Below are positions 1-36,443 of a stretch of 36,443 nt of DNA, piece after piece. The notes below the pieces were generated by a model that searched no databases, was not told the DNA's origin, and saw only the letters and a list, made by a program, of their open reading frames with translations. Position 1 is the first letter of the stretch, and every line of letters starts with the position of its first letter. Source of the DNA: a virus; the IMG/VR virus record IMGVR_UViG_3300027793_002909, positions 1-36,443 of that record; one strand, given 5' to 3'. The position numbers and the translations under genes were made by a program.

Positions 1-363
1 GCGGTGGCGATTGAGGCCGTGGCCGCGGCGGCGACGGCGGCCCAGGAGGCGGCGGACGCGGCCGAGCCGGGGCTGGCCGACCGCGTGGCGGCGGTGCAAG
101 CCGAGATCGACAAGATCGACGCCGAGCTGGAGGGGCTGGGCGACCCGCGTGAGGACCTGCAGAAGCTGGAGGCCGAGCGGGCCTCGGCGTGTGAGAAGCT
201 GCGGGTGGCGGAGGCGGCGTTCCGGGCCGCCATGGTGCAGTACCACCAGCACCAGCCGGCGGCATTTGAAAAGCAGCAGGCGGGGCTGGAGCAGATCCGG
301 CTGGCGACCAAGCGGCGGGAGCGGCTGGTGCGGCAGTTGGCTGAGTTGTCAAGCGTTTCTTGA
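1..363 (+). CDS. coiled-coil protein of the head region, probably cut by the window edge
   Basis: The frame is open to base 1 (first in-frame start GTG at 4), so the true start may lie outside the window. The visible 120 residues are almost wholly helical: an Ala-rich start, then heptad-like Leu/Ile/Val spacing with alternating Glu and Lys/Arg typical of a coiled coil. No catalytic motif is seen. It ends 18 bases before a gpW-like gene and, on the inferred circular map, lies between the large terminase and the head-joining gene. A role in DNA packaging or head assembly is inferred from position only. It could also be the C-terminal tail of a longer protein. Confidence 0.6.
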   Translation, partial: AVAIEAVAAAATAAQEAADAAEPGLADRVAAVQAEIDKIDAELEGLGDPREDLQKLEAERASACEKLRVAEAAFRAAMVQYHQHQPAAFEKQQAGLEQIRLATKRRERLVRQLAELSSVS

Positions 364-381
364 CCACTGACGGGCTGAACC

Positions 382-648
382 ATGGCGGCCACCGGGTTTG
401 AAAACTGGATCACGGCGGCGACCACGCCGGAGCGGATCGCGCTGCTTCGGCAGCACATCGCGGCGTTGAGCCAGCGGCTGGCCACGCCCGACGTATCAGC
501 CGACGGCAAGAGTGCCAGCTATGCCACCCTGCAGCGCGAGGTGTCTGAGCTGCGGGCGGAGCTGAAGGAACTGGAGGCCCGGCCGGATGCCGGTGGGCGG
601 ACCAGCCCGGTGAGTGTGGCATCGTTTGAGCGGATGCCCGAGTTCTAA
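382..648 (+). CDS. gpW-like head-tail joining protein
   Basis: This is an 88-residue protein starting at ATG 382. After an N-terminal helix (about residues 5-35) comes a short polar turn with GKSASY, then a second helix rich in Glu/Leu, matching the helix-hairpin-helix size and layout of lambda gpW (68 residues). In lambda, W sits between terminase A and portal B and plugs the portal before tail joining. Here the gene ends 3 bases before the portal gene, the same arrangement. The call rests on size, helical pattern and synteny, not on close sequence identity. Confidence 0.55.
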   Translation: MAATGFENWITAATTPERIALLRQHIAALSQRLATPDVSADGKSASYATLQREVSELRAELKELEARPDAGGRTSPVSVASFERMPEF

Positions 649-651
649 AGC

Positions 652-2496
652 GTGAGCAAACCCAAGCGGCGACCGGCGAACGCCGGCGAGATCAAGGCGA
701 AGGCTGAGCAGGCTGAGGCGTTGGTGCGCCTGGAGCGTGCCACGTTGGAGCGGCGGTACCTGCGGCTGGCGTTGGGGGATTACCGATCGGCCAAGCAGAG
801 CCGGCTGCGGCAGGGCGGCGGGGCCGCCGGCGGCGAGGGCCGCACGGCCAGCGGCGCGTGGCACCTGGATGCCCAGACAGCCCGGCTGCTGCGGCGGGAT
901 GCCCAGCGGCTGGCCCGCAACAACCCGCTGGGGCGGGCGTTGATCGGACGGCTGGTGGACTTTGTGCTGGGCCGCGGCCACAGCCCGCAGGCGACCACGG
1001 CGAGCAAGGGCTGGAATGACCAGGCCGAGCGGGTGTGGGCGGAGTGGGCGGAGACGGCGGGGCTGGATGAGGCCTTGGAGCTGGCGTACCGCGGGGCGCT
1101 GGTGGACGGCGATTGTGCTTTGCTGATGCTGGATGACGGCGGGGTGCAGGTGGTGGAGGCGGATCAGATCACCACGCCGAAGAGCGGTGGCGGCACGGTG
1201 ATCACCAAGGTGGTGGTGGTGAAGGCGGGGGACAAGACCGGCGGGGAACCGGGCAACGTGATCAACGCGGGCGTGGAGATGACGCCCACGGGGACGGTGG
1301 TGGCGATCCATGTTGCCGAGTGGGAGGGCGACGGCAGCAAGCTGAGCGAAACCACGCGGCGGATCGTGTGTGGCCCGGACGGCCCGGCGCTGCTGCTGCG
1401 GCGGCGGACGCGGGCCAGCCAGGTGCGCGGTGAGCCGCTGCTGGCGGCGACGGTGGACACCTTCGAGCACTTGGAGCGGTTCACCGAGGCCACCGTGGTG
1501 GCGGCGCGGATGGCGGCGTGCACCGGCGCGGCGATCAAGACCGAGTATCCGGCGCTCACGCAGGCCAGCATGCTGGGGGCGACGGGCGAGCCGAACAGCC
1601 GCGGCCAGCAGCAGCGGGCGCTGAGCTGGGAGCCGGGGATGGTGTGGCACCTGAAGCCGGGCGAGAGCCTGGAGCAGGTGCGGCCGGAGCAGCCGACGGG
1701 GGAGTTCAGCGACTTTGTGCGCACGCTGATCCGGATCGCCGGAACCGACAGCGGGCTGCCGCTGGAGGTGTGCCTGCTGGACTTCAGCCAGGCCAACTTC
1801 CACTCCAGCCGCAGCGCCATGGGCGTGATGTACCGGTTCATCGAACGCGAGCAGAAGCGGCTGCAGCGTGAGGTGCTGGCGCCGCTGTACCGCTGGGTGA
1901 TGCGGCGGGCGGTGGCGGCGGGCACGCTGCCGGGCAACGTGGACATGCTGCGGCACCGGTGGATGGCCCCGGGGCGGCCGGTGCTGGACCCGCAGGCCGA
2001 GGTGGCGGCAGCGATCCAAGCGGTGGACGCCAACATGCGGACCAAGGAAGATGTGGTGGCGGAGATGAGCGGGGCGGACTTTGCCACCGTGGCCGAGCGG
2101 AGGGCGGCGGAGCGGAAGCTGGAAGAGCAACTGGGGATCCAGCCGCCGACGACGCCGGGGGCTGGCGTGCTGGGCGGGGCAGCGGGGGGTGCGGCTGCGC
2201 CGGTGCCTGCGGCGGCGGCGGCGGAGAGCACGCCAGCGGATGGGGCGGCCGAACCGGCTGCGGCGGTGGTGGCGGGTGCGGACACGGTGGCGGACACGGC
2301 GCTGAACGGTGCCCAGGTGGCGGCCCTAGCCGACCTGGCCATGCAGGTGGCCACCGGGCAGTTGCCGCTGGCCACTGCACGCGGCATCGCGGAGGCGGCA
2401 TTCCCGACCGTGGACCCGGCCGTGCTGGACAAGGTGTTCGGCCCGCTGGCCAACTTCACGCCGCAGACCGCGGCGGTTGCTGGAGGTGCGGCATGA
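652..2496 (+). CDS. phage portal protein (lambda gpB family)
   Basis: The product is 614 residues, starting at GTG 652 three bases after the gpW-like stop. It would form the dodecameric portal ring at one head vertex, through which DNA is pumped. Features of the lambda-type portal family are visible: a basic helical N-terminus; the LARNNPLGRALIGRLVDFVLG block near residues 87-107; a GALVDGDC segment; VVEADQI; and a conserved stretch with LPLEVCLLDFSQANFHSSR near residues 370-390, equivalent to the D-F-S-x-x-N-[YF]-S-S-x-R motif. The last ~110 residues are Ala/Pro-rich and probably flexible. It is somewhat longer than lambda gpB (533). Its stop overlaps the start of the protease gene (ATGA), indicating translational coupling. 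Confidence 0.9.
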   Translation: MSKPKRRPANAGEIKAKAEQAEALVRLERATLERRYLRLALGDYRSAKQSRLRQGGGAAGGEGRTASGAWHLDAQTARLLRRDAQRLARNNPLGRALIGRLVDFVLGRGHSPQATTASKGWNDQAERVWAEWAETAGLDEALELAYRGALVDGDCALLMLDDGGVQVVEADQITTPKSGGGTVITKVVVVKAGDKTGGEPGNVINAGVEMTPTGTVVAIHVAEWEGDGSKLSETTRRIVCGPDGPALLLRRRTRASQVRGEPLLAATVDTFEHLERFTEATVVAARMAACTGAAIKTEYPALTQASMLGATGEPNSRGQQQRALSWEPGMVWHLKPGESLEQVRPEQPTGEFSDFVRTLIRIAGTDSGLPLEVCLLDFSQANFHSSRSAMGVMYRFIEREQKRLQREVLAPLYRWVMRRAVAAGTLPGNVDMLRHRWMAPGRPVLDPQAEVAAAIQAVDANMRTKEDVVAEMSGADFATVAERRAAERKLEEQLGIQPPTTPGAGVLGGAAGGAAAPVPAAAAAESTPADGAAEPAAAVVAGADTVADTALNGAQVAALADLAMQVATGQLPLATARGIAEAAFPTVDPAVLDKVFGPLANFTPQTAAVAGGAA

Positions 2497-3893
2497 GCAG
2501 TGAGGTGCGGACCAATCGGCCGATGGCCCTGCGGGCGGAGCTGGTGCGGAAGATGAGCGAGGCCGGCGGCAAGGCCAGCGAGCTGCACCATGGCGGCGAG
2601 AGGTGGCCGGCATCGCCCAGCGATCGCACGGTGAGCCAAGAGGTGGAGGTGGTGCGGGTGGCTGGGGCGCTGTGGCAGTACTTCGCGGCTGACCTGGCCG
2701 GGGCGATTCGCACCGCGGCGGAGCGGACGCGGCGGGATGTGGTGGTGGCGATCAACTCGCCCGGCGGGGATGTGGCCGGGATGGCTGACCTGGTGGCGGC
2801 GATGCGGACGGCGCGGGCTGCCGTGGAAAGCAAGGGCGGGCGGCTGGTGGCCCTGATCAACGACGAGGCGTGCAGCGCGGGGTACTGGCTGGCCAGCCAG
2901 GCCACCGAGGTGTGGGCCACGCGGCTGGCGGAGGTGGGGTGCCTGGGCGTGTACGCCGTGCTGTACGACGAGAGCCAGGCGTTTGCGGCCAGCGGCGTGC
3001 AGCCGGTGCTGGTGGCGAATGACGGCGCCGGGCTGAAGGGCGCCGGGCTGCCGGGGCTGCCGATCAGCGAGGACCTGGTGGCGCAGGTGCGGCGGAGCTG
3101 CAACGCGGCGACGGCGCAGTTTGTGGCCGATGTGGCGGCGGGGCGGGGCAAGCCGGTGGAGGCGATCACGCCGCTGGCGACGGGGGCGGTGTGGACGGCC
3201 CGCGAGGCGGTGGCGATGGGGCTGGTGGACAAGGTGACGGCGGGCGGGTTGGCGGAGGCGGTGGCGGAGTTGAGCAACGACAGAGCAGGGCAGGCCGCAA
3301 GCCGTGCGGGCCGCGCTGCCGGACGCACAGCCGCACGGCGAGGTTACAAGATGGACGACAAGAACAAGCAGGCGATCACGATGGAGGAGCTGGAGGGCAT
3401 GCCGGGCGGGCCGGAGCTGATCCAGCAGATCAAGGACTCGGTGGCGGCGGAGGCTGCGGCCAAGGCTGCGGCGGAGAAGGCCGAGGGCGACAAGCCCAAG
3501 GCGGCCACGGTGGCCGAGCTGCGGGCGGCCTTCCCCAACCAGCCGGAGTTTGTGCTGGCGGCCCTGGAAAGCGGCGAGAGCCTGCTGGCCGCCAAGGCCC
3601 GCATGGGCGACATGGCCGCGCTGAAGCTGGAGGCCATGGCCAAGCAGGTGGCCGAGCTGCAGGGCAAGCTGGCCGCGGCCGGTGGTGCCGGCGGCACGGC
3701 CCCGGTGCGGACGGCGGGGAACCCTGGGAGCAAGGGCAAGGTGGAGGGCACGGTGCAGGAGCAGTACAACGCCGAGGTCGAGCGGCTGATGGCTGAGCAC
3801 AAGTGCTCACGCATGGCCGCCTTCGGCAAGCTGGCGTCCGCCAATCCGACGCTGAACCGCGAGTACTTCGACTGGAAGCGGCAGCAGCGCTAA
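2493..3893 (+). CDS. S49 (SppA/gpC-type) capsid maturation protease with scaffold-like C-terminus
   Basis: This 466-residue protein starts at ATG 2493 (GGAGGTG at 2482), overlapping the portal stop. The N-terminal half is an S49 peptidase: INSPGGDV at 87-94, the nucleophile Ser128 in NDEACSAGYW, and the probable general base Lys182 in GAGLKGAG, 54 residues later. In lambda gpC the pair is Ser166/Lys218, 52 apart. The frame is open upstream to 1959, but that part is a shadow of the portal gene. From about residue 287 the protein becomes Ala/Glu/Lys-rich with predicted coiled coil, as expected for a scaffold fused to the protease. In lambda-like phages this protein is packed in the prohead and cleaves scaffold, portal and itself. 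Confidence 0.88.
   Translation: MSSEVRTNRPMALRAELVRKMSEAGGKASELHHGGERWPASPSDRTVSQEVEVVRVAGALWQYFAADLAGAIRTAAERTRRDVVVAINSPGGDVAGMADLVAAMRTARAAVESKGGRLVALINDEACSAGYWLASQATEVWATRLAEVGCLGVYAVLYDESQAFAASGVQPVLVANDGAGLKGAGLPGLPISEDLVAQVRRSCNAATAQFVADVAAGRGKPVEAITPLATGAVWTAREAVAMGLVDKVTAGGLAEAVAELSNDRAGQAASRAGRAAGRTAARRGYKMDDKNKQAITMEELEGMPGGPELIQQIKDSVAAEAAAKAAAEKAEGDKPKAATVAELRAAFPNQPEFVLAALESGESLLAAKARMGDMAALKLEAMAKQVAELQGKLAAAGGAGGTAPVRTAGNPGSKGKVEGTVQEQYNAEVERLMAEHKCSRMAAFGKLASANPTLNREYFDWKRQQR
3351..3893 (+). CDS. putative nested scaffolding protein (Nu3-like internal start in the protease gene)
   Basis: ATG 3351 lies in frame inside the S49 protease gene and is preceded by GGCGAGG (3337-3343) with 7-nt spacing, a plausible ribosome binding site. 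Translation from here gives a 180-residue protein with an acidic start, a Glu/Ala/Lys-rich coiled-coil centre and a basic C-terminus ending DWKRQQR, matching the usual properties of phage scaffolds. In lambda, scaffold Nu3 is made in exactly this way from the 3' end of gene C. No separate scaffold gene is visible between protease and capsid genes. Inference from layout; expression is not shown. Confidence 0.5.
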   Translation: MDDKNKQAITMEELEGMPGGPELIQQIKDSVAAEAAAKAAAEKAEGDKPKAATVAELRAAFPNQPEFVLAALESGESLLAAKARMGDMAALKLEAMAKQVAELQGKLAAAGGAGGTAPVRTAGNPGSKGKVEGTVQEQYNAEVERLMAEHKCSRMAAFGKLASANPTLNREYFDWKRQQR

Positions 3894-3963
3894 GCGGCCG
3901 ACGCGCTCACGCACGCCGCCCACCCAATCGACACACAGACACACAGAACAAGGACAGCAGACC

Positions 3964-4551
3964 ATGAAGTATCACGATGGCAACATCACCCTGATCGCGG
4001 CGGTTGACATTCCTCAGTTTGCCCGAGTCTCTCGCAACGCCAGCGGCCAGGCCACCCTGGCTCCGGGCAGCGGCCACTGGATCGGCGTGGCGCAGTCTTC
4101 GGTGGCGGCCGGCGAGCCGGTGGCCGTGCAGCCCCGACTCAACGGCGGCACGGTGCCGATGATCGCGGCGGCAGCGATTCCCAACAACGGCCACGTCTTT
4201 GAGCGGGGTTCCGGCAAGATCGGCCCGGCGCCGATCAACGGCGTGGGCGCACCGATCGGCCGGGCCATGCAAGCCGCCAGCGGTGACAACGCGGTGATCG
4301 AGGTGGTGGAGTTGCCGGCGGCAACCCACACCATCTATACCGCCAGTGCCGGCGACGACACGGCCAACCAGGCGGACATTGACACCGGGCTGGGCGTGAA
4401 CCCCACGACGGCCTTCGCGCTGATCCGGTCTACGGCGGGCGTGATTCGCGTGCCCACCGGCGCCGTGAGCTTCCCCGGTTCGGCCGGCGTGGTGCGCGTG
4501 GTGGACACGGGCCTGGCGGTCAACGAGGTCATTCTGCTGATGACCTTCTGA
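3964..4551 (+). CDS. capsid decoration/stabilisation protein (position of lambda gpD)
   Basis: This 195-residue protein lies between the protease and the major capsid gene, where lambda encodes gpD. Residues 1-115 are short beta strands and glycine turns with the pattern GVAQSSVAAGEPVAV followed by a Gly-Thr-Val-Pro segment and GRAMQAASGDNAVIEVVE. This pattern resembles the DUF2190/gpD-like proteins that bind the outer face of mature capsids. A further ~75-residue domain (from about 122) with AFALIRSTAGVIRV may be an added surface domain. AAGGACAG upstream (about 3951) serves as ribosome binding site. The role is inferred from position and beta-rich composition. Confidence 0.6.
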   Translation: MKYHDGNITLIAAVDIPQFARVSRNASGQATLAPGSGHWIGVAQSSVAAGEPVAVQPRLNGGTVPMIAAAAIPNNGHVFERGSGKIGPAPINGVGAPIGRAMQAASGDNAVIEVVELPAATHTIYTASAGDDTANQADIDTGLGVNPTTAFALIRSTAGVIRVPTGAVSFPGSAGVVRVVDTGLAVNEVILLMTF

Positions 4552-4610
4552 GCGATCACATCGGCCGGCTGACGACCGATTCAAACACAAACGAGCAAGG
4601 AGCGCAATAA

Positions 4611-5624
4611 ATGGCTGGTGTGAATGTTCCGACGAATCAGGTGATCCGCGAGGATCTGACCGGCTACATTGCCGGATTCAACCCCGAGCTGAGCGGCTTT
4701 GTGGCCCACAAGGTGCTGCCGGCCAAGCTGGTCAACGAGCAGGATGGCGTGATCTACCGCATCCCCGCCGAGGCGTGGCTGACCACGGTGGACACTGAGC
4801 GTGCCGCCTACGGCAGCACGTCCGGCAGCACCTACACCAAGGTGCCCGAGACGTGGAAGCTGGTGGAGTACGCCCACAAGGAGGCGTGGGATACCACTGA
4901 CTCCCGCGGCTACGACTCCAAGCAGCAGGCCGACGAGATCCGGGCGGTTCGGGCGTCCGGCACGATCCTGCGGGACTACGAGCGCAAGCTGGCGGCGCGG
5001 CTGTTCAACGAAACCACCTTCCCCCTGAGCGGCACCACCGGCTTCACGGCGTCGGCGTTGTGGACCAGCTTCGGCACCAGCACGCCGGTGGCCGACATTC
5101 AGCGGGCCAAGCAGTTCATCCGCGAGAAGACCGGCATGGAGGCCAACATGGTGGTCATTCCGACCGTCAACGTGGAGGCGGCTGCCAACTCGGCCAACGT
5201 GCTGTCTCGGGTGAGCGGCTACGACCCCGGCACGCGGAGCGGCACGCTGAACCCGGCGCTGTGGTCGGAGCTGTTCGGCATTCCCGTCGATGGCATCATT
5301 GTCCCCAACGCGTTCAACAACACCGCCAACCAGAACCTGGCGCTGAGCACCGCCCCGCTGTGGAGCGCCAACTACGTCGGCGTCGGCGTGCGGAACACCA
5401 GCCAGGACCTTGAGCTGCCGCAGCTGGGCCGCAGCATGATGCTGAGCTCCGAGTACCAGGTGACTGGTGTGGAGGCCAGCAGCACGGTGACGGTCGAGGA
5501 CGCGCAGATCGTGATTGACGAGTACAGCACCGCGGACAACAAGACCAACTACACGCGGGCGACGATGACCCGGGCGGCCAAGTTCTTCAGCACCGACTGC
5601 TGGGTGCTGATCCGCGTCCGCTGA
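4611..5624 (+). CDS. major capsid protein (lambda gpE-like, HK97 fold expected)
   Basis: The product is 337 residues, starting at ATG 4611 after GAGCAAGGAGCG. It is close in size to lambda gpE (341) and sits directly after protease and decoration genes. The composition is that of a shell protein: mixed helix and strand, few Cys, many Asn/Thr/Ser. The order of segments fits gpE-type proteins: an N-terminal arm (LTGYIAGFNPELSGFVAHKVLP), a long helix about residues 95-130 with RASGTILRDYERKLAARLFN, and a later domain with a VVIPTVNVEAAANS helix and PVDGIIVPNAF. No other gene in the head block has suitable size. Capsid maturation by the upstream S49 protease is expected. Confidence 0.82.
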   Translation: MAGVNVPTNQVIREDLTGYIAGFNPELSGFVAHKVLPAKLVNEQDGVIYRIPAEAWLTTVDTERAAYGSTSGSTYTKVPETWKLVEYAHKEAWDTTDSRGYDSKQQADEIRAVRASGTILRDYERKLAARLFNETTFPLSGTTGFTASALWTSFGTSTPVADIQRAKQFIREKTGMEANMVVIPTVNVEAAANSANVLSRVSGYDPGTRSGTLNPALWSELFGIPVDGIIVPNAFNNTANQNLALSTAPLWSANYVGVGVRNTSQDLELPQLGRSMMLSSEYQVTGVEASSTVTVEDAQIVIDEYSTADNKTNYTRATMTRAAKFFSTDCWVLIRVR

Positions 5625-5718
5625 TTCGACTCCAACCGCTGGTGACACGGCACCGGCGAGTACTACACGGGACGGTGGTGGTGACTCCCACCGGCCCGAT
5701 TTGACGAAGGCGATGACC

Positions 5719-6507
5719 ATGCGAAACCTGCTGCGAAAACTGGGGCTGAGCGACTGGCAGAGCCTGGTGTGGAGCAAGCGTGCCCAGGGCGCCAAGATCG
5801 GGCTGCTGATCGGCGTGGTGCTGGTGGTGGCGCTGGTGCTGGTGACGCTGGGCGGGTGCTCGGCGGCGGACACGCAGAGGACGCTGGACGGTTTGAACGC
5901 CAGCCAGGCCGAGGTGGCCGCGGCCCAGGAGCGGGCGGCGGCGATGGAGGAGCAGGCCCGGCTGATGCAGGCGGACAACGAGGCGCTGCTGGCCCGGGCG
6001 CGTGATGCGGAGGCGGCGGCCAAGGCGGCCGGCGATGCGGCCGCGGCGGCGACGGCGGCGGCCCAGGCGGCGACGGCGGCCAAGGCCGCGGCTGCGGCCA
6101 AGGCCGACGCGGAGGCGGCCGGCAAGCTGAGCGAGGGGGCGGCCAAGGTGCAGGCCCAACTGGCCCAGGCGGTGCGGGCGATTGAGGCGGCCAAGGGGCC
6201 GACGGGCGAGATCACCCCGGAGGGGGCGATCGCCGCAGGGATGACCGCGGTGGCACCGGCGGTGCCGGGCGTGGGCGTGATTCTGGCGGCGCTGGCCCCC
6301 ACCGTGCTGAGCATCGGCGCGTGGATCCGGGCGGAGGCCAAGGCCAAGGCGGCACGCAACGCCGCGGAGGCGATCGTCAAGAGCGTGGATGTGGTGCGGC
6401 TGGCCGAACCGGCGGTGGCCGAGGGGATGGCCAAGCGCCGGACGCTGGCCCGGGCGGTGCTGACCGACACGGCGGCGAAGATCGTTGACAACACGCGGAG
6501 CAGCTGA
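5719..6507 (+). CDS. lipoprotein with coiled coil and C-terminal hydrophobic segment (possible unimolecular spanin)
   Basis: The chosen start is ATG 5719, with GAAGG at 5706-5710 and 8-nt spacing; ATG 5713 and TTG 5701 are in frame but worse placed. The 262-residue protein has a positively charged start, a hydrophobic core at 27-44 and a lipobox L44-G45-G46-C47, so Cys47 would be lipidated. Residues ~60-165 are an Ala/Glu/Lys coiled coil. A second hydrophobic segment lies at about 184-205 (GVGVILAALAPTVLSIGAW), followed by ~57 basic helical residues. A lipobox at one end and a membrane segment near the other is the architecture of unimolecular spanins, such as T1 gp11, which fuse inner and outer membranes at lysis. 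It could instead be a holin-associated or virion lipoprotein. Confidence 0.6.
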   Translation: MRNLLRKLGLSDWQSLVWSKRAQGAKIGLLIGVVLVVALVLVTLGGCSAADTQRTLDGLNASQAEVAAAQERAAAMEEQARLMQADNEALLARARDAEAAAKAAGDAAAAATAAAQAATAAKAAAAAKADAEAAGKLSEGAAKVQAQLAQAVRAIEAAKGPTGEITPEGAIAAGMTAVAPAVPGVGVILAALAPTVLSIGAWIRAEAKAKAARNAAEAIVKSVDVVRLAEPAVAEGMAKRRTLARAVLTDTAAKIVDNTRSS

Positions 6508-6509
6508 GC

Positions 6510-6827
6510 ATGAGCCAGGCGGCCGGTGACGACGCGAGCGTGCGGGTGAACATTTCCAACCACGACTGGAAGCGCATTGTGCTGCTGGTGGCTGGAGCGG
6601 GCATGACCAATGTGGGCCTGCTGCTGACCTGGGTGTGGCACGCCGATCGCCGGATCGGGCTGCTGGAAGAGCGCGACGCCAATCGGCAGCAGGCCATGAG
6701 CGAGATGACCGCGGAACTTCGAGAGCTGGTCAAAAACGAGATCCGGCCGATGCGTGACGATTTGCAGCGGCTGCTTGGGCGGCTGAGCGTGACACCCAGC
6801 GGAGGCGGAGCCACGGGCAAGCCATGA
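6510..6827 (+). CDS. small membrane protein with one TM and coiled coil (lysis-cassette candidate)
   Basis: A 105-residue protein whose ATG lies 2 bases after the lipoprotein stop. It has a polar N-terminus, one membrane segment at about 23-43 (start RIVLLVAGAG, end TWVWHA) and then a charged helix (residues 50-92), followed by a Gly-rich tail. One TM plus coiled coil is typical of XhlA-type holin partners and of i-spanins. Together with the preceding lipoprotein it suggests a lysis module placed between capsid and connector genes. No endolysin motif is visible in either protein. The stop overlaps the next start (ATGA), so it is translated with its neighbours. Confidence 0.55.
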   Translation: MSQAAGDDASVRVNISNHDWKRIVLLVAGAGMTNVGLLLTWVWHADRRIGLLEERDANRQQAMSEMTAELRELVKNEIRPMRDDLQRLLGRLSVTPSGGGATGKP

Positions 6828-7261
6828 GCGTGGACTTTGCGGGGATGCTTGAGGCGGTGGAGGATGCGTTCGGTGTGGACGCCAGCCTGATCTACGACCG
6901 CCAGGAGCAGGGCACCGCGGCCCGACCGACGATGGACGTGGCGACGGGGCAGCGGCGGCGGGCGGTGGACCGGTACGACGTGAAGGTGAACGTGCTACCG
7001 GCCACGCAAGGGATGAGCGGCGGGGGCGGGGGTGTGCCGAGCGGCGAGCGGCAGTATGTGGTGCGGGCGGCGGGGCTGCCCAGCGGGGTGCGGGCGCCGC
7101 GGGCGGGGGATGAGCTGCGGCTGTGGCGTGTGGAAAACCAAGCCCGGATCGACACGGTGGTGGCCCGGGTGGTGGAGGTGAGCGAGCAGGTGGGTGGGCA
7201 GGCGTACCTGCTGCGGTGCGTGCAGGACCGCACGGCAGCGCCCAGCGTGCTGGGGCGGTGA
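6824..7261 (+). CDS. putative head-tail connector (gpFII position)
   Basis: This 145-residue protein has an N-terminal helix (MSVDFAGMLEAVEDAFG), then beta strands containing GDELRLWRVENQARIDTVV and VGGQAYLLRCVQDR. That layout (helix, extended strands, then a compact barrel with a Gly-Asp-x-Leu turn) resembles head completion/stopper proteins such as lambda gpFII (117 residues). The gene lies between the capsid module and the tail tube gene, where FII/Z/U genes are found. No close identity can be claimed. A Gly-rich loop (residues ~64-73) looks flexible. Confidence 0.5.
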   Translation: MSVDFAGMLEAVEDAFGVDASLIYDRQEQGTAARPTMDVATGQRRRAVDRYDVKVNVLPATQGMSGGGGGVPSGERQYVVRAAGLPSGVRAPRAGDELRLWRVENQARIDTVVARVVEVSEQVGGQAYLLRCVQDRTAAPSVLGR

Positions 7262-7286
7262 GCGGAACACAACGGAGACATAGACC

Positions 7287-7799
7287 ATGCCAAGCATCAA
7301 TGCCGGCAACCCGGTGAAGTTTGAAAACGGCGGCACGATTCTGATCGGCGCCGATGACATTCTCAGCGTGCGAGAGGGCACGCTGAGCTGGCAGGTTCGG
7401 GGCCTGGAGCCGATTCCGCACATGGACCGCGGTGTGTTGATCGACGTGTATGCGGGCAACCAGCGGCCGTGCAGCATCTCGCTGGACATCAAGTACACCG
7501 CGGGCACCACCGGCATGATCGGCACGGGCACGCCGCCGGGCGGGTTCCTGAGCAAGATCCTGGGCGCGCTGACCGGCGGCCTGGTGAACAACCGCGACTC
7601 GGCCGGCAAGCTGTTTACATTCAGCCTGACGGTGCGGATCCCCGACGGGCTGGGCGTGGCCACTGGCGACCAGTACGTGTGGGCCAAGTGCTACCTGCCC
7701 GATGGTGTGAGCTACTCGGCCGGCAGCGGCGCGGACTTTGACACGCTGAGCCTGACGCTGGAAAGCTTCAGCCTGTCTCCCACGATGACCCGGTTCTGA
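7287..7799 (+). CDS. major tail tube protein
   Basis: A 170-residue protein starting at ATG 7287 (GGAG about 7274). It is beta-rich with a loop of about 25 residues in the centre. The segments VREGTLSWQVRGLEPIPHMDRG at the N-terminus and DTLSLTLESFSLSP at the C-terminus are typical of tube proteins, in which an early strand and a final strand pair between neighbouring subunits. Its size is near that of common siphophage tube proteins, and it lies just before the tail terminator and chaperone genes, where the tube gene is expected. It would stack as hexamers around the tape measure protein. Confidence 0.6.
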   Translation: MPSINAGNPVKFENGGTILIGADDILSVREGTLSWQVRGLEPIPHMDRGVLIDVYAGNQRPCSISLDIKYTAGTTGMIGTGTPPGGFLSKILGALTGGLVNNRDSAGKLFTFSLTVRIPDGLGVATGDQYVWAKCYLPDGVSYSAGSGADFDTLSLTLESFSLSPTMTRF

Positions 7800-7813
7800 G
7801 CAGCGGTTGAGCC

Positions 7814-8392
7814 ATGGCCCTGATTGACCACGCCAAGATCGAGCGGCTGGTGCTGGGGCGGATGATCTCCGCCCTGGGCGACCGCTACACGGTGCTGCAC
7901 TACGTCGAGCCGCACGCCGGCGACGATGAGGCGGCGCTGGGCGTGGCGGCGGACCGCGGCGTGGTGCGGCTGCTGCCGCTGGCGTTCTCGCCACTGGGGC
8001 GGCAGCAGGGGCTGGCCAGCGAGCCGGACGCGGTGGCGGTGGCGGTGGCGATCAACGTGCGGCTGCCGGTGGCCCGGGTGATCGGCAGCGGGCTGGACGG
8101 CTTCAGCGGGCCGGGCAGCGAGGGGGCGGGCGGGGGGGTGGGCACGGGACAGGAGGGTGCACGCGGGAGTGTGTATGCCCTGGCGGCGTGCCTGCGTGAC
8201 GTAGTGAATGCGATGGCCGAGGTGCGGCTGGCGGATGCGGACGGCCAGCACGTGATCACGCTGGCGCGGGCGACGGCGACGGCGGACGATGGCGGCGGCG
8301 GTGACCAGCCGCTGCTGGCGACGGGGGCGGTGACGGTGGAAGGTGTGGCCCAGCGTGTGGGCAGCCCGGGCGTGGCGGTGACGGAGTTCTGA
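7814..8392 (+). CDS. tail protein of unknown role (tail terminator/completion candidate)
   Basis: This 192-residue protein has a helical N-terminus (IDHAKIERLVLGRMISALGDRYTVLHYVEP), a central alternating Val/Ala region, a Gly-rich loop near residues 105-120, and a C-terminal strand region ending GVAVTEF. No known motif is clear. It lies between the tube gene and the tail chaperone pair. In comparable phages this slot holds a minor tail or tail completion protein. The stop is 2 bases from the next start, so it belongs to the same tail operon. Confidence 0.5.
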   Translation: MALIDHAKIERLVLGRMISALGDRYTVLHYVEPHAGDDEAALGVAADRGVVRLLPLAFSPLGRQQGLASEPDAVAVAVAINVRLPVARVIGSGLDGFSGPGSEGAGGGVGTGQEGARGSVYALAACLRDVVNAMAEVRLADADGQHVITLARATATADDGGGGDQPLLATGAVTVEGVAQRVGSPGVAVTEF

Positions 8393-8394
8393 TT

Positions 8395-8847
8395 GTGATC
8401 GACCTGAGCGAGCTGGCCAGTGTGGGCGTGCCGACGGTGACGGTGACGGTGCGGGGGCGGGCGTGGACGGTGCGGGCGCTGACGGACCTGGAGACGCAGG
8501 TGATCGCCGAGGCGTTCGCCACGCCGCGGGCGCCGATGATCAAAGACCCGACCAAGGGGAGCCTGGCGGCCCCGATCGCGGACTACCAGGATGAGGCGTT
8601 CCGCAACCGGACGCGCGAGTGGAACGCGAGCGTGCAGGCGGCCCGGGTGGCGGTGGCGGCGGACCTGCGGGGCGGGCTGCTGGGCAACGGCTGGAACGGC
8701 GGGGATGTGCAGAGCGGCAAGGACTGGCTGCGGACGGCGGCCACGCAACTGCGGGGGCTGCTGACCGATGCGGAGTTTGAGGCCCTGGCCAAGGCGGTGG
8801 ACGACGCGGGAAAAGCGGGCGTGACGGCGGAGCCGCCCGCCGGTTGA
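8395..8847 (+). CDS. tail assembly chaperone (lambda gpG-like), upstream frame
   Basis: A 150-residue protein starting at GTG 8395, two bases after the previous stop. It has the size of lambda gpG (140) and similar character: beta-rich start (PTVTVTVRGRAWTVRALTDLE) then helices rich in Ala. It sits between tube and tape measure genes. Near its 3' end is the heptamer GGGAAAA (8808-8814) in the frame G GGA AAA needed for -1 slippage, and the -1 frame is open into the next reading frame. Thus two products are expected, this protein alone and a longer GT-type fusion, which together coat the tape measure protein during tail assembly. Confidence 0.7.
   Translation: MIDLSELASVGVPTVTVTVRGRAWTVRALTDLETQVIAEAFATPRAPMIKDPTKGSLAAPIADYQDEAFRNRTREWNASVQAARVAVAADLRGGLLGNGWNGGDVQSGKDWLRTAATQLRGLLTDAEFEALAKAVDDAGKAGVTAEPPAG
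8808..8814 (+). other. -1 programmed ribosomal frameshift slippery site
   Basis: GGGAAAA occurs with codons read as GCG GGA AAA GCG in the upstream chaperone frame, i.e. X XXY YYZ with X=G, Y=A, Z=A. The lambda G/GT site is GGGAAAG. After a -1 slip the new frame (AGC GGG CGT GAC...) has no stop through 8844 and continues to 9122. The site is placed 11 codons before the G-like stop, as usual for tail chaperone genes. Confidence 0.75.
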
Positions 8848-9122
8848 TCGTGCCCGCGGCCGATGTGCCGGCGGATGCGATCAGCGAGGGCGAGAGTCTG
8901 CCGGAGCGGTACTGCACCACGCGGTGGTATGCCCTGCTGAGGGTGTGCGAGCGGATGGGCTGGAGCCTGGAGCAGGTGCTGGGCCTGCGGCACGCGGACC
9001 AGGAGATGGTGCTGCGGTTTGAGCAGGTGCGGCAGCAGGAAGAGGCGGCCGAGCGGCTGGCAATGGTGCGGGCGGTGACGGCGGCGGGTGCGGGTGGCGT
9101 GGGAAGTGGTATGCGGTTCTGA
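8844..9122 (+). CDS. tail assembly chaperone, downstream (T-like) frame
   Basis: As a separate reading frame this starts at TTG 8844 or GTG 8850 and gives about 92 residues. It is more likely made as the C-terminal part of a fusion through the slippery site at 8808-8814, giving a GT-like protein of about 242 residues (140 from the first frame and 102 from the second). The segment is helical with WYALLRVCERMGWSLEQVLGLRHADQ, then Glu/Arg-rich; such a short helical domain between chaperone and tape measure is usual. No good ribosome binding site precedes the TTG/GTG starts, which supports frameshift expression. Confidence 0.65.
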   Translation: MIVPAADVPADAISEGESLPERYCTTRWYALLRVCERMGWSLEQVLGLRHADQEMVLRFEQVRQQEEAAERLAMVRAVTAAGAGGVGSGMRF

Positions 9123-9124
9123 GC

Positions 9125-9814
9125 ATGACAAGCCCGGGGACCATCAAGACCGATCTGCGGGGGCTACAGGCCAAGCTGGGCCGGTACCGCACCAACAGCC
9201 CGGAGGGGCGGCTGGCCGGCGCCCGCGAGCTGGCCCGCGTGATGGTGGACAACCTGCTGGTGCTGACGCCGATTGACACCGGCATGCTTCGGAACGGGTG
9301 GCGGCTGGCGGCGCAGGCGGCGGACCTGGGCACGTACCCGCGTGAGCCGCAGAAGGAAAGCCGGTTCGTGCGGCAGTGGGTGCGGAACCTGAGCAAGCAG
9401 TATCGGCGGTGGGACGCCAAGCTGCGATCAGCGATTGAGCGGGGCGACGGGCCGAAGGAAATCAAGCGGCTGCAGCGGCTGCGGGACAAGGCGTTTTTCC
9501 AGCTCGGGCGGTTCTTTGAAGAGCGGGAAAATCTGAACCAGGACGCCAGGGTGGTGTGGGCGGGCGGGCGGAACCTGAACTTCACGGTGCGGACCAAGAG
9601 CTACGGCGGCACGGCGGTGATTCACAACGATGGCAACACGGCGACGGTGCTGCTGAAGAACCGGGAGCCGCACGCCAGCATGGTGGAGAAGCAGAAGCGG
9701 CCGGTGGCCAAGGCGTCGGCGATCGCCCGGCAGGTGGCCAAGGCGAAGGTGCGGCGGCTGGTGTTGCGGAAGATCAAGAAAGGCGAGCCGGGCGCAGGCC
9801 GGGCTGCGGCCTGA
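9125..9814 (+). CDS. HK97 gp10-like minor tail protein
   Basis: A 229-residue protein whose ATG is 2 bases after the preceding stop. Near residues 48-59 it has TPIDTGMLRNGW, the hallmark of the HK97 gp10/lambda gpZ-like family, followed by basic helices and strands. The family acts at the head-tail or tube-end interface; members are usually 110-190 residues, so this one carries an additional ~70-residue charged helical insert (about residues 75-140, KEIKRLQRLRDKAFFQLGRF). It is placed after the chaperones and before the tape measure rather than between connector and tube, a modest rearrangement. Confidence 0.7.
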   Translation: MTSPGTIKTDLRGLQAKLGRYRTNSPEGRLAGARELARVMVDNLLVLTPIDTGMLRNGWRLAAQAADLGTYPREPQKESRFVRQWVRNLSKQYRRWDAKLRSAIERGDGPKEIKRLQRLRDKAFFQLGRFFEERENLNQDARVVWAGGRNLNFTVRTKSYGGTAVIHNDGNTATVLLKNREPHASMVEKQKRPVAKASAIARQVAKAKVRRLVLRKIKKGEPGAGRAAA

Positions 9815-9853
9815 GCGGCGGACTGAGCGACGGGCGGTGCGGGAACCACAGCC

Positions 9854-11143
9854 ATGGCAGACATTGACTTCACCACCAGCCTGAATGACAAGGGCTTCTC
9901 GGTGGGGCTGAAGAACATTGAGAAAGAGGCCAAGCGCACCAGCAAGGCGGTGGATGGGCTGTTCAAGCTGGAGGTGCTGACGAGGATCACGCAGGGCGTG
10001 AGCCGGATGGTGACCAGTTCCATGCAGGCGCTGGCCCGGGAATCGGCGGATGCGGCGGACTTTCTGGCCGACCTGCAGCGGGCCCAGCAGCAGCTGCTGG
10101 CGGCGGTGGGCAGGGAGCTGCTGCCCGGGTTGCGGACGGGCCTGGACACGCTGCGGGAGGCCGGCGCCACTGTGGCCGAGGTGTGGCGGGGCGTGATCGA
10201 CGCGGTGCAGGTGGGGCTGCGGTTTGCGGGATTCCAGAACATCCGCCAGGCGATTGATGAGACGGCAAGCCTGCGGGCGCTGGCCAGTGTGAACGCGGAT
10301 CTGGATCGGCAGATCGCCGCGCTGCGGAACCAAAAGAACCAGCAGACCGGTGCGGGCGGCGTGCGCAAGGGCAGCGGGGACGTGGAGGGGTTGATGCGGG
10401 ACGCCCAGCGGGATATCGACGCCACGCTGAGCGACCAGGTGCAGAGCATGCTGCGGCTGGAGACGATTGAGCAGCAGCGGCTGGACCGGCATATTGAGCT
10501 GGACAAGCGGCTGGCGGGGATGACCGCGAGCGAGCGGCAGAACTTGAACGAGGCAGAGGCCCGGCTGCGGATCGACCAGGCGGCGGCGGCGCTGAGCCAG
10601 CAGGTGAGCCGAGACGTGGCCAAGCAGCAGGCCGACCTGGCCAAGGCCAACGCGGAGCGCGAGCACGCCCAGGTGCTGGCGGTGCGGGGGCAGCTCAACG
10701 ACGAGCGGCGGCTGGAGATCGAGAACATGCGGCTGGCGGGCATGGGGCGGGAGGCCGAGATGGCCGAGCGGCGGCTGGAGTGGGCCGAGCGGCTGTGGGC
10801 GGTGGAGGAGAACAGCTTGCTGGGGGAGCAGGAGAAGGTGGACGCCAAGCGGCGGCTGCTGGACCTGCAGAAGCAGCAGGGCGTGCTGCTGGACCAGCAG
10901 GCGGCCCGCGAGATGGAGCGGCGGATGGGCTGGGGCGGGCTTGGGATGAGCCTGGGCGGCGAGGCCCTGGCCAACCTGGGCTTGTCTGAGCAGGTGTTCG
11001 GCCCGCCGGTGCAGCGGGCGGACAGCACGCCGATGGCGGCGGCGGCGGCGGCGACGGCCAAGAACACGGCCCGCACGGCGGAGCTGCTGGAGGTGGCGAT
11101 CGACCGGTACATCTTCGGCCCGCGGGGGGCGGTGTTCCAGTGA
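9854..11143 (+). CDS. tail tape measure protein (short)
   Basis: A 429-residue protein starting at ATG 9854. The N-terminus (ADIDFTTSLNDKGFSVGLKNIEKEAKRTSKAVDG) is typical of tape measure proteins, and residues ~40-370 are nearly continuous helix rich in Ala, Gln, Glu, Arg and Leu, ending in an Ala/Thr helix (AAAAAATAKNTARTAELLE) before the C-terminus. It directly follows the tail chaperone genes, as tape measures do. Tail length scales with this protein at about 0.15 nm per residue, so a tail near 65 nm is expected, short for a siphovirus. No lytic transglycosylase or peptidase domain is visible. Confidence 0.8.
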   Translation: MADIDFTTSLNDKGFSVGLKNIEKEAKRTSKAVDGLFKLEVLTRITQGVSRMVTSSMQALARESADAADFLADLQRAQQQLLAAVGRELLPGLRTGLDTLREAGATVAEVWRGVIDAVQVGLRFAGFQNIRQAIDETASLRALASVNADLDRQIAALRNQKNQQTGAGGVRKGSGDVEGLMRDAQRDIDATLSDQVQSMLRLETIEQQRLDRHIELDKRLAGMTASERQNLNEAEARLRIDQAAAALSQQVSRDVAKQQADLAKANAEREHAQVLAVRGQLNDERRLEIENMRLAGMGREAEMAERRLEWAERLWAVEENSLLGEQEKVDAKRRLLDLQKQQGVLLDQQAAREMERRMGWGGLGMSLGGEALANLGLSEQVFGPPVQRADSTPMAAAAAATAKNTARTAELLEVAIDRYIFGPRGAVFQ

Positions 11144-11514
11144 GCAGGTTTGTGGTGGGCTGGGTGGTGCTGGATGTGCCCGCCACGTGCGGGCAGGGGC
11201 TGAGCTGGCTGGCGCGGTGCCAGCTGCTGCGGCGGCGGTCGGCAGGGTTTGTTGAGCAGGGGCGGGTGCGATTCAGCGAGGGCGGGCGGGCGTGGCCGAC
11301 GCTGGATGAGGCCCTGGCGGAGATGCGGGCGGAGGCGGACAAGCTGGGCAGCCAGCGGCTGGAGCATTGCGTGGTGGACCTGCTGGCGATGGCGGAGCGG
11401 GCGGACGGGACGGCGGTGGTGGCGGCGGTGGATGATGTGGGCGGGGTGATCATGGTGGGGGAGCCGGCGTGGATGGTGCGATCACCGGCGGCGGCGGTGG
11501 TGAAGCTGAACTGA
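11140..11514 (+). CDS. tail-region protein of unknown function
   Basis: A 124-residue protein with GTG start overlapping the tape measure stop (GTGA). It contains a strand-rich start (FVVGWVVLDVPATCG), a central charged helix (LDEALAEMRAEADKL) and a last strand pair (AVVAAVDDVGGVIMVGEP). I do not recognise a family. Tight coupling to the tape measure gene points to a distal tail or tip role, by position only. Confidence 0.55.
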   Translation: MSRFVVGWVVLDVPATCGQGLSWLARCQLLRRRSAGFVEQGRVRFSEGGRAWPTLDEALAEMRAEADKLGSQRLEHCVVDLLAMAERADGTAVVAAVDDVGGVIMVGEPAWMVRSPAAAVVKLN

Positions 11515-11523
11515 GAGGAGCAC

Positions 11524-11865
11524 ATGGCCGCAGCGATTTTCCATTGGACCATCGACCAGGGCGCGACGGCGACGCAGCTGTGGCAGTATGCGCCCAACGG
11601 TGTGCCGGCCAACCTGGCGGGGTGGACGGCGCGGCTGATGGTGCGGGCCAACGTGGCCGACGTGGCCCCGCTGCTGAGCCTGACCAGCCCGAGCGGGGGC
11701 CTGACGATCAGCGGGGCGGACGTGGTGGCGACGGTGACGGCGGCGCAGGCCGCGGCGTTGGCGGCGGGCGTGCACGTGTATGACGTGGAGATCGTGGCGC
11801 CGGGCGGCGATGTGGTGAAGCTGAGCCGGGGCACGCTGACGGTGCGTGCGGAGGTGACGCGATGA
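11524..11865 (+). CDS. small tail/baseplate protein with Ig-like beta fold
   Basis: A 113-residue protein beginning at ATG 11524 after GAGAGGAG. It shows the pattern of a widespread phage tail family: QGATATQLWQY, then NLAGWTARLMVRA, a GGLTISGADVVATVTAAQ segment, and a closing VYDVEIVAPGGDVVKLSRG with LTVRAEVTR. These segments correspond to successive beta strands in which a polymer-like signal (Tyr-Asp-Val/Leu-Glu) is conserved. It lies directly upstream of the fibre gene and overlaps its start, so it probably helps to attach or is part of the tail tip. No enzymatic residues are seen. Confidence 0.6.
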   Translation: MAAAIFHWTIDQGATATQLWQYAPNGVPANLAGWTARLMVRANVADVAPLLSLTSPSGGLTISGADVVATVTAAQAAALAAGVHVYDVEIVAPGGDVVKLSRGTLTVRAEVTR

Positions 11866-14171
11866 GCCAGAGCGGCGACGTGATTGTGGGCGGCAGCCAG
11901 ACCACGGTGAACGTGGGCCTGCCGCTGCTGGTGACGGGCGGCGGCGGGGGCGGCAGCACCACGCTGGCGGGGCTGAGCGATGTGAGCGTGGCAGGGGCGA
12001 CGAACGGGCAGGTGCTGACGTATGACGGCACGGTTTGGAGGGCGCAGACACCGAGCGGTGGCGGTGGCGGCGGCGTGACGGACCACGGGGCGTTGACGGG
12101 CCTGGCCGACGACGATCACACGCAGTACCTGATCGGCAACGTCGGCACATCGACGACGCGGAACAGCATCACGATGGGGGTGGGTGGTCGTGGGCTGAAT
12201 ATCGACGCGGTGGACGGCGTGGACCCGTGGCTGAGATTGACAGTGGGCGGGGTAGAGCGGGGCACGTTAGGGTGGGATAACGGATTCAGTATTCAGGGCG
12301 GGGTAACGTGCCAGACCGTATATGCGTCTGACTACATCTGGGCCGGCGCATCGACGACTTCCTTTGCTTCCCTTCGCCTCCCCCACGGCACGGCCCCGAC
12401 TTCGCCGGTGAACGGCGATATTTGGACGACCACCAGCGGGGTGTTCGCCCGCGTGAACGGCAGCACGGTGGGGCCGATGCTTGGCAACGGCAACGCGCCG
12501 GGATCGACGGGGCAGATCATCTACAACGGAGGCGGCGGTGGGTTCGCGGCAAACTCTCTTTTCACCTACACGCCAGGCACCAGCGGCGGCCTGCGGATCG
12601 ACAACGGGAACATTCTCTTTGGTGGGCCGCTGCCCAGCCGTCACACCAGCACCACGGTCTTTGCGCTCTTCCCCGGTGGCTCCAACTCCAACACCTATAT
12701 CGGGTACAACACCGGCACGGCGTTCGCCGGGCTGAACATCAACAGCAATCGGGTTTATGACTCGGGAAACAACTGGGTGTGTGCGGATACGTCGCGTCCA
12801 TGCTGGGCCATGTATATGTCGCACGGCACCTCGGCTGATATGTTTGAGATCAGCCGAGGTGCGGCTACTGCGGGCACGGCCAACACCACGGGCATCCTGC
12901 GCATCGACCAGAATCTTCGGTCGGCGTTCTTGGCTGCATCGTTCGCCAACACCACCGGCTTCACCGCCAAACTTGCGGTAGACAACGTGGGCGGCACGGC
13001 CTCGGACGCGGTTCTGCTGCTGCGGTGCAACGCTGCCCAGTCCGGCAACATCATCACCACGCAGACCTCGGGCGGTACGGCCCTCTTCACCATCGACAGC
13101 GCGGGCAAGGCGAACACCATCGCACCGACCACGGCGACGGCGAGCCTGACGCTGCCGCACGGGACCGCCCCGTCCAGCCCGGTGAACGGTGACGTATGGA
13201 CGACGACGGCAGGCATGTTCGTGCGGGTAAACGGCGTGACCGTTGGCCCGTTGACGCAGCGCGGGCAGTGCGTGCGCGGGGTGTTCGGCGACGGGGCCGA
13301 AGGTGACTTCACCACCACCGGCAACCTGACATTGACCGAGCCGCGATTCTGGGACAACCTCACCGTCGCCACTGGGCACACGATCACCACGGCGGGTTTC
13401 CGCATCCACGTTCGCGGCACGCTGACGCTCAACGGCACGGGGGCGATTCGCCGGGACGGTGCAGCGGGCGGCACATCCACTTCGGCCACCGGCGGCACGG
13501 CGGGGGCAGCATTGACCGCCCAGTCCACCGGGGCCAGCGGAGCGGGTACGGCTGGTGGCAACGGGACAACGACGGCGGGGGCGCAGGGTGCGGCCCCGAC
13601 CGCCCTGACGGCGGCGATGGGCGTGACGAATGCCAGCGTGAACTCGGGTGCTGGTGGCACGGGTGCCAGCGGTGCGGGCGGTGCGGTTCGGGCCGGTGCG
13701 GCTGCAACCCTTCGGCGGTTGCGGGCGTTCACGGTTCACCTGATCGACGGCGTGACGATCCTCAACGGTTCGCCCGGCGGTGCGGGTGGCGGCGGCGGCG
13801 GTGGTGATACGACCAACTCCGGCGGCGGTGGCGGTGGTGGCGGATCAGGCGGCGGAATCTGCTTCATCGCGGCGAGGAACATCGTGCTGAACACCGGCAC
13901 GTTCATCACGGCGGACGGCGGAGCAGGCGGCAACGGTCGCACGCCAACGGTGGGCAACTGCGGGGGCGGCGGTGGTGGGGCTGGTGGTGCGGGGGGCGTG
14001 GTCTACCTGATCTATGAAACCCTGAGCAACAGCGGGACCATCTCGGCCAACGGTGGCGCGGGTGGCACGGGCGGGGCTGGCGTGGGCACGGGCACGGCTG
14101 GCACCAACGGCGGGGCCGGTGCGGCGGGCCTGATCATCCGGTACAACACCACGCTGGGGGCCTTCGAGTGA
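11862..14171 (+). CDS. glycine-rich tail fibre / receptor-binding protein
   Basis: A 769-residue protein overlapping the previous stop (ATGA). Near residues 73-88 it has DHGALTGLADDDHTQY, a motif common in phage tail fibres. A ~36-residue unit with LPHGTAP..SPVNGD.WTTT.G.F.RVNG..VGP occurs twice, near residues 171-206 and 429-464. Residues ~540-760 are glycine-rich with runs such as GGAGGGGGGGDTTNSGG, resembling polyglycine adhesin tips of phage fibres. The central part (about 12230-13100) uses more A/T at third positions than neighbours, suggesting mosaic exchange of host-range segments. It is the best candidate for receptor binding. The exact trimer or tip assembly is unknown. Confidence 0.75.
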   Translation: MSQSGDVIVGGSQTTVNVGLPLLVTGGGGGGSTTLAGLSDVSVAGATNGQVLTYDGTVWRAQTPSGGGGGGVTDHGALTGLADDDHTQYLIGNVGTSTTRNSITMGVGGRGLNIDAVDGVDPWLRLTVGGVERGTLGWDNGFSIQGGVTCQTVYASDYIWAGASTTSFASLRLPHGTAPTSPVNGDIWTTTSGVFARVNGSTVGPMLGNGNAPGSTGQIIYNGGGGGFAANSLFTYTPGTSGGLRIDNGNILFGGPLPSRHTSTTVFALFPGGSNSNTYIGYNTGTAFAGLNINSNRVYDSGNNWVCADTSRPCWAMYMSHGTSADMFEISRGAATAGTANTTGILRIDQNLRSAFLAASFANTTGFTAKLAVDNVGGTASDAVLLLRCNAAQSGNIITTQTSGGTALFTIDSAGKANTIAPTTATASLTLPHGTAPSSPVNGDVWTTTAGMFVRVNGVTVGPLTQRGQCVRGVFGDGAEGDFTTTGNLTLTEPRFWDNLTVATGHTITTAGFRIHVRGTLTLNGTGAIRRDGAAGGTSTSATGGTAGAALTAQSTGASGAGTAGGNGTTTAGAQGAAPTALTAAMGVTNASVNSGAGGTGASGAGGAVRAGAAATLRRLRAFTVHLIDGVTILNGSPGGAGGGGGGGDTTNSGGGGGGGGSGGGICFIAARNIVLNTGTFITADGGAGGNGRTPTVGNCGGGGGGAGGAGGVVYLIYETLSNSGTISANGGAGGTGGAGVGTGTAGTNGGAGAAGLIIRYNTTLGAFE

Positions 14172-14338
14172 GCGTGAGGTACGACTGCAAATGCGAAGGG
14201 TGCGGCACGAAGGTGGGCGAGGCCACTTTCCCGTACCCCATTCCCGACGAGTGGCGGATTGCCAAGTGCGAAAGCGGCATGCTGTGTGAGTCGTGCGCAG
14301 ACAAGATAAACGCAGAACAGGAAGCCAACCATGAATGA
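14168..14338 (+). CDS. small zinc-ribbon-like protein
   Basis: A 56-residue protein with GTG start overlapping the fibre stop (GTGA) and stop overlapping the next ATG by 8 bases. It has C7-x-C9-x2-C12 and C34-x5-C40-x2-C43, with the C9/C12 and C40/C43 pairs fitting a zinc ribbon. There is no hydrophobic segment. Such short ribbons occur in many phages without assigned role. The tight overlaps on both sides make it likely to be translated. It could be a host-modifying protein rather than a virion part. Confidence 0.6.
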   Translation: MSVRYDCKCEGCGTKVGEATFPYPIPDEWRIAKCESGMLCESCADKINAEQEANHE

Positions 14339-14597
14339 CATTGTTTGGTATATTGTGTATTCGCCTGAAGCTCGGACGCACATCATTTCGCCGGTCTTGC
14401 CCGAATCACCCTTCCCCTACGCCCTCAAAGAAGTCACGTACTCCGTCGGTTATCCGGCGGTGTCCGCGATCTTTGATTTCGTGGCGGCTGCCGAGCAACT
14501 TCGCAGTGGCGGCGAGGCGGCGCAGGCGGTGGCTGTGAAGGTGACGATGAAGATTCCTGACGAACTGCGAGCACCCGGTGGTGGAGGCGGAGGCTGA
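14331..14597 (+). CDS. conserved-looking small protein, unknown function
   Basis: An 88-residue protein from ATG 14331 (AGGAAG upstream). Its N-terminal half has alternating hydrophobic and aromatic residues (MNDIVWYIVYSPEARTHIIS) and the C-terminal half is an Ala/Glu helix ending in a glycine tail. It lies between the zinc-ribbon protein and further tail-region proteins; a role near the fibre (for instance fibre assembly) is possible, but nothing in the sequence proves it. Confidence 0.5.
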   Translation: MNDIVWYIVYSPEARTHIISPVLPESPFPYALKEVTYSVGYPAVSAIFDFVAAAEQLRSGGEAAQAVAVKVTMKIPDELRAPGGGGGG

Positions 14598-14600
14598 TCG

Positions 14601-15041
14601 GTGGCCGACCAAGCGAGCCAGTACAACCTGCGGGCCGGGCCGACGTGGGGCGAGGCCACGCCCTGGCTGGATGTGGGCCGCAACGGCTGGGAGTCGGTGG
14701 CGGTGAGCGTTCGCACCGCCACCGGCAACGCTGCCGGAGGTGTGTGGACGGTGCAGGTGACCACCGACGGCACGCTGGTGACCAGCCTGGCCAGCGGGCG
14801 GGCGACCGGCGGCGTGGTGACGGTGGGGCCGGACGCGACGCTGCAGGACCTGGATCTGCGCGGCGTGCGGCGGGTGCGGCTGATGCCGACCACGCCGAGC
14901 ACCAACGCGGCGACGGTGGATGTGGCGTGGAGCGGGCGGAGGGCCAACGAGCTGGCGCCGCGGGCGATCGACACGGCCAGCGGTGGGCCGGGCGATGGTG
15001 TGCCCAGTGAGGAGTCTGCTGGCGGGAGCCAGCCGGTATGA
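14601..15041 (+). CDS. beta-rich tail-region protein, unknown
   Basis: A 146-residue protein from GTG 14601 with a strong purine-rich site (GGAGGCGGAGG) upstream. It reads as a beta sandwich: WESVAVSVRTATG, GGVWTVQVTTDGTLV, LDLRGVRRVRLMPTTPS and TVDVAWSG, then a polar, probably disordered, tail. Such sandwich domains are common on tail tips and fibres. The stop overlaps the next ATG (ATGA). I do not recognise a named family. Confidence 0.5.
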   Translation: MADQASQYNLRAGPTWGEATPWLDVGRNGWESVAVSVRTATGNAAGGVWTVQVTTDGTLVTSLASGRATGGVVTVGPDATLQDLDLRGVRRVRLMPTTPSTNAATVDVAWSGRRANELAPRAIDTASGGPGDGVPSEESAGGSQPV

Positions 15042-15358
15042 GTGAGCGGTGGACGACGGTGGTGGGCAACCGCGCCCAGGGCAAGCGGTGGCTGGCCACG
15101 CCGCTGGGCACGTGGCTGGACGGAGCGATGCGGCGGAGGGGGCTGCGGCGGGACGCGGAGCTGCTGGAGGCCACCGCGGTGTGCCGGGAGGCAATCGCAG
15201 TGCTGTGCCGCGGTGGCGGGCAGGTGGACACGCTGCGGCGGCTGGTGGCGGGGCTGGAGCGGATCAAGCCGATGGGGCGGGCGGAAATGCTGGAGCTGAT
15301 CGACGCGCTGCTGACGGCGGCGCCGAAGATGACCACGACGGGCAAACCCAAGGAATAG
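15038..15358 (+). CDS. small helical protein, unknown
   Basis: A 106-residue, basic, mainly helical protein overlapping the preceding stop. Visible segments are KRWLATPLGTWLDGAMRRRG and two helices with VDTLRRLVAGLERIKPMGRAEMLELIDALL. No known motif. It lies within the tail operon, but its basic helical nature would also fit a nucleic-acid or assembly helper. Confidence 0.45.
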   Translation: MSERWTTVVGNRAQGKRWLATPLGTWLDGAMRRRGLRRDAELLEATAVCREAIAVLCRGGGQVDTLRRLVAGLERIKPMGRAEMLELIDALLTAAPKMTTTGKPKE

Positions 15359-15361
15359 ACC

Positions 15362-16186
15362 ATGCCAACGAAGACACGAGCACGGGGATCGACCAACTGG
15401 GCCGACACGGTGTACTGGAACGGCGGCACGCTGCCGGTGACCAACGACGACGTGCAGGTGCTGGAGGGCACCGACTCGTTCGCCACCGGCCTGAACCAGG
15501 CGGGGGTGAACCTGAGCAGCCTGCTGTTTGATGCTGGGTACGGCGACCTGAGCACCAACGTGGGCGCGGCTGGCAGCCCGCTGCGGTATGACGTGAACGG
15601 GACCGGGGCCAAGCTGATGCGGTTCGCCGGTTCGTGCGCGGCGTTTTTCTTTCAGGGCGGCAGCACCGGCGCGATCGGGCAGTTGGAGTGGTTCCCCAGT
15701 GGCGGGGCGGGGCGGCTGCTGATCAGCGGATCCACGGTGACGACCATGGTGCTGCAGACGGGATCGGCAACCATCAACGACGACGTGGCGGTGACGACGC
15801 TGGTGGTGGAGGGCGGCGACCACCTGCTGCGGACGCACGCCAGCAACACGCCGGCGATCACGGCGACGGGCGGGCGGCTGCGGATCGAGCGGGATTGGAC
15901 CACGCTGGAGATCAGCGGCGGGGCGGTGGTGACGATCGCGCTGGCGGCGGGCGTGACCGGCGGGACGGTGAACAACCGCGGCGGCACGCTGGTGTGGGAG
16001 GCGGGGGATGCGGGGGCGGTGAGTGTGTTTGCCGGTGAGCTGGACAAGAGCCGGCTGACGCGGGCCAGCGCGTGCGGCACGCTGACGCTGTATGGGCAGG
16101 CGGTGGAGCGGCGCGAGAAGGGCGTGGCGCGGCTGACGCCCAGCGGGCGAACGGAGATTGGGCGGGGGCCAACGGTGATTGGGTGA
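15362..16186 (+). CDS. beta-solenoid-like surface protein, possible second receptor-binding or tail protein
   Basis: A 274-residue protein from ATG 15362 (AAGGA upstream). Residues ~5-40 (STNWADTVYWNGGTLPVTNDDV) and the following short repeated strands (SSLLFDAGYGDLST, GRLLISGSTVTTMVLQTG, DVAVTTLVVEGGD, GGRLRIERDWTTLEISGGAVVTIALAAG) suggest stacked beta strands as in beta-helix or repeat proteins from phage tails and head fibres. The end is basic. There is no catalytic signature. It is the last gene of the tail block and precedes the small terminase. Confidence 0.5.
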   Translation: MPTKTRARGSTNWADTVYWNGGTLPVTNDDVQVLEGTDSFATGLNQAGVNLSSLLFDAGYGDLSTNVGAAGSPLRYDVNGTGAKLMRFAGSCAAFFFQGGSTGAIGQLEWFPSGGAGRLLISGSTVTTMVLQTGSATINDDVAVTTLVVEGGDHLLRTHASNTPAITATGGRLRIERDWTTLEISGGAVVTIALAAGVTGGTVNNRGGTLVWEAGDAGAVSVFAGELDKSRLTRASACGTLTLYGQAVERREKGVARLTPSGRTEIGRGPTVIG

Positions 16187-16187
16187 T

Positions 16188-16946
16188 ATGACCGAAAACA
16201 CGAACGCGACAAGTGTGGCCGATCTGGCGTGGGTGCCGATGGCGGTGGCCGCGGCCCGGCTGGGGGTTTCCAAGCCGACGATCAGGAACTGGGTGGAGGC
16301 TGGGTGCCCGGCCCGGTGGGTGCCCGACCCGCAGGCGCCGGGCGGGCGTGCCCGGCAGGTGGTGATCGAGCAGGTGCGGCAGTGGGCGGCCCTGCACCGG
16401 CCCAGTGCGGCGGCCCCGGAGGCGGGCACGCACGGCGGGCAGCGGCGCGGGGCGGGGCGGCCCCGCAAGGGGCTGCTGGCGGAGGCGGCCACCGGGCGGC
16501 TGCCCATGGACCCGGAGGCGCTGGCGGCCAAGCGGGCGCTGGAGGAGGCGGGGCGGCTGCGGGAGCCGGGGCTGCTGGCCGAGGCGCTCAACGGCGAGGG
16601 CGAGCGGGCGATGAGCCTGGGGGAGGCCACGCGGCGGAAGGCAGTGATCACCGCGGCGGCGGCCCAGCTGGCTCTGGACCGGGAGCGGGGGCTGGTGATC
16701 GACCGGGCGGAGGCGGAGCGGGCGTGGGGGCGGCACCTGGCGGCGGTGCGGCTGCGGCTTGAAGGGCTGGCGGCGACGGCGGCGGATGCGGTGGTGGCGG
16801 CCACCCGGCTGCCCAGCGGTGAGGTGCGGACGGTGGCGCGGGTGATCCGTGAGCAGGTGGCGGCGGTGATGGCGGCGCTGGCGACGGACCCGCTGGCGGA
16901 GCGGATTGGCGAGGAGGCGGGGGAGCAGGCGAAGGGAGCAGCGTGA
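16188..16946 (+). CDS. terminase small subunit (Nu1-like, MerR-type HTH)
   Basis: Start chosen at ATG 16188, two bases after the previous stop; TTG 16179 in frame is unlikely. The 252-residue protein has a MerR/Nu1-like helix-turn-helix at about 18-41 (AAARLGVSKPTIRNWVEAGC), a basic RRGAGRPRKG stretch (~86-95) and a long C-terminal helical domain with QLALDRERGLVIDRAEAERAW, the pattern that follows the HTH in Nu1-type small terminases (lambda Nu1 181 residues). It would recognise the packaging site and recruit the large subunit. Unusually, the large subunit is at 36295, not downstream here; tail, lysogeny and early genes lie between. A non-packaging DNA-binding role is the alternative. Confidence 0.65.
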   Translation: MTENTNATSVADLAWVPMAVAAARLGVSKPTIRNWVEAGCPARWVPDPQAPGGRARQVVIEQVRQWAALHRPSAAAPEAGTHGGQRRGAGRPRKGLLAEAATGRLPMDPEALAAKRALEEAGRLREPGLLAEALNGEGERAMSLGEATRRKAVITAAAAQLALDRERGLVIDRAEAERAWGRHLAAVRLRLEGLAATAADAVVAATRLPSGEVRTVARVIREQVAAVMAALATDPLAERIGEEAGEQAKGAA

Positions 16947-18136
16947 GCGGGACTGTGCCGGGGGTGCTGGTGGCGGGCGGGATGCCGGTGGTGGGGGCGG
17001 ATGGGCGGGCAAGGGTGAGCGGGTGTTGTGGGTGTGGCACCGACCCGGTGCCGCCAGGCTCTGTCACGCTGTATTTCCGATCGTGCTGCCAACAGATTTT
17101 TTGCAACGGGCAGCCGGTTGATTTGCCTGTCTATCGGTTCGTGTTGCAAGAAGGCGACCCCCTTATCACCGAGATCGTCAGGCGAGACGTTGAGCGGCAG
17201 CGGCGGATGTTTTTCAAGTACGGCGACCTGTGCATGCGCTATGCGCGGGTTGAGGATGGTCTGCTGACTCCGGCCAACTCGGTACTGGGGGATCGGTCGG
17301 CCTTGGTGTACTTTCCGAATCTGCTGGTGAACGGCGATGGCACCTGCCCGCCTGGGGTGTGTTCGTGTACTGACCTTGTGGTTCTCGGAACGCGGTGCGC
17401 CGGTGGGTCGGACACCCTCAGCACGGGCAAGCGGGCGGCAAGTTGCCCGGCGCGTTTCTGCCAAGTGGGAACGACGTTTGACCAGATGCCGGGCGACCTG
17501 TCGCCGCGTAGTTACTGTTTTTCCTTCAACTCTGGCGCGCCGCTGGTGCAGTACAACCAGACGCTGCATCAACTGATCGGCGGCTTCTATGGCGACTGCT
17601 GCGAGTGTGAGTGCAACGTAGCGGACTCCCTCGCTGGCCTGAACAACTCGAACGTCAGCACGTGGCAACCGACATCGAAGTGCTGTTGTGGGCAACGCTT
17701 GAATGAGTTTGGTTCTCTGGAACCGTCCACCATTTGTACGGGTTGCGTGACGCAATACTCCAGCACGTTCCTATCGGAATCAACCACGCTGGTGCAGGGT
17801 GCGTGTGGGCCTGTCGGCAGTGTGGTGACGCTGACATTGCGGAACACCTACGCAGACGGCAGGCCCGATGAGGTGTATGCAGATGAGGTGTATGAGCAGA
17901 ACGTACCCGTTGACTGTACGGATGTTCGGTCGGCATATCAGGGCACGGTGCCCACGCCGACGTTCTCGTACACCGGATCGTGCGGGGCCATGACCTTCAG
18001 CGCGACCGGGCCGCAGGGGTCATCGGTGACGATCACGATCACGTACACCTGCGGCGGGGGCGGCCCGTGTGCCAACCGCTGCTTCGCCTCGCGGCAATGG
18101 CCTATCGCACCGAACGACCCCGGAGGGCTGCTGTAA
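16943..18136 (+). CDS. cysteine-rich protein, unknown function
   Basis: A 397-residue protein from GTG 16943, overlapping the terminase stop (GTGA). It contains about 29 cysteines (~7 percent), many in clusters: SGCCGCG, RSCCQQIFC, GVCSC, GDCCECEC, SKCCCGQ, TICTGC and a last TCGGGGPCANRC. The rest is polar and beta-like (VVTLTLRNTYADG, SVTITITYTC). No signal peptide is present. Codon use is visibly less GC-biased than in neighbours, suggesting acquisition or strong selection on sequence. The spacing suggests several metal-binding knots or disulfide-stabilised beta domains, which would suit an exposed virion or adsorption protein. No family is recognised. Confidence 0.65.
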   Translation: MSGTVPGVLVAGGMPVVGADGRARVSGCCGCGTDPVPPGSVTLYFRSCCQQIFCNGQPVDLPVYRFVLQEGDPLITEIVRRDVERQRRMFFKYGDLCMRYARVEDGLLTPANSVLGDRSALVYFPNLLVNGDGTCPPGVCSCTDLVVLGTRCAGGSDTLSTGKRAASCPARFCQVGTTFDQMPGDLSPRSYCFSFNSGAPLVQYNQTLHQLIGGFYGDCCECECNVADSLAGLNNSNVSTWQPTSKCCCGQRLNEFGSLEPSTICTGCVTQYSSTFLSESTTLVQGACGPVGSVVTLTLRNTYADGRPDEVYADEVYEQNVPVDCTDVRSAYQGTVPTPTFSYTGSCGAMTFSATGPQGSSVTITITYTCGGGGPCANRCFASRQWPIAPNDPGGLL

Positions 18137-18570
18137 TGGGCTGCGGATGCGGCAATCGGTACGTCGGGGATGGGATGCGGACCAACGCGGCCATGTGCCT
18201 GACCTGCCCGGGATTCCGGCGGACGGTCAAGGCCGATTGGTCCGTCTCGGCGGTGTGTTCCATCGACGGAAAGCCCTTCCTCCCCGCTGGCCTGCGGGCT
18301 GGCCCCTGCCCACTTGGCCGGCACGTGGACGCGGAGGGGCTGGTGCGGTGGCGGGGGGTCCGCTGGCGAGGCGTGCCCGACCCGTTGAGGCGGCGGCTGC
18401 GGCGGCTCGGTGTGGAGCTGAAGCGCGGGCCGCTGCCGGGGTGCGGATGTGTCCACCGATTGAAGGCGTGGACCGAAGGCGTGGCCGAGCGGGTGCGGGG
18501 GGTGTGGGTGGCGGCGGCGGCGTGCGTGATTCAGACGGCCCCAGGGGGGGCGGATGGGGCGGATGACTGA
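18136..18570 (+). CDS. small cysteine-rich protein, unknown
   Basis: A 144-residue protein whose ATG overlaps the preceding TAA stop (TAATG). N-terminal MGCGCGNRYVGDGM, then CLTCPG, VCSIDGKPF, CPLGRHVD and a later GCGCVHRLK give about nine cysteines in CxC/CxxC pairs, suggesting one or two zinc sites. A tryptophan/arginine-rich segment (VRWRGVRWRGVPDPLRRRLR) follows. Its coupling with the large cysteine-rich gene suggests joint function. Its last 40 bases overlap the convergent integrase gene on the other strand. Function unknown. Confidence 0.65.
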   Translation: MGCGCGNRYVGDGMRTNAAMCLTCPGFRRTVKADWSVSAVCSIDGKPFLPAGLRAGPCPLGRHVDAEGLVRWRGVRWRGVPDPLRRRLRRLGVELKRGPLPGCGCVHRLKAWTEGVAERVRGVWVAAAACVIQTAPGGADGADD

Positions 18571-19634
18571 GCGGACGCCGACCACGGCGAGGGCAGCGGG
18601 CCGGGGGGCTGGATGGTTGGCAGCAGGGTGAGCCGGGCGATGAGGGTTTGATAGGTGTGCCAGGGGACGATCTCATAGTGACGCCAGGCCCCGGGCGTGG
18701 TGTGGCCGAGGAGGAGCTGGACCGTTTCGCGCGGGAGGCCGGTGGCCCGCAGGTGCGACCAGGCGGTGCTGCGGAGGAAGTGCGAGCCGCCGGTGCCGCC
18801 GGCACGTTCGACGGCTTGCCAGTAACCGGACGCGGTGAACCAGTGGGGGCCGGCGGCGGCGAACCAGGCGAGGGCTTCGGGGCTGAGCACGATATAACGC
18901 GGGGTGTGCTGGGTGCGGGCGGACTTGTTGGCCACAGTGAACACGCACGCGCCGTGCTGGCCGTGGTCGGGGCGCCACCATTCGCCTTCACGGCGGGCCA
19001 TGCGGCCGACTTCAACCGGCCGGGCGCCGGTGAGGTAGGCCAGGGCCAGCCAGGGGAGCAGGCGGGGATCGGCCTTGCCGACACGGGCGATCCATGCGGT
19101 GGCGTCGGCCACGGTGCGGGCCTTTGGTTCGATGACGCCGATGCGGGCGGCCTTGATGGCGCGGAGGCGGACGGTGTGGGCGTGGCCGTTGTCTTCGGCC
19201 CAGTTGAGGAAGCGGCGGATGGCGCAGAGATCGTGGTTGATGGTGCGGGGGGCGAAGGTGGCGGCGACCATGGCGGCGCGAATGGCGTTGATGTGGTCGG
19301 TGGTGAGGGCGGACAAGGGGAGCGTGCCGACGGCATCGCGCAGGCGAGTGCTGTGGGCGGTGTAGTACGTGCGGGCGGCGGGGCCGGCGTCGAGGGTGAT
19401 CGCGTCCAGCCAGGTGTCGATCAGCTGGTGGATGGGGCGAGAGGCGGCGGCGGAGAAGGCGGCCCGGCCGGTGATGGTGGCGGCCCGCCAGGCGGCCCAC
19501 TGTTGGAGCTGGCTGGCGTACAGGCGGCGGGCTTCGGCTTGGTTGCGGCCGAGGTAGTGGGTGCGGCCGCCCCAGACGACGATCCACTGGCCGGAGGCGT
19601 GGCGTTTAAGAGCTGGCTGGCGGCGGTTGGGCAT
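18531..19634 (-). CDS. tyrosine-type site-specific integrase
   Basis: A 367-residue phage integrase. The full catalytic set is visible: Arg205 (LTGARPVEV), Lys237 (VANKSARTQ), His285 and Arg288 (HFLRSTAWSHLRA), His311 (LLGH) and the nucleophile Tyr320 (WRHYE). N-terminal residues 1-60 form an AP2-like arm-binding region (GGRTHYLGRNQAEARRLYASQL), residues ~65-165 the core-binding SAM-like domain, and the catalytic domain follows. The gene is transcribed toward the tail block, convergent with and overlapping the cysteine-rich gene by 40 bases. attP lies about 135 bases upstream of its start, the usual placement. Target: the tRNA-Asn gene whose 3' part is carried at 19769-19810. Confidence 0.92.
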   Translation of the reverse strand: MPNRRQPALKRHASGQWIVVWGGRTHYLGRNQAEARRLYASQLQQWAAWRAATITGRAAFSAAASRPIHQLIDTWLDAITLDAGPAARTYYTAHSTRLRDAVGTLPLSALTTDHINAIRAAMVAATFAPRTINHDLCAIRRFLNWAEDNGHAHTVRLRAIKAARIGVIEPKARTVADATAWIARVGKADPRLLPWLALAYLTGARPVEVGRMARREGEWWRPDHGQHGACVFTVANKSARTQHTPRYIVLSPEALAWFAAAGPHWFTASGYWQAVERAGGTGGSHFLRSTAWSHLRATGLPRETVQLLLGHTTPGAWRHYEIVPWHTYQTLIARLTLLPTIQPPGPLPSPWSASAQSSAPSAPPGAV

Positions 19635-19736
19635 GGCGGTGACCCCTGGCGTTGAGCGAGGGAGGGTACACCGGGCGGCGGATGGCGGGTATATGGGGGT
19701 TGATGGCGAGTATGACGAGTGGCGGACCCACCAACG

Positions 19737-19764
19737 AAAAACCCCTGCTTTCGCAGGGGTTTTC
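19737..19764 (-). terminator. rho-independent terminator belonging to the attP tRNA-Asn segment
   Basis: AAAACCCCTGC (19738-19748) and GCAGGGGTTTT (19753-19763) form an 11-bp hairpin with a 4-base loop, with a T-run on either strand. On the minus strand it lies directly behind the 3' end of the tRNA-Asn part, so it would supply the terminator of the host tRNA gene after integration; it may also shield integrase from upstream transcription. Confidence 0.8.
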
Positions 19765-19768
19765 TCAA

Positions 19769-19810
19769 CTCCCCGTGTAGGACTCGAACCTACAACCTAT
19801 CGGTTAACAG
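19769..19810 (-). other. attP core: 3' part of a tRNA-Asn(GTT) gene
   Basis: Read on the minus strand, this is a tRNA from the anticodon loop CTGTTAA (anticodon GTT at 19808-19806) through the T arm (GTAGG TTCGAGT CCTAC) and acceptor half ACGGGGA to the discriminator G at 19769; CCA is not encoded. The bases upstream of the anticodon loop do not fold into D and acceptor arms, so the gene is incomplete. Phage integrases often use tRNA 3' halves as attachment sites and restore the gene on insertion. With phage genes on both sides, this is attP of a non-integrated genome rather than attL or attR. Confidence 0.85.
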
Positions 19811-19911
19811 GCGAGCCAAGGCGGGGCTGTGGTGCTGTGAAAGACGCGGATTTGTGGGGGTTTGTACTCGGCTGGATGGCGGGTACGCGGGTGCGGCGTG
19901 GGTGCCGATGA

Positions 19912-20214
19912 TCATCCGGGGTAGGTGGCGGCGGGGGTGCGGGCTTCGCGGGCCACCCGGGCGGCGTGGACGCGGCGGGTGATGCCCTGCCAGATCACCA
20001 CGCCGATGGCCAGGAGGAGGGAGGCCGGGAAGGTGAAGGCGATGAGCGGCGTGGCAAAGAACAGGATGGCCACGTTCAAGAGGATCAGGAACAGGCCGAG
20101 CAGGTTGGCGTTGCGGCGTTGCCCGGCGGCGAAGGTGGCCAGGGCCTGCTGGTGGCGAGCGGCTTGCAGCTCGGCCAGGATGGCGGCCTGGTGGGCGGTG
20201 GTCGGATCGTGCAT
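19912..20214 (-). CDS. small two-TM membrane protein of the lysogeny region
   Basis: A 100-residue protein starting at ATG 20214 on the minus strand, preceded by AGGGGAG with 9-nt spacing. The N-terminal ~36 residues are polar and helical; two membrane segments follow at about 38-54 (LLGLFLILLNVAILFFA) and 57-78, and the C-terminus is basic (RRVHAARVAREAR). It lies between attP and the repressor on the repressor strand, so it is likely expressed in the lysogen. Small membrane proteins in this position often exclude superinfecting phages, but no specific family is recognised. Confidence 0.6.
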   Translation of the reverse strand: MHDPTTAHQAAILAELQAARHQQALATFAAGQRRNANLLGLFLILLNVAILFFATPLIAFTFPASLLLAIGVVIWQGITRRVHAARVAREARTPAATYPG

Positions 20215-20302
20215 TGTGGTGGACTCCCCTACTGCTGCCCGGCCTGCGGCTTGGCGCGACGCTGCGGTGCCGCGGCGGGCGGGTGCTGTGTGTGGCGGAA
20301 TG

Positions 20303-20749
20303 CTACGCGCTGGGGTTGGTGTTGCCGGCGGGGGCCAGCAGGTGCTCGGCGGCGGTGAGCAGGCCGAGCACGGCCGCGGGGTTGGTGCGGGCCAGCAAGC
20401 GGCCCAGGGCGGCGTGGGCGGCGGTGGCGTGGTCGGTCGGTGCGGCGGCGGCAGACGCCAGGTAGGCGTCGACCACCTGGTGCTGGTGACGACGCAGCAG
20501 AGCTTCCGCGGTGTCCAGCGCTTCGGCCCAGGCGGTGGTGGCGGTGGCGTCGATCGGTTCCAACGCATCTAAGGCACGGAACAAGGCCACGCCGGTGCGC
20601 ACAGACGGCAGGCTGCGAGCGGCCTCAGCCGAGGCCACAGCGCCGACGGAGACGTGGGCCAGGTCGGCCAGTTTCTGCTGGCTGACGCCGCGGAAGACCC
20701 GGAGCTGCCGGAGCAAGGCGGCGAATGGTGTAGAACTAGGGGTAGTCAC
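20303..20749 (-). CDS. XRE-family transcriptional repressor (immunity repressor candidate)
   Basis: A 148-residue protein beginning at GTG 20749 on the minus strand. Residues ~9-62 form an HTH-XRE domain: FAALLRQLRVFRGVSQQKLAD, then LAHVSVGAVASAEAARSLPSV with the recognition helix. The remainder is Ala-rich and helical and may dimerise; no S24 autoprotease domain is present, so induction would not follow the LexA/CI cleavage route. There is no ribosome binding site in front of GTG, and a -10-like TATCTT ends 7 bases upstream, so the mRNA may be leaderless, as for lambda cI. GGGT-AA-ACCC at 20774-20783 overlaps the expected -35, suggesting autoregulation. It is divergent from the early operon. 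Confidence 0.7.
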   Translation of the reverse strand: MTTPSSTPFAALLRQLRVFRGVSQQKLADLAHVSVGAVASAEAARSLPSVRTGVALFRALDALEPIDATATTAWAEALDTAEALLRRHQHQVVDAYLASAAAAPTDHATAAHAALGRLLARTNPAAVLGLLTAAEHLLAPAGNTNPSA

Positions 20750-20983
20750 TAGATTAAAGATAGCAAAAAACTGGGGTAAACCCACCCCGGCCAAGCGGGG
20801 GAGCAGAAAAAAGTAGAAAAAATGGTGGACTGCTACTGGTCTGCTAGCCGACAGATGGTAACATGGGGGCGTCAGGGCGGCGAACCTGGCGTAGAGCGGC
20901 CCGGCCGGGGTCAAACCCGGCCAGGCTTTTTCGGACCCGTGACTCCCCACCCGGCCTTGCTCGGCCGGAGAAAGGCGCCGCCC
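20750..20983. promoter_or_regulatory. divergent control region between repressor and early operon
   Basis: This gene-free stretch is the most A-rich of the neighbourhood (AAAAAA runs at about 20765 and 20811-20820). It contains GGGT-AA-ACCC (20774-20783), a CCCCG/CGGGG hairpin (about 20786-20801), and the direct repeat CTGCTA at 20830-20835 and 20841-20846, 11 bp or one turn apart. A -10-like TAACAT at 20859 could serve the rightward early promoter; no clear -35 is seen. These are candidate operator sites for the XRE repressor. Confidence 0.45.
20903..20932 (+). terminator. terminator/attenuator hairpin in early leader
   Basis: GGCCGGG (20903-20909) and CCCGGCC (20916-20922) form a 7-bp stem followed by AGGCTTTTT. 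It lies in the leader ahead of the first early gene, so it would act as an attenuator of rightward transcription. A second hairpin, CCGGCC/GGCCGG (20951-20956 and 20963-20968), ends inside the ribosome binding site GGAGAAAGG. Confidence 0.5.
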
Positions 20984-21295
20984 ATGGTTTGCTTCGGACC
21001 TGGAAATCAGCACCCCCCCCTGCTGGCCCCGGCCGGTTCCCCCGCACGGGGTGAATCGCCGGGGTCGGCTTCTTTTGGCGTTGACCCGCTGGCGGCGTTG
21101 GCTGAGTACGAGCAGGCCCGGCGTGAGACGTTGGACCGGGTGCGGGCGGTGGCGGTGCTGGCCCGGCTGCGTGCGTTGGTCGAGGAGCGACGGATCAGCG
21201 CTGACGGGGTGAGCTTTCTGATCGCGTTGTGCGAGACGCTGGAGGTGAGGCTGGAGTGCGATCGGGTGACAGGTACACGGCCGGCCGCGGGTTGA
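20984..21295 (+). CDS. first early-operon protein, unknown function
   Basis: Start chosen at ATG 20984 because GGAGAAAGG (20967-20975) sits 8 bases upstream; the frame is open to 20822, but that part contains the leader hairpins. The 103-residue product has a Pro/Gly/Ser-rich first third and then a charged helical domain (AALAEYEQARRETLDRVRAVAVLARLRALVEE) ending with LIALCETLEVRLECDR. It lies first in the rightward transcript opposite the repressor, the slot of Cro, antiterminators or antirepressors in lambda-like phages, but no HTH is clear. Function unknown. Confidence 0.5.
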   Translation: MVCFGPGNQHPPLLAPAGSPARGESPGSASFGVDPLAALAEYEQARRETLDRVRAVAVLARLRALVEERRISADGVSFLIALCETLEVRLECDRVTGTRPAAG

Positions 21296-21483
21296 ACGGC
21301 ACGGCATTCTCCGCCCCGTCGACGACAGGCGACGGGTGCGGCTTCTCTCTCTCCTCCACAGCTCGGGTATCGCCGCAAGGTGATGCCCGGGTTTCCAGGG
21401 CCGGGTGACGTCAGAGAGAACCAAACGGCGAGGCTGCGGCGCGTGCCGCGGCTGTGCTGTTGTCTTGTGTGTGGAGATGTGTC
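21296..21483 (+). ncRNA. structured leader RNA candidate before 21484
   Basis: Three pairings are visible: CCCGTCG/CGACGGG (21315-21321 with 21330-21336), TTCTCTCT/AGAGAGAA (21343-21350 with 21413-21420), and enclosed by the latter a 10-bp stem CTCGGGTATC/GATGCCCGGG (21362-21371 with 21382-21391, two G-U pairs) with loop GCCGCAAGGT. No gene is in this stretch. A cis-regulatory RNA is inferred; it does not match a riboswitch that I recognise. Confidence 0.4.
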
Positions 21484-22245
21484 ATGGCTGAACTGGTGAA
21501 CGTGGTGATGAAGCTTCGGGCGGCGGGTGGCGGCGAGGTGCCCATGCTGATGAAGAGCTACGACGTGGACGCCAACGACGTGATGAAGGAGTGGAAGGAG
21601 GCCAGCAAGAGGACCAAGGACAAGAGCGTGCCCGGGGATGACCGGACCCCGCCCTGGCGGTGGACGCTGGCGATGTACTCCACCAGGCGGGACGGGGCGG
21701 GGAAGACGGTGCGGGAGTTGCTGGCCCTGCCGCGGCAGAACCTGATCGCGGCGATGGTCAACAAGGGGGCGACGTTTGAGTACAAGCAGAAGCTGAGCTG
21801 CAAGCACCTGGCCACCACCGGCATGGTGTGGCTGGGCGACCCGGATGCGGTGATGCTGGTGGACGGCAAAGAGGTGGACGTGGGGGCGATGAAGGTGGAG
21901 GCGAAGAAGCTGGAGAAGCAGCCGTTTGAAGAGCAGTACGACGTGGCCAAGCGGTTGGGCCATGGGTGCATTGCGCTGGACGTTCGTGGTGTCGGCATTG
22001 GCAAGGGCAAGGACAAGACGCGGCACGTGCGGGTGCGGCCCCGGATCAGCCGGTGGTCGGCGGAGTTCCAGGCGTTGATTGAGCCGGACCTGGTGGACAC
22101 GCTGACCGAGCTGCTGCGGTACTGCGGGAGCATGGCGGGGCTGGGCGACTGGCGGCCGGCGGGGCCGACGCCCGGGGTGTTCGGCAAGTTTGATGCTGAT
22201 GTGGAGGTGGTGGGTGGGAAGGGGGCGGCCAGTGGAAAGCACTGA
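21484..22245 (+). CDS. early phage protein, conserved-looking, function unknown
   Basis: Start at ATG 21484 (GGAG upstream); in-frame upstream starts lie in the structured leader. The 253-residue protein is rich in Lys and Val in its first two thirds. Blocks such as LSCKHLATTGMVWLGDP and the closing ISRWSAEFQALIEPDLVD with LRYCGSMAGLGDWRPAGPTPGVFGKF recall phage proteins whose last ~60 residues carry a strand, a Leu-rich helix and a G-[LI]-G-D-[WF]-R-P motif. I know this ending from unannotated phage proteins near replication genes but have no function for it. No enzyme motif is seen. Confidence 0.6.
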   Translation: MAELVNVVMKLRAAGGGEVPMLMKSYDVDANDVMKEWKEASKRTKDKSVPGDDRTPPWRWTLAMYSTRRDGAGKTVRELLALPRQNLIAAMVNKGATFEYKQKLSCKHLATTGMVWLGDPDAVMLVDGKEVDVGAMKVEAKKLEKQPFEEQYDVAKRLGHGCIALDVRGVGIGKGKDKTRHVRVRPRISRWSAEFQALIEPDLVDTLTELLRYCGSMAGLGDWRPAGPTPGVFGKFDADVEVVGGKGAASGKH

Positions 22246-22762
22246 ACACGAACACGACGACGGCGAGCGTGGCGGGGTGATCACGGGCCGGTCGTATGAG
22301 CCGCAGTTGCGTGCCCTGCTGGAGAAGATGGCGCCGATGCAGCGCGGCGACCTGGTGACGCGGGCCACGCTGGCTGAGTGGAGCGGCGAGGCTGTGGACG
22401 GGCACCGCATGAATGGGCTGATCGCTGCCCTGCGGAAGCGGCTGCTGAAGGATCGCGGCATCAAGCTGGCGTGCGAGCGGTACCGCGGGTATCGGCTGCT
22501 GCCGGCTGGCGAGCAGTTGCGGGACGGCTGCATGCAAATGGAGCGGGCTGCCCGCATGGTGCGGAACGGCGCCAAGGTGGCGGCGGCGGCACCGGACGCC
22601 GAACTGAGCCCGCGGGACCGCGAGCGGAAGTTGAGCGCGGTGGTGGCCATGGCCGGCATGGAGGCGATGCTGACCAAGCACGTGGACACGCTGGACCTGC
22701 TGGAGGAACGGCGGGCAGCGCGTCGGGCACGCGAGCTGCCGGGCTCAGCGACGGGGGCGTGA
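22232..22762 (+). CDS. winged-helix-like early protein, unknown
   Basis: Start chosen at GTG 22232, overlapping the previous stop region by 14 bases. The 176-residue protein contains, at about residues 18-75, LRALLEKMAPMQRGDLVTRA, a turn, then RMNGLIAALRKRLLKDRGIKLACERYRGYRLL: helix, helix and a terminal beta wing with Arg-Tyr-Arg-Gly-Tyr-Arg-Leu, as in winged-helix DNA-binding domains. The remainder is helical and basic with a segment like RKLSAVVAMAGMEAMLTKHVD. It could be an early regulator or a replication accessory factor. It is followed by the long repeat region. Confidence 0.55.
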   Translation: MESTEHEHDDGERGGVITGRSYEPQLRALLEKMAPMQRGDLVTRATLAEWSGEAVDGHRMNGLIAALRKRLLKDRGIKLACERYRGYRLLPAGEQLRDGCMQMERAARMVRNGAKVAAAAPDAELSPRDRERKLSAVVAMAGMEAMLTKHVDTLDLLEERRAARRARELPGSATGA

Positions 22763-23223
22763 GCAACGACCGCGGCGCCGGAGACGGGCCGCGGGAGATT
22801 TGTGGCATGGCCTGGCTAGGCGGGGCACGGCCAGGTGGAGCATGGAGCCCACAGCGGCGGAGACGCCGGGCGTGGGCATTTGGGGTTCGGTATGGCGAGG
22901 TATGGCGAGGTACGGCCGGGCCTGGCGAGGTATGGAGCCCACGGCGGTGGAGACGCCGAGCGTGGGCATTTGCGGTCTGGCGGGGTTTGGCCGGGTTTGG
23001 TGAGGTCTGGCCGGGTCTGGCAAGGCATGGAGCCCACGGCGGCGGAGACGCCGGGCGTGGGCATTTGAGGTGAGGCATGGCGTGGCGTGGCAAGGCATGG
23101 CCTGGCGGGGCACGGAGCCCGGCGCCGTGGAGACACGGTGGCGGGCCTTTCAGCGGGGCGGGCGGGGCGGCAGCCCCGCCACAGTGGACCAGGACGACAA
23201 CCACGATCGCAAGGAACGACACG
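22763..23223 (+). ncRNA. gene-free region with GG-phased repeat array and four GAGA-loop hairpins
   Basis: Four related hairpins, at 22847-22877, 22937-22967, 23032-23062 and 23117-23146, have an outer GCCCAC(G)/(C)GTGGGC stem (GCCCG/CGGGC in the last) and an inner stem closed by a GAGA tetraloop. Between and before them, GG recurs every 5 nt (GGNNN): 22804-22845, 22884-22935, 22974-23030 and 23069-23115. All GG doublets fall on the same 5-nt register, because each hairpin block spans exactly 40 nt from GG to GG and the unit lengths are 90, 95 and 85 nt. Stem changes are compensated (inner CGGTG with a G-U pair; CCGTG/CACGG in the fourth). An ORF can be read through (22759-23073), but the 5-nt period does not suit coding. 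Most likely a structured RNA or DNA control element. Confidence 0.6.
23141..23188 (+). repeat. 47-48 nt repeated hairpin element, copy 1
   Basis: GCGGGCCTTT, then AGCGGGGC, then the 8-bp hairpin GGCGGGGC-GGCA-GCCCCGCC (23161-23180) and ACAGTGGA. An almost identical copy is at 25741-25787. Each copy is preceded by a GC-rich hairpin ending GGCGGGC and followed 25-35 bases later by an early gene. Two consecutive hairpins upstream of a gene suggest a transcript-borne control signal. Confidence 0.7.
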
Positions 23224-23781
23224 ATGAGCAGCGACACGGCAGAGATCAGACAGCGGGCAACCAAGATCGAAGTGCGAACCGCACAGCAGGCCGCACCGCC
23301 GGTGCCGGCGGCCAGGACCAGGTACCACAAGCCGCCGTCTGACGTGGTGATCGCGGCGCGGACGCTGAAGCCGGGGCAGTGGTTCGAGCGGCTGGGCGTG
23401 GAGCGGGTGGGTGGCTGGACGGTGATGGACCGGCGGATCGCGCTGCAGACGGCTGGCGCGATGAACGGCAGCCTGCGGGTGGGCAAGGTGAAGGCGGCGG
23501 CGTATGCCGCCCAGGGCGGGCAAACGGGTGCGGAGTGGCGGGTGGTGGTGGTGTACTCGGACAACCCGGGCAAGGTGCCCGACGGCATGGGTACGGCGCC
23601 GGTGAAGGCGGCGGGGGGTGCGGTGGGTGCGGAGCTGGCGGTGCGGAGCGACGCGGAGAAGGCCGCGGAGCGGGCACGGCTGGAGAGGAAGCTGAGCGGG
23701 CGTGGGCCTGTGGCGGGGTTTGACAGCCCGGGCAAGAGCGGGCGGGCACGGGCGATTCGCAACACCGAGAGCGAGGAGTAA
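23224..23781 (+). CDS. early protein, unknown function
   Basis: Start at ATG 23224 preceded by AAGGA; the frame upstream runs through the hairpin element and is rejected. The 185-residue protein has a polar N-terminus, a central globular part with VVIAARTLKPGQWFERLGVE and WRVVVVYSDNPGKVPDG, and a highly charged helical end (DAEKAAERARLERKLSGRG). The segment ARTLKPG resembles ARTLKPAW in the protein at 25813, and both genes follow the same repeated hairpin element, so they may be functionally linked. No family recognised. Confidence 0.55.
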   Translation: MSSDTAEIRQRATKIEVRTAQQAAPPVPAARTRYHKPPSDVVIAARTLKPGQWFERLGVERVGGWTVMDRRIALQTAGAMNGSLRVGKVKAAAYAAQGGQTGAEWRVVVVYSDNPGKVPDGMGTAPVKAAGGAVGAELAVRSDAEKAAERARLERKLSGRGPVAGFDSPGKSGRARAIRNTESEE

Positions 23782-23784
23782 GCC

Positions 23785-24051
23785 ATGGGCGAGCAGACAC
23801 GTGAGGCGTTGGAGGCGGTGCGGACGGACCTGGGCGAGATGCTGCGGGAGAGCGAGCGGCAGCGGCGGCGGGTGCGTGATGAGGTGCTGCGGTTGGCGTG
23901 GGACCTGGGCATGGATCACAATGACCCGGTGCTGCTGCGGGTGGCGGATCTTTCGATTCTGGATCTGGTGATGGTGGTGCGTGGCTGGGCGCAGGCCCAG
24001 CGGGAGCGGCGCGAGCGGGCCGAGCAGGCGGCGGCGGGAGGTGCGGCATGA
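23785..24051 (+). CDS. small helical early protein
   Basis: An 88-residue, almost fully helical protein (ATG 23785, GAGGAG at 23773). Charged heptads in residues 1-35 (TREALEAVRTDLGEMLRESERQRRR), an acidic-hydrophobic centre (LADLSILDLVMVVRGWAQAQ) and an Arg/Glu/Ala tail. It has no metal or nucleotide motif. The stop overlaps the next ATG (ATGA), so it is translationally coupled to the following genes. Function unknown. Confidence 0.5.
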   Translation: MGEQTREALEAVRTDLGEMLRESERQRRRVRDEVLRLAWDLGMDHNDPVLLRVADLSILDLVMVVRGWAQAQRERRERAEQAAAGGAA

Positions 24052-24341
24052 GCGGCGCCCTGGCGTATGGGATGGATGTGGTGACCGGCCGCGGGTATGG
24101 CGTGGTGGTCGGCTGCCGCGGGGAGCTGGTGGTGCTGGTGGCGGAATCGGCCACCGGCCGCGAGGGGGATGCGATCGAGGTGTTGGCCCTGAACCCGGAC
24201 CTGGCGGAGGCGATGGCCAAGCGGCTGGCGGAGGCGGCCCACAGCGCCCGGGCGGCGGCGAAGCGGAACGCGGCGGTGGGCGAGCACGCCCAGCCGGGCA
24301 CGGGGAGCAGGCGTGGGGGCGGTTCGGGAGGACTGTCATGA
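24048..24341 (+). CDS. small early protein, unknown
   Basis: A 97-residue protein from ATG 24048 with a strong GGAGGTG upstream. The first 55 residues are beta-like (VVTGRGYGVVVGCRGELVVLVAES), then a helix (DLAEAMAKRLAEAAHSARAAAKRNAA), and a Gly/Ser-rich tail. It overlaps the next start. No known family. Confidence 0.5.
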   Translation: MSGALAYGMDVVTGRGYGVVVGCRGELVVLVAESATGREGDAIEVLALNPDLAEAMAKRLAEAAHSARAAAKRNAAVGEHAQPGTGSRRGGGSGGLS

Positions 24342-24454
24342 TGGATGTGCTGATCGGAGCGGTGCAGGCGGTGGTGGGTGCGGCGGCGCTGCTGGCGTTG
24401 GCGGTGGCGGTGTTTGGGATGTGGGTGCTGGAGGATGAGCGGGGTGGGGCATGA
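24338..24454 (+). CDS. 38-residue single-TM protein
   Basis: ATG 24338 overlaps the preceding stop (ATGA), and its own stop overlaps ATG 24451, a packed arrangement that supports translation. The product is almost only a membrane helix (AVVGAAALLALAVAVFGMWVL) with an acidic C-terminus (EDERGGA). Phage proteins of this type include small holin-like and host-membrane modulators; nothing more specific can be said. Confidence 0.5.
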   Translation: MMDVLIGAVQAVVGAAALLALAVAVFGMWVLEDERGGA

Positions 24455-24708
24455 GCGAGTGGCGCACATTCCTCTGCAAGCAAACCGGCGGCGACTACCT
24501 GCACGCGGTGCGCATTTTTAGGTACCGGGGAACGTGGGCGTTCAAGGATGTGGGCGGTTGGAGTTGGACGATGGAATGGGGGTTTCGGTCGGCGTTGGCC
24601 GCCATTCGCGCTGCGGGTCGGTGGCACAAACCGGACAAGATGCTGCGACCGACACCGGACCAACGCAGCCTGGACTGGCGGCGGAACAGAAGGCGAGGTG
24701 GGGCATGA
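24451..24708 (+). CDS. small early protein, unknown
   Basis: An 85-residue protein (ATG 24451) rich in Trp and Arg (WRTFLCKQTGGDYLHAVRIF, GTWAFKDVGGWSWTMEWGF), suggesting a compact beta sheet, followed by a basic helix and an RRNRRRGG end. Overlaps both neighbours by ATGA. Low codon bias compared with flanking genes (more A/T at third positions). Function unknown. Confidence 0.5.
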   Translation: MSEWRTFLCKQTGGDYLHAVRIFRYRGTWAFKDVGGWSWTMEWGFRSALAAIRAAGRWHKPDKMLRPTPDQRSLDWRRNRRRGGA

Positions 24709-24977
24709 GCGACACGCTGAGCCTTGACCTGGTGGTGACGCGGAAGCCGCACCGGTGCTGGGGGTGCGTTGAGACGTTCCCCAAGGGCACGAAGATGTGG
24801 CGGCACGTTGGCAAGAGCGACGGCGTGCTGTTCAGCACGTATGCCTGCGAGCCGTGCCAGGCGGAGATGAATGAGGCGTGCAGGCGGGACCCGTACCTGG
24901 CGGATGAAGGGTTTGACCAGGGCTGCGTGCGGGACTGGCGGGCGGAGGCGGAGCGGCAGGTAGGAGGTGGAACATGA
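24705..24977 (+). CDS. zinc-ribbon-like early protein
   Basis: Start at ATG 24705, overlapping the previous stop. The 90-residue protein has C18-x2-C21 (HRCWGCVETFPKGTKMW) and C48-x2-C51 (YACEPCQAEM), the four-cysteine arrangement of a treble-clef or ribbon zinc site, then an acidic helix. Such proteins are common in phage early regions and may bind nucleic acid or host proteins. It belongs to the packed operon 23224-25631. Confidence 0.6.
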   Translation: MSDTLSLDLVVTRKPHRCWGCVETFPKGTKMWRHVGKSDGVLFSTYACEPCQAEMNEACRRDPYLADEGFDQGCVRDWRAEAERQVGGGT

Positions 24978-25267
24978 GCGGGCGACGGTTTACCACGTGG
25001 GACAGCGACCTGAAGAGCACGCGGTATTGGCGCCAGTGCTGGGCGGGGCGGCACAGCCCGCTGCGGGCGCTGCTGGAGAAGGGCGGGCATGAGGTGCCGC
25101 CGTTGCCGCCGGCCCACCTGGACTTGTCGGTGCCGGTGGAGGCCGAGCGGCTGGTGCGTGAGGCCAAGGCCAAGGCGGCGGATGAGCGGCGGCAGCGGCG
25201 GCCGAGCACGGCGGTGCCGCGGAGCGTGAAGCGTGCGAGAGAGGAGCGGACCGATGGACTGGAGTGA
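24974..25267 (+). CDS. small basic early protein, unknown
   Basis: A 97-residue protein from ATG 24974 with AGGAGGTG upstream. N-terminal aromatic/basic part (RRFTTWDSDLKSTRYWRQCWAG) and a long charged helix (VEAERLVREAKAKAADERRQ). The composition would suit nucleic acid binding, but there is no specific motif. It overlaps the previous stop and the next start. Confidence 0.5.
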   Translation: MSGRRFTTWDSDLKSTRYWRQCWAGRHSPLRALLEKGGHEVPPLPPAHLDLSVPVEAERLVREAKAKAADERRQRRPSTAVPRSVKRAREERTDGLE

Positions 25268-25631
25268 TGTGTGCCTGGTGCTGGTGGGGGCGGTATCGGC
25301 CCTGATGACGCAGGATCTGTGGCGCTGGCTGCGGGACCGGCCCCGGCGATGGGCGACGGAGAACCCGAACCCGGCGCCGGATGGGGCGGCGCCGGTGACA
25401 AAGCGGCCCCCGTTTGGCCGCAACGGCAACCCTTCGGTGAATGAGGCACAGTGGGTGTCAGACGGGAAGGGCGGTGTGAGGTGGTTGGTGCCGGCTGAGC
25501 ATCGGCCGAAGGCGACGCCAGCGCCACCGGTAGCGCCACGCGACGCGCGGCGGTTTCCGTTGCTGCTGGGTTGGCCTGGGTGGGTTGCCATTCTGCGGTG
25601 GGATGAACGGGGTGACGGACCTGCGGCGTGA
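25254..25631 (+). CDS. early protein with N-terminal membrane segment
   Basis: Start at ATG 25254, 7 bases after GAGGAG (25241-25246), overlapping the preceding gene by 14 bases. The 125-residue protein has one hydrophobic segment near residues 5-18 (VCLVLVGAVSALMT) followed by Trp/Arg (LWRWLRDRPRRW) and a Pro-rich soluble part. Such a layout suggests a membrane-tethered cytoplasmic protein. Function unknown. It is the last gene before the second copy of the hairpin element. Confidence 0.5.
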   Translation: MDWSDVCLVLVGAVSALMTQDLWRWLRDRPRRWATENPNPAPDGAAPVTKRPPFGRNGNPSVNEAQWVSDGKGGVRWLVPAEHRPKATPAPPVAPRDARRFPLLLGWPGWVAILRWDERGDGPAA

Positions 25632-25812
25632 TCCTGGCCAGTGTTGCGGCCAGCGGCCCTTTTCGCGGGGGCCGGCACGCGGAACCACGGCGCGGGTGTG
25701 TTGCCCGCGACGGTGCCCGGCAGCGGTGACAGCGGCTGCGGCGGGCTTTGAGCGGGGCGGGCGGGGCGGCAGCCCCGCCACAGTGGAATACGAACACCAG
25801 AGGAGTCACACG
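25632..25812 (+). promoter_or_regulatory. multi-hairpin leader containing copy 2 of the repeated element
   Basis: No gene fits here. Visible hairpins: CGCGGG/CCCGCG (25691-25696 with 25704-25709), a GCCCG/CGGGC-based stem (25715-25719 with 25742-25746, inner GCAGC/GCTGC) followed by TTT, and the repeated 8-bp hairpin GGCGGGGC/GCCCCGCC (25760-25779) with ACAGTGGA after it. The last two correspond in order to the elements at 23117-23188. Position upstream of ATG 25813 suggests control of the replication genes. Confidence 0.55.
25741..25787 (+). repeat. 47-48 nt repeated hairpin element, copy 2
   Basis: Differs from copy 1 (23141-23188) only by one missing base and one substitution near GGGC(C)TTT(C/G)AG; the hairpin and the trailing CCACAGTGGA are identical. 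The gene start at 25813 follows 25 bases later. Confidence 0.7.
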
Positions 25813-27126
25813 ATGGCGAAGCGAAGCGGCGGAAAGAAGGGACCGAAGGCCAAGGACCTGCGGGAGGTGGGGCAGAAGGCGAAGGTGGCCACCGAGCGGC
25901 CGGCGATGGAGCCGGGGGAGTGGGTGGAGATCATGGTGGGCACGGCCCGGACACTGAAGCCGGCGTGGGTGTTGGATGTGTCCGGTTTGAGAGAGCGGAC
26001 GCTGGTGCAGGTGGTGTGGCCCAACTCGTGGGCGCATGATCCGGAGGACGATCGGGCGGCGTGGACCGGTGCCCAGTGGTTGCAGTTCAAGCAGCAGGTG
26101 CACACTGTCGGGCTGCGGGCGATGGAGGACCGCAGCCTGGTGCACCTGGGCAAGGTGCTGGAGGTGTGCGGGTTCAAGGATCAGGGCATCCCGCAAGAGA
26201 AGGCGGTGGAAGTGTGGCAGGAGCTGACGCGGCGTGGGCTGCGGAAGGATGAGGACGAAAAAGACGGCCCCGAGGAACCAGACGCGGGCGAGGACGACCA
26301 GGACGGCGGTGAGGCGGAGCCGGCCCAAGGCGATCGGACCGTTGGCGGCAAGATCTTGGAGGGGGCGGTGGAGGCGTTGGAGGCCAAGGCGGAGAAGGCG
26401 GAGGGCACCAAGCCGAGCGGCACGGTGCATGTGGAGATTGACAGGCCGATCGGGCGGCTGGTGGGCGAGCACGCGGACTTGCAGGGCGTGCGGCTGCTGC
26501 ATGACCCGAAGACCGAGGAGGCGTGGGCGCTGGCCAGCAACGGGGCGGTGATGGCGGCCATGCCGGTGATGATGACGCTGCCGGAGATTGGGGCGGCGCC
26601 GTGGGAGGCGGACGTGGTGCCCGGTGAGGCGGCGATGGGCAAGCCGGGCAAGCCGCGGGCGCTGGAGCTGCGGGCCGGGAGGCCGCAGGGGCTGTTCGAC
26701 ACGGGCGTGGCGTGGGTGAGCAGCCTGGAGAACCGGTGGTGGGGGACGTGGAAGCCGACCAGGGCGTGCTGGATGGCTGACGCCCTGCCCAACGTGCCGG
26801 CGAACGGCCAGGGCGTGGTGCCGGTGCGGCTGCGGGCCGAGCAGCTGGCGGACCTGGCCAAGGTGGTGGGCGATGAGCAGGGCGGCGTGACGCTGCTGCT
26901 GGATGTGGCCGAGCTGGGCAAGGCGCAGCCGGGCGTGGAGGGCGAGAAGGCCAAGGTGCGGGTGGGCGTGGTGGGCGAGAACGAGACGGGCGTGGGTGCG
27001 CCGGTGGGCGTGCTGATGATGGAGGTGCAGGGGAGCGGCGCGTGCAAGCGGTACTTGGAGAGCCACGGGCGGCTGCTGCGGCTGACCGCGGCCCCGCGCA
27101 ACCAGCTGACGGGCAAGATGGATTGA
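25813..27126 (+). CDS. replication-region protein with possible sliding-clamp-like C-terminal part
   Basis: Start at ATG 25813, 7 bases after AGAGGAG. The 437-residue protein has a Lys-rich start, an N-terminal domain (about 30-140) with ARTLKPAWVLDVSGLRER, a Glu/Asp-rich linker (about 145-175), then a C-terminal half with AWALASNGAVMAAMPVMM and later VPVRLRAEQLADLAKVVGDE, KVRVGVVGEN and VGVLMMEV. The order strand, helix (LADLAKVVG), strands, then GVLMM recalls the repeated fold of DNA sliding clamps found in some phages, and the next gene is a primase-helicase. The clamp idea is weak: no polymerase is visible in the window. Otherwise unknown. Confidence 0.45.
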   Translation: MAKRSGGKKGPKAKDLREVGQKAKVATERPAMEPGEWVEIMVGTARTLKPAWVLDVSGLRERTLVQVVWPNSWAHDPEDDRAAWTGAQWLQFKQQVHTVGLRAMEDRSLVHLGKVLEVCGFKDQGIPQEKAVEVWQELTRRGLRKDEDEKDGPEEPDAGEDDQDGGEAEPAQGDRTVGGKILEGAVEALEAKAEKAEGTKPSGTVHVEIDRPIGRLVGEHADLQGVRLLHDPKTEEAWALASNGAVMAAMPVMMTLPEIGAAPWEADVVPGEAAMGKPGKPRALELRAGRPQGLFDTGVAWVSSLENRWWGTWKPTRACWMADALPNVPANGQGVVPVRLRAEQLADLAKVVGDEQGGVTLLLDVAELGKAQPGVEGEKAKVRVGVVGENETGVGAPVGVLMMEVQGSGACKRYLESHGRLLRLTAAPRNQLTGKMD

Positions 27127-27224
27127 TGGCGGCGGGGTGGGCCTGCCGGGTGCGTGGAAACACGGCCGCGGCGGATTGGACGGAGTGGAGCGGGTAGGGA
27201 GCAGGGCGAGCAAGGACGCGAGCA

Positions 27225-30200
27225 ATGACCAGCGTGCGGCGACAGATTGGCGAGGGCGGGGCGGTGGCGCCGGGTGGTGGTGGTGGCACGCTGCGGCGGG
27301 GTGGCACGGGCCTGGATGCGGGCGTGGTGCGGGGGGCGGTGAACATCGCGGACGTGGCGGCCAAGATGCTGTGCATTCAGCTGAGCAAGGCGACCAACGG
27401 CGAGCTGGAGGGGCTGTGCCCGCTGCATGACGACCACAACCCGAGCTTTCGGATCAACGTGCGGAAGCAGCGGTGGTTCTGCAATAGCACGTGCGGCGGC
27501 GGGGATGTGTTCAACCTGGTGGAGAAGGTGCTGGGGGTGGACTTCCCGACGGCCCTGCGGCGGGTGGCGGAGTTTGCGGGGCTGGGGGGTGTGGCGGTGC
27601 CGGGGGACAACGCGGAGCTGACCATCGACCCGGCCAAGGCCGCGGAGGCGGAGCAGCGGGCACGGGAGGCGGAGGCCGAGCGGGAGCGAGATGAGGCCAA
27701 GCGGCGGCGGCGGGCGGTGCAAGCAGCGCAGAAGACCTGGGGGCGTGCGGCGGGCAACCGGGACCACGAGCACGTGCGGCGGTATGTGGAGGGGCGGGGC
27801 GTGCCGGTGGCGGCGCTGCCCGAGGGCAAGCTGCCGGCGAGCGTGGGGTATGTGGCGGACCTGCCGCTGCCCAGCAAGGACCAGGAGGAGGGCGCTGGTG
27901 AGCCGGGCGGGCCTGCGATCGCCCGGGGGCCGGCGGCGGTGCTGCGGTGGACCAAGCGCGTGGTGCACCCCGACGGGCGGCACGGCACGGTGGTGACGGG
28001 CGTGCAGCGGATCTATCTGGCCGAGCAGGGGGACGGCAAGCGGGCGGGGATGGCGGACCCGAAGGTGACGCTGGGGAGCGTGAGCCAGGGCGGGGGCATC
28101 AAGCTGAACCGGGCGACGGACGCCGAGGGCGTGACGCTGTGGGTGTGTGAAGGGCCGGAGACGGGCCTGGCGCTGCTGGCCGCGGTGGGCACGCTGCCGG
28201 GCGGGTGGGCGAGCAACGAGGTGTGGAGCCTGCTGGCGGCCCCGCAGGTGCGGCACCTGGCCCTGGGCAAGGTGCCGGAGGCCGAGCTGGGGCGGCGGGT
28301 GAGCCGGTTGGTGATCGCGGGGGACCTTGACAAGAGCCGAGCGGGGCAGAAGGCCGCGGCGGCGGGGGCGGCCACGGTGGCGGCGGAGCTGGCCCACGTG
28401 GGCCTGCGGGGGCTGTGCGAGGTGGCGGTGGCGTTGCCGGACCATGCGGCCGCGGGTGCGGAGCTGGTGGACGCGGACGGCAAGCCGGTGGCGGGGAAGA
28501 GCGTGGATTGGTTGGATGTGGTGGCACGGCATGGCGTGGCGGAGGCGGGGCGGCGGCTGGCGGATGCGGCGGCACGCGGGCCGGTGGCAGTGCCGGTGGG
28601 CGACGGCGAGGCGGAGGGGGCTGCGGGAGCGGGCGTGGCGGCGGTGAGCCAGGAGGACGCGGAGGCGGCCGCGGCGGCGGTGCTGGAGGCTGCGGCTGGG
28701 GACGGTGGTGGCTGGGGCGGTGGTGGTGACCAGGACGCGGGTGGGTGGGACGAGCGGAGGGACCCGGAGGGGCGGCCGATTCTGGACGACGACCGAACGC
28801 TGAAGGCGAGGAGCATGCTGCGGATGCGGTTTGCGCCGTGCCGAGCGAACGACCTGCTGCCCGCGGAGGTGGACGGCGCGTGGCGTGTGCAGTGCTACCA
28901 GAGCCTGTGGTACATCTGGCACCGTGACGCGAAGGGCGGCACGCGATGGGTGCCGATCAGCCAGGACCAGATGCACGCCATGGCCACGGCGACATTCGCG
29001 CAGTGCGTGACGTGGCAAAAGCGGCGGTTTCGGCCTGCGGCGCTGGCGGCGAGCGGCGTGGACGGGGTTCTGAAGGCCGCAGTGTATTACGTGGACGCCG
29101 GCGTGAGCCCGGAAGACCTGCCGCGATGGCTGCCGGCTGCTGCGGGACAGGACGGGCGGCCGTCATGGCGTTCACCCTTGGACACCAAGCCAACGGACGA
29201 GGACCGCGACCGCGACGTGATTGCTGTGATGAACGGACTGGTGCACGTGCGGGATTTCTTGGAGGGCAGGCCGCAGGTGAGGCCCCACACCAGCCGTTGG
29301 TTTAACACGGTGTGCCTTCCCTTCACGATCGCGCCGGAGCGGCTGGCGACGGTTGCCAACGAGGACGGCGAGGACCTGGAGACGGTGTGGCGTGAGGTAT
29401 GCCCGCGGTGGATGGCGTTTCTGGCCGAAACGTTCGGGGCTGAGAGCCAGTGCATTGAGGCACTGCAGCGGTGGTTCGGCTACTGCCTGACCGCTGACAC
29501 CAGCCACCAGAAGGTGTTGTATTTGCAGGGTCTTCCGGGCACGGGCAAGGGAACGATCCGGGAGGTGCTCACGTGCATCCTGGGCGAGCAGAACGTGCAC
29601 AACGCCACGATGGACGAGCTGGCCGGGCGGTTCGACGTTGCGCCCATGGTCGGCAAAGCCGCGGTGGTGATCCCCGAGATTGAGATGGATTCAAAGACGA
29701 GCAAGGCGGCGGCGCTGACCCGGCTCAAGAGCATCACCGGCGGCGATCCCCAATCGGTGGAGCGGAAGCACCGCGAGCGGATCGGCCACGTGCGGATCCG
29801 GGCCAAGTTCATGTTGACCCCGAATACCGAGCCGAACCTGCCCGACAGCTCCGCGGCGTTGATCAGGCGGCTGATTGTGGTGCCGATGGGGAGGCCGCCG
29901 GCGAAGGTGGACCCCACGCTGCCCGAGCAGTTGAAGGCGGAGGCCACCGGGATCTTGTTGTGGGCGCTGGTGGGCCTGCGGAGGGTGCGCACCGCGGGCG
30001 GCCTGCTGCAGCCCGAAGAAGGGCGGCGCATGCTGGAGCAGATGCGGCGGAACATGAGCCCGGTGCGGGCGTTCGTCGATGACTGGTGTGTGCTGGGCCC
30101 AGGCGAGAGCTGCGATTGTGCTGTGCTGCGTGACGGATTCGGCGTGTACTGCGAGCGTGAGCTGGGGACAGATCGGTGGTCGGCGCCGGCGTTTGGCCGT

Positions 30201-30404
30201 GCGTTGATGGCTGCCGTCGGCGGCGTGCAGCATGACCGAGAGGGCACCGGCGAGCGGGCGTGGGTCTACACTGGCATCCGCCCGCTGCTGGCGGGCGAGG
30301 ACCGGGCGGAACCTTGCAAGAATGTGCACGTTAGGGTGGGGGTGACGTTCCCCGGCCCCGTTTGGGGTGAGAGTTCGGCATCCGAAACTAGCACGATCTT
30401 CTAG
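27225..30404 (+). CDS. primase-helicase (CHC2 zinc finger, Toprim, SF3/D5-like ATPase)
   Basis: A 1059-residue fusion. Residues 65-90 form a DnaG-type zinc site C65-x2-H68-x17-C86-x3-C90 (CPLHDDHNPSF ... CNSTCGGGDVF). A Toprim-like domain follows with Glu309 (VCEGPET) and Asp367-x-Asp369 (AGDLDKS). A Gly/Ala-rich linker (about 460-515) leads to a helicase of the D5/SF3 kind: Walker A GLPGTGKGT at 769-777, Walker B-like VVIPEIE near 815-821, and KFMLTPNTEPNLPDSSAALIRRL with the sensor Asn and arginine finger. It would prime and unwind DNA at the phage origin. The start at ATG 27225 has AAGGA upstream. It is the only replication enzyme recognised in the window. Confidence 0.85.
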   Translation: MTSVRRQIGEGGAVAPGGGGGTLRRGGTGLDAGVVRGAVNIADVAAKMLCIQLSKATNGELEGLCPLHDDHNPSFRINVRKQRWFCNSTCGGGDVFNLVEKVLGVDFPTALRRVAEFAGLGGVAVPGDNAELTIDPAKAAEAEQRAREAEAERERDEAKRRRRAVQAAQKTWGRAAGNRDHEHVRRYVEGRGVPVAALPEGKLPASVGYVADLPLPSKDQEEGAGEPGGPAIARGPAAVLRWTKRVVHPDGRHGTVVTGVQRIYLAEQGDGKRAGMADPKVTLGSVSQGGGIKLNRATDAEGVTLWVCEGPETGLALLAAVGTLPGGWASNEVWSLLAAPQVRHLALGKVPEAELGRRVSRLVIAGDLDKSRAGQKAAAAGAATVAAELAHVGLRGLCEVAVALPDHAAAGAELVDADGKPVAGKSVDWLDVVARHGVAEAGRRLADAAARGPVAVPVGDGEAEGAAGAGVAAVSQEDAEAAAAAVLEAAAGDGGGWGGGGDQDAGGWDERRDPEGRPILDDDRTLKARSMLRMRFAPCRANDLLPAEVDGAWRVQCYQSLWYIWHRDAKGGTRWVPISQDQMHAMATATFAQCVTWQKRRFRPAALAASGVDGVLKAAVYYVDAGVSPEDLPRWLPAAAGQDGRPSWRSPLDTKPTDEDRDRDVIAVMNGLVHVRDFLEGRPQVRPHTSRWFNTVCLPFTIAPERLATVANEDGEDLETVWREVCPRWMAFLAETFGAESQCIEALQRWFGYCLTADTSHQKVLYLQGLPGTGKGTIREVLTCILGEQNVHNATMDELAGRFDVAPMVGKAAVVIPEIEMDSKTSKAAALTRLKSITGGDPQSVERKHRERIGHVRIRAKFMLTPNTEPNLPDSSAALIRRLIVVPMGRPPAKVDPTLPEQLKAEATGILLWALVGLRRVRTAGGLLQPEEGRRMLEQMRRNMSPVRAFVDDWCVLGPGESCDCAVLRDGFGVYCERELGTDRWSAPAFGRALMAAVGGVQHDREGTGERAWVYTGIRPLLAGEDRAEPCKNVHVRVGVTFPGPVWGESSASETSTIF

Positions 30405-30641
30405 GGATACGCTGCGATCATGGTACGATCTGCGTCGATCTAGTGGGTATCTCCATACCCTACCCCCCCCGGTTAGGTACTACCCTAACGACCGGGAAAG
30501 CCGACGGTTTAATGCCACGGATTCGGGGCGGGTGGGTGCTACCCCCCTTGATTTGCACCGGGAGGGTGGGTATTTTTGGGTGGACCCGCGATGTTCGCGG
30601 GCATAGCGCACGGCGGGCTGGCCCCGACCTGGAGCAACAAG
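30394..30641. promoter_or_regulatory. control region with phased CGATC repeats and GGGT/ACCC palindromes
   Basis: CGATC(T/A) occurs at 30394, 30415, 30426 and 30436, with spacings 21, 11 and 10 bp, i.e. on one helix face. Palindromes follow: GGGTAT-ctcc-ATACCC (30445-30460) and GTTAGG/CCTAAC (30472-30477 with 30484-30489), then ACCC/GGGT-rich sequence to about 30575. GGGT-nn-ACCC also occurs in the repressor region. No convincing gene lies between 30405 and 30641. Candidate operator/promoter for the following genes, or part of an origin. Confidence 0.5.
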
Positions 30642-30872
30642 ATGGACCGAAGCAAGTGGACGACCTACGCGACGACCGGGTATGACCGGGACGTGGCCAA
30701 CGATCACCGATCGCAGGGCGGTGTGCATCACCACCAGGTGCGGCTGGGCAGGGATGGGCGGTGGCAGTATCGCATCTTGCAGAGCAACGGCCGGCACGAA
30801 GCGGCGAGTGCGGTGGAGATTCTGGAGTACGTCGACGGGTTGGGGCGGTGGCGCCGGGCGGAGGTGCTGTGA
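30642..30872 (+). CDS. small protein, unknown
   Basis: Start chosen at ATG 30642 with GGAG at 30631 (7-nt spacing); ATG 30591 is in frame but has no ribosome binding site. The 76-residue protein (MDRSKWTTYATTGYDRD..., VRLGRDGRWQYRILQSNGRHEAAS) looks like a small beta sheet with a closing helix and strand. Stop overlaps the next start (TGATG). No family is recognised. Confidence 0.5.
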   Translation: MDRSKWTTYATTGYDRDVANDHRSQGGVHHHQVRLGRDGRWQYRILQSNGRHEAASAVEILEYVDGLGRWRRAEVL

Positions 30873-31294
30873 TGCTGCACGTGGGATTGTGTCGGGACAC
30901 CGAGGTGCGGGCGGCGCGGATGCTGCGGCGGGCTGATCAAGAGGTGGAGTTGAGGGGGGATGTGCGTGAGGCGGTGTGGATTCGAGACGGCGTGCCGAAG
31001 CCGGAGTGGGTGGTGGAGGCCAGCTATGGACCGGAGTTGATCAAGCGGACGGTGCCAGTGGCCCAGTACGTGTGGCTGCACGCGCCGGAGGGTGATGAAC
31101 GCACCGACGTGCAGAGGCGGTTCGGGAGGCCGGTCGGGGAGTGGCCGCCACCGCACCGCAGCCAGCCGACCAACTGGGTGGCACGGTGCGATCGGCTGCT
31201 GTGGGAGTTGGGCGAGGTGTGCCGGGAGATGCGTGAGCGGTGTGAGGCCAGCGGGTGGTTCGAGCGGATCGGAGGTGCGCCATGGCGGAGCTGA
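30872..31294 (+). CDS. small protein, unknown
   Basis: A 140-residue protein whose ATG overlaps the previous TGA. N-terminal strands (LHVGLCRDTEV, VREAVWIRDGV), a middle part rich in Pro/Arg and a C-terminal helix with WVARCDRLLWELGEVCREMRER. Three Cys are spread without a metal-binding pattern. It is coupled with its neighbours, suggesting a common small operon 30642-31758. Confidence 0.5.
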   Translation: MLHVGLCRDTEVRAARMLRRADQEVELRGDVREAVWIRDGVPKPEWVVEASYGPELIKRTVPVAQYVWLHAPEGDERTDVQRRFGRPVGEWPPPHRSQPTNWVARCDRLLWELGEVCREMRERCEASGWFERIGGAPWRS

Positions 31295-31758
31295 GCGTGG
31301 AGCGGCGGGCGGTGCTGGTGGCGACGGCGATGGTGGGCAAGGCCCGCGACGTGAAGGATCGGCTGCATGACTGGGGCGTCGACGCGGACGCGGAGGCGGT
31401 GCGGTTGGCGGTGGCGTCGACGGCGGTGCGGCACGCGGACGCGGAGCTGAAGGCGGCGCTGGCGGGGTTGCGGCGGGTGTGGGTGGTGGCTGAGGCAAGA
31501 GGGGGCGGGTCGGCGGCGTGGAAGTTGCGGGTGCTCGTGCGGCCTTGGACCGACCAGGGCGTCGACTTGTCGCGGGCCTACCCGGAGTTGGCTGGGTGGT
31601 CGACGGGCACCGGGGACTGGGAGTTGTGGGAGGTGAATCCGGCGAGTGGGCCGATCACTCCGGCGGAGGTGGAGGAGTTCGTGGCCGGGACGGTGGCGGA
31701 GTTCCAGCAGCACGGGCTGGGGGACGGGCGGCCGGTGGAGGTGCAGGTGGTGCGGTGA
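31282..31758 (+). CDS. small protein, unknown
   Basis: Start chosen at ATG 31282 with GGAGGTG at 31271; it overlaps the previous gene by 13 bases. The 158-residue protein has a helical first half (ERRAVLVATAMVGKARDVKDRL, ADAELKAALAGLRRV) and a beta/helix second half (WKLRVLVRPWTDQGV, WELWEVNPASGPITPAEVEEFV). No known motif. It is followed by nearly 600 bases without a clear gene. Confidence 0.5.
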   Translation: MAELSVERRAVLVATAMVGKARDVKDRLHDWGVDADAEAVRLAVASTAVRHADAELKAALAGLRRVWVVAEARGGGSAAWKLRVLVRPWTDQGVDLSRAYPELAGWSTGTGDWELWEVNPASGPITPAEVEEFVAGTVAEFQQHGLGDGRPVEVQVVR

Positions 31759-32347
31759 CGGGCCGACCATTTGCCCGGGCCCGGGAAGATGGTGCGGGTG
31801 GTGGAGCGGCCGGCGGCCGGGCGATCAGCCTTTGGCTGCCGGTTGTGTTTTTGACCTGGACGGAGCGGGGGTGGAGAGCGGCGCATCCTGGACGTGGGCG
31901 GTGCCCGTCCTAGACGGCGCGGGCGGGCGCACGCGCGGTTGTGGGGTGCGGGGTTGGCGGGTGGTGGTGGGCGGCCCCCGTGGGCTGGGGGGTGTGGCGG
32001 CGGCGGGGTTGGGGAGGTGGGCGGTGGGTGGCGCAAGTTAGTGGGTTCCGTCCAGGTGGCGTCCAGGTACGTCCAGGTGCCGTATGGACGGGTTTGGTGC
32101 TGTGATTCCCGATGTTTTTGGTGGGCCGTCTAGAACGTCCAGGCATTTCTCATATCAATGTACAAGAGTTGAGAGAGGACCGAGGTCGAGAGGGGGGGTA
32201 CACGCCCGATGCTCAAAATAGAAAGAAAGTGAAAAACGCGATTTGTCTGGACGTGGTGGACGGCGGCGCGGATTTGGTGGACGGTGGATGGGGCGTGGGT
32301 AGACTGTGGGCAACCCGCGGCCGGCCTCTGAGCATGGAGGCTGCGCG
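31759..32347. promoter_or_regulatory. gene-poor control region with helically phased repeats
   Basis: GTCCAGGT occurs at 32050, 32061 and 32071 (11 and 10 bp apart), GTCCAGGC at 32137, and inverted ACCTGGAC at 31854. GGTGGACGG occurs at 32255 and 32276, 21 bp apart, just before gene 32348. The stretch 32140-32245 is locally A-rich (for example AAAATAGAAAGAAAG). A short frame 31755-31913 (52 residues, GTG start) exists but lacks support. Candidate replication origin or late promoter region. Confidence 0.5.
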
Positions 32348-32986
32348 ATGGTTCCGACACACAACGTGAGCACGATGACCGCGGCGGAGCGGGTGGCGAC
32401 GGTGCTGGCCAACGCGGCCCGCGGGGTGTGGTCGCGCGGGTTGAAGCGGGCGGCGGAGCAGGCGGCGGCGCGAGCGGAGGGGCGGGTGGTGCGGCGGGCG
32501 CCGGGGCGGCGGGTGGGTGGTGGCGGCGGGGATGTGGACGGTGGCAAGGTGGGCAAGGGGGTGGATGGTGGAGAGCGGAGGGGCGGGTGGGTGAACGGTG
32601 TGCAAGCAAAGAACACCGACCGGTTCCTGACCTGGGGGCCGCGGTTGGGGTGTTTGCCCACTACGGACGTTTGTGATCGGGCGCACGGGTGCGTGGACGC
32701 GGATGGGCAACTGTTGAACGGAGCGAGGATCGCCAACGCTTCACCGCGGATGTATCCCCGATCGGCGCTGAACGGCGCAGGTGTGGCGCTGGACACGGTG
32801 GCGGAGCGGCTGGACGAACGGCAGCGGCGGCTGGTGCGTGAGGGGCTGGAGGTGGGTGGCGGCGGGAATGTGGCCGAACACGTGCACGCGGCGCTCGGTA
32901 GACTGGAGTCGTTGCAGGGCCGGGCAGGGTTGAGGCGGGCGGTTGCGCCGCCGGACCGGCGTGAGCGGTTGGAGGTGGACCAGTGA
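32348..32986 (+). CDS. protein of unknown function at start of late-leftover operon
   Basis: Start at ATG 32348 (GGAGG 7 bases upstream). The 212-residue protein has a basic Ala/Arg helix, a Gly-rich linker (about 57-80), and a globular C-terminal half: TDRFLTWGPRLGCLPTTDVC, then a helix with DTVAERLDERQRRLVREGLEV and AEHVHAALGRLESLQG. No metal or catalytic motif is certain. It is the first gene after the phased repeats, so they may control the operon 32348-36223 that runs into the large terminase. Confidence 0.5.
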   Translation: MVPTHNVSTMTAAERVATVLANAARGVWSRGLKRAAEQAAARAEGRVVRRAPGRRVGGGGGDVDGGKVGKGVDGGERRGGWVNGVQAKNTDRFLTWGPRLGCLPTTDVCDRAHGCVDADGQLLNGARIANASPRMYPRSALNGAGVALDTVAERLDERQRRLVREGLEVGGGGNVAEHVHAALGRLESLQGRAGLRRAVAPPDRRERLEVDQ

Positions 32987-33525
32987 ACCGAGGTACGTCT
33001 GGACAGGCGCAGCGAGCGCTGCGGTTGCTCGTGCGCTTGTGGGCGCGGAATGAACCGATCACCACCAGGGCGGTGCTGGGCGTGCTGGGCGGGCGGCGTG
33101 GCGGCGAAGTGGCCGCGGAGCTGAACGTGCCGGCGAACAAGCCCGCTACATGGGTGAACGGGTTTTTGGCGGACCTGCACCAGGGCGTGCACAGCGAGGG
33201 GATGGACAGCGCCGAGCTGATGGCGGTGATGACCGCGGGCGGCCCGGCGTCAATCGAGGACCACGACCATGGCGAGGTACAGCGGGCCGCGGCGGCGGGT
33301 GGGGGCGGAAGCCGGGGGCTGGGCGGCGATGCGGTGGGCGGCGTGCCCGGCGTGCGGGCTGCTGCGGCGAGTGGGGGCGGAGCAGTTCAGCAGCGGGGAT
33401 TGGCGGTGCCGCAACCTGGACAAGTGCCAGGGGCGGCGGAAGGCCCGGGGCCTGGGGGAGCCGGAGAGCCGAAGCGGCGGCGGGCCGGCGGGCGGGCTGT
33501 TCTGAAGAGTGGAGGTGCAGAGTGA
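32983..33525 (+). CDS. early part real-looking, C-terminal part doubtful: unknown protein
   Basis: From GTG 32983 (GGAGGTG upstream), overlapping the previous stop. The first ~95 residues look like a normal folded protein: QAQRALRLLVRLWARNEPIT, VLGVLGGRRGGEVAAELNVP, WVNGFLADLHQGVHSEGMDS. From about base 33269 the frame turns into low-complexity Gly/Ala/Pro/Arg, while frame +2 gives a plausible zinc-ribbon protein. The stop overlaps the next GTG start, which supports the long form. A frameshift (natural or assembly error) or true overlapping genes are the alternatives. Confidence 0.45.
   Translation: MNRGTSGQAQRALRLLVRLWARNEPITTRAVLGVLGGRRGGEVAAELNVPANKPATWVNGFLADLHQGVHSEGMDSAELMAVMTAGGPASIEDHDHGEVQRAAAAGGGGSRGLGGDAVGGVPGVRAAAASGGGAVQQRGLAVPQPGQVPGAAEGPGPGGAGEPKRRRAGGRAVLKSGGAE
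33269..33505 (+). CDS. possible overlapping zinc-ribbon protein
   Basis: ATG 33269 in a different frame from the gene at 32983. The 78-residue product has C26-x2-C29 (AACPACGLLRR) and C47-x5-C53 (WRCRNLDKCQG), a plausible ribbon with Trp and Phe between, and a polar tail. Composition is more natural than the parallel frame. It ends 16 bases before the next start with GGAGGTG between them. Either it is a separate overlapping gene or the C-terminal half of the upstream protein after a frameshift. Confidence 0.45.
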   Translation: MARYSGPRRRVGAEAGGWAAMRWAACPACGLLRRVGAEQFSSGDWRCRNLDKCQGRRKARGLGEPESRSGGGPAGGLF

Positions 33526-34016
33526 GCGAAGCGAAGCCGGAGAAGTTGGATTCGATTTGGCCCACGCCGTCGGGAACGCCGGAGACGATGGGGGAGGCGT
33601 TTGTGCTGGATGTGGTGCTGGCCATGGAGGAGTACCAGTGCACCGACCGGGCGGATCTGTTGAAGCGGATGCGGTGGGGGATCAAGGACGACCTGGCCGC
33701 GATCGCCGTGGCTGTTGATGCCCGCTTTGGGCGGATGGTGGAAGGGGCCAAGGCCGCCGGGTTCATCGACGACAAGGGCGAGGTGCGGAAGGTGTTGGGC
33801 ACGCTGCCGCTGACGGCGGACGGCATGGTGGCGGGCATGAAGTGTGAGTTGTGGGCGGACTTTGCAAAGACTGACATCGACGCGCCAACGCAGTGCACCG
33901 GGCCGGGCTGGCCGTGCGTGCCGATGAGCCGGCTGTATGGATCGCGGGAGGCGGCCGACCAGGCGAGGCGGACGAATGAGGCCAAGCTGGCCCGCATGGC
34001 GAACGGAGGTGCGTGA
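33522..34016 (+). CDS. unknown protein
   Basis: Start at GTG 33522 with GGAGGTG at 33511. The 164-residue protein is mixed helix and loop: TMGEAFVLDVVLAMEEYQCT, LLKRMRWGIKDDLAAIAVAVD, a turn with FIDDKGEVRKVLGTLP, then a Pro/Cys part (QCTGPGWPCVPMSRLYGS) and a basic helix. No metal site is evident. It lies in the operon leading toward the large terminase. No family is recognised. Confidence 0.5.
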   Translation: MSEAKPEKLDSIWPTPSGTPETMGEAFVLDVVLAMEEYQCTDRADLLKRMRWGIKDDLAAIAVAVDARFGRMVEGAKAAGFIDDKGEVRKVLGTLPLTADGMVAGMKCELWADFAKTDIDAPTQCTGPGWPCVPMSRLYGSREAADQARRTNEAKLARMANGGA

Positions 34017-34837
34017 TGGCGACGGCGCAGATCTACACCGATGCCCGGCGGGCGCCGCGGCTGGAGACCACCGCCGACGGCGTGCGGGGCGTGCGAACGT
34101 ACTGGGTCAACACGCACAACGAGGAGGCAGCGCTGGAGGCCCAGGGCGTGCCGCGGGTGGACGACCCGTGGAGCCTGACCAGGCCGGATCTGATCGCCAC
34201 CCGCGTGGCGGTGCAGTACGTGCATGGCACCGACGACCCGCTGACCGGGACCGGTGGCCGGTGCGATGTGACGGTGGAGTATCAGACCCAAGGGTGGGCG
34301 GGGCGGCCCCCGCGGCCGGCGCCGCTGCTGCGGTACACCGAGGTGATCCAGACGGTGGGCAGCGAGACGGTGCGGTGGGATGTTCGCAAGGTGGACCCGA
34401 CGTTTGTGGGGCCGCTGGAACCGGGCAGCCCGGCGTACCCGATCGCCAACGGGCAGGGCTGCACGCGCGAGATCGCGTTGTACACGGCGCGGGTGGTGAC
34501 CTACTGGCGGCCGCCCGAGCTGGACAACGCGGCGCTGGCCAGCCTGTTTGACCTGGCCCAGACGACCAACGCCAACGCGATTACGCTGCCGCCGCTGCAC
34601 GGGCTGACCGGGGCGGCGAGGATTCGGCTGGAGGTGGGCGAGGGGCGGTACCGCAGTTTTGCCACGCGGCCGGCGACGGGGCCGAACGGGGAGCAGCTGA
34701 TCGAGCTGGTGCACGAACTGGCGATCGCGCCGACCCATGATTGGCTGTGGGTGGTCGAGTTGGCGGACGGCACCGCCGGCCCACTGGTGCGGAGCCAGCG
34801 GTATCGGTCCACCACGTGGCCGGCGGGGGTGTTCTGA
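34016..34837 (+). CDS. beta-rich protein, possible virion structural component
   Basis: Start chosen at ATG 34016 (GGAGGT 5 bases upstream), overlapping the previous TGA; GTG 34013 is also in frame. The 273-residue protein is mostly beta strands with conserved-looking aromatic turns (VRTYWVNTHNEEAALEAQG, TVRWDVRKVDPTFVG, EIALYTARVVTYWRPPELDN, IRLEVGEGRYRSFATRPATG, LVRSQRYRSTTWPAGVF). This resembles head or tail adaptor-type beta proteins. It lies just upstream of other terminase-proximal genes. A structural role is inference; function unknown. Confidence 0.5.
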   Translation: MATAQIYTDARRAPRLETTADGVRGVRTYWVNTHNEEAALEAQGVPRVDDPWSLTRPDLIATRVAVQYVHGTDDPLTGTGGRCDVTVEYQTQGWAGRPPRPAPLLRYTEVIQTVGSETVRWDVRKVDPTFVGPLEPGSPAYPIANGQGCTREIALYTARVVTYWRPPELDNAALASLFDLAQTTNANAITLPPLHGLTGAARIRLEVGEGRYRSFATRPATGPNGEQLIELVHELAIAPTHDWLWVVELADGTAGPLVRSQRYRSTTWPAGVF

Positions 34838-34839
34838 GC

Positions 34840-35277
34840 ATGCCCCCCCCACTGCCCAACCGAGTCAACCGAGACGATCCGATCACGGCCGAGCTGATGA
34901 ACGGCCTGCTGGAGGAGGTGCGGCGGCTGCGCACGCAGGTGGAGAACCTGACCGGCGAGGGGGCCGGTTGGCTGGTGCGTGGCATCGTGGAGGGCCGGAC
35001 GATCACCGGCACGGGCGGGCCGACCGGAGCTTTGGCCAGCGAGGTGACATACAGCATCCGGCTGCTGGGGCGGGACCGGGTGGAGACGTTCGGGGCGGAT
35101 CGGCTGTTCGGCCGACCCGTGGCAGATGACTCGGCCAAGCTGGTGCCGGCGGCGGTGGGGAGCCGGGCGCTGGTGGCGGTGTTTCCCAACGGGGGGAGCA
35201 CGGCGACGGGCGGCGGTGCGTGGGTGGTGCAGGCGATGGTGGATGAGCGGTTGGCGTTTGCGGAGTGTGAGCCGTGA
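34840..35277 (+). CDS. unknown protein of the terminase-proximal operon
   Basis: Start at ATG 34840, two bases after the previous stop. The 145-residue protein has a Pro-rich start, a helix (ITAELMNGLLEEVRRLRTQVENLT) likely to trimerise as coiled coil, and a beta domain (WLVRGIVEGRTITGTGG, EVTYSIRLLGRDRVETFGAD, SRALVAVFPNGG, AWVVQAMVDERLAFAECEP). A coiled coil followed by a beta domain is common in phage virion spikes or fibres. A surface or head-fibre role is possible. Confidence 0.5.
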   Translation: MPPPLPNRVNRDDPITAELMNGLLEEVRRLRTQVENLTGEGAGWLVRGIVEGRTITGTGGPTGALASEVTYSIRLLGRDRVETFGADRLFGRPVADDSAKLVPAAVGSRALVAVFPNGGSTATGGGAWVVQAMVDERLAFAECEP

Positions 35278-35543
35278 CCAAGGCGAAGCGGGATGGCGTG
35301 ACGGACGAGCAGAGGGCCACGGAGATGGCGTGGGACCTGGTGCGGCCTATGCGCGGCAAGGCGTGGCGAGGGCTGAGCGCGGCACAGCGCGAGGTGCTGC
35401 GTGATGCGCTGTGGTTCCACCGGTGGCTGATTGTGCAAGGGATGGAACTGGGGAGAGCCTTGGCGACCAAAGGCGGCGGGCCGGGCAAGGGCGGCAGGCC
35501 GGGCAAGGGCAAGGGCAGGGCGAAGAAGGGAGCGAAGCGGTGA
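35274..35543 (+). CDS. small basic protein, unknown
   Basis: An 89-residue protein from GTG 35274, overlapping the previous stop (GTGA). Helical first two thirds (QRATEMAWDLVRPMRGKAW, SAAQREVLRDALWFHRWLI) and a Lys/Gly tail (GGRPGKGKGRAKKGAKR) that suggests DNA or RNA binding. Its stop overlaps the next GTG. Unknown function. Confidence 0.5.
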   Translation: MTKAKRDGVTDEQRATEMAWDLVRPMRGKAWRGLSAAQREVLRDALWFHRWLIVQGMELGRALATKGGGPGKGGRPGKGKGRAKKGAKR

Positions 35544-36223
35544 GCAGCGACAAAGTGGCGACGTTGAAGGTGGAGATTGAGGGGCGGCTGATCGAGGAGA
35601 ACCTGCGGCTGCGTGACCAGGTGAAGGCCGCATCGGCTGCCAGCGTGGAGAACGAGAAGGCGGCGGCCAAGTACTACGTGACGCCGGATGGGGAATCCTT
35701 CAGCGAGGGCGAGTGCATTGCCGCGCTGGTGGCCCGGATCGAGCGGCTGACGGCGCAGGTGGAGATGGCCCGGGACCGCGAGCACCGGCTGCGAACGCAA
35801 CTGGACGAGTGGCGTGAGGAGCAGCGGCTGGGCGAGAAGGATGAGGGGCGGCACCGCGACACGCACCAGGCCGAGCACTGGCCGGACTTCGCGGATCTGC
35901 CGATCAACAACAACGTGCCGCGTGCCCGGCAGCACATCAGCGCATGCTGTGATAGCGTGCTGATGCAGGGCGTGGACTACGTGCGGGCGGAGAAGTGCGT
36001 GAACGCATGCGTGGGCATCAAGGACCCGGCGAAGTTCGTGCGTGCGGCGGAGGGGTTGTACTGGATGATGGCGGTGCGGTCTGACCTGGGCGGCGCGGCG
36101 ATGAACGCGGCGTTGCGAAGCTACCAAGAGGCCCGCGGCAACTACCCACCTATCCCCCCCACCGCCCCCACCGCCACCGCCGGCGGCGACGGTGCGGCGG
36201 GGATGGATGCTCCGGCGGCGTGA
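35540..36223 (+). CDS. coiled-coil protein, unknown
   Basis: Start chosen at GTG 35540, overlapping the previous stop; the frame is open upstream to 35411 without a good start. The 227-residue protein has an extended charged coiled coil (residues ~8-45 and 65-105: LVARIERLTAQVEMARDREH), then a globular helical part (NVPRARQHISACCDSVLMQG, VRAEKCVNACVGIKDPAKFV) and a Pro/Ala/Thr tail. Cys-containing repeats (SACCD, VNACVG) are not a clear metal site. The last gene before the terminase. Function unknown. Confidence 0.55.
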   Translation: MSSDKVATLKVEIEGRLIEENLRLRDQVKAASAASVENEKAAAKYYVTPDGESFSEGECIAALVARIERLTAQVEMARDREHRLRTQLDEWREEQRLGEKDEGRHRDTHQAEHWPDFADLPINNNVPRARQHISACCDSVLMQGVDYVRAEKCVNACVGIKDPAKFVRAAEGLYWMMAVRSDLGGAAMNAALRSYQEARGNYPPIPPTAPTATAGGDGAAGMDAPAA

Positions 36224-36294
36224 ACAGGTACCCGTAGACCAGCAGGCCCACAAGCCACACCCCCACGCCGGCCAGGATGAGCAGTACCGTGCCT
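36224..36294. other. intergenic segment before the large terminase, C-rich on the + strand
   Basis: No + strand gene is seen. Here and in the preceding ~80 bases (36140-36290) the + strand is C-rich, opposite to the rest of the window. On the minus strand a hydrophobic frame can be read (TVLLILAGVGVWLVGLLVYG), stopping at 36150, but without ATG/GTG/TTG in a useful position. The packaging site (cos or pac) could lie here, as it often precedes terminase genes; this is inference only. Confidence 0.3.
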
Positions 36295-36443
36295 ATGGAG
36301 ACAGTGTACCAGATCAGCGATGAACGCAGCGAGGCGGCGGCGATGCTGCGGCGGGTGGCGGCGGAGGTGTGGACGCCGCGGCGCGTGCTGCCGGTGGACC
36401 AGTGGGCCGAGCGGTACCGCGTGCTGCCGCCGGGGAGCAGCAG
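36295..36443 (+). CDS. terminase large subunit (GpA type), N-terminus only, cut by window end
   Basis: From ATG 36295 the frame METVYQISDERSEAAAMLRR continues to the end of the window. It contains WTPRRVLPVDQWAERYRVLPPGSS, which matches the start of lambda gpA-type large terminases (W-x-P-x-x-x-x-V-x-x-W-A-x-x-Y-R-V-L). The ATPase and nuclease domains lie outside. In lambda this gene is followed by W and portal, the genes at the left edge of the window, so about 1.8 kb of terminase is expected between the two ends of a circular map. Confidence 0.75.
   Translation, partial: METVYQISDERSEAAAMLRRVAAEVWTPRRVLPVDQWAERYRVLPPGSS

Follow-up and report, generated by a model that had tools for sequence, protein, structure and literature searches.

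A GGYNN repeat array in an uncultivated GC-rich phage, read as the guide array of a divergent type II-like VIPR system

We analysed a repeat element in an uncultivated viral contig (IMG/VR record IMGVR_UViG_3300027793_002909, the whole 36,443-nt stretch being called the window here) and conclude with high confidence that it constitutes the guide array of a VIPR system that the phage encodes, arranged as vipr, vap1 and four vrRNAs and most like the type II system of Escherichia phage SUSP1. An earlier note on this DNA knew of no published element like it; one exists, since VIPR (Viral Interference Programmable Repeat) was presented in a 2026 preprint (PMC13142463; bioRxiv 2026.04.26.720920) as a phage RAMP protein, Vipr, together with vrRNAs that carry 9-16 YNNGG (GGY/NN) repeats and a structured 3' tail. 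In these vrRNAs GGY is constant, NN is hypervariable and the 3' tail is invariable, the NN pair with double-stranded DNA at a 1-nt skip, the skips fall on codon wobble positions, and the targets are competing mobile elements (PMC13142463).

The locus, all of it on the plus strand, is laid out as follows.

21484-22245, plus strand: vipr, predicted RAMP protein of 253 aa (HMM, PHROG, PDB 36pp and predicted fold)
22232-22762, plus strand: vap1-like accessory gene (phrog_5926; start uncertain, the ORF opens at 22190)
22798-22803, plus strand: leader ATTTGT before vrRNA1, from the sequence
22804-22843, plus strand: vrRNA1 variable tract, 8 units, NN = AT CT TA GG AC CA GG AT
22844-22883, plus strand: vrRNA1 3' tail, GGAG, GAGA-loop hairpin (22847-22877) and ATTTG; fold -22.3 kcal/mol, z -3.91
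22884-22933, plus strand: vrRNA2 variable tract, 10 units, NN = TC AT GA AT GA AC CG CT GA AT
22934-22973, plus strand: vrRNA2 3' tail, hairpin 22937-22967; fold -23.6 kcal/mol, z -4.22
22974-23028, plus strand: vrRNA3 variable tract, 11 units, NN = CT GG TT CG TT GA CT CG CT AA AT
23029-23068, plus strand: vrRNA3 3' tail, hairpin 23032-23062; fold -25.5 kcal/mol, z -5.03
23069-23113, plus strand: vrRNA4 variable tract, 9 units, NN = GA AT GT GT AA AT CT GG AC
23114-23153, plus strand: vrRNA4 3' tail, hairpin 23117-23146; fold -26.7 kcal/mol, z -4.83
23161-23180, plus strand: GC-rich hairpin GGCGGGGC-GGCA-GCCCCGCC just 3' of the array, from the sequence

Anatomy of the array

GG doublets start at 22804-22844 in tract 1 (9 positions, with one AG at 22839), at 22884-22934 in tract 2 (n=11), at 22974-23029 in tract 3 (n=12) and at 23069-23114 in tract 4 (n=10), each count including the GG that opens the tail, and this position count confirms the earlier description of four GGNNN tracts of 9, 11, 12 and 10 units (one AG) alternating with four hairpins. 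The unit is in fact GGYNN: throughout the four tracts of the window array base 3 is C or T, and this pyrimidine, absent from the earlier description, is a real part of the motif. The last unit of vrRNA1 is probably constant, and ATTTG plus one nucleotide precedes vrRNAs 2-4 as well as vrRNA1. Within 22800-23150, 51 of the 77 GG dinucleotides share one of five phases, and Markov models fitted to the window at orders 1-3 produced a longest GG run of 9 (20 simulations each) against the observed 11 and 12; when order-3 models are fitted to the array itself, their runs come close to or match the observed lengths, as expected of models that have already learned the array.

Long ORFs overlap the array, at 22378-23073 and on the minus strand, and could be taken to mark a protein-coding repeat. 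We find this scarcely credible, given that the 5-nt period shifts the reading frame at every unit and that 22378-23070 has no Pfam or PHROG match; the window has a GC content of 70%, so chance ORFs are common. Searches returned no DNA similarity in phage records and nothing in Rfam at the gathering score, the sub-threshold Rfam matches to ROSE_3 and VA being judged chance.

Tail hairpins and the 5-nt register

All four tail hairpins are more stable than all 200 of their shuffles, and folding bears out that a GAGA loop caps each of them and that the fourth stem, of different sequence, keeps its pairing. Minimum free energy (MFE) folding, a method that does not model pseudoknots, predicts a simple hairpin and no pseudoknot, and the tail pseudoknot of the preprint is described for the SUSP1 clade alone (PMC13142463). 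The hairpin at 23161-23180, paired in both MFE and centroid structures and without a T run, is a possible array terminator or end structure; terminator prediction did not call a terminator there.

The unbroken 5-nt register that the earlier note had emphasized holds in the window, where blocks 1-3 are exactly 40 nt, but does not hold as a design feature. That note had expected homologous loci to keep the register, and most neighbouring tract pairs there are out of it, with an offset of 1-4 in 82 of 138 pairs and of 0 in the other 56, many of which are one-unit interruptions only. The continuous register in the window is thus a by-product of a 40-nt tail, and its loss in relatives does not speak against the element itself, since each guide RNA has the hairpin as its tail.

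A tail-pattern search of viral contigs returned one true relative, L014 (IMGVR_UViG_3300025848_000267), and three chance matches. In L014 the same tail plan, GGYAT-GGAG-hairpin-(A)AT, follows the tract, and the stems covary between its two tails (L014:2797-2860 and 4144-4200); its constant apical loop (CTGAAATTACGG) is longer and is not GAGA, and the two Viprs are 25% identical. A GNRA-capped tail may mark a VIPR sub-lineage.

Vipr and the vap1-like gene

On homology and modelled structure, the product of 21484-22245 (or of ORF 21454-22245, with a GTG start possible upstream at 21454) is predicted to be a divergent Vipr. An HMM built outward from SUSP1 Vipr, comprising 63 SUSP1-Vipr-like ORFs with the window left out, finds it at E=1.5e-16, and phrog_4652 is matched by SUSP1 Vipr and by each of the 58 array-linked ORFs that were aligned, among them that of the window. 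The sole PDB match of the family profile is 36pp, 'SUSP1 Vipr protein' (E=4.6e-42), which the window protein as a single sequence matches at E=0.0058. Its AF2 model (pLDDT 84.6, pTM 0.83) gave 83 Foldseek matches at E<=0.001, including Csm3 and type VII Cas7, and a Csm3/Cas7 match in VIA with Z 10.4 over ~170 residues. Family columns W191, G215, G219 and G234 are invariant. Identity to other Viprs is 17-31%, and viral contigs yielded no close Vipr relatives.

The vap1-like gene matches phrog_5926 weakly (E=2.8e-7, against 3.6e-75 for SUSP1 vap1), and its product shares 24% identity with SUSP1 vap1 (E=2e-4, one BLASTP comparison); by analogy with type II vap1 it is predicted to bind DNA. In SUSP1 (KT454805), intergenic GGY tracts flank ALH47069.1, taken to be vipr, and ALH47068.1 (vap1). 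The window holds a vipr near the RNA genes, GGY/NN tracts, structured 3' tails and, by the weak phrog_5926 match, the vap1 gene of type II; the order vipr, vap1, vrRNAs suggests type II, to which the locus probably belongs.

As to the surroundings, PADLOC gave no match for the three genes adjoining the array. Directly 3' of the array lies a 185-aa ORF (23224-23781), itself without a PADLOC match, and neither Pfam nor PHROGs gave a match for a longer ORF sharing its frame (23077-23781). The upstream intergenic region 21300-21460 is without GGY tracts, while SUSP1 has one vrRNA upstream of vipr. Further downstream, 27225-30404 encodes a large phage primase (CHC2 zinc finger, Toprim, D5-like) without a close relative in known phage records, and a search for the host of the window phage gave portal matches of at most ~29% identity.

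Related loci and what they say about the array

Scanning viral contigs with GGNNN x10 plus GG alone gave at least 120 stretches, most of them non-repetitive GGYNN tracts, in AT-rich phages as well. We then considered 107 loci, made up of the window, SUSP1 and loci fetched by DNA pattern alone, among the matches listed. Among those matches, 82 of the 107 loci hold a Vipr, 312 of the 313 tracts in Vipr-holding loci lie on the Vipr strand, and base 3 is C or T in 96% of units with NN near even (363 tracts in the 107 loci). The pooled NN of 315 tracts, leaving out the last two units per tract, resemble positions 1-2 of sense codons best among six phases and orientations (KL 0.074 bits, r 0.64, against KL 0.090-0.25 for the other five), which agrees with the published observation of skips at wobble positions (PMC13142463). 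A stricter test, of codon-phase coherence tract by tract, gave no significant result (z 1.17).

These loci bear on two readings in which the array guides nothing. GG every 5 nt can form two-tier quadruplexes, so the spacing in the window would suit a G-quadruplex or other DNA-structure element in DNA or RNA form, for example a replication origin or recombination hot spot. We hold this very improbable: with 312 of 313 tracts on the Vipr strand among the matches listed, a constant structured tail after each tract, hypervariable and non-repetitive NN, and a fixed pyrimidine at position 3 that a quadruplex does not need, the data speak against the quadruplex that the earlier note had raised. A ring-shaped RNA-binding protein other than Vipr might instead use the array as a platform in attenuation. 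TRAP, an 11-mer ring, reads triplets with 2-3-nt spacers, and, like the window, trp leader RNA carries short tandem motifs, ~5 nt from one another, for a protein multimer to read; an 11-mer of this kind would match the 5-nt period and 9-12 units seen here. The motif of the window, however, is GGY/NN and not (G/U)AG, NN is hypervariable, relatives' tracts run from 7 to >30 units without a mode at 11, the conserved neighbour is a RAMP and not TRAP, and the window genes scanned gave no TRAP match, all of which leaves this reading with as little probability as the quadruplex. On the guide-array reading, the earlier proposal of a non-coding RNA with structure, or of an RNA platform that a multimeric protein binds, is right in outline, with guide RNAs expected to bind a multimerising RAMP, whereas a DNA platform set by helical turns and a role in replication or early control proved wrong or unsupported.

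Tract form varies across the array relatives, with lengths of 7 to >30 units. L020, L064 and L118 carry very long GGYNN tracts (>60 overlapping 11-unit windows; published vrRNAs have 9-16 repeats). In L114:5739 (minus-strand coordinate) the tract consists almost wholly of GGTCC/GGTTC-GGCCA repeats, and being near-repetitive it would therefore carry little guide information. L106:3673-4000 has six short GGYNN tracts 44-59 nt apart, split by constant GGCAAGGCAGTTNC, a compact and nearly tail-less array, perhaps in the overlapping (staggered) style of the preprint (PMC13142463).

Candidate guide targets

Each of the four guides gives open codons when decoded with a 1-nt skip. The vrRNA1 code, ATnCTnTAnGGnACnCAnGGnAT, has one exact match (16/16) in 2.3 Mb of searched DNA, both strands counted, at L017:3150-3172. 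The site reads ATG CTG TAC GGC ACA CAT GGC ATC = MLYGTHGI(GKS), in frame, and corresponds to codons 15-22, the Walker A motif, of an AAA_24 ATPase of 248 aa (PF13479, E=8.4e-47); among the relatives of this ATPase some are annotated as Sak4-like ssDNA annealing proteins. None of 150 order-shuffled decoys reaches 16/16; without the last, probably constant unit, 14 informative bases are left and 1 of 150 decoys reaches 14/14, and skips of 0, 2 and 3 give at most 13/16. Computed from 4^-16 and 4^-14 and allowing for four guides, such a match would arise by chance with a frequency of ~0.2% (16 bases) to 3% (14 bases). It is suggestive, not proven, that vrRNA1 targets an AAA_24 (Sak4-like) gene near its 5' end, at the codons for Walker A, with the skip at the wobble position.

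In 7 of 8 other AAA_24-like genes examined the best match to the vrRNA1 code (9-13 of 16 bases) is also at Walker A, because the protein sequence is shared, and these matches show only what the guide is written against. Within the window we found neither an AAA_24 gene nor a vrRNA1 site within 3 mismatches. Brought into the set of loci by a VIPR array of its own, L017 is a plausible rival phage.

Matches for the other guides were of chance type or absent. With all units, vrRNAs 2-4 had 0 matches in viral contigs; the vrRNA2 core had 0 there and 9 scattered matches in a genome collection of ~85,000 species (~7.5 expected by chance). The two that fall in neuA-like genes, where the protein motif agrees with the code, were judged chance. 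The vrRNA3 core had 0 matches in that collection, the first 9 units of vrRNA3 had 4 in viral contigs, none sense-direction in frame with the code, and vrRNA4 had no exact match in viral contigs. With 1 mismatch, vrRNA1 gave 11 matches in 398 genomes of one phylum, none exact and none in an AAA_24 gene (5 for the reversed-pattern control), and with 2 mismatches vrRNAs 1 and 4 gave chance matches only in 50 whole viral records. Guides of other loci, compared with all loci collected, gave no clear signal under any skip rule, the window guides apart; in this comparison the vrRNA2 and vrRNA3 entries are circular because loci were fetched by those guides.

The failure to find targets for three guides, and the AG that replaces one GG in vrRNA1, would fit an array derived from VIPR that has lost its activity and holds relic guides. 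We give this little weight, though more than the quadruplex or TRAP readings: vipr and vap1 are both intact, as are the four tails, the fourth tail pairs with a different sequence, and missing target matches are to be expected for an uncultivated phage.

Proposed mechanism

Taking what was observed of the array and the folding of its tails, of the homology and fold of Vipr, and of strand association together with the published system (PMC13142463), a working guide array would be transcribed and processed into four vrRNAs. Vipr subunits would assemble along each vrRNA, assumed here to be one per GGYNN unit, with GGY held by the protein and NN exposed; the NN pairs would recognise double-stranded DNA with one base skipped per unit, and the bound complex would block transcription of competing phage or satellite genes (PMC13142463). 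vrRNA1 would be aimed at an AAA_24 (Sak4-like) gene, whose Walker A codons, close to the 5' end, it would read with the wobble base skipped.

That the window represents a distinct VIPR lineage, defined by GNRA-capped guide tails and a first guide against the codons of the conserved Walker A motif of a Sak4-like annealing protein with the skip at wobble positions, is a tentative proposal that we consider less likely than not. If it were true, a single Walker A guide could target a wide range of rival phages and withstand escape by silent mutation. A general guide preference for Walker A is unsupported in one test, in which 316 guides showed no Walker A enrichment.

Comparison with known systems and significance

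The closest comparison is the type II system of SUSP1 (KT454805; PMC13142463; PDB 36pp), which has the same order of vipr, vap1 and downstream vrRNAs on one strand and has GGY/NN repeats, a structured 3' tail and both protein PHROGs in common with the window. The window differs in its distant Vipr, in having all four guides downstream with none found upstream of vipr, in a tail that is a GAGA-tetraloop hairpin with an internal loop and, under MFE folding, no predicted pseudoknot, and in its 70% GC. Class 1 CRISPR systems resemble VIPR in a guide RNA made of a variable part and a constant handle, and the predicted fold of the window Vipr is like their effectors Csm3 and type VII Cas7 (Z about 10). 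No cas genes or CRISPR repeats were seen beside the array, and its guides are gapped NN pairs rather than contiguous spacers; a CRISPR-Cas array was rejected, as 22700-23300 has just 69-75% identical 124-nt repeats in register and no CRISPR-type repeats.

VIPR is a very new RNA-guided system and a proposed ancestor of class 1 CRISPR, and the present locus adds to it a divergent, uncultivated phage rich in GC, with a tail hairpin of simple form. The protein-free GGNNN search, with over 100 array loci among the matches listed, most of them with a Vipr gene, independently confirms the published link between array and Vipr and offers a quick route to more loci. The names Vipr and vap1 can now be given to phrog_4652 and phrog_5926, two families listed as 'unknown function' in PHROGs v4, and the suggested Walker A target is a direct, testable prediction.
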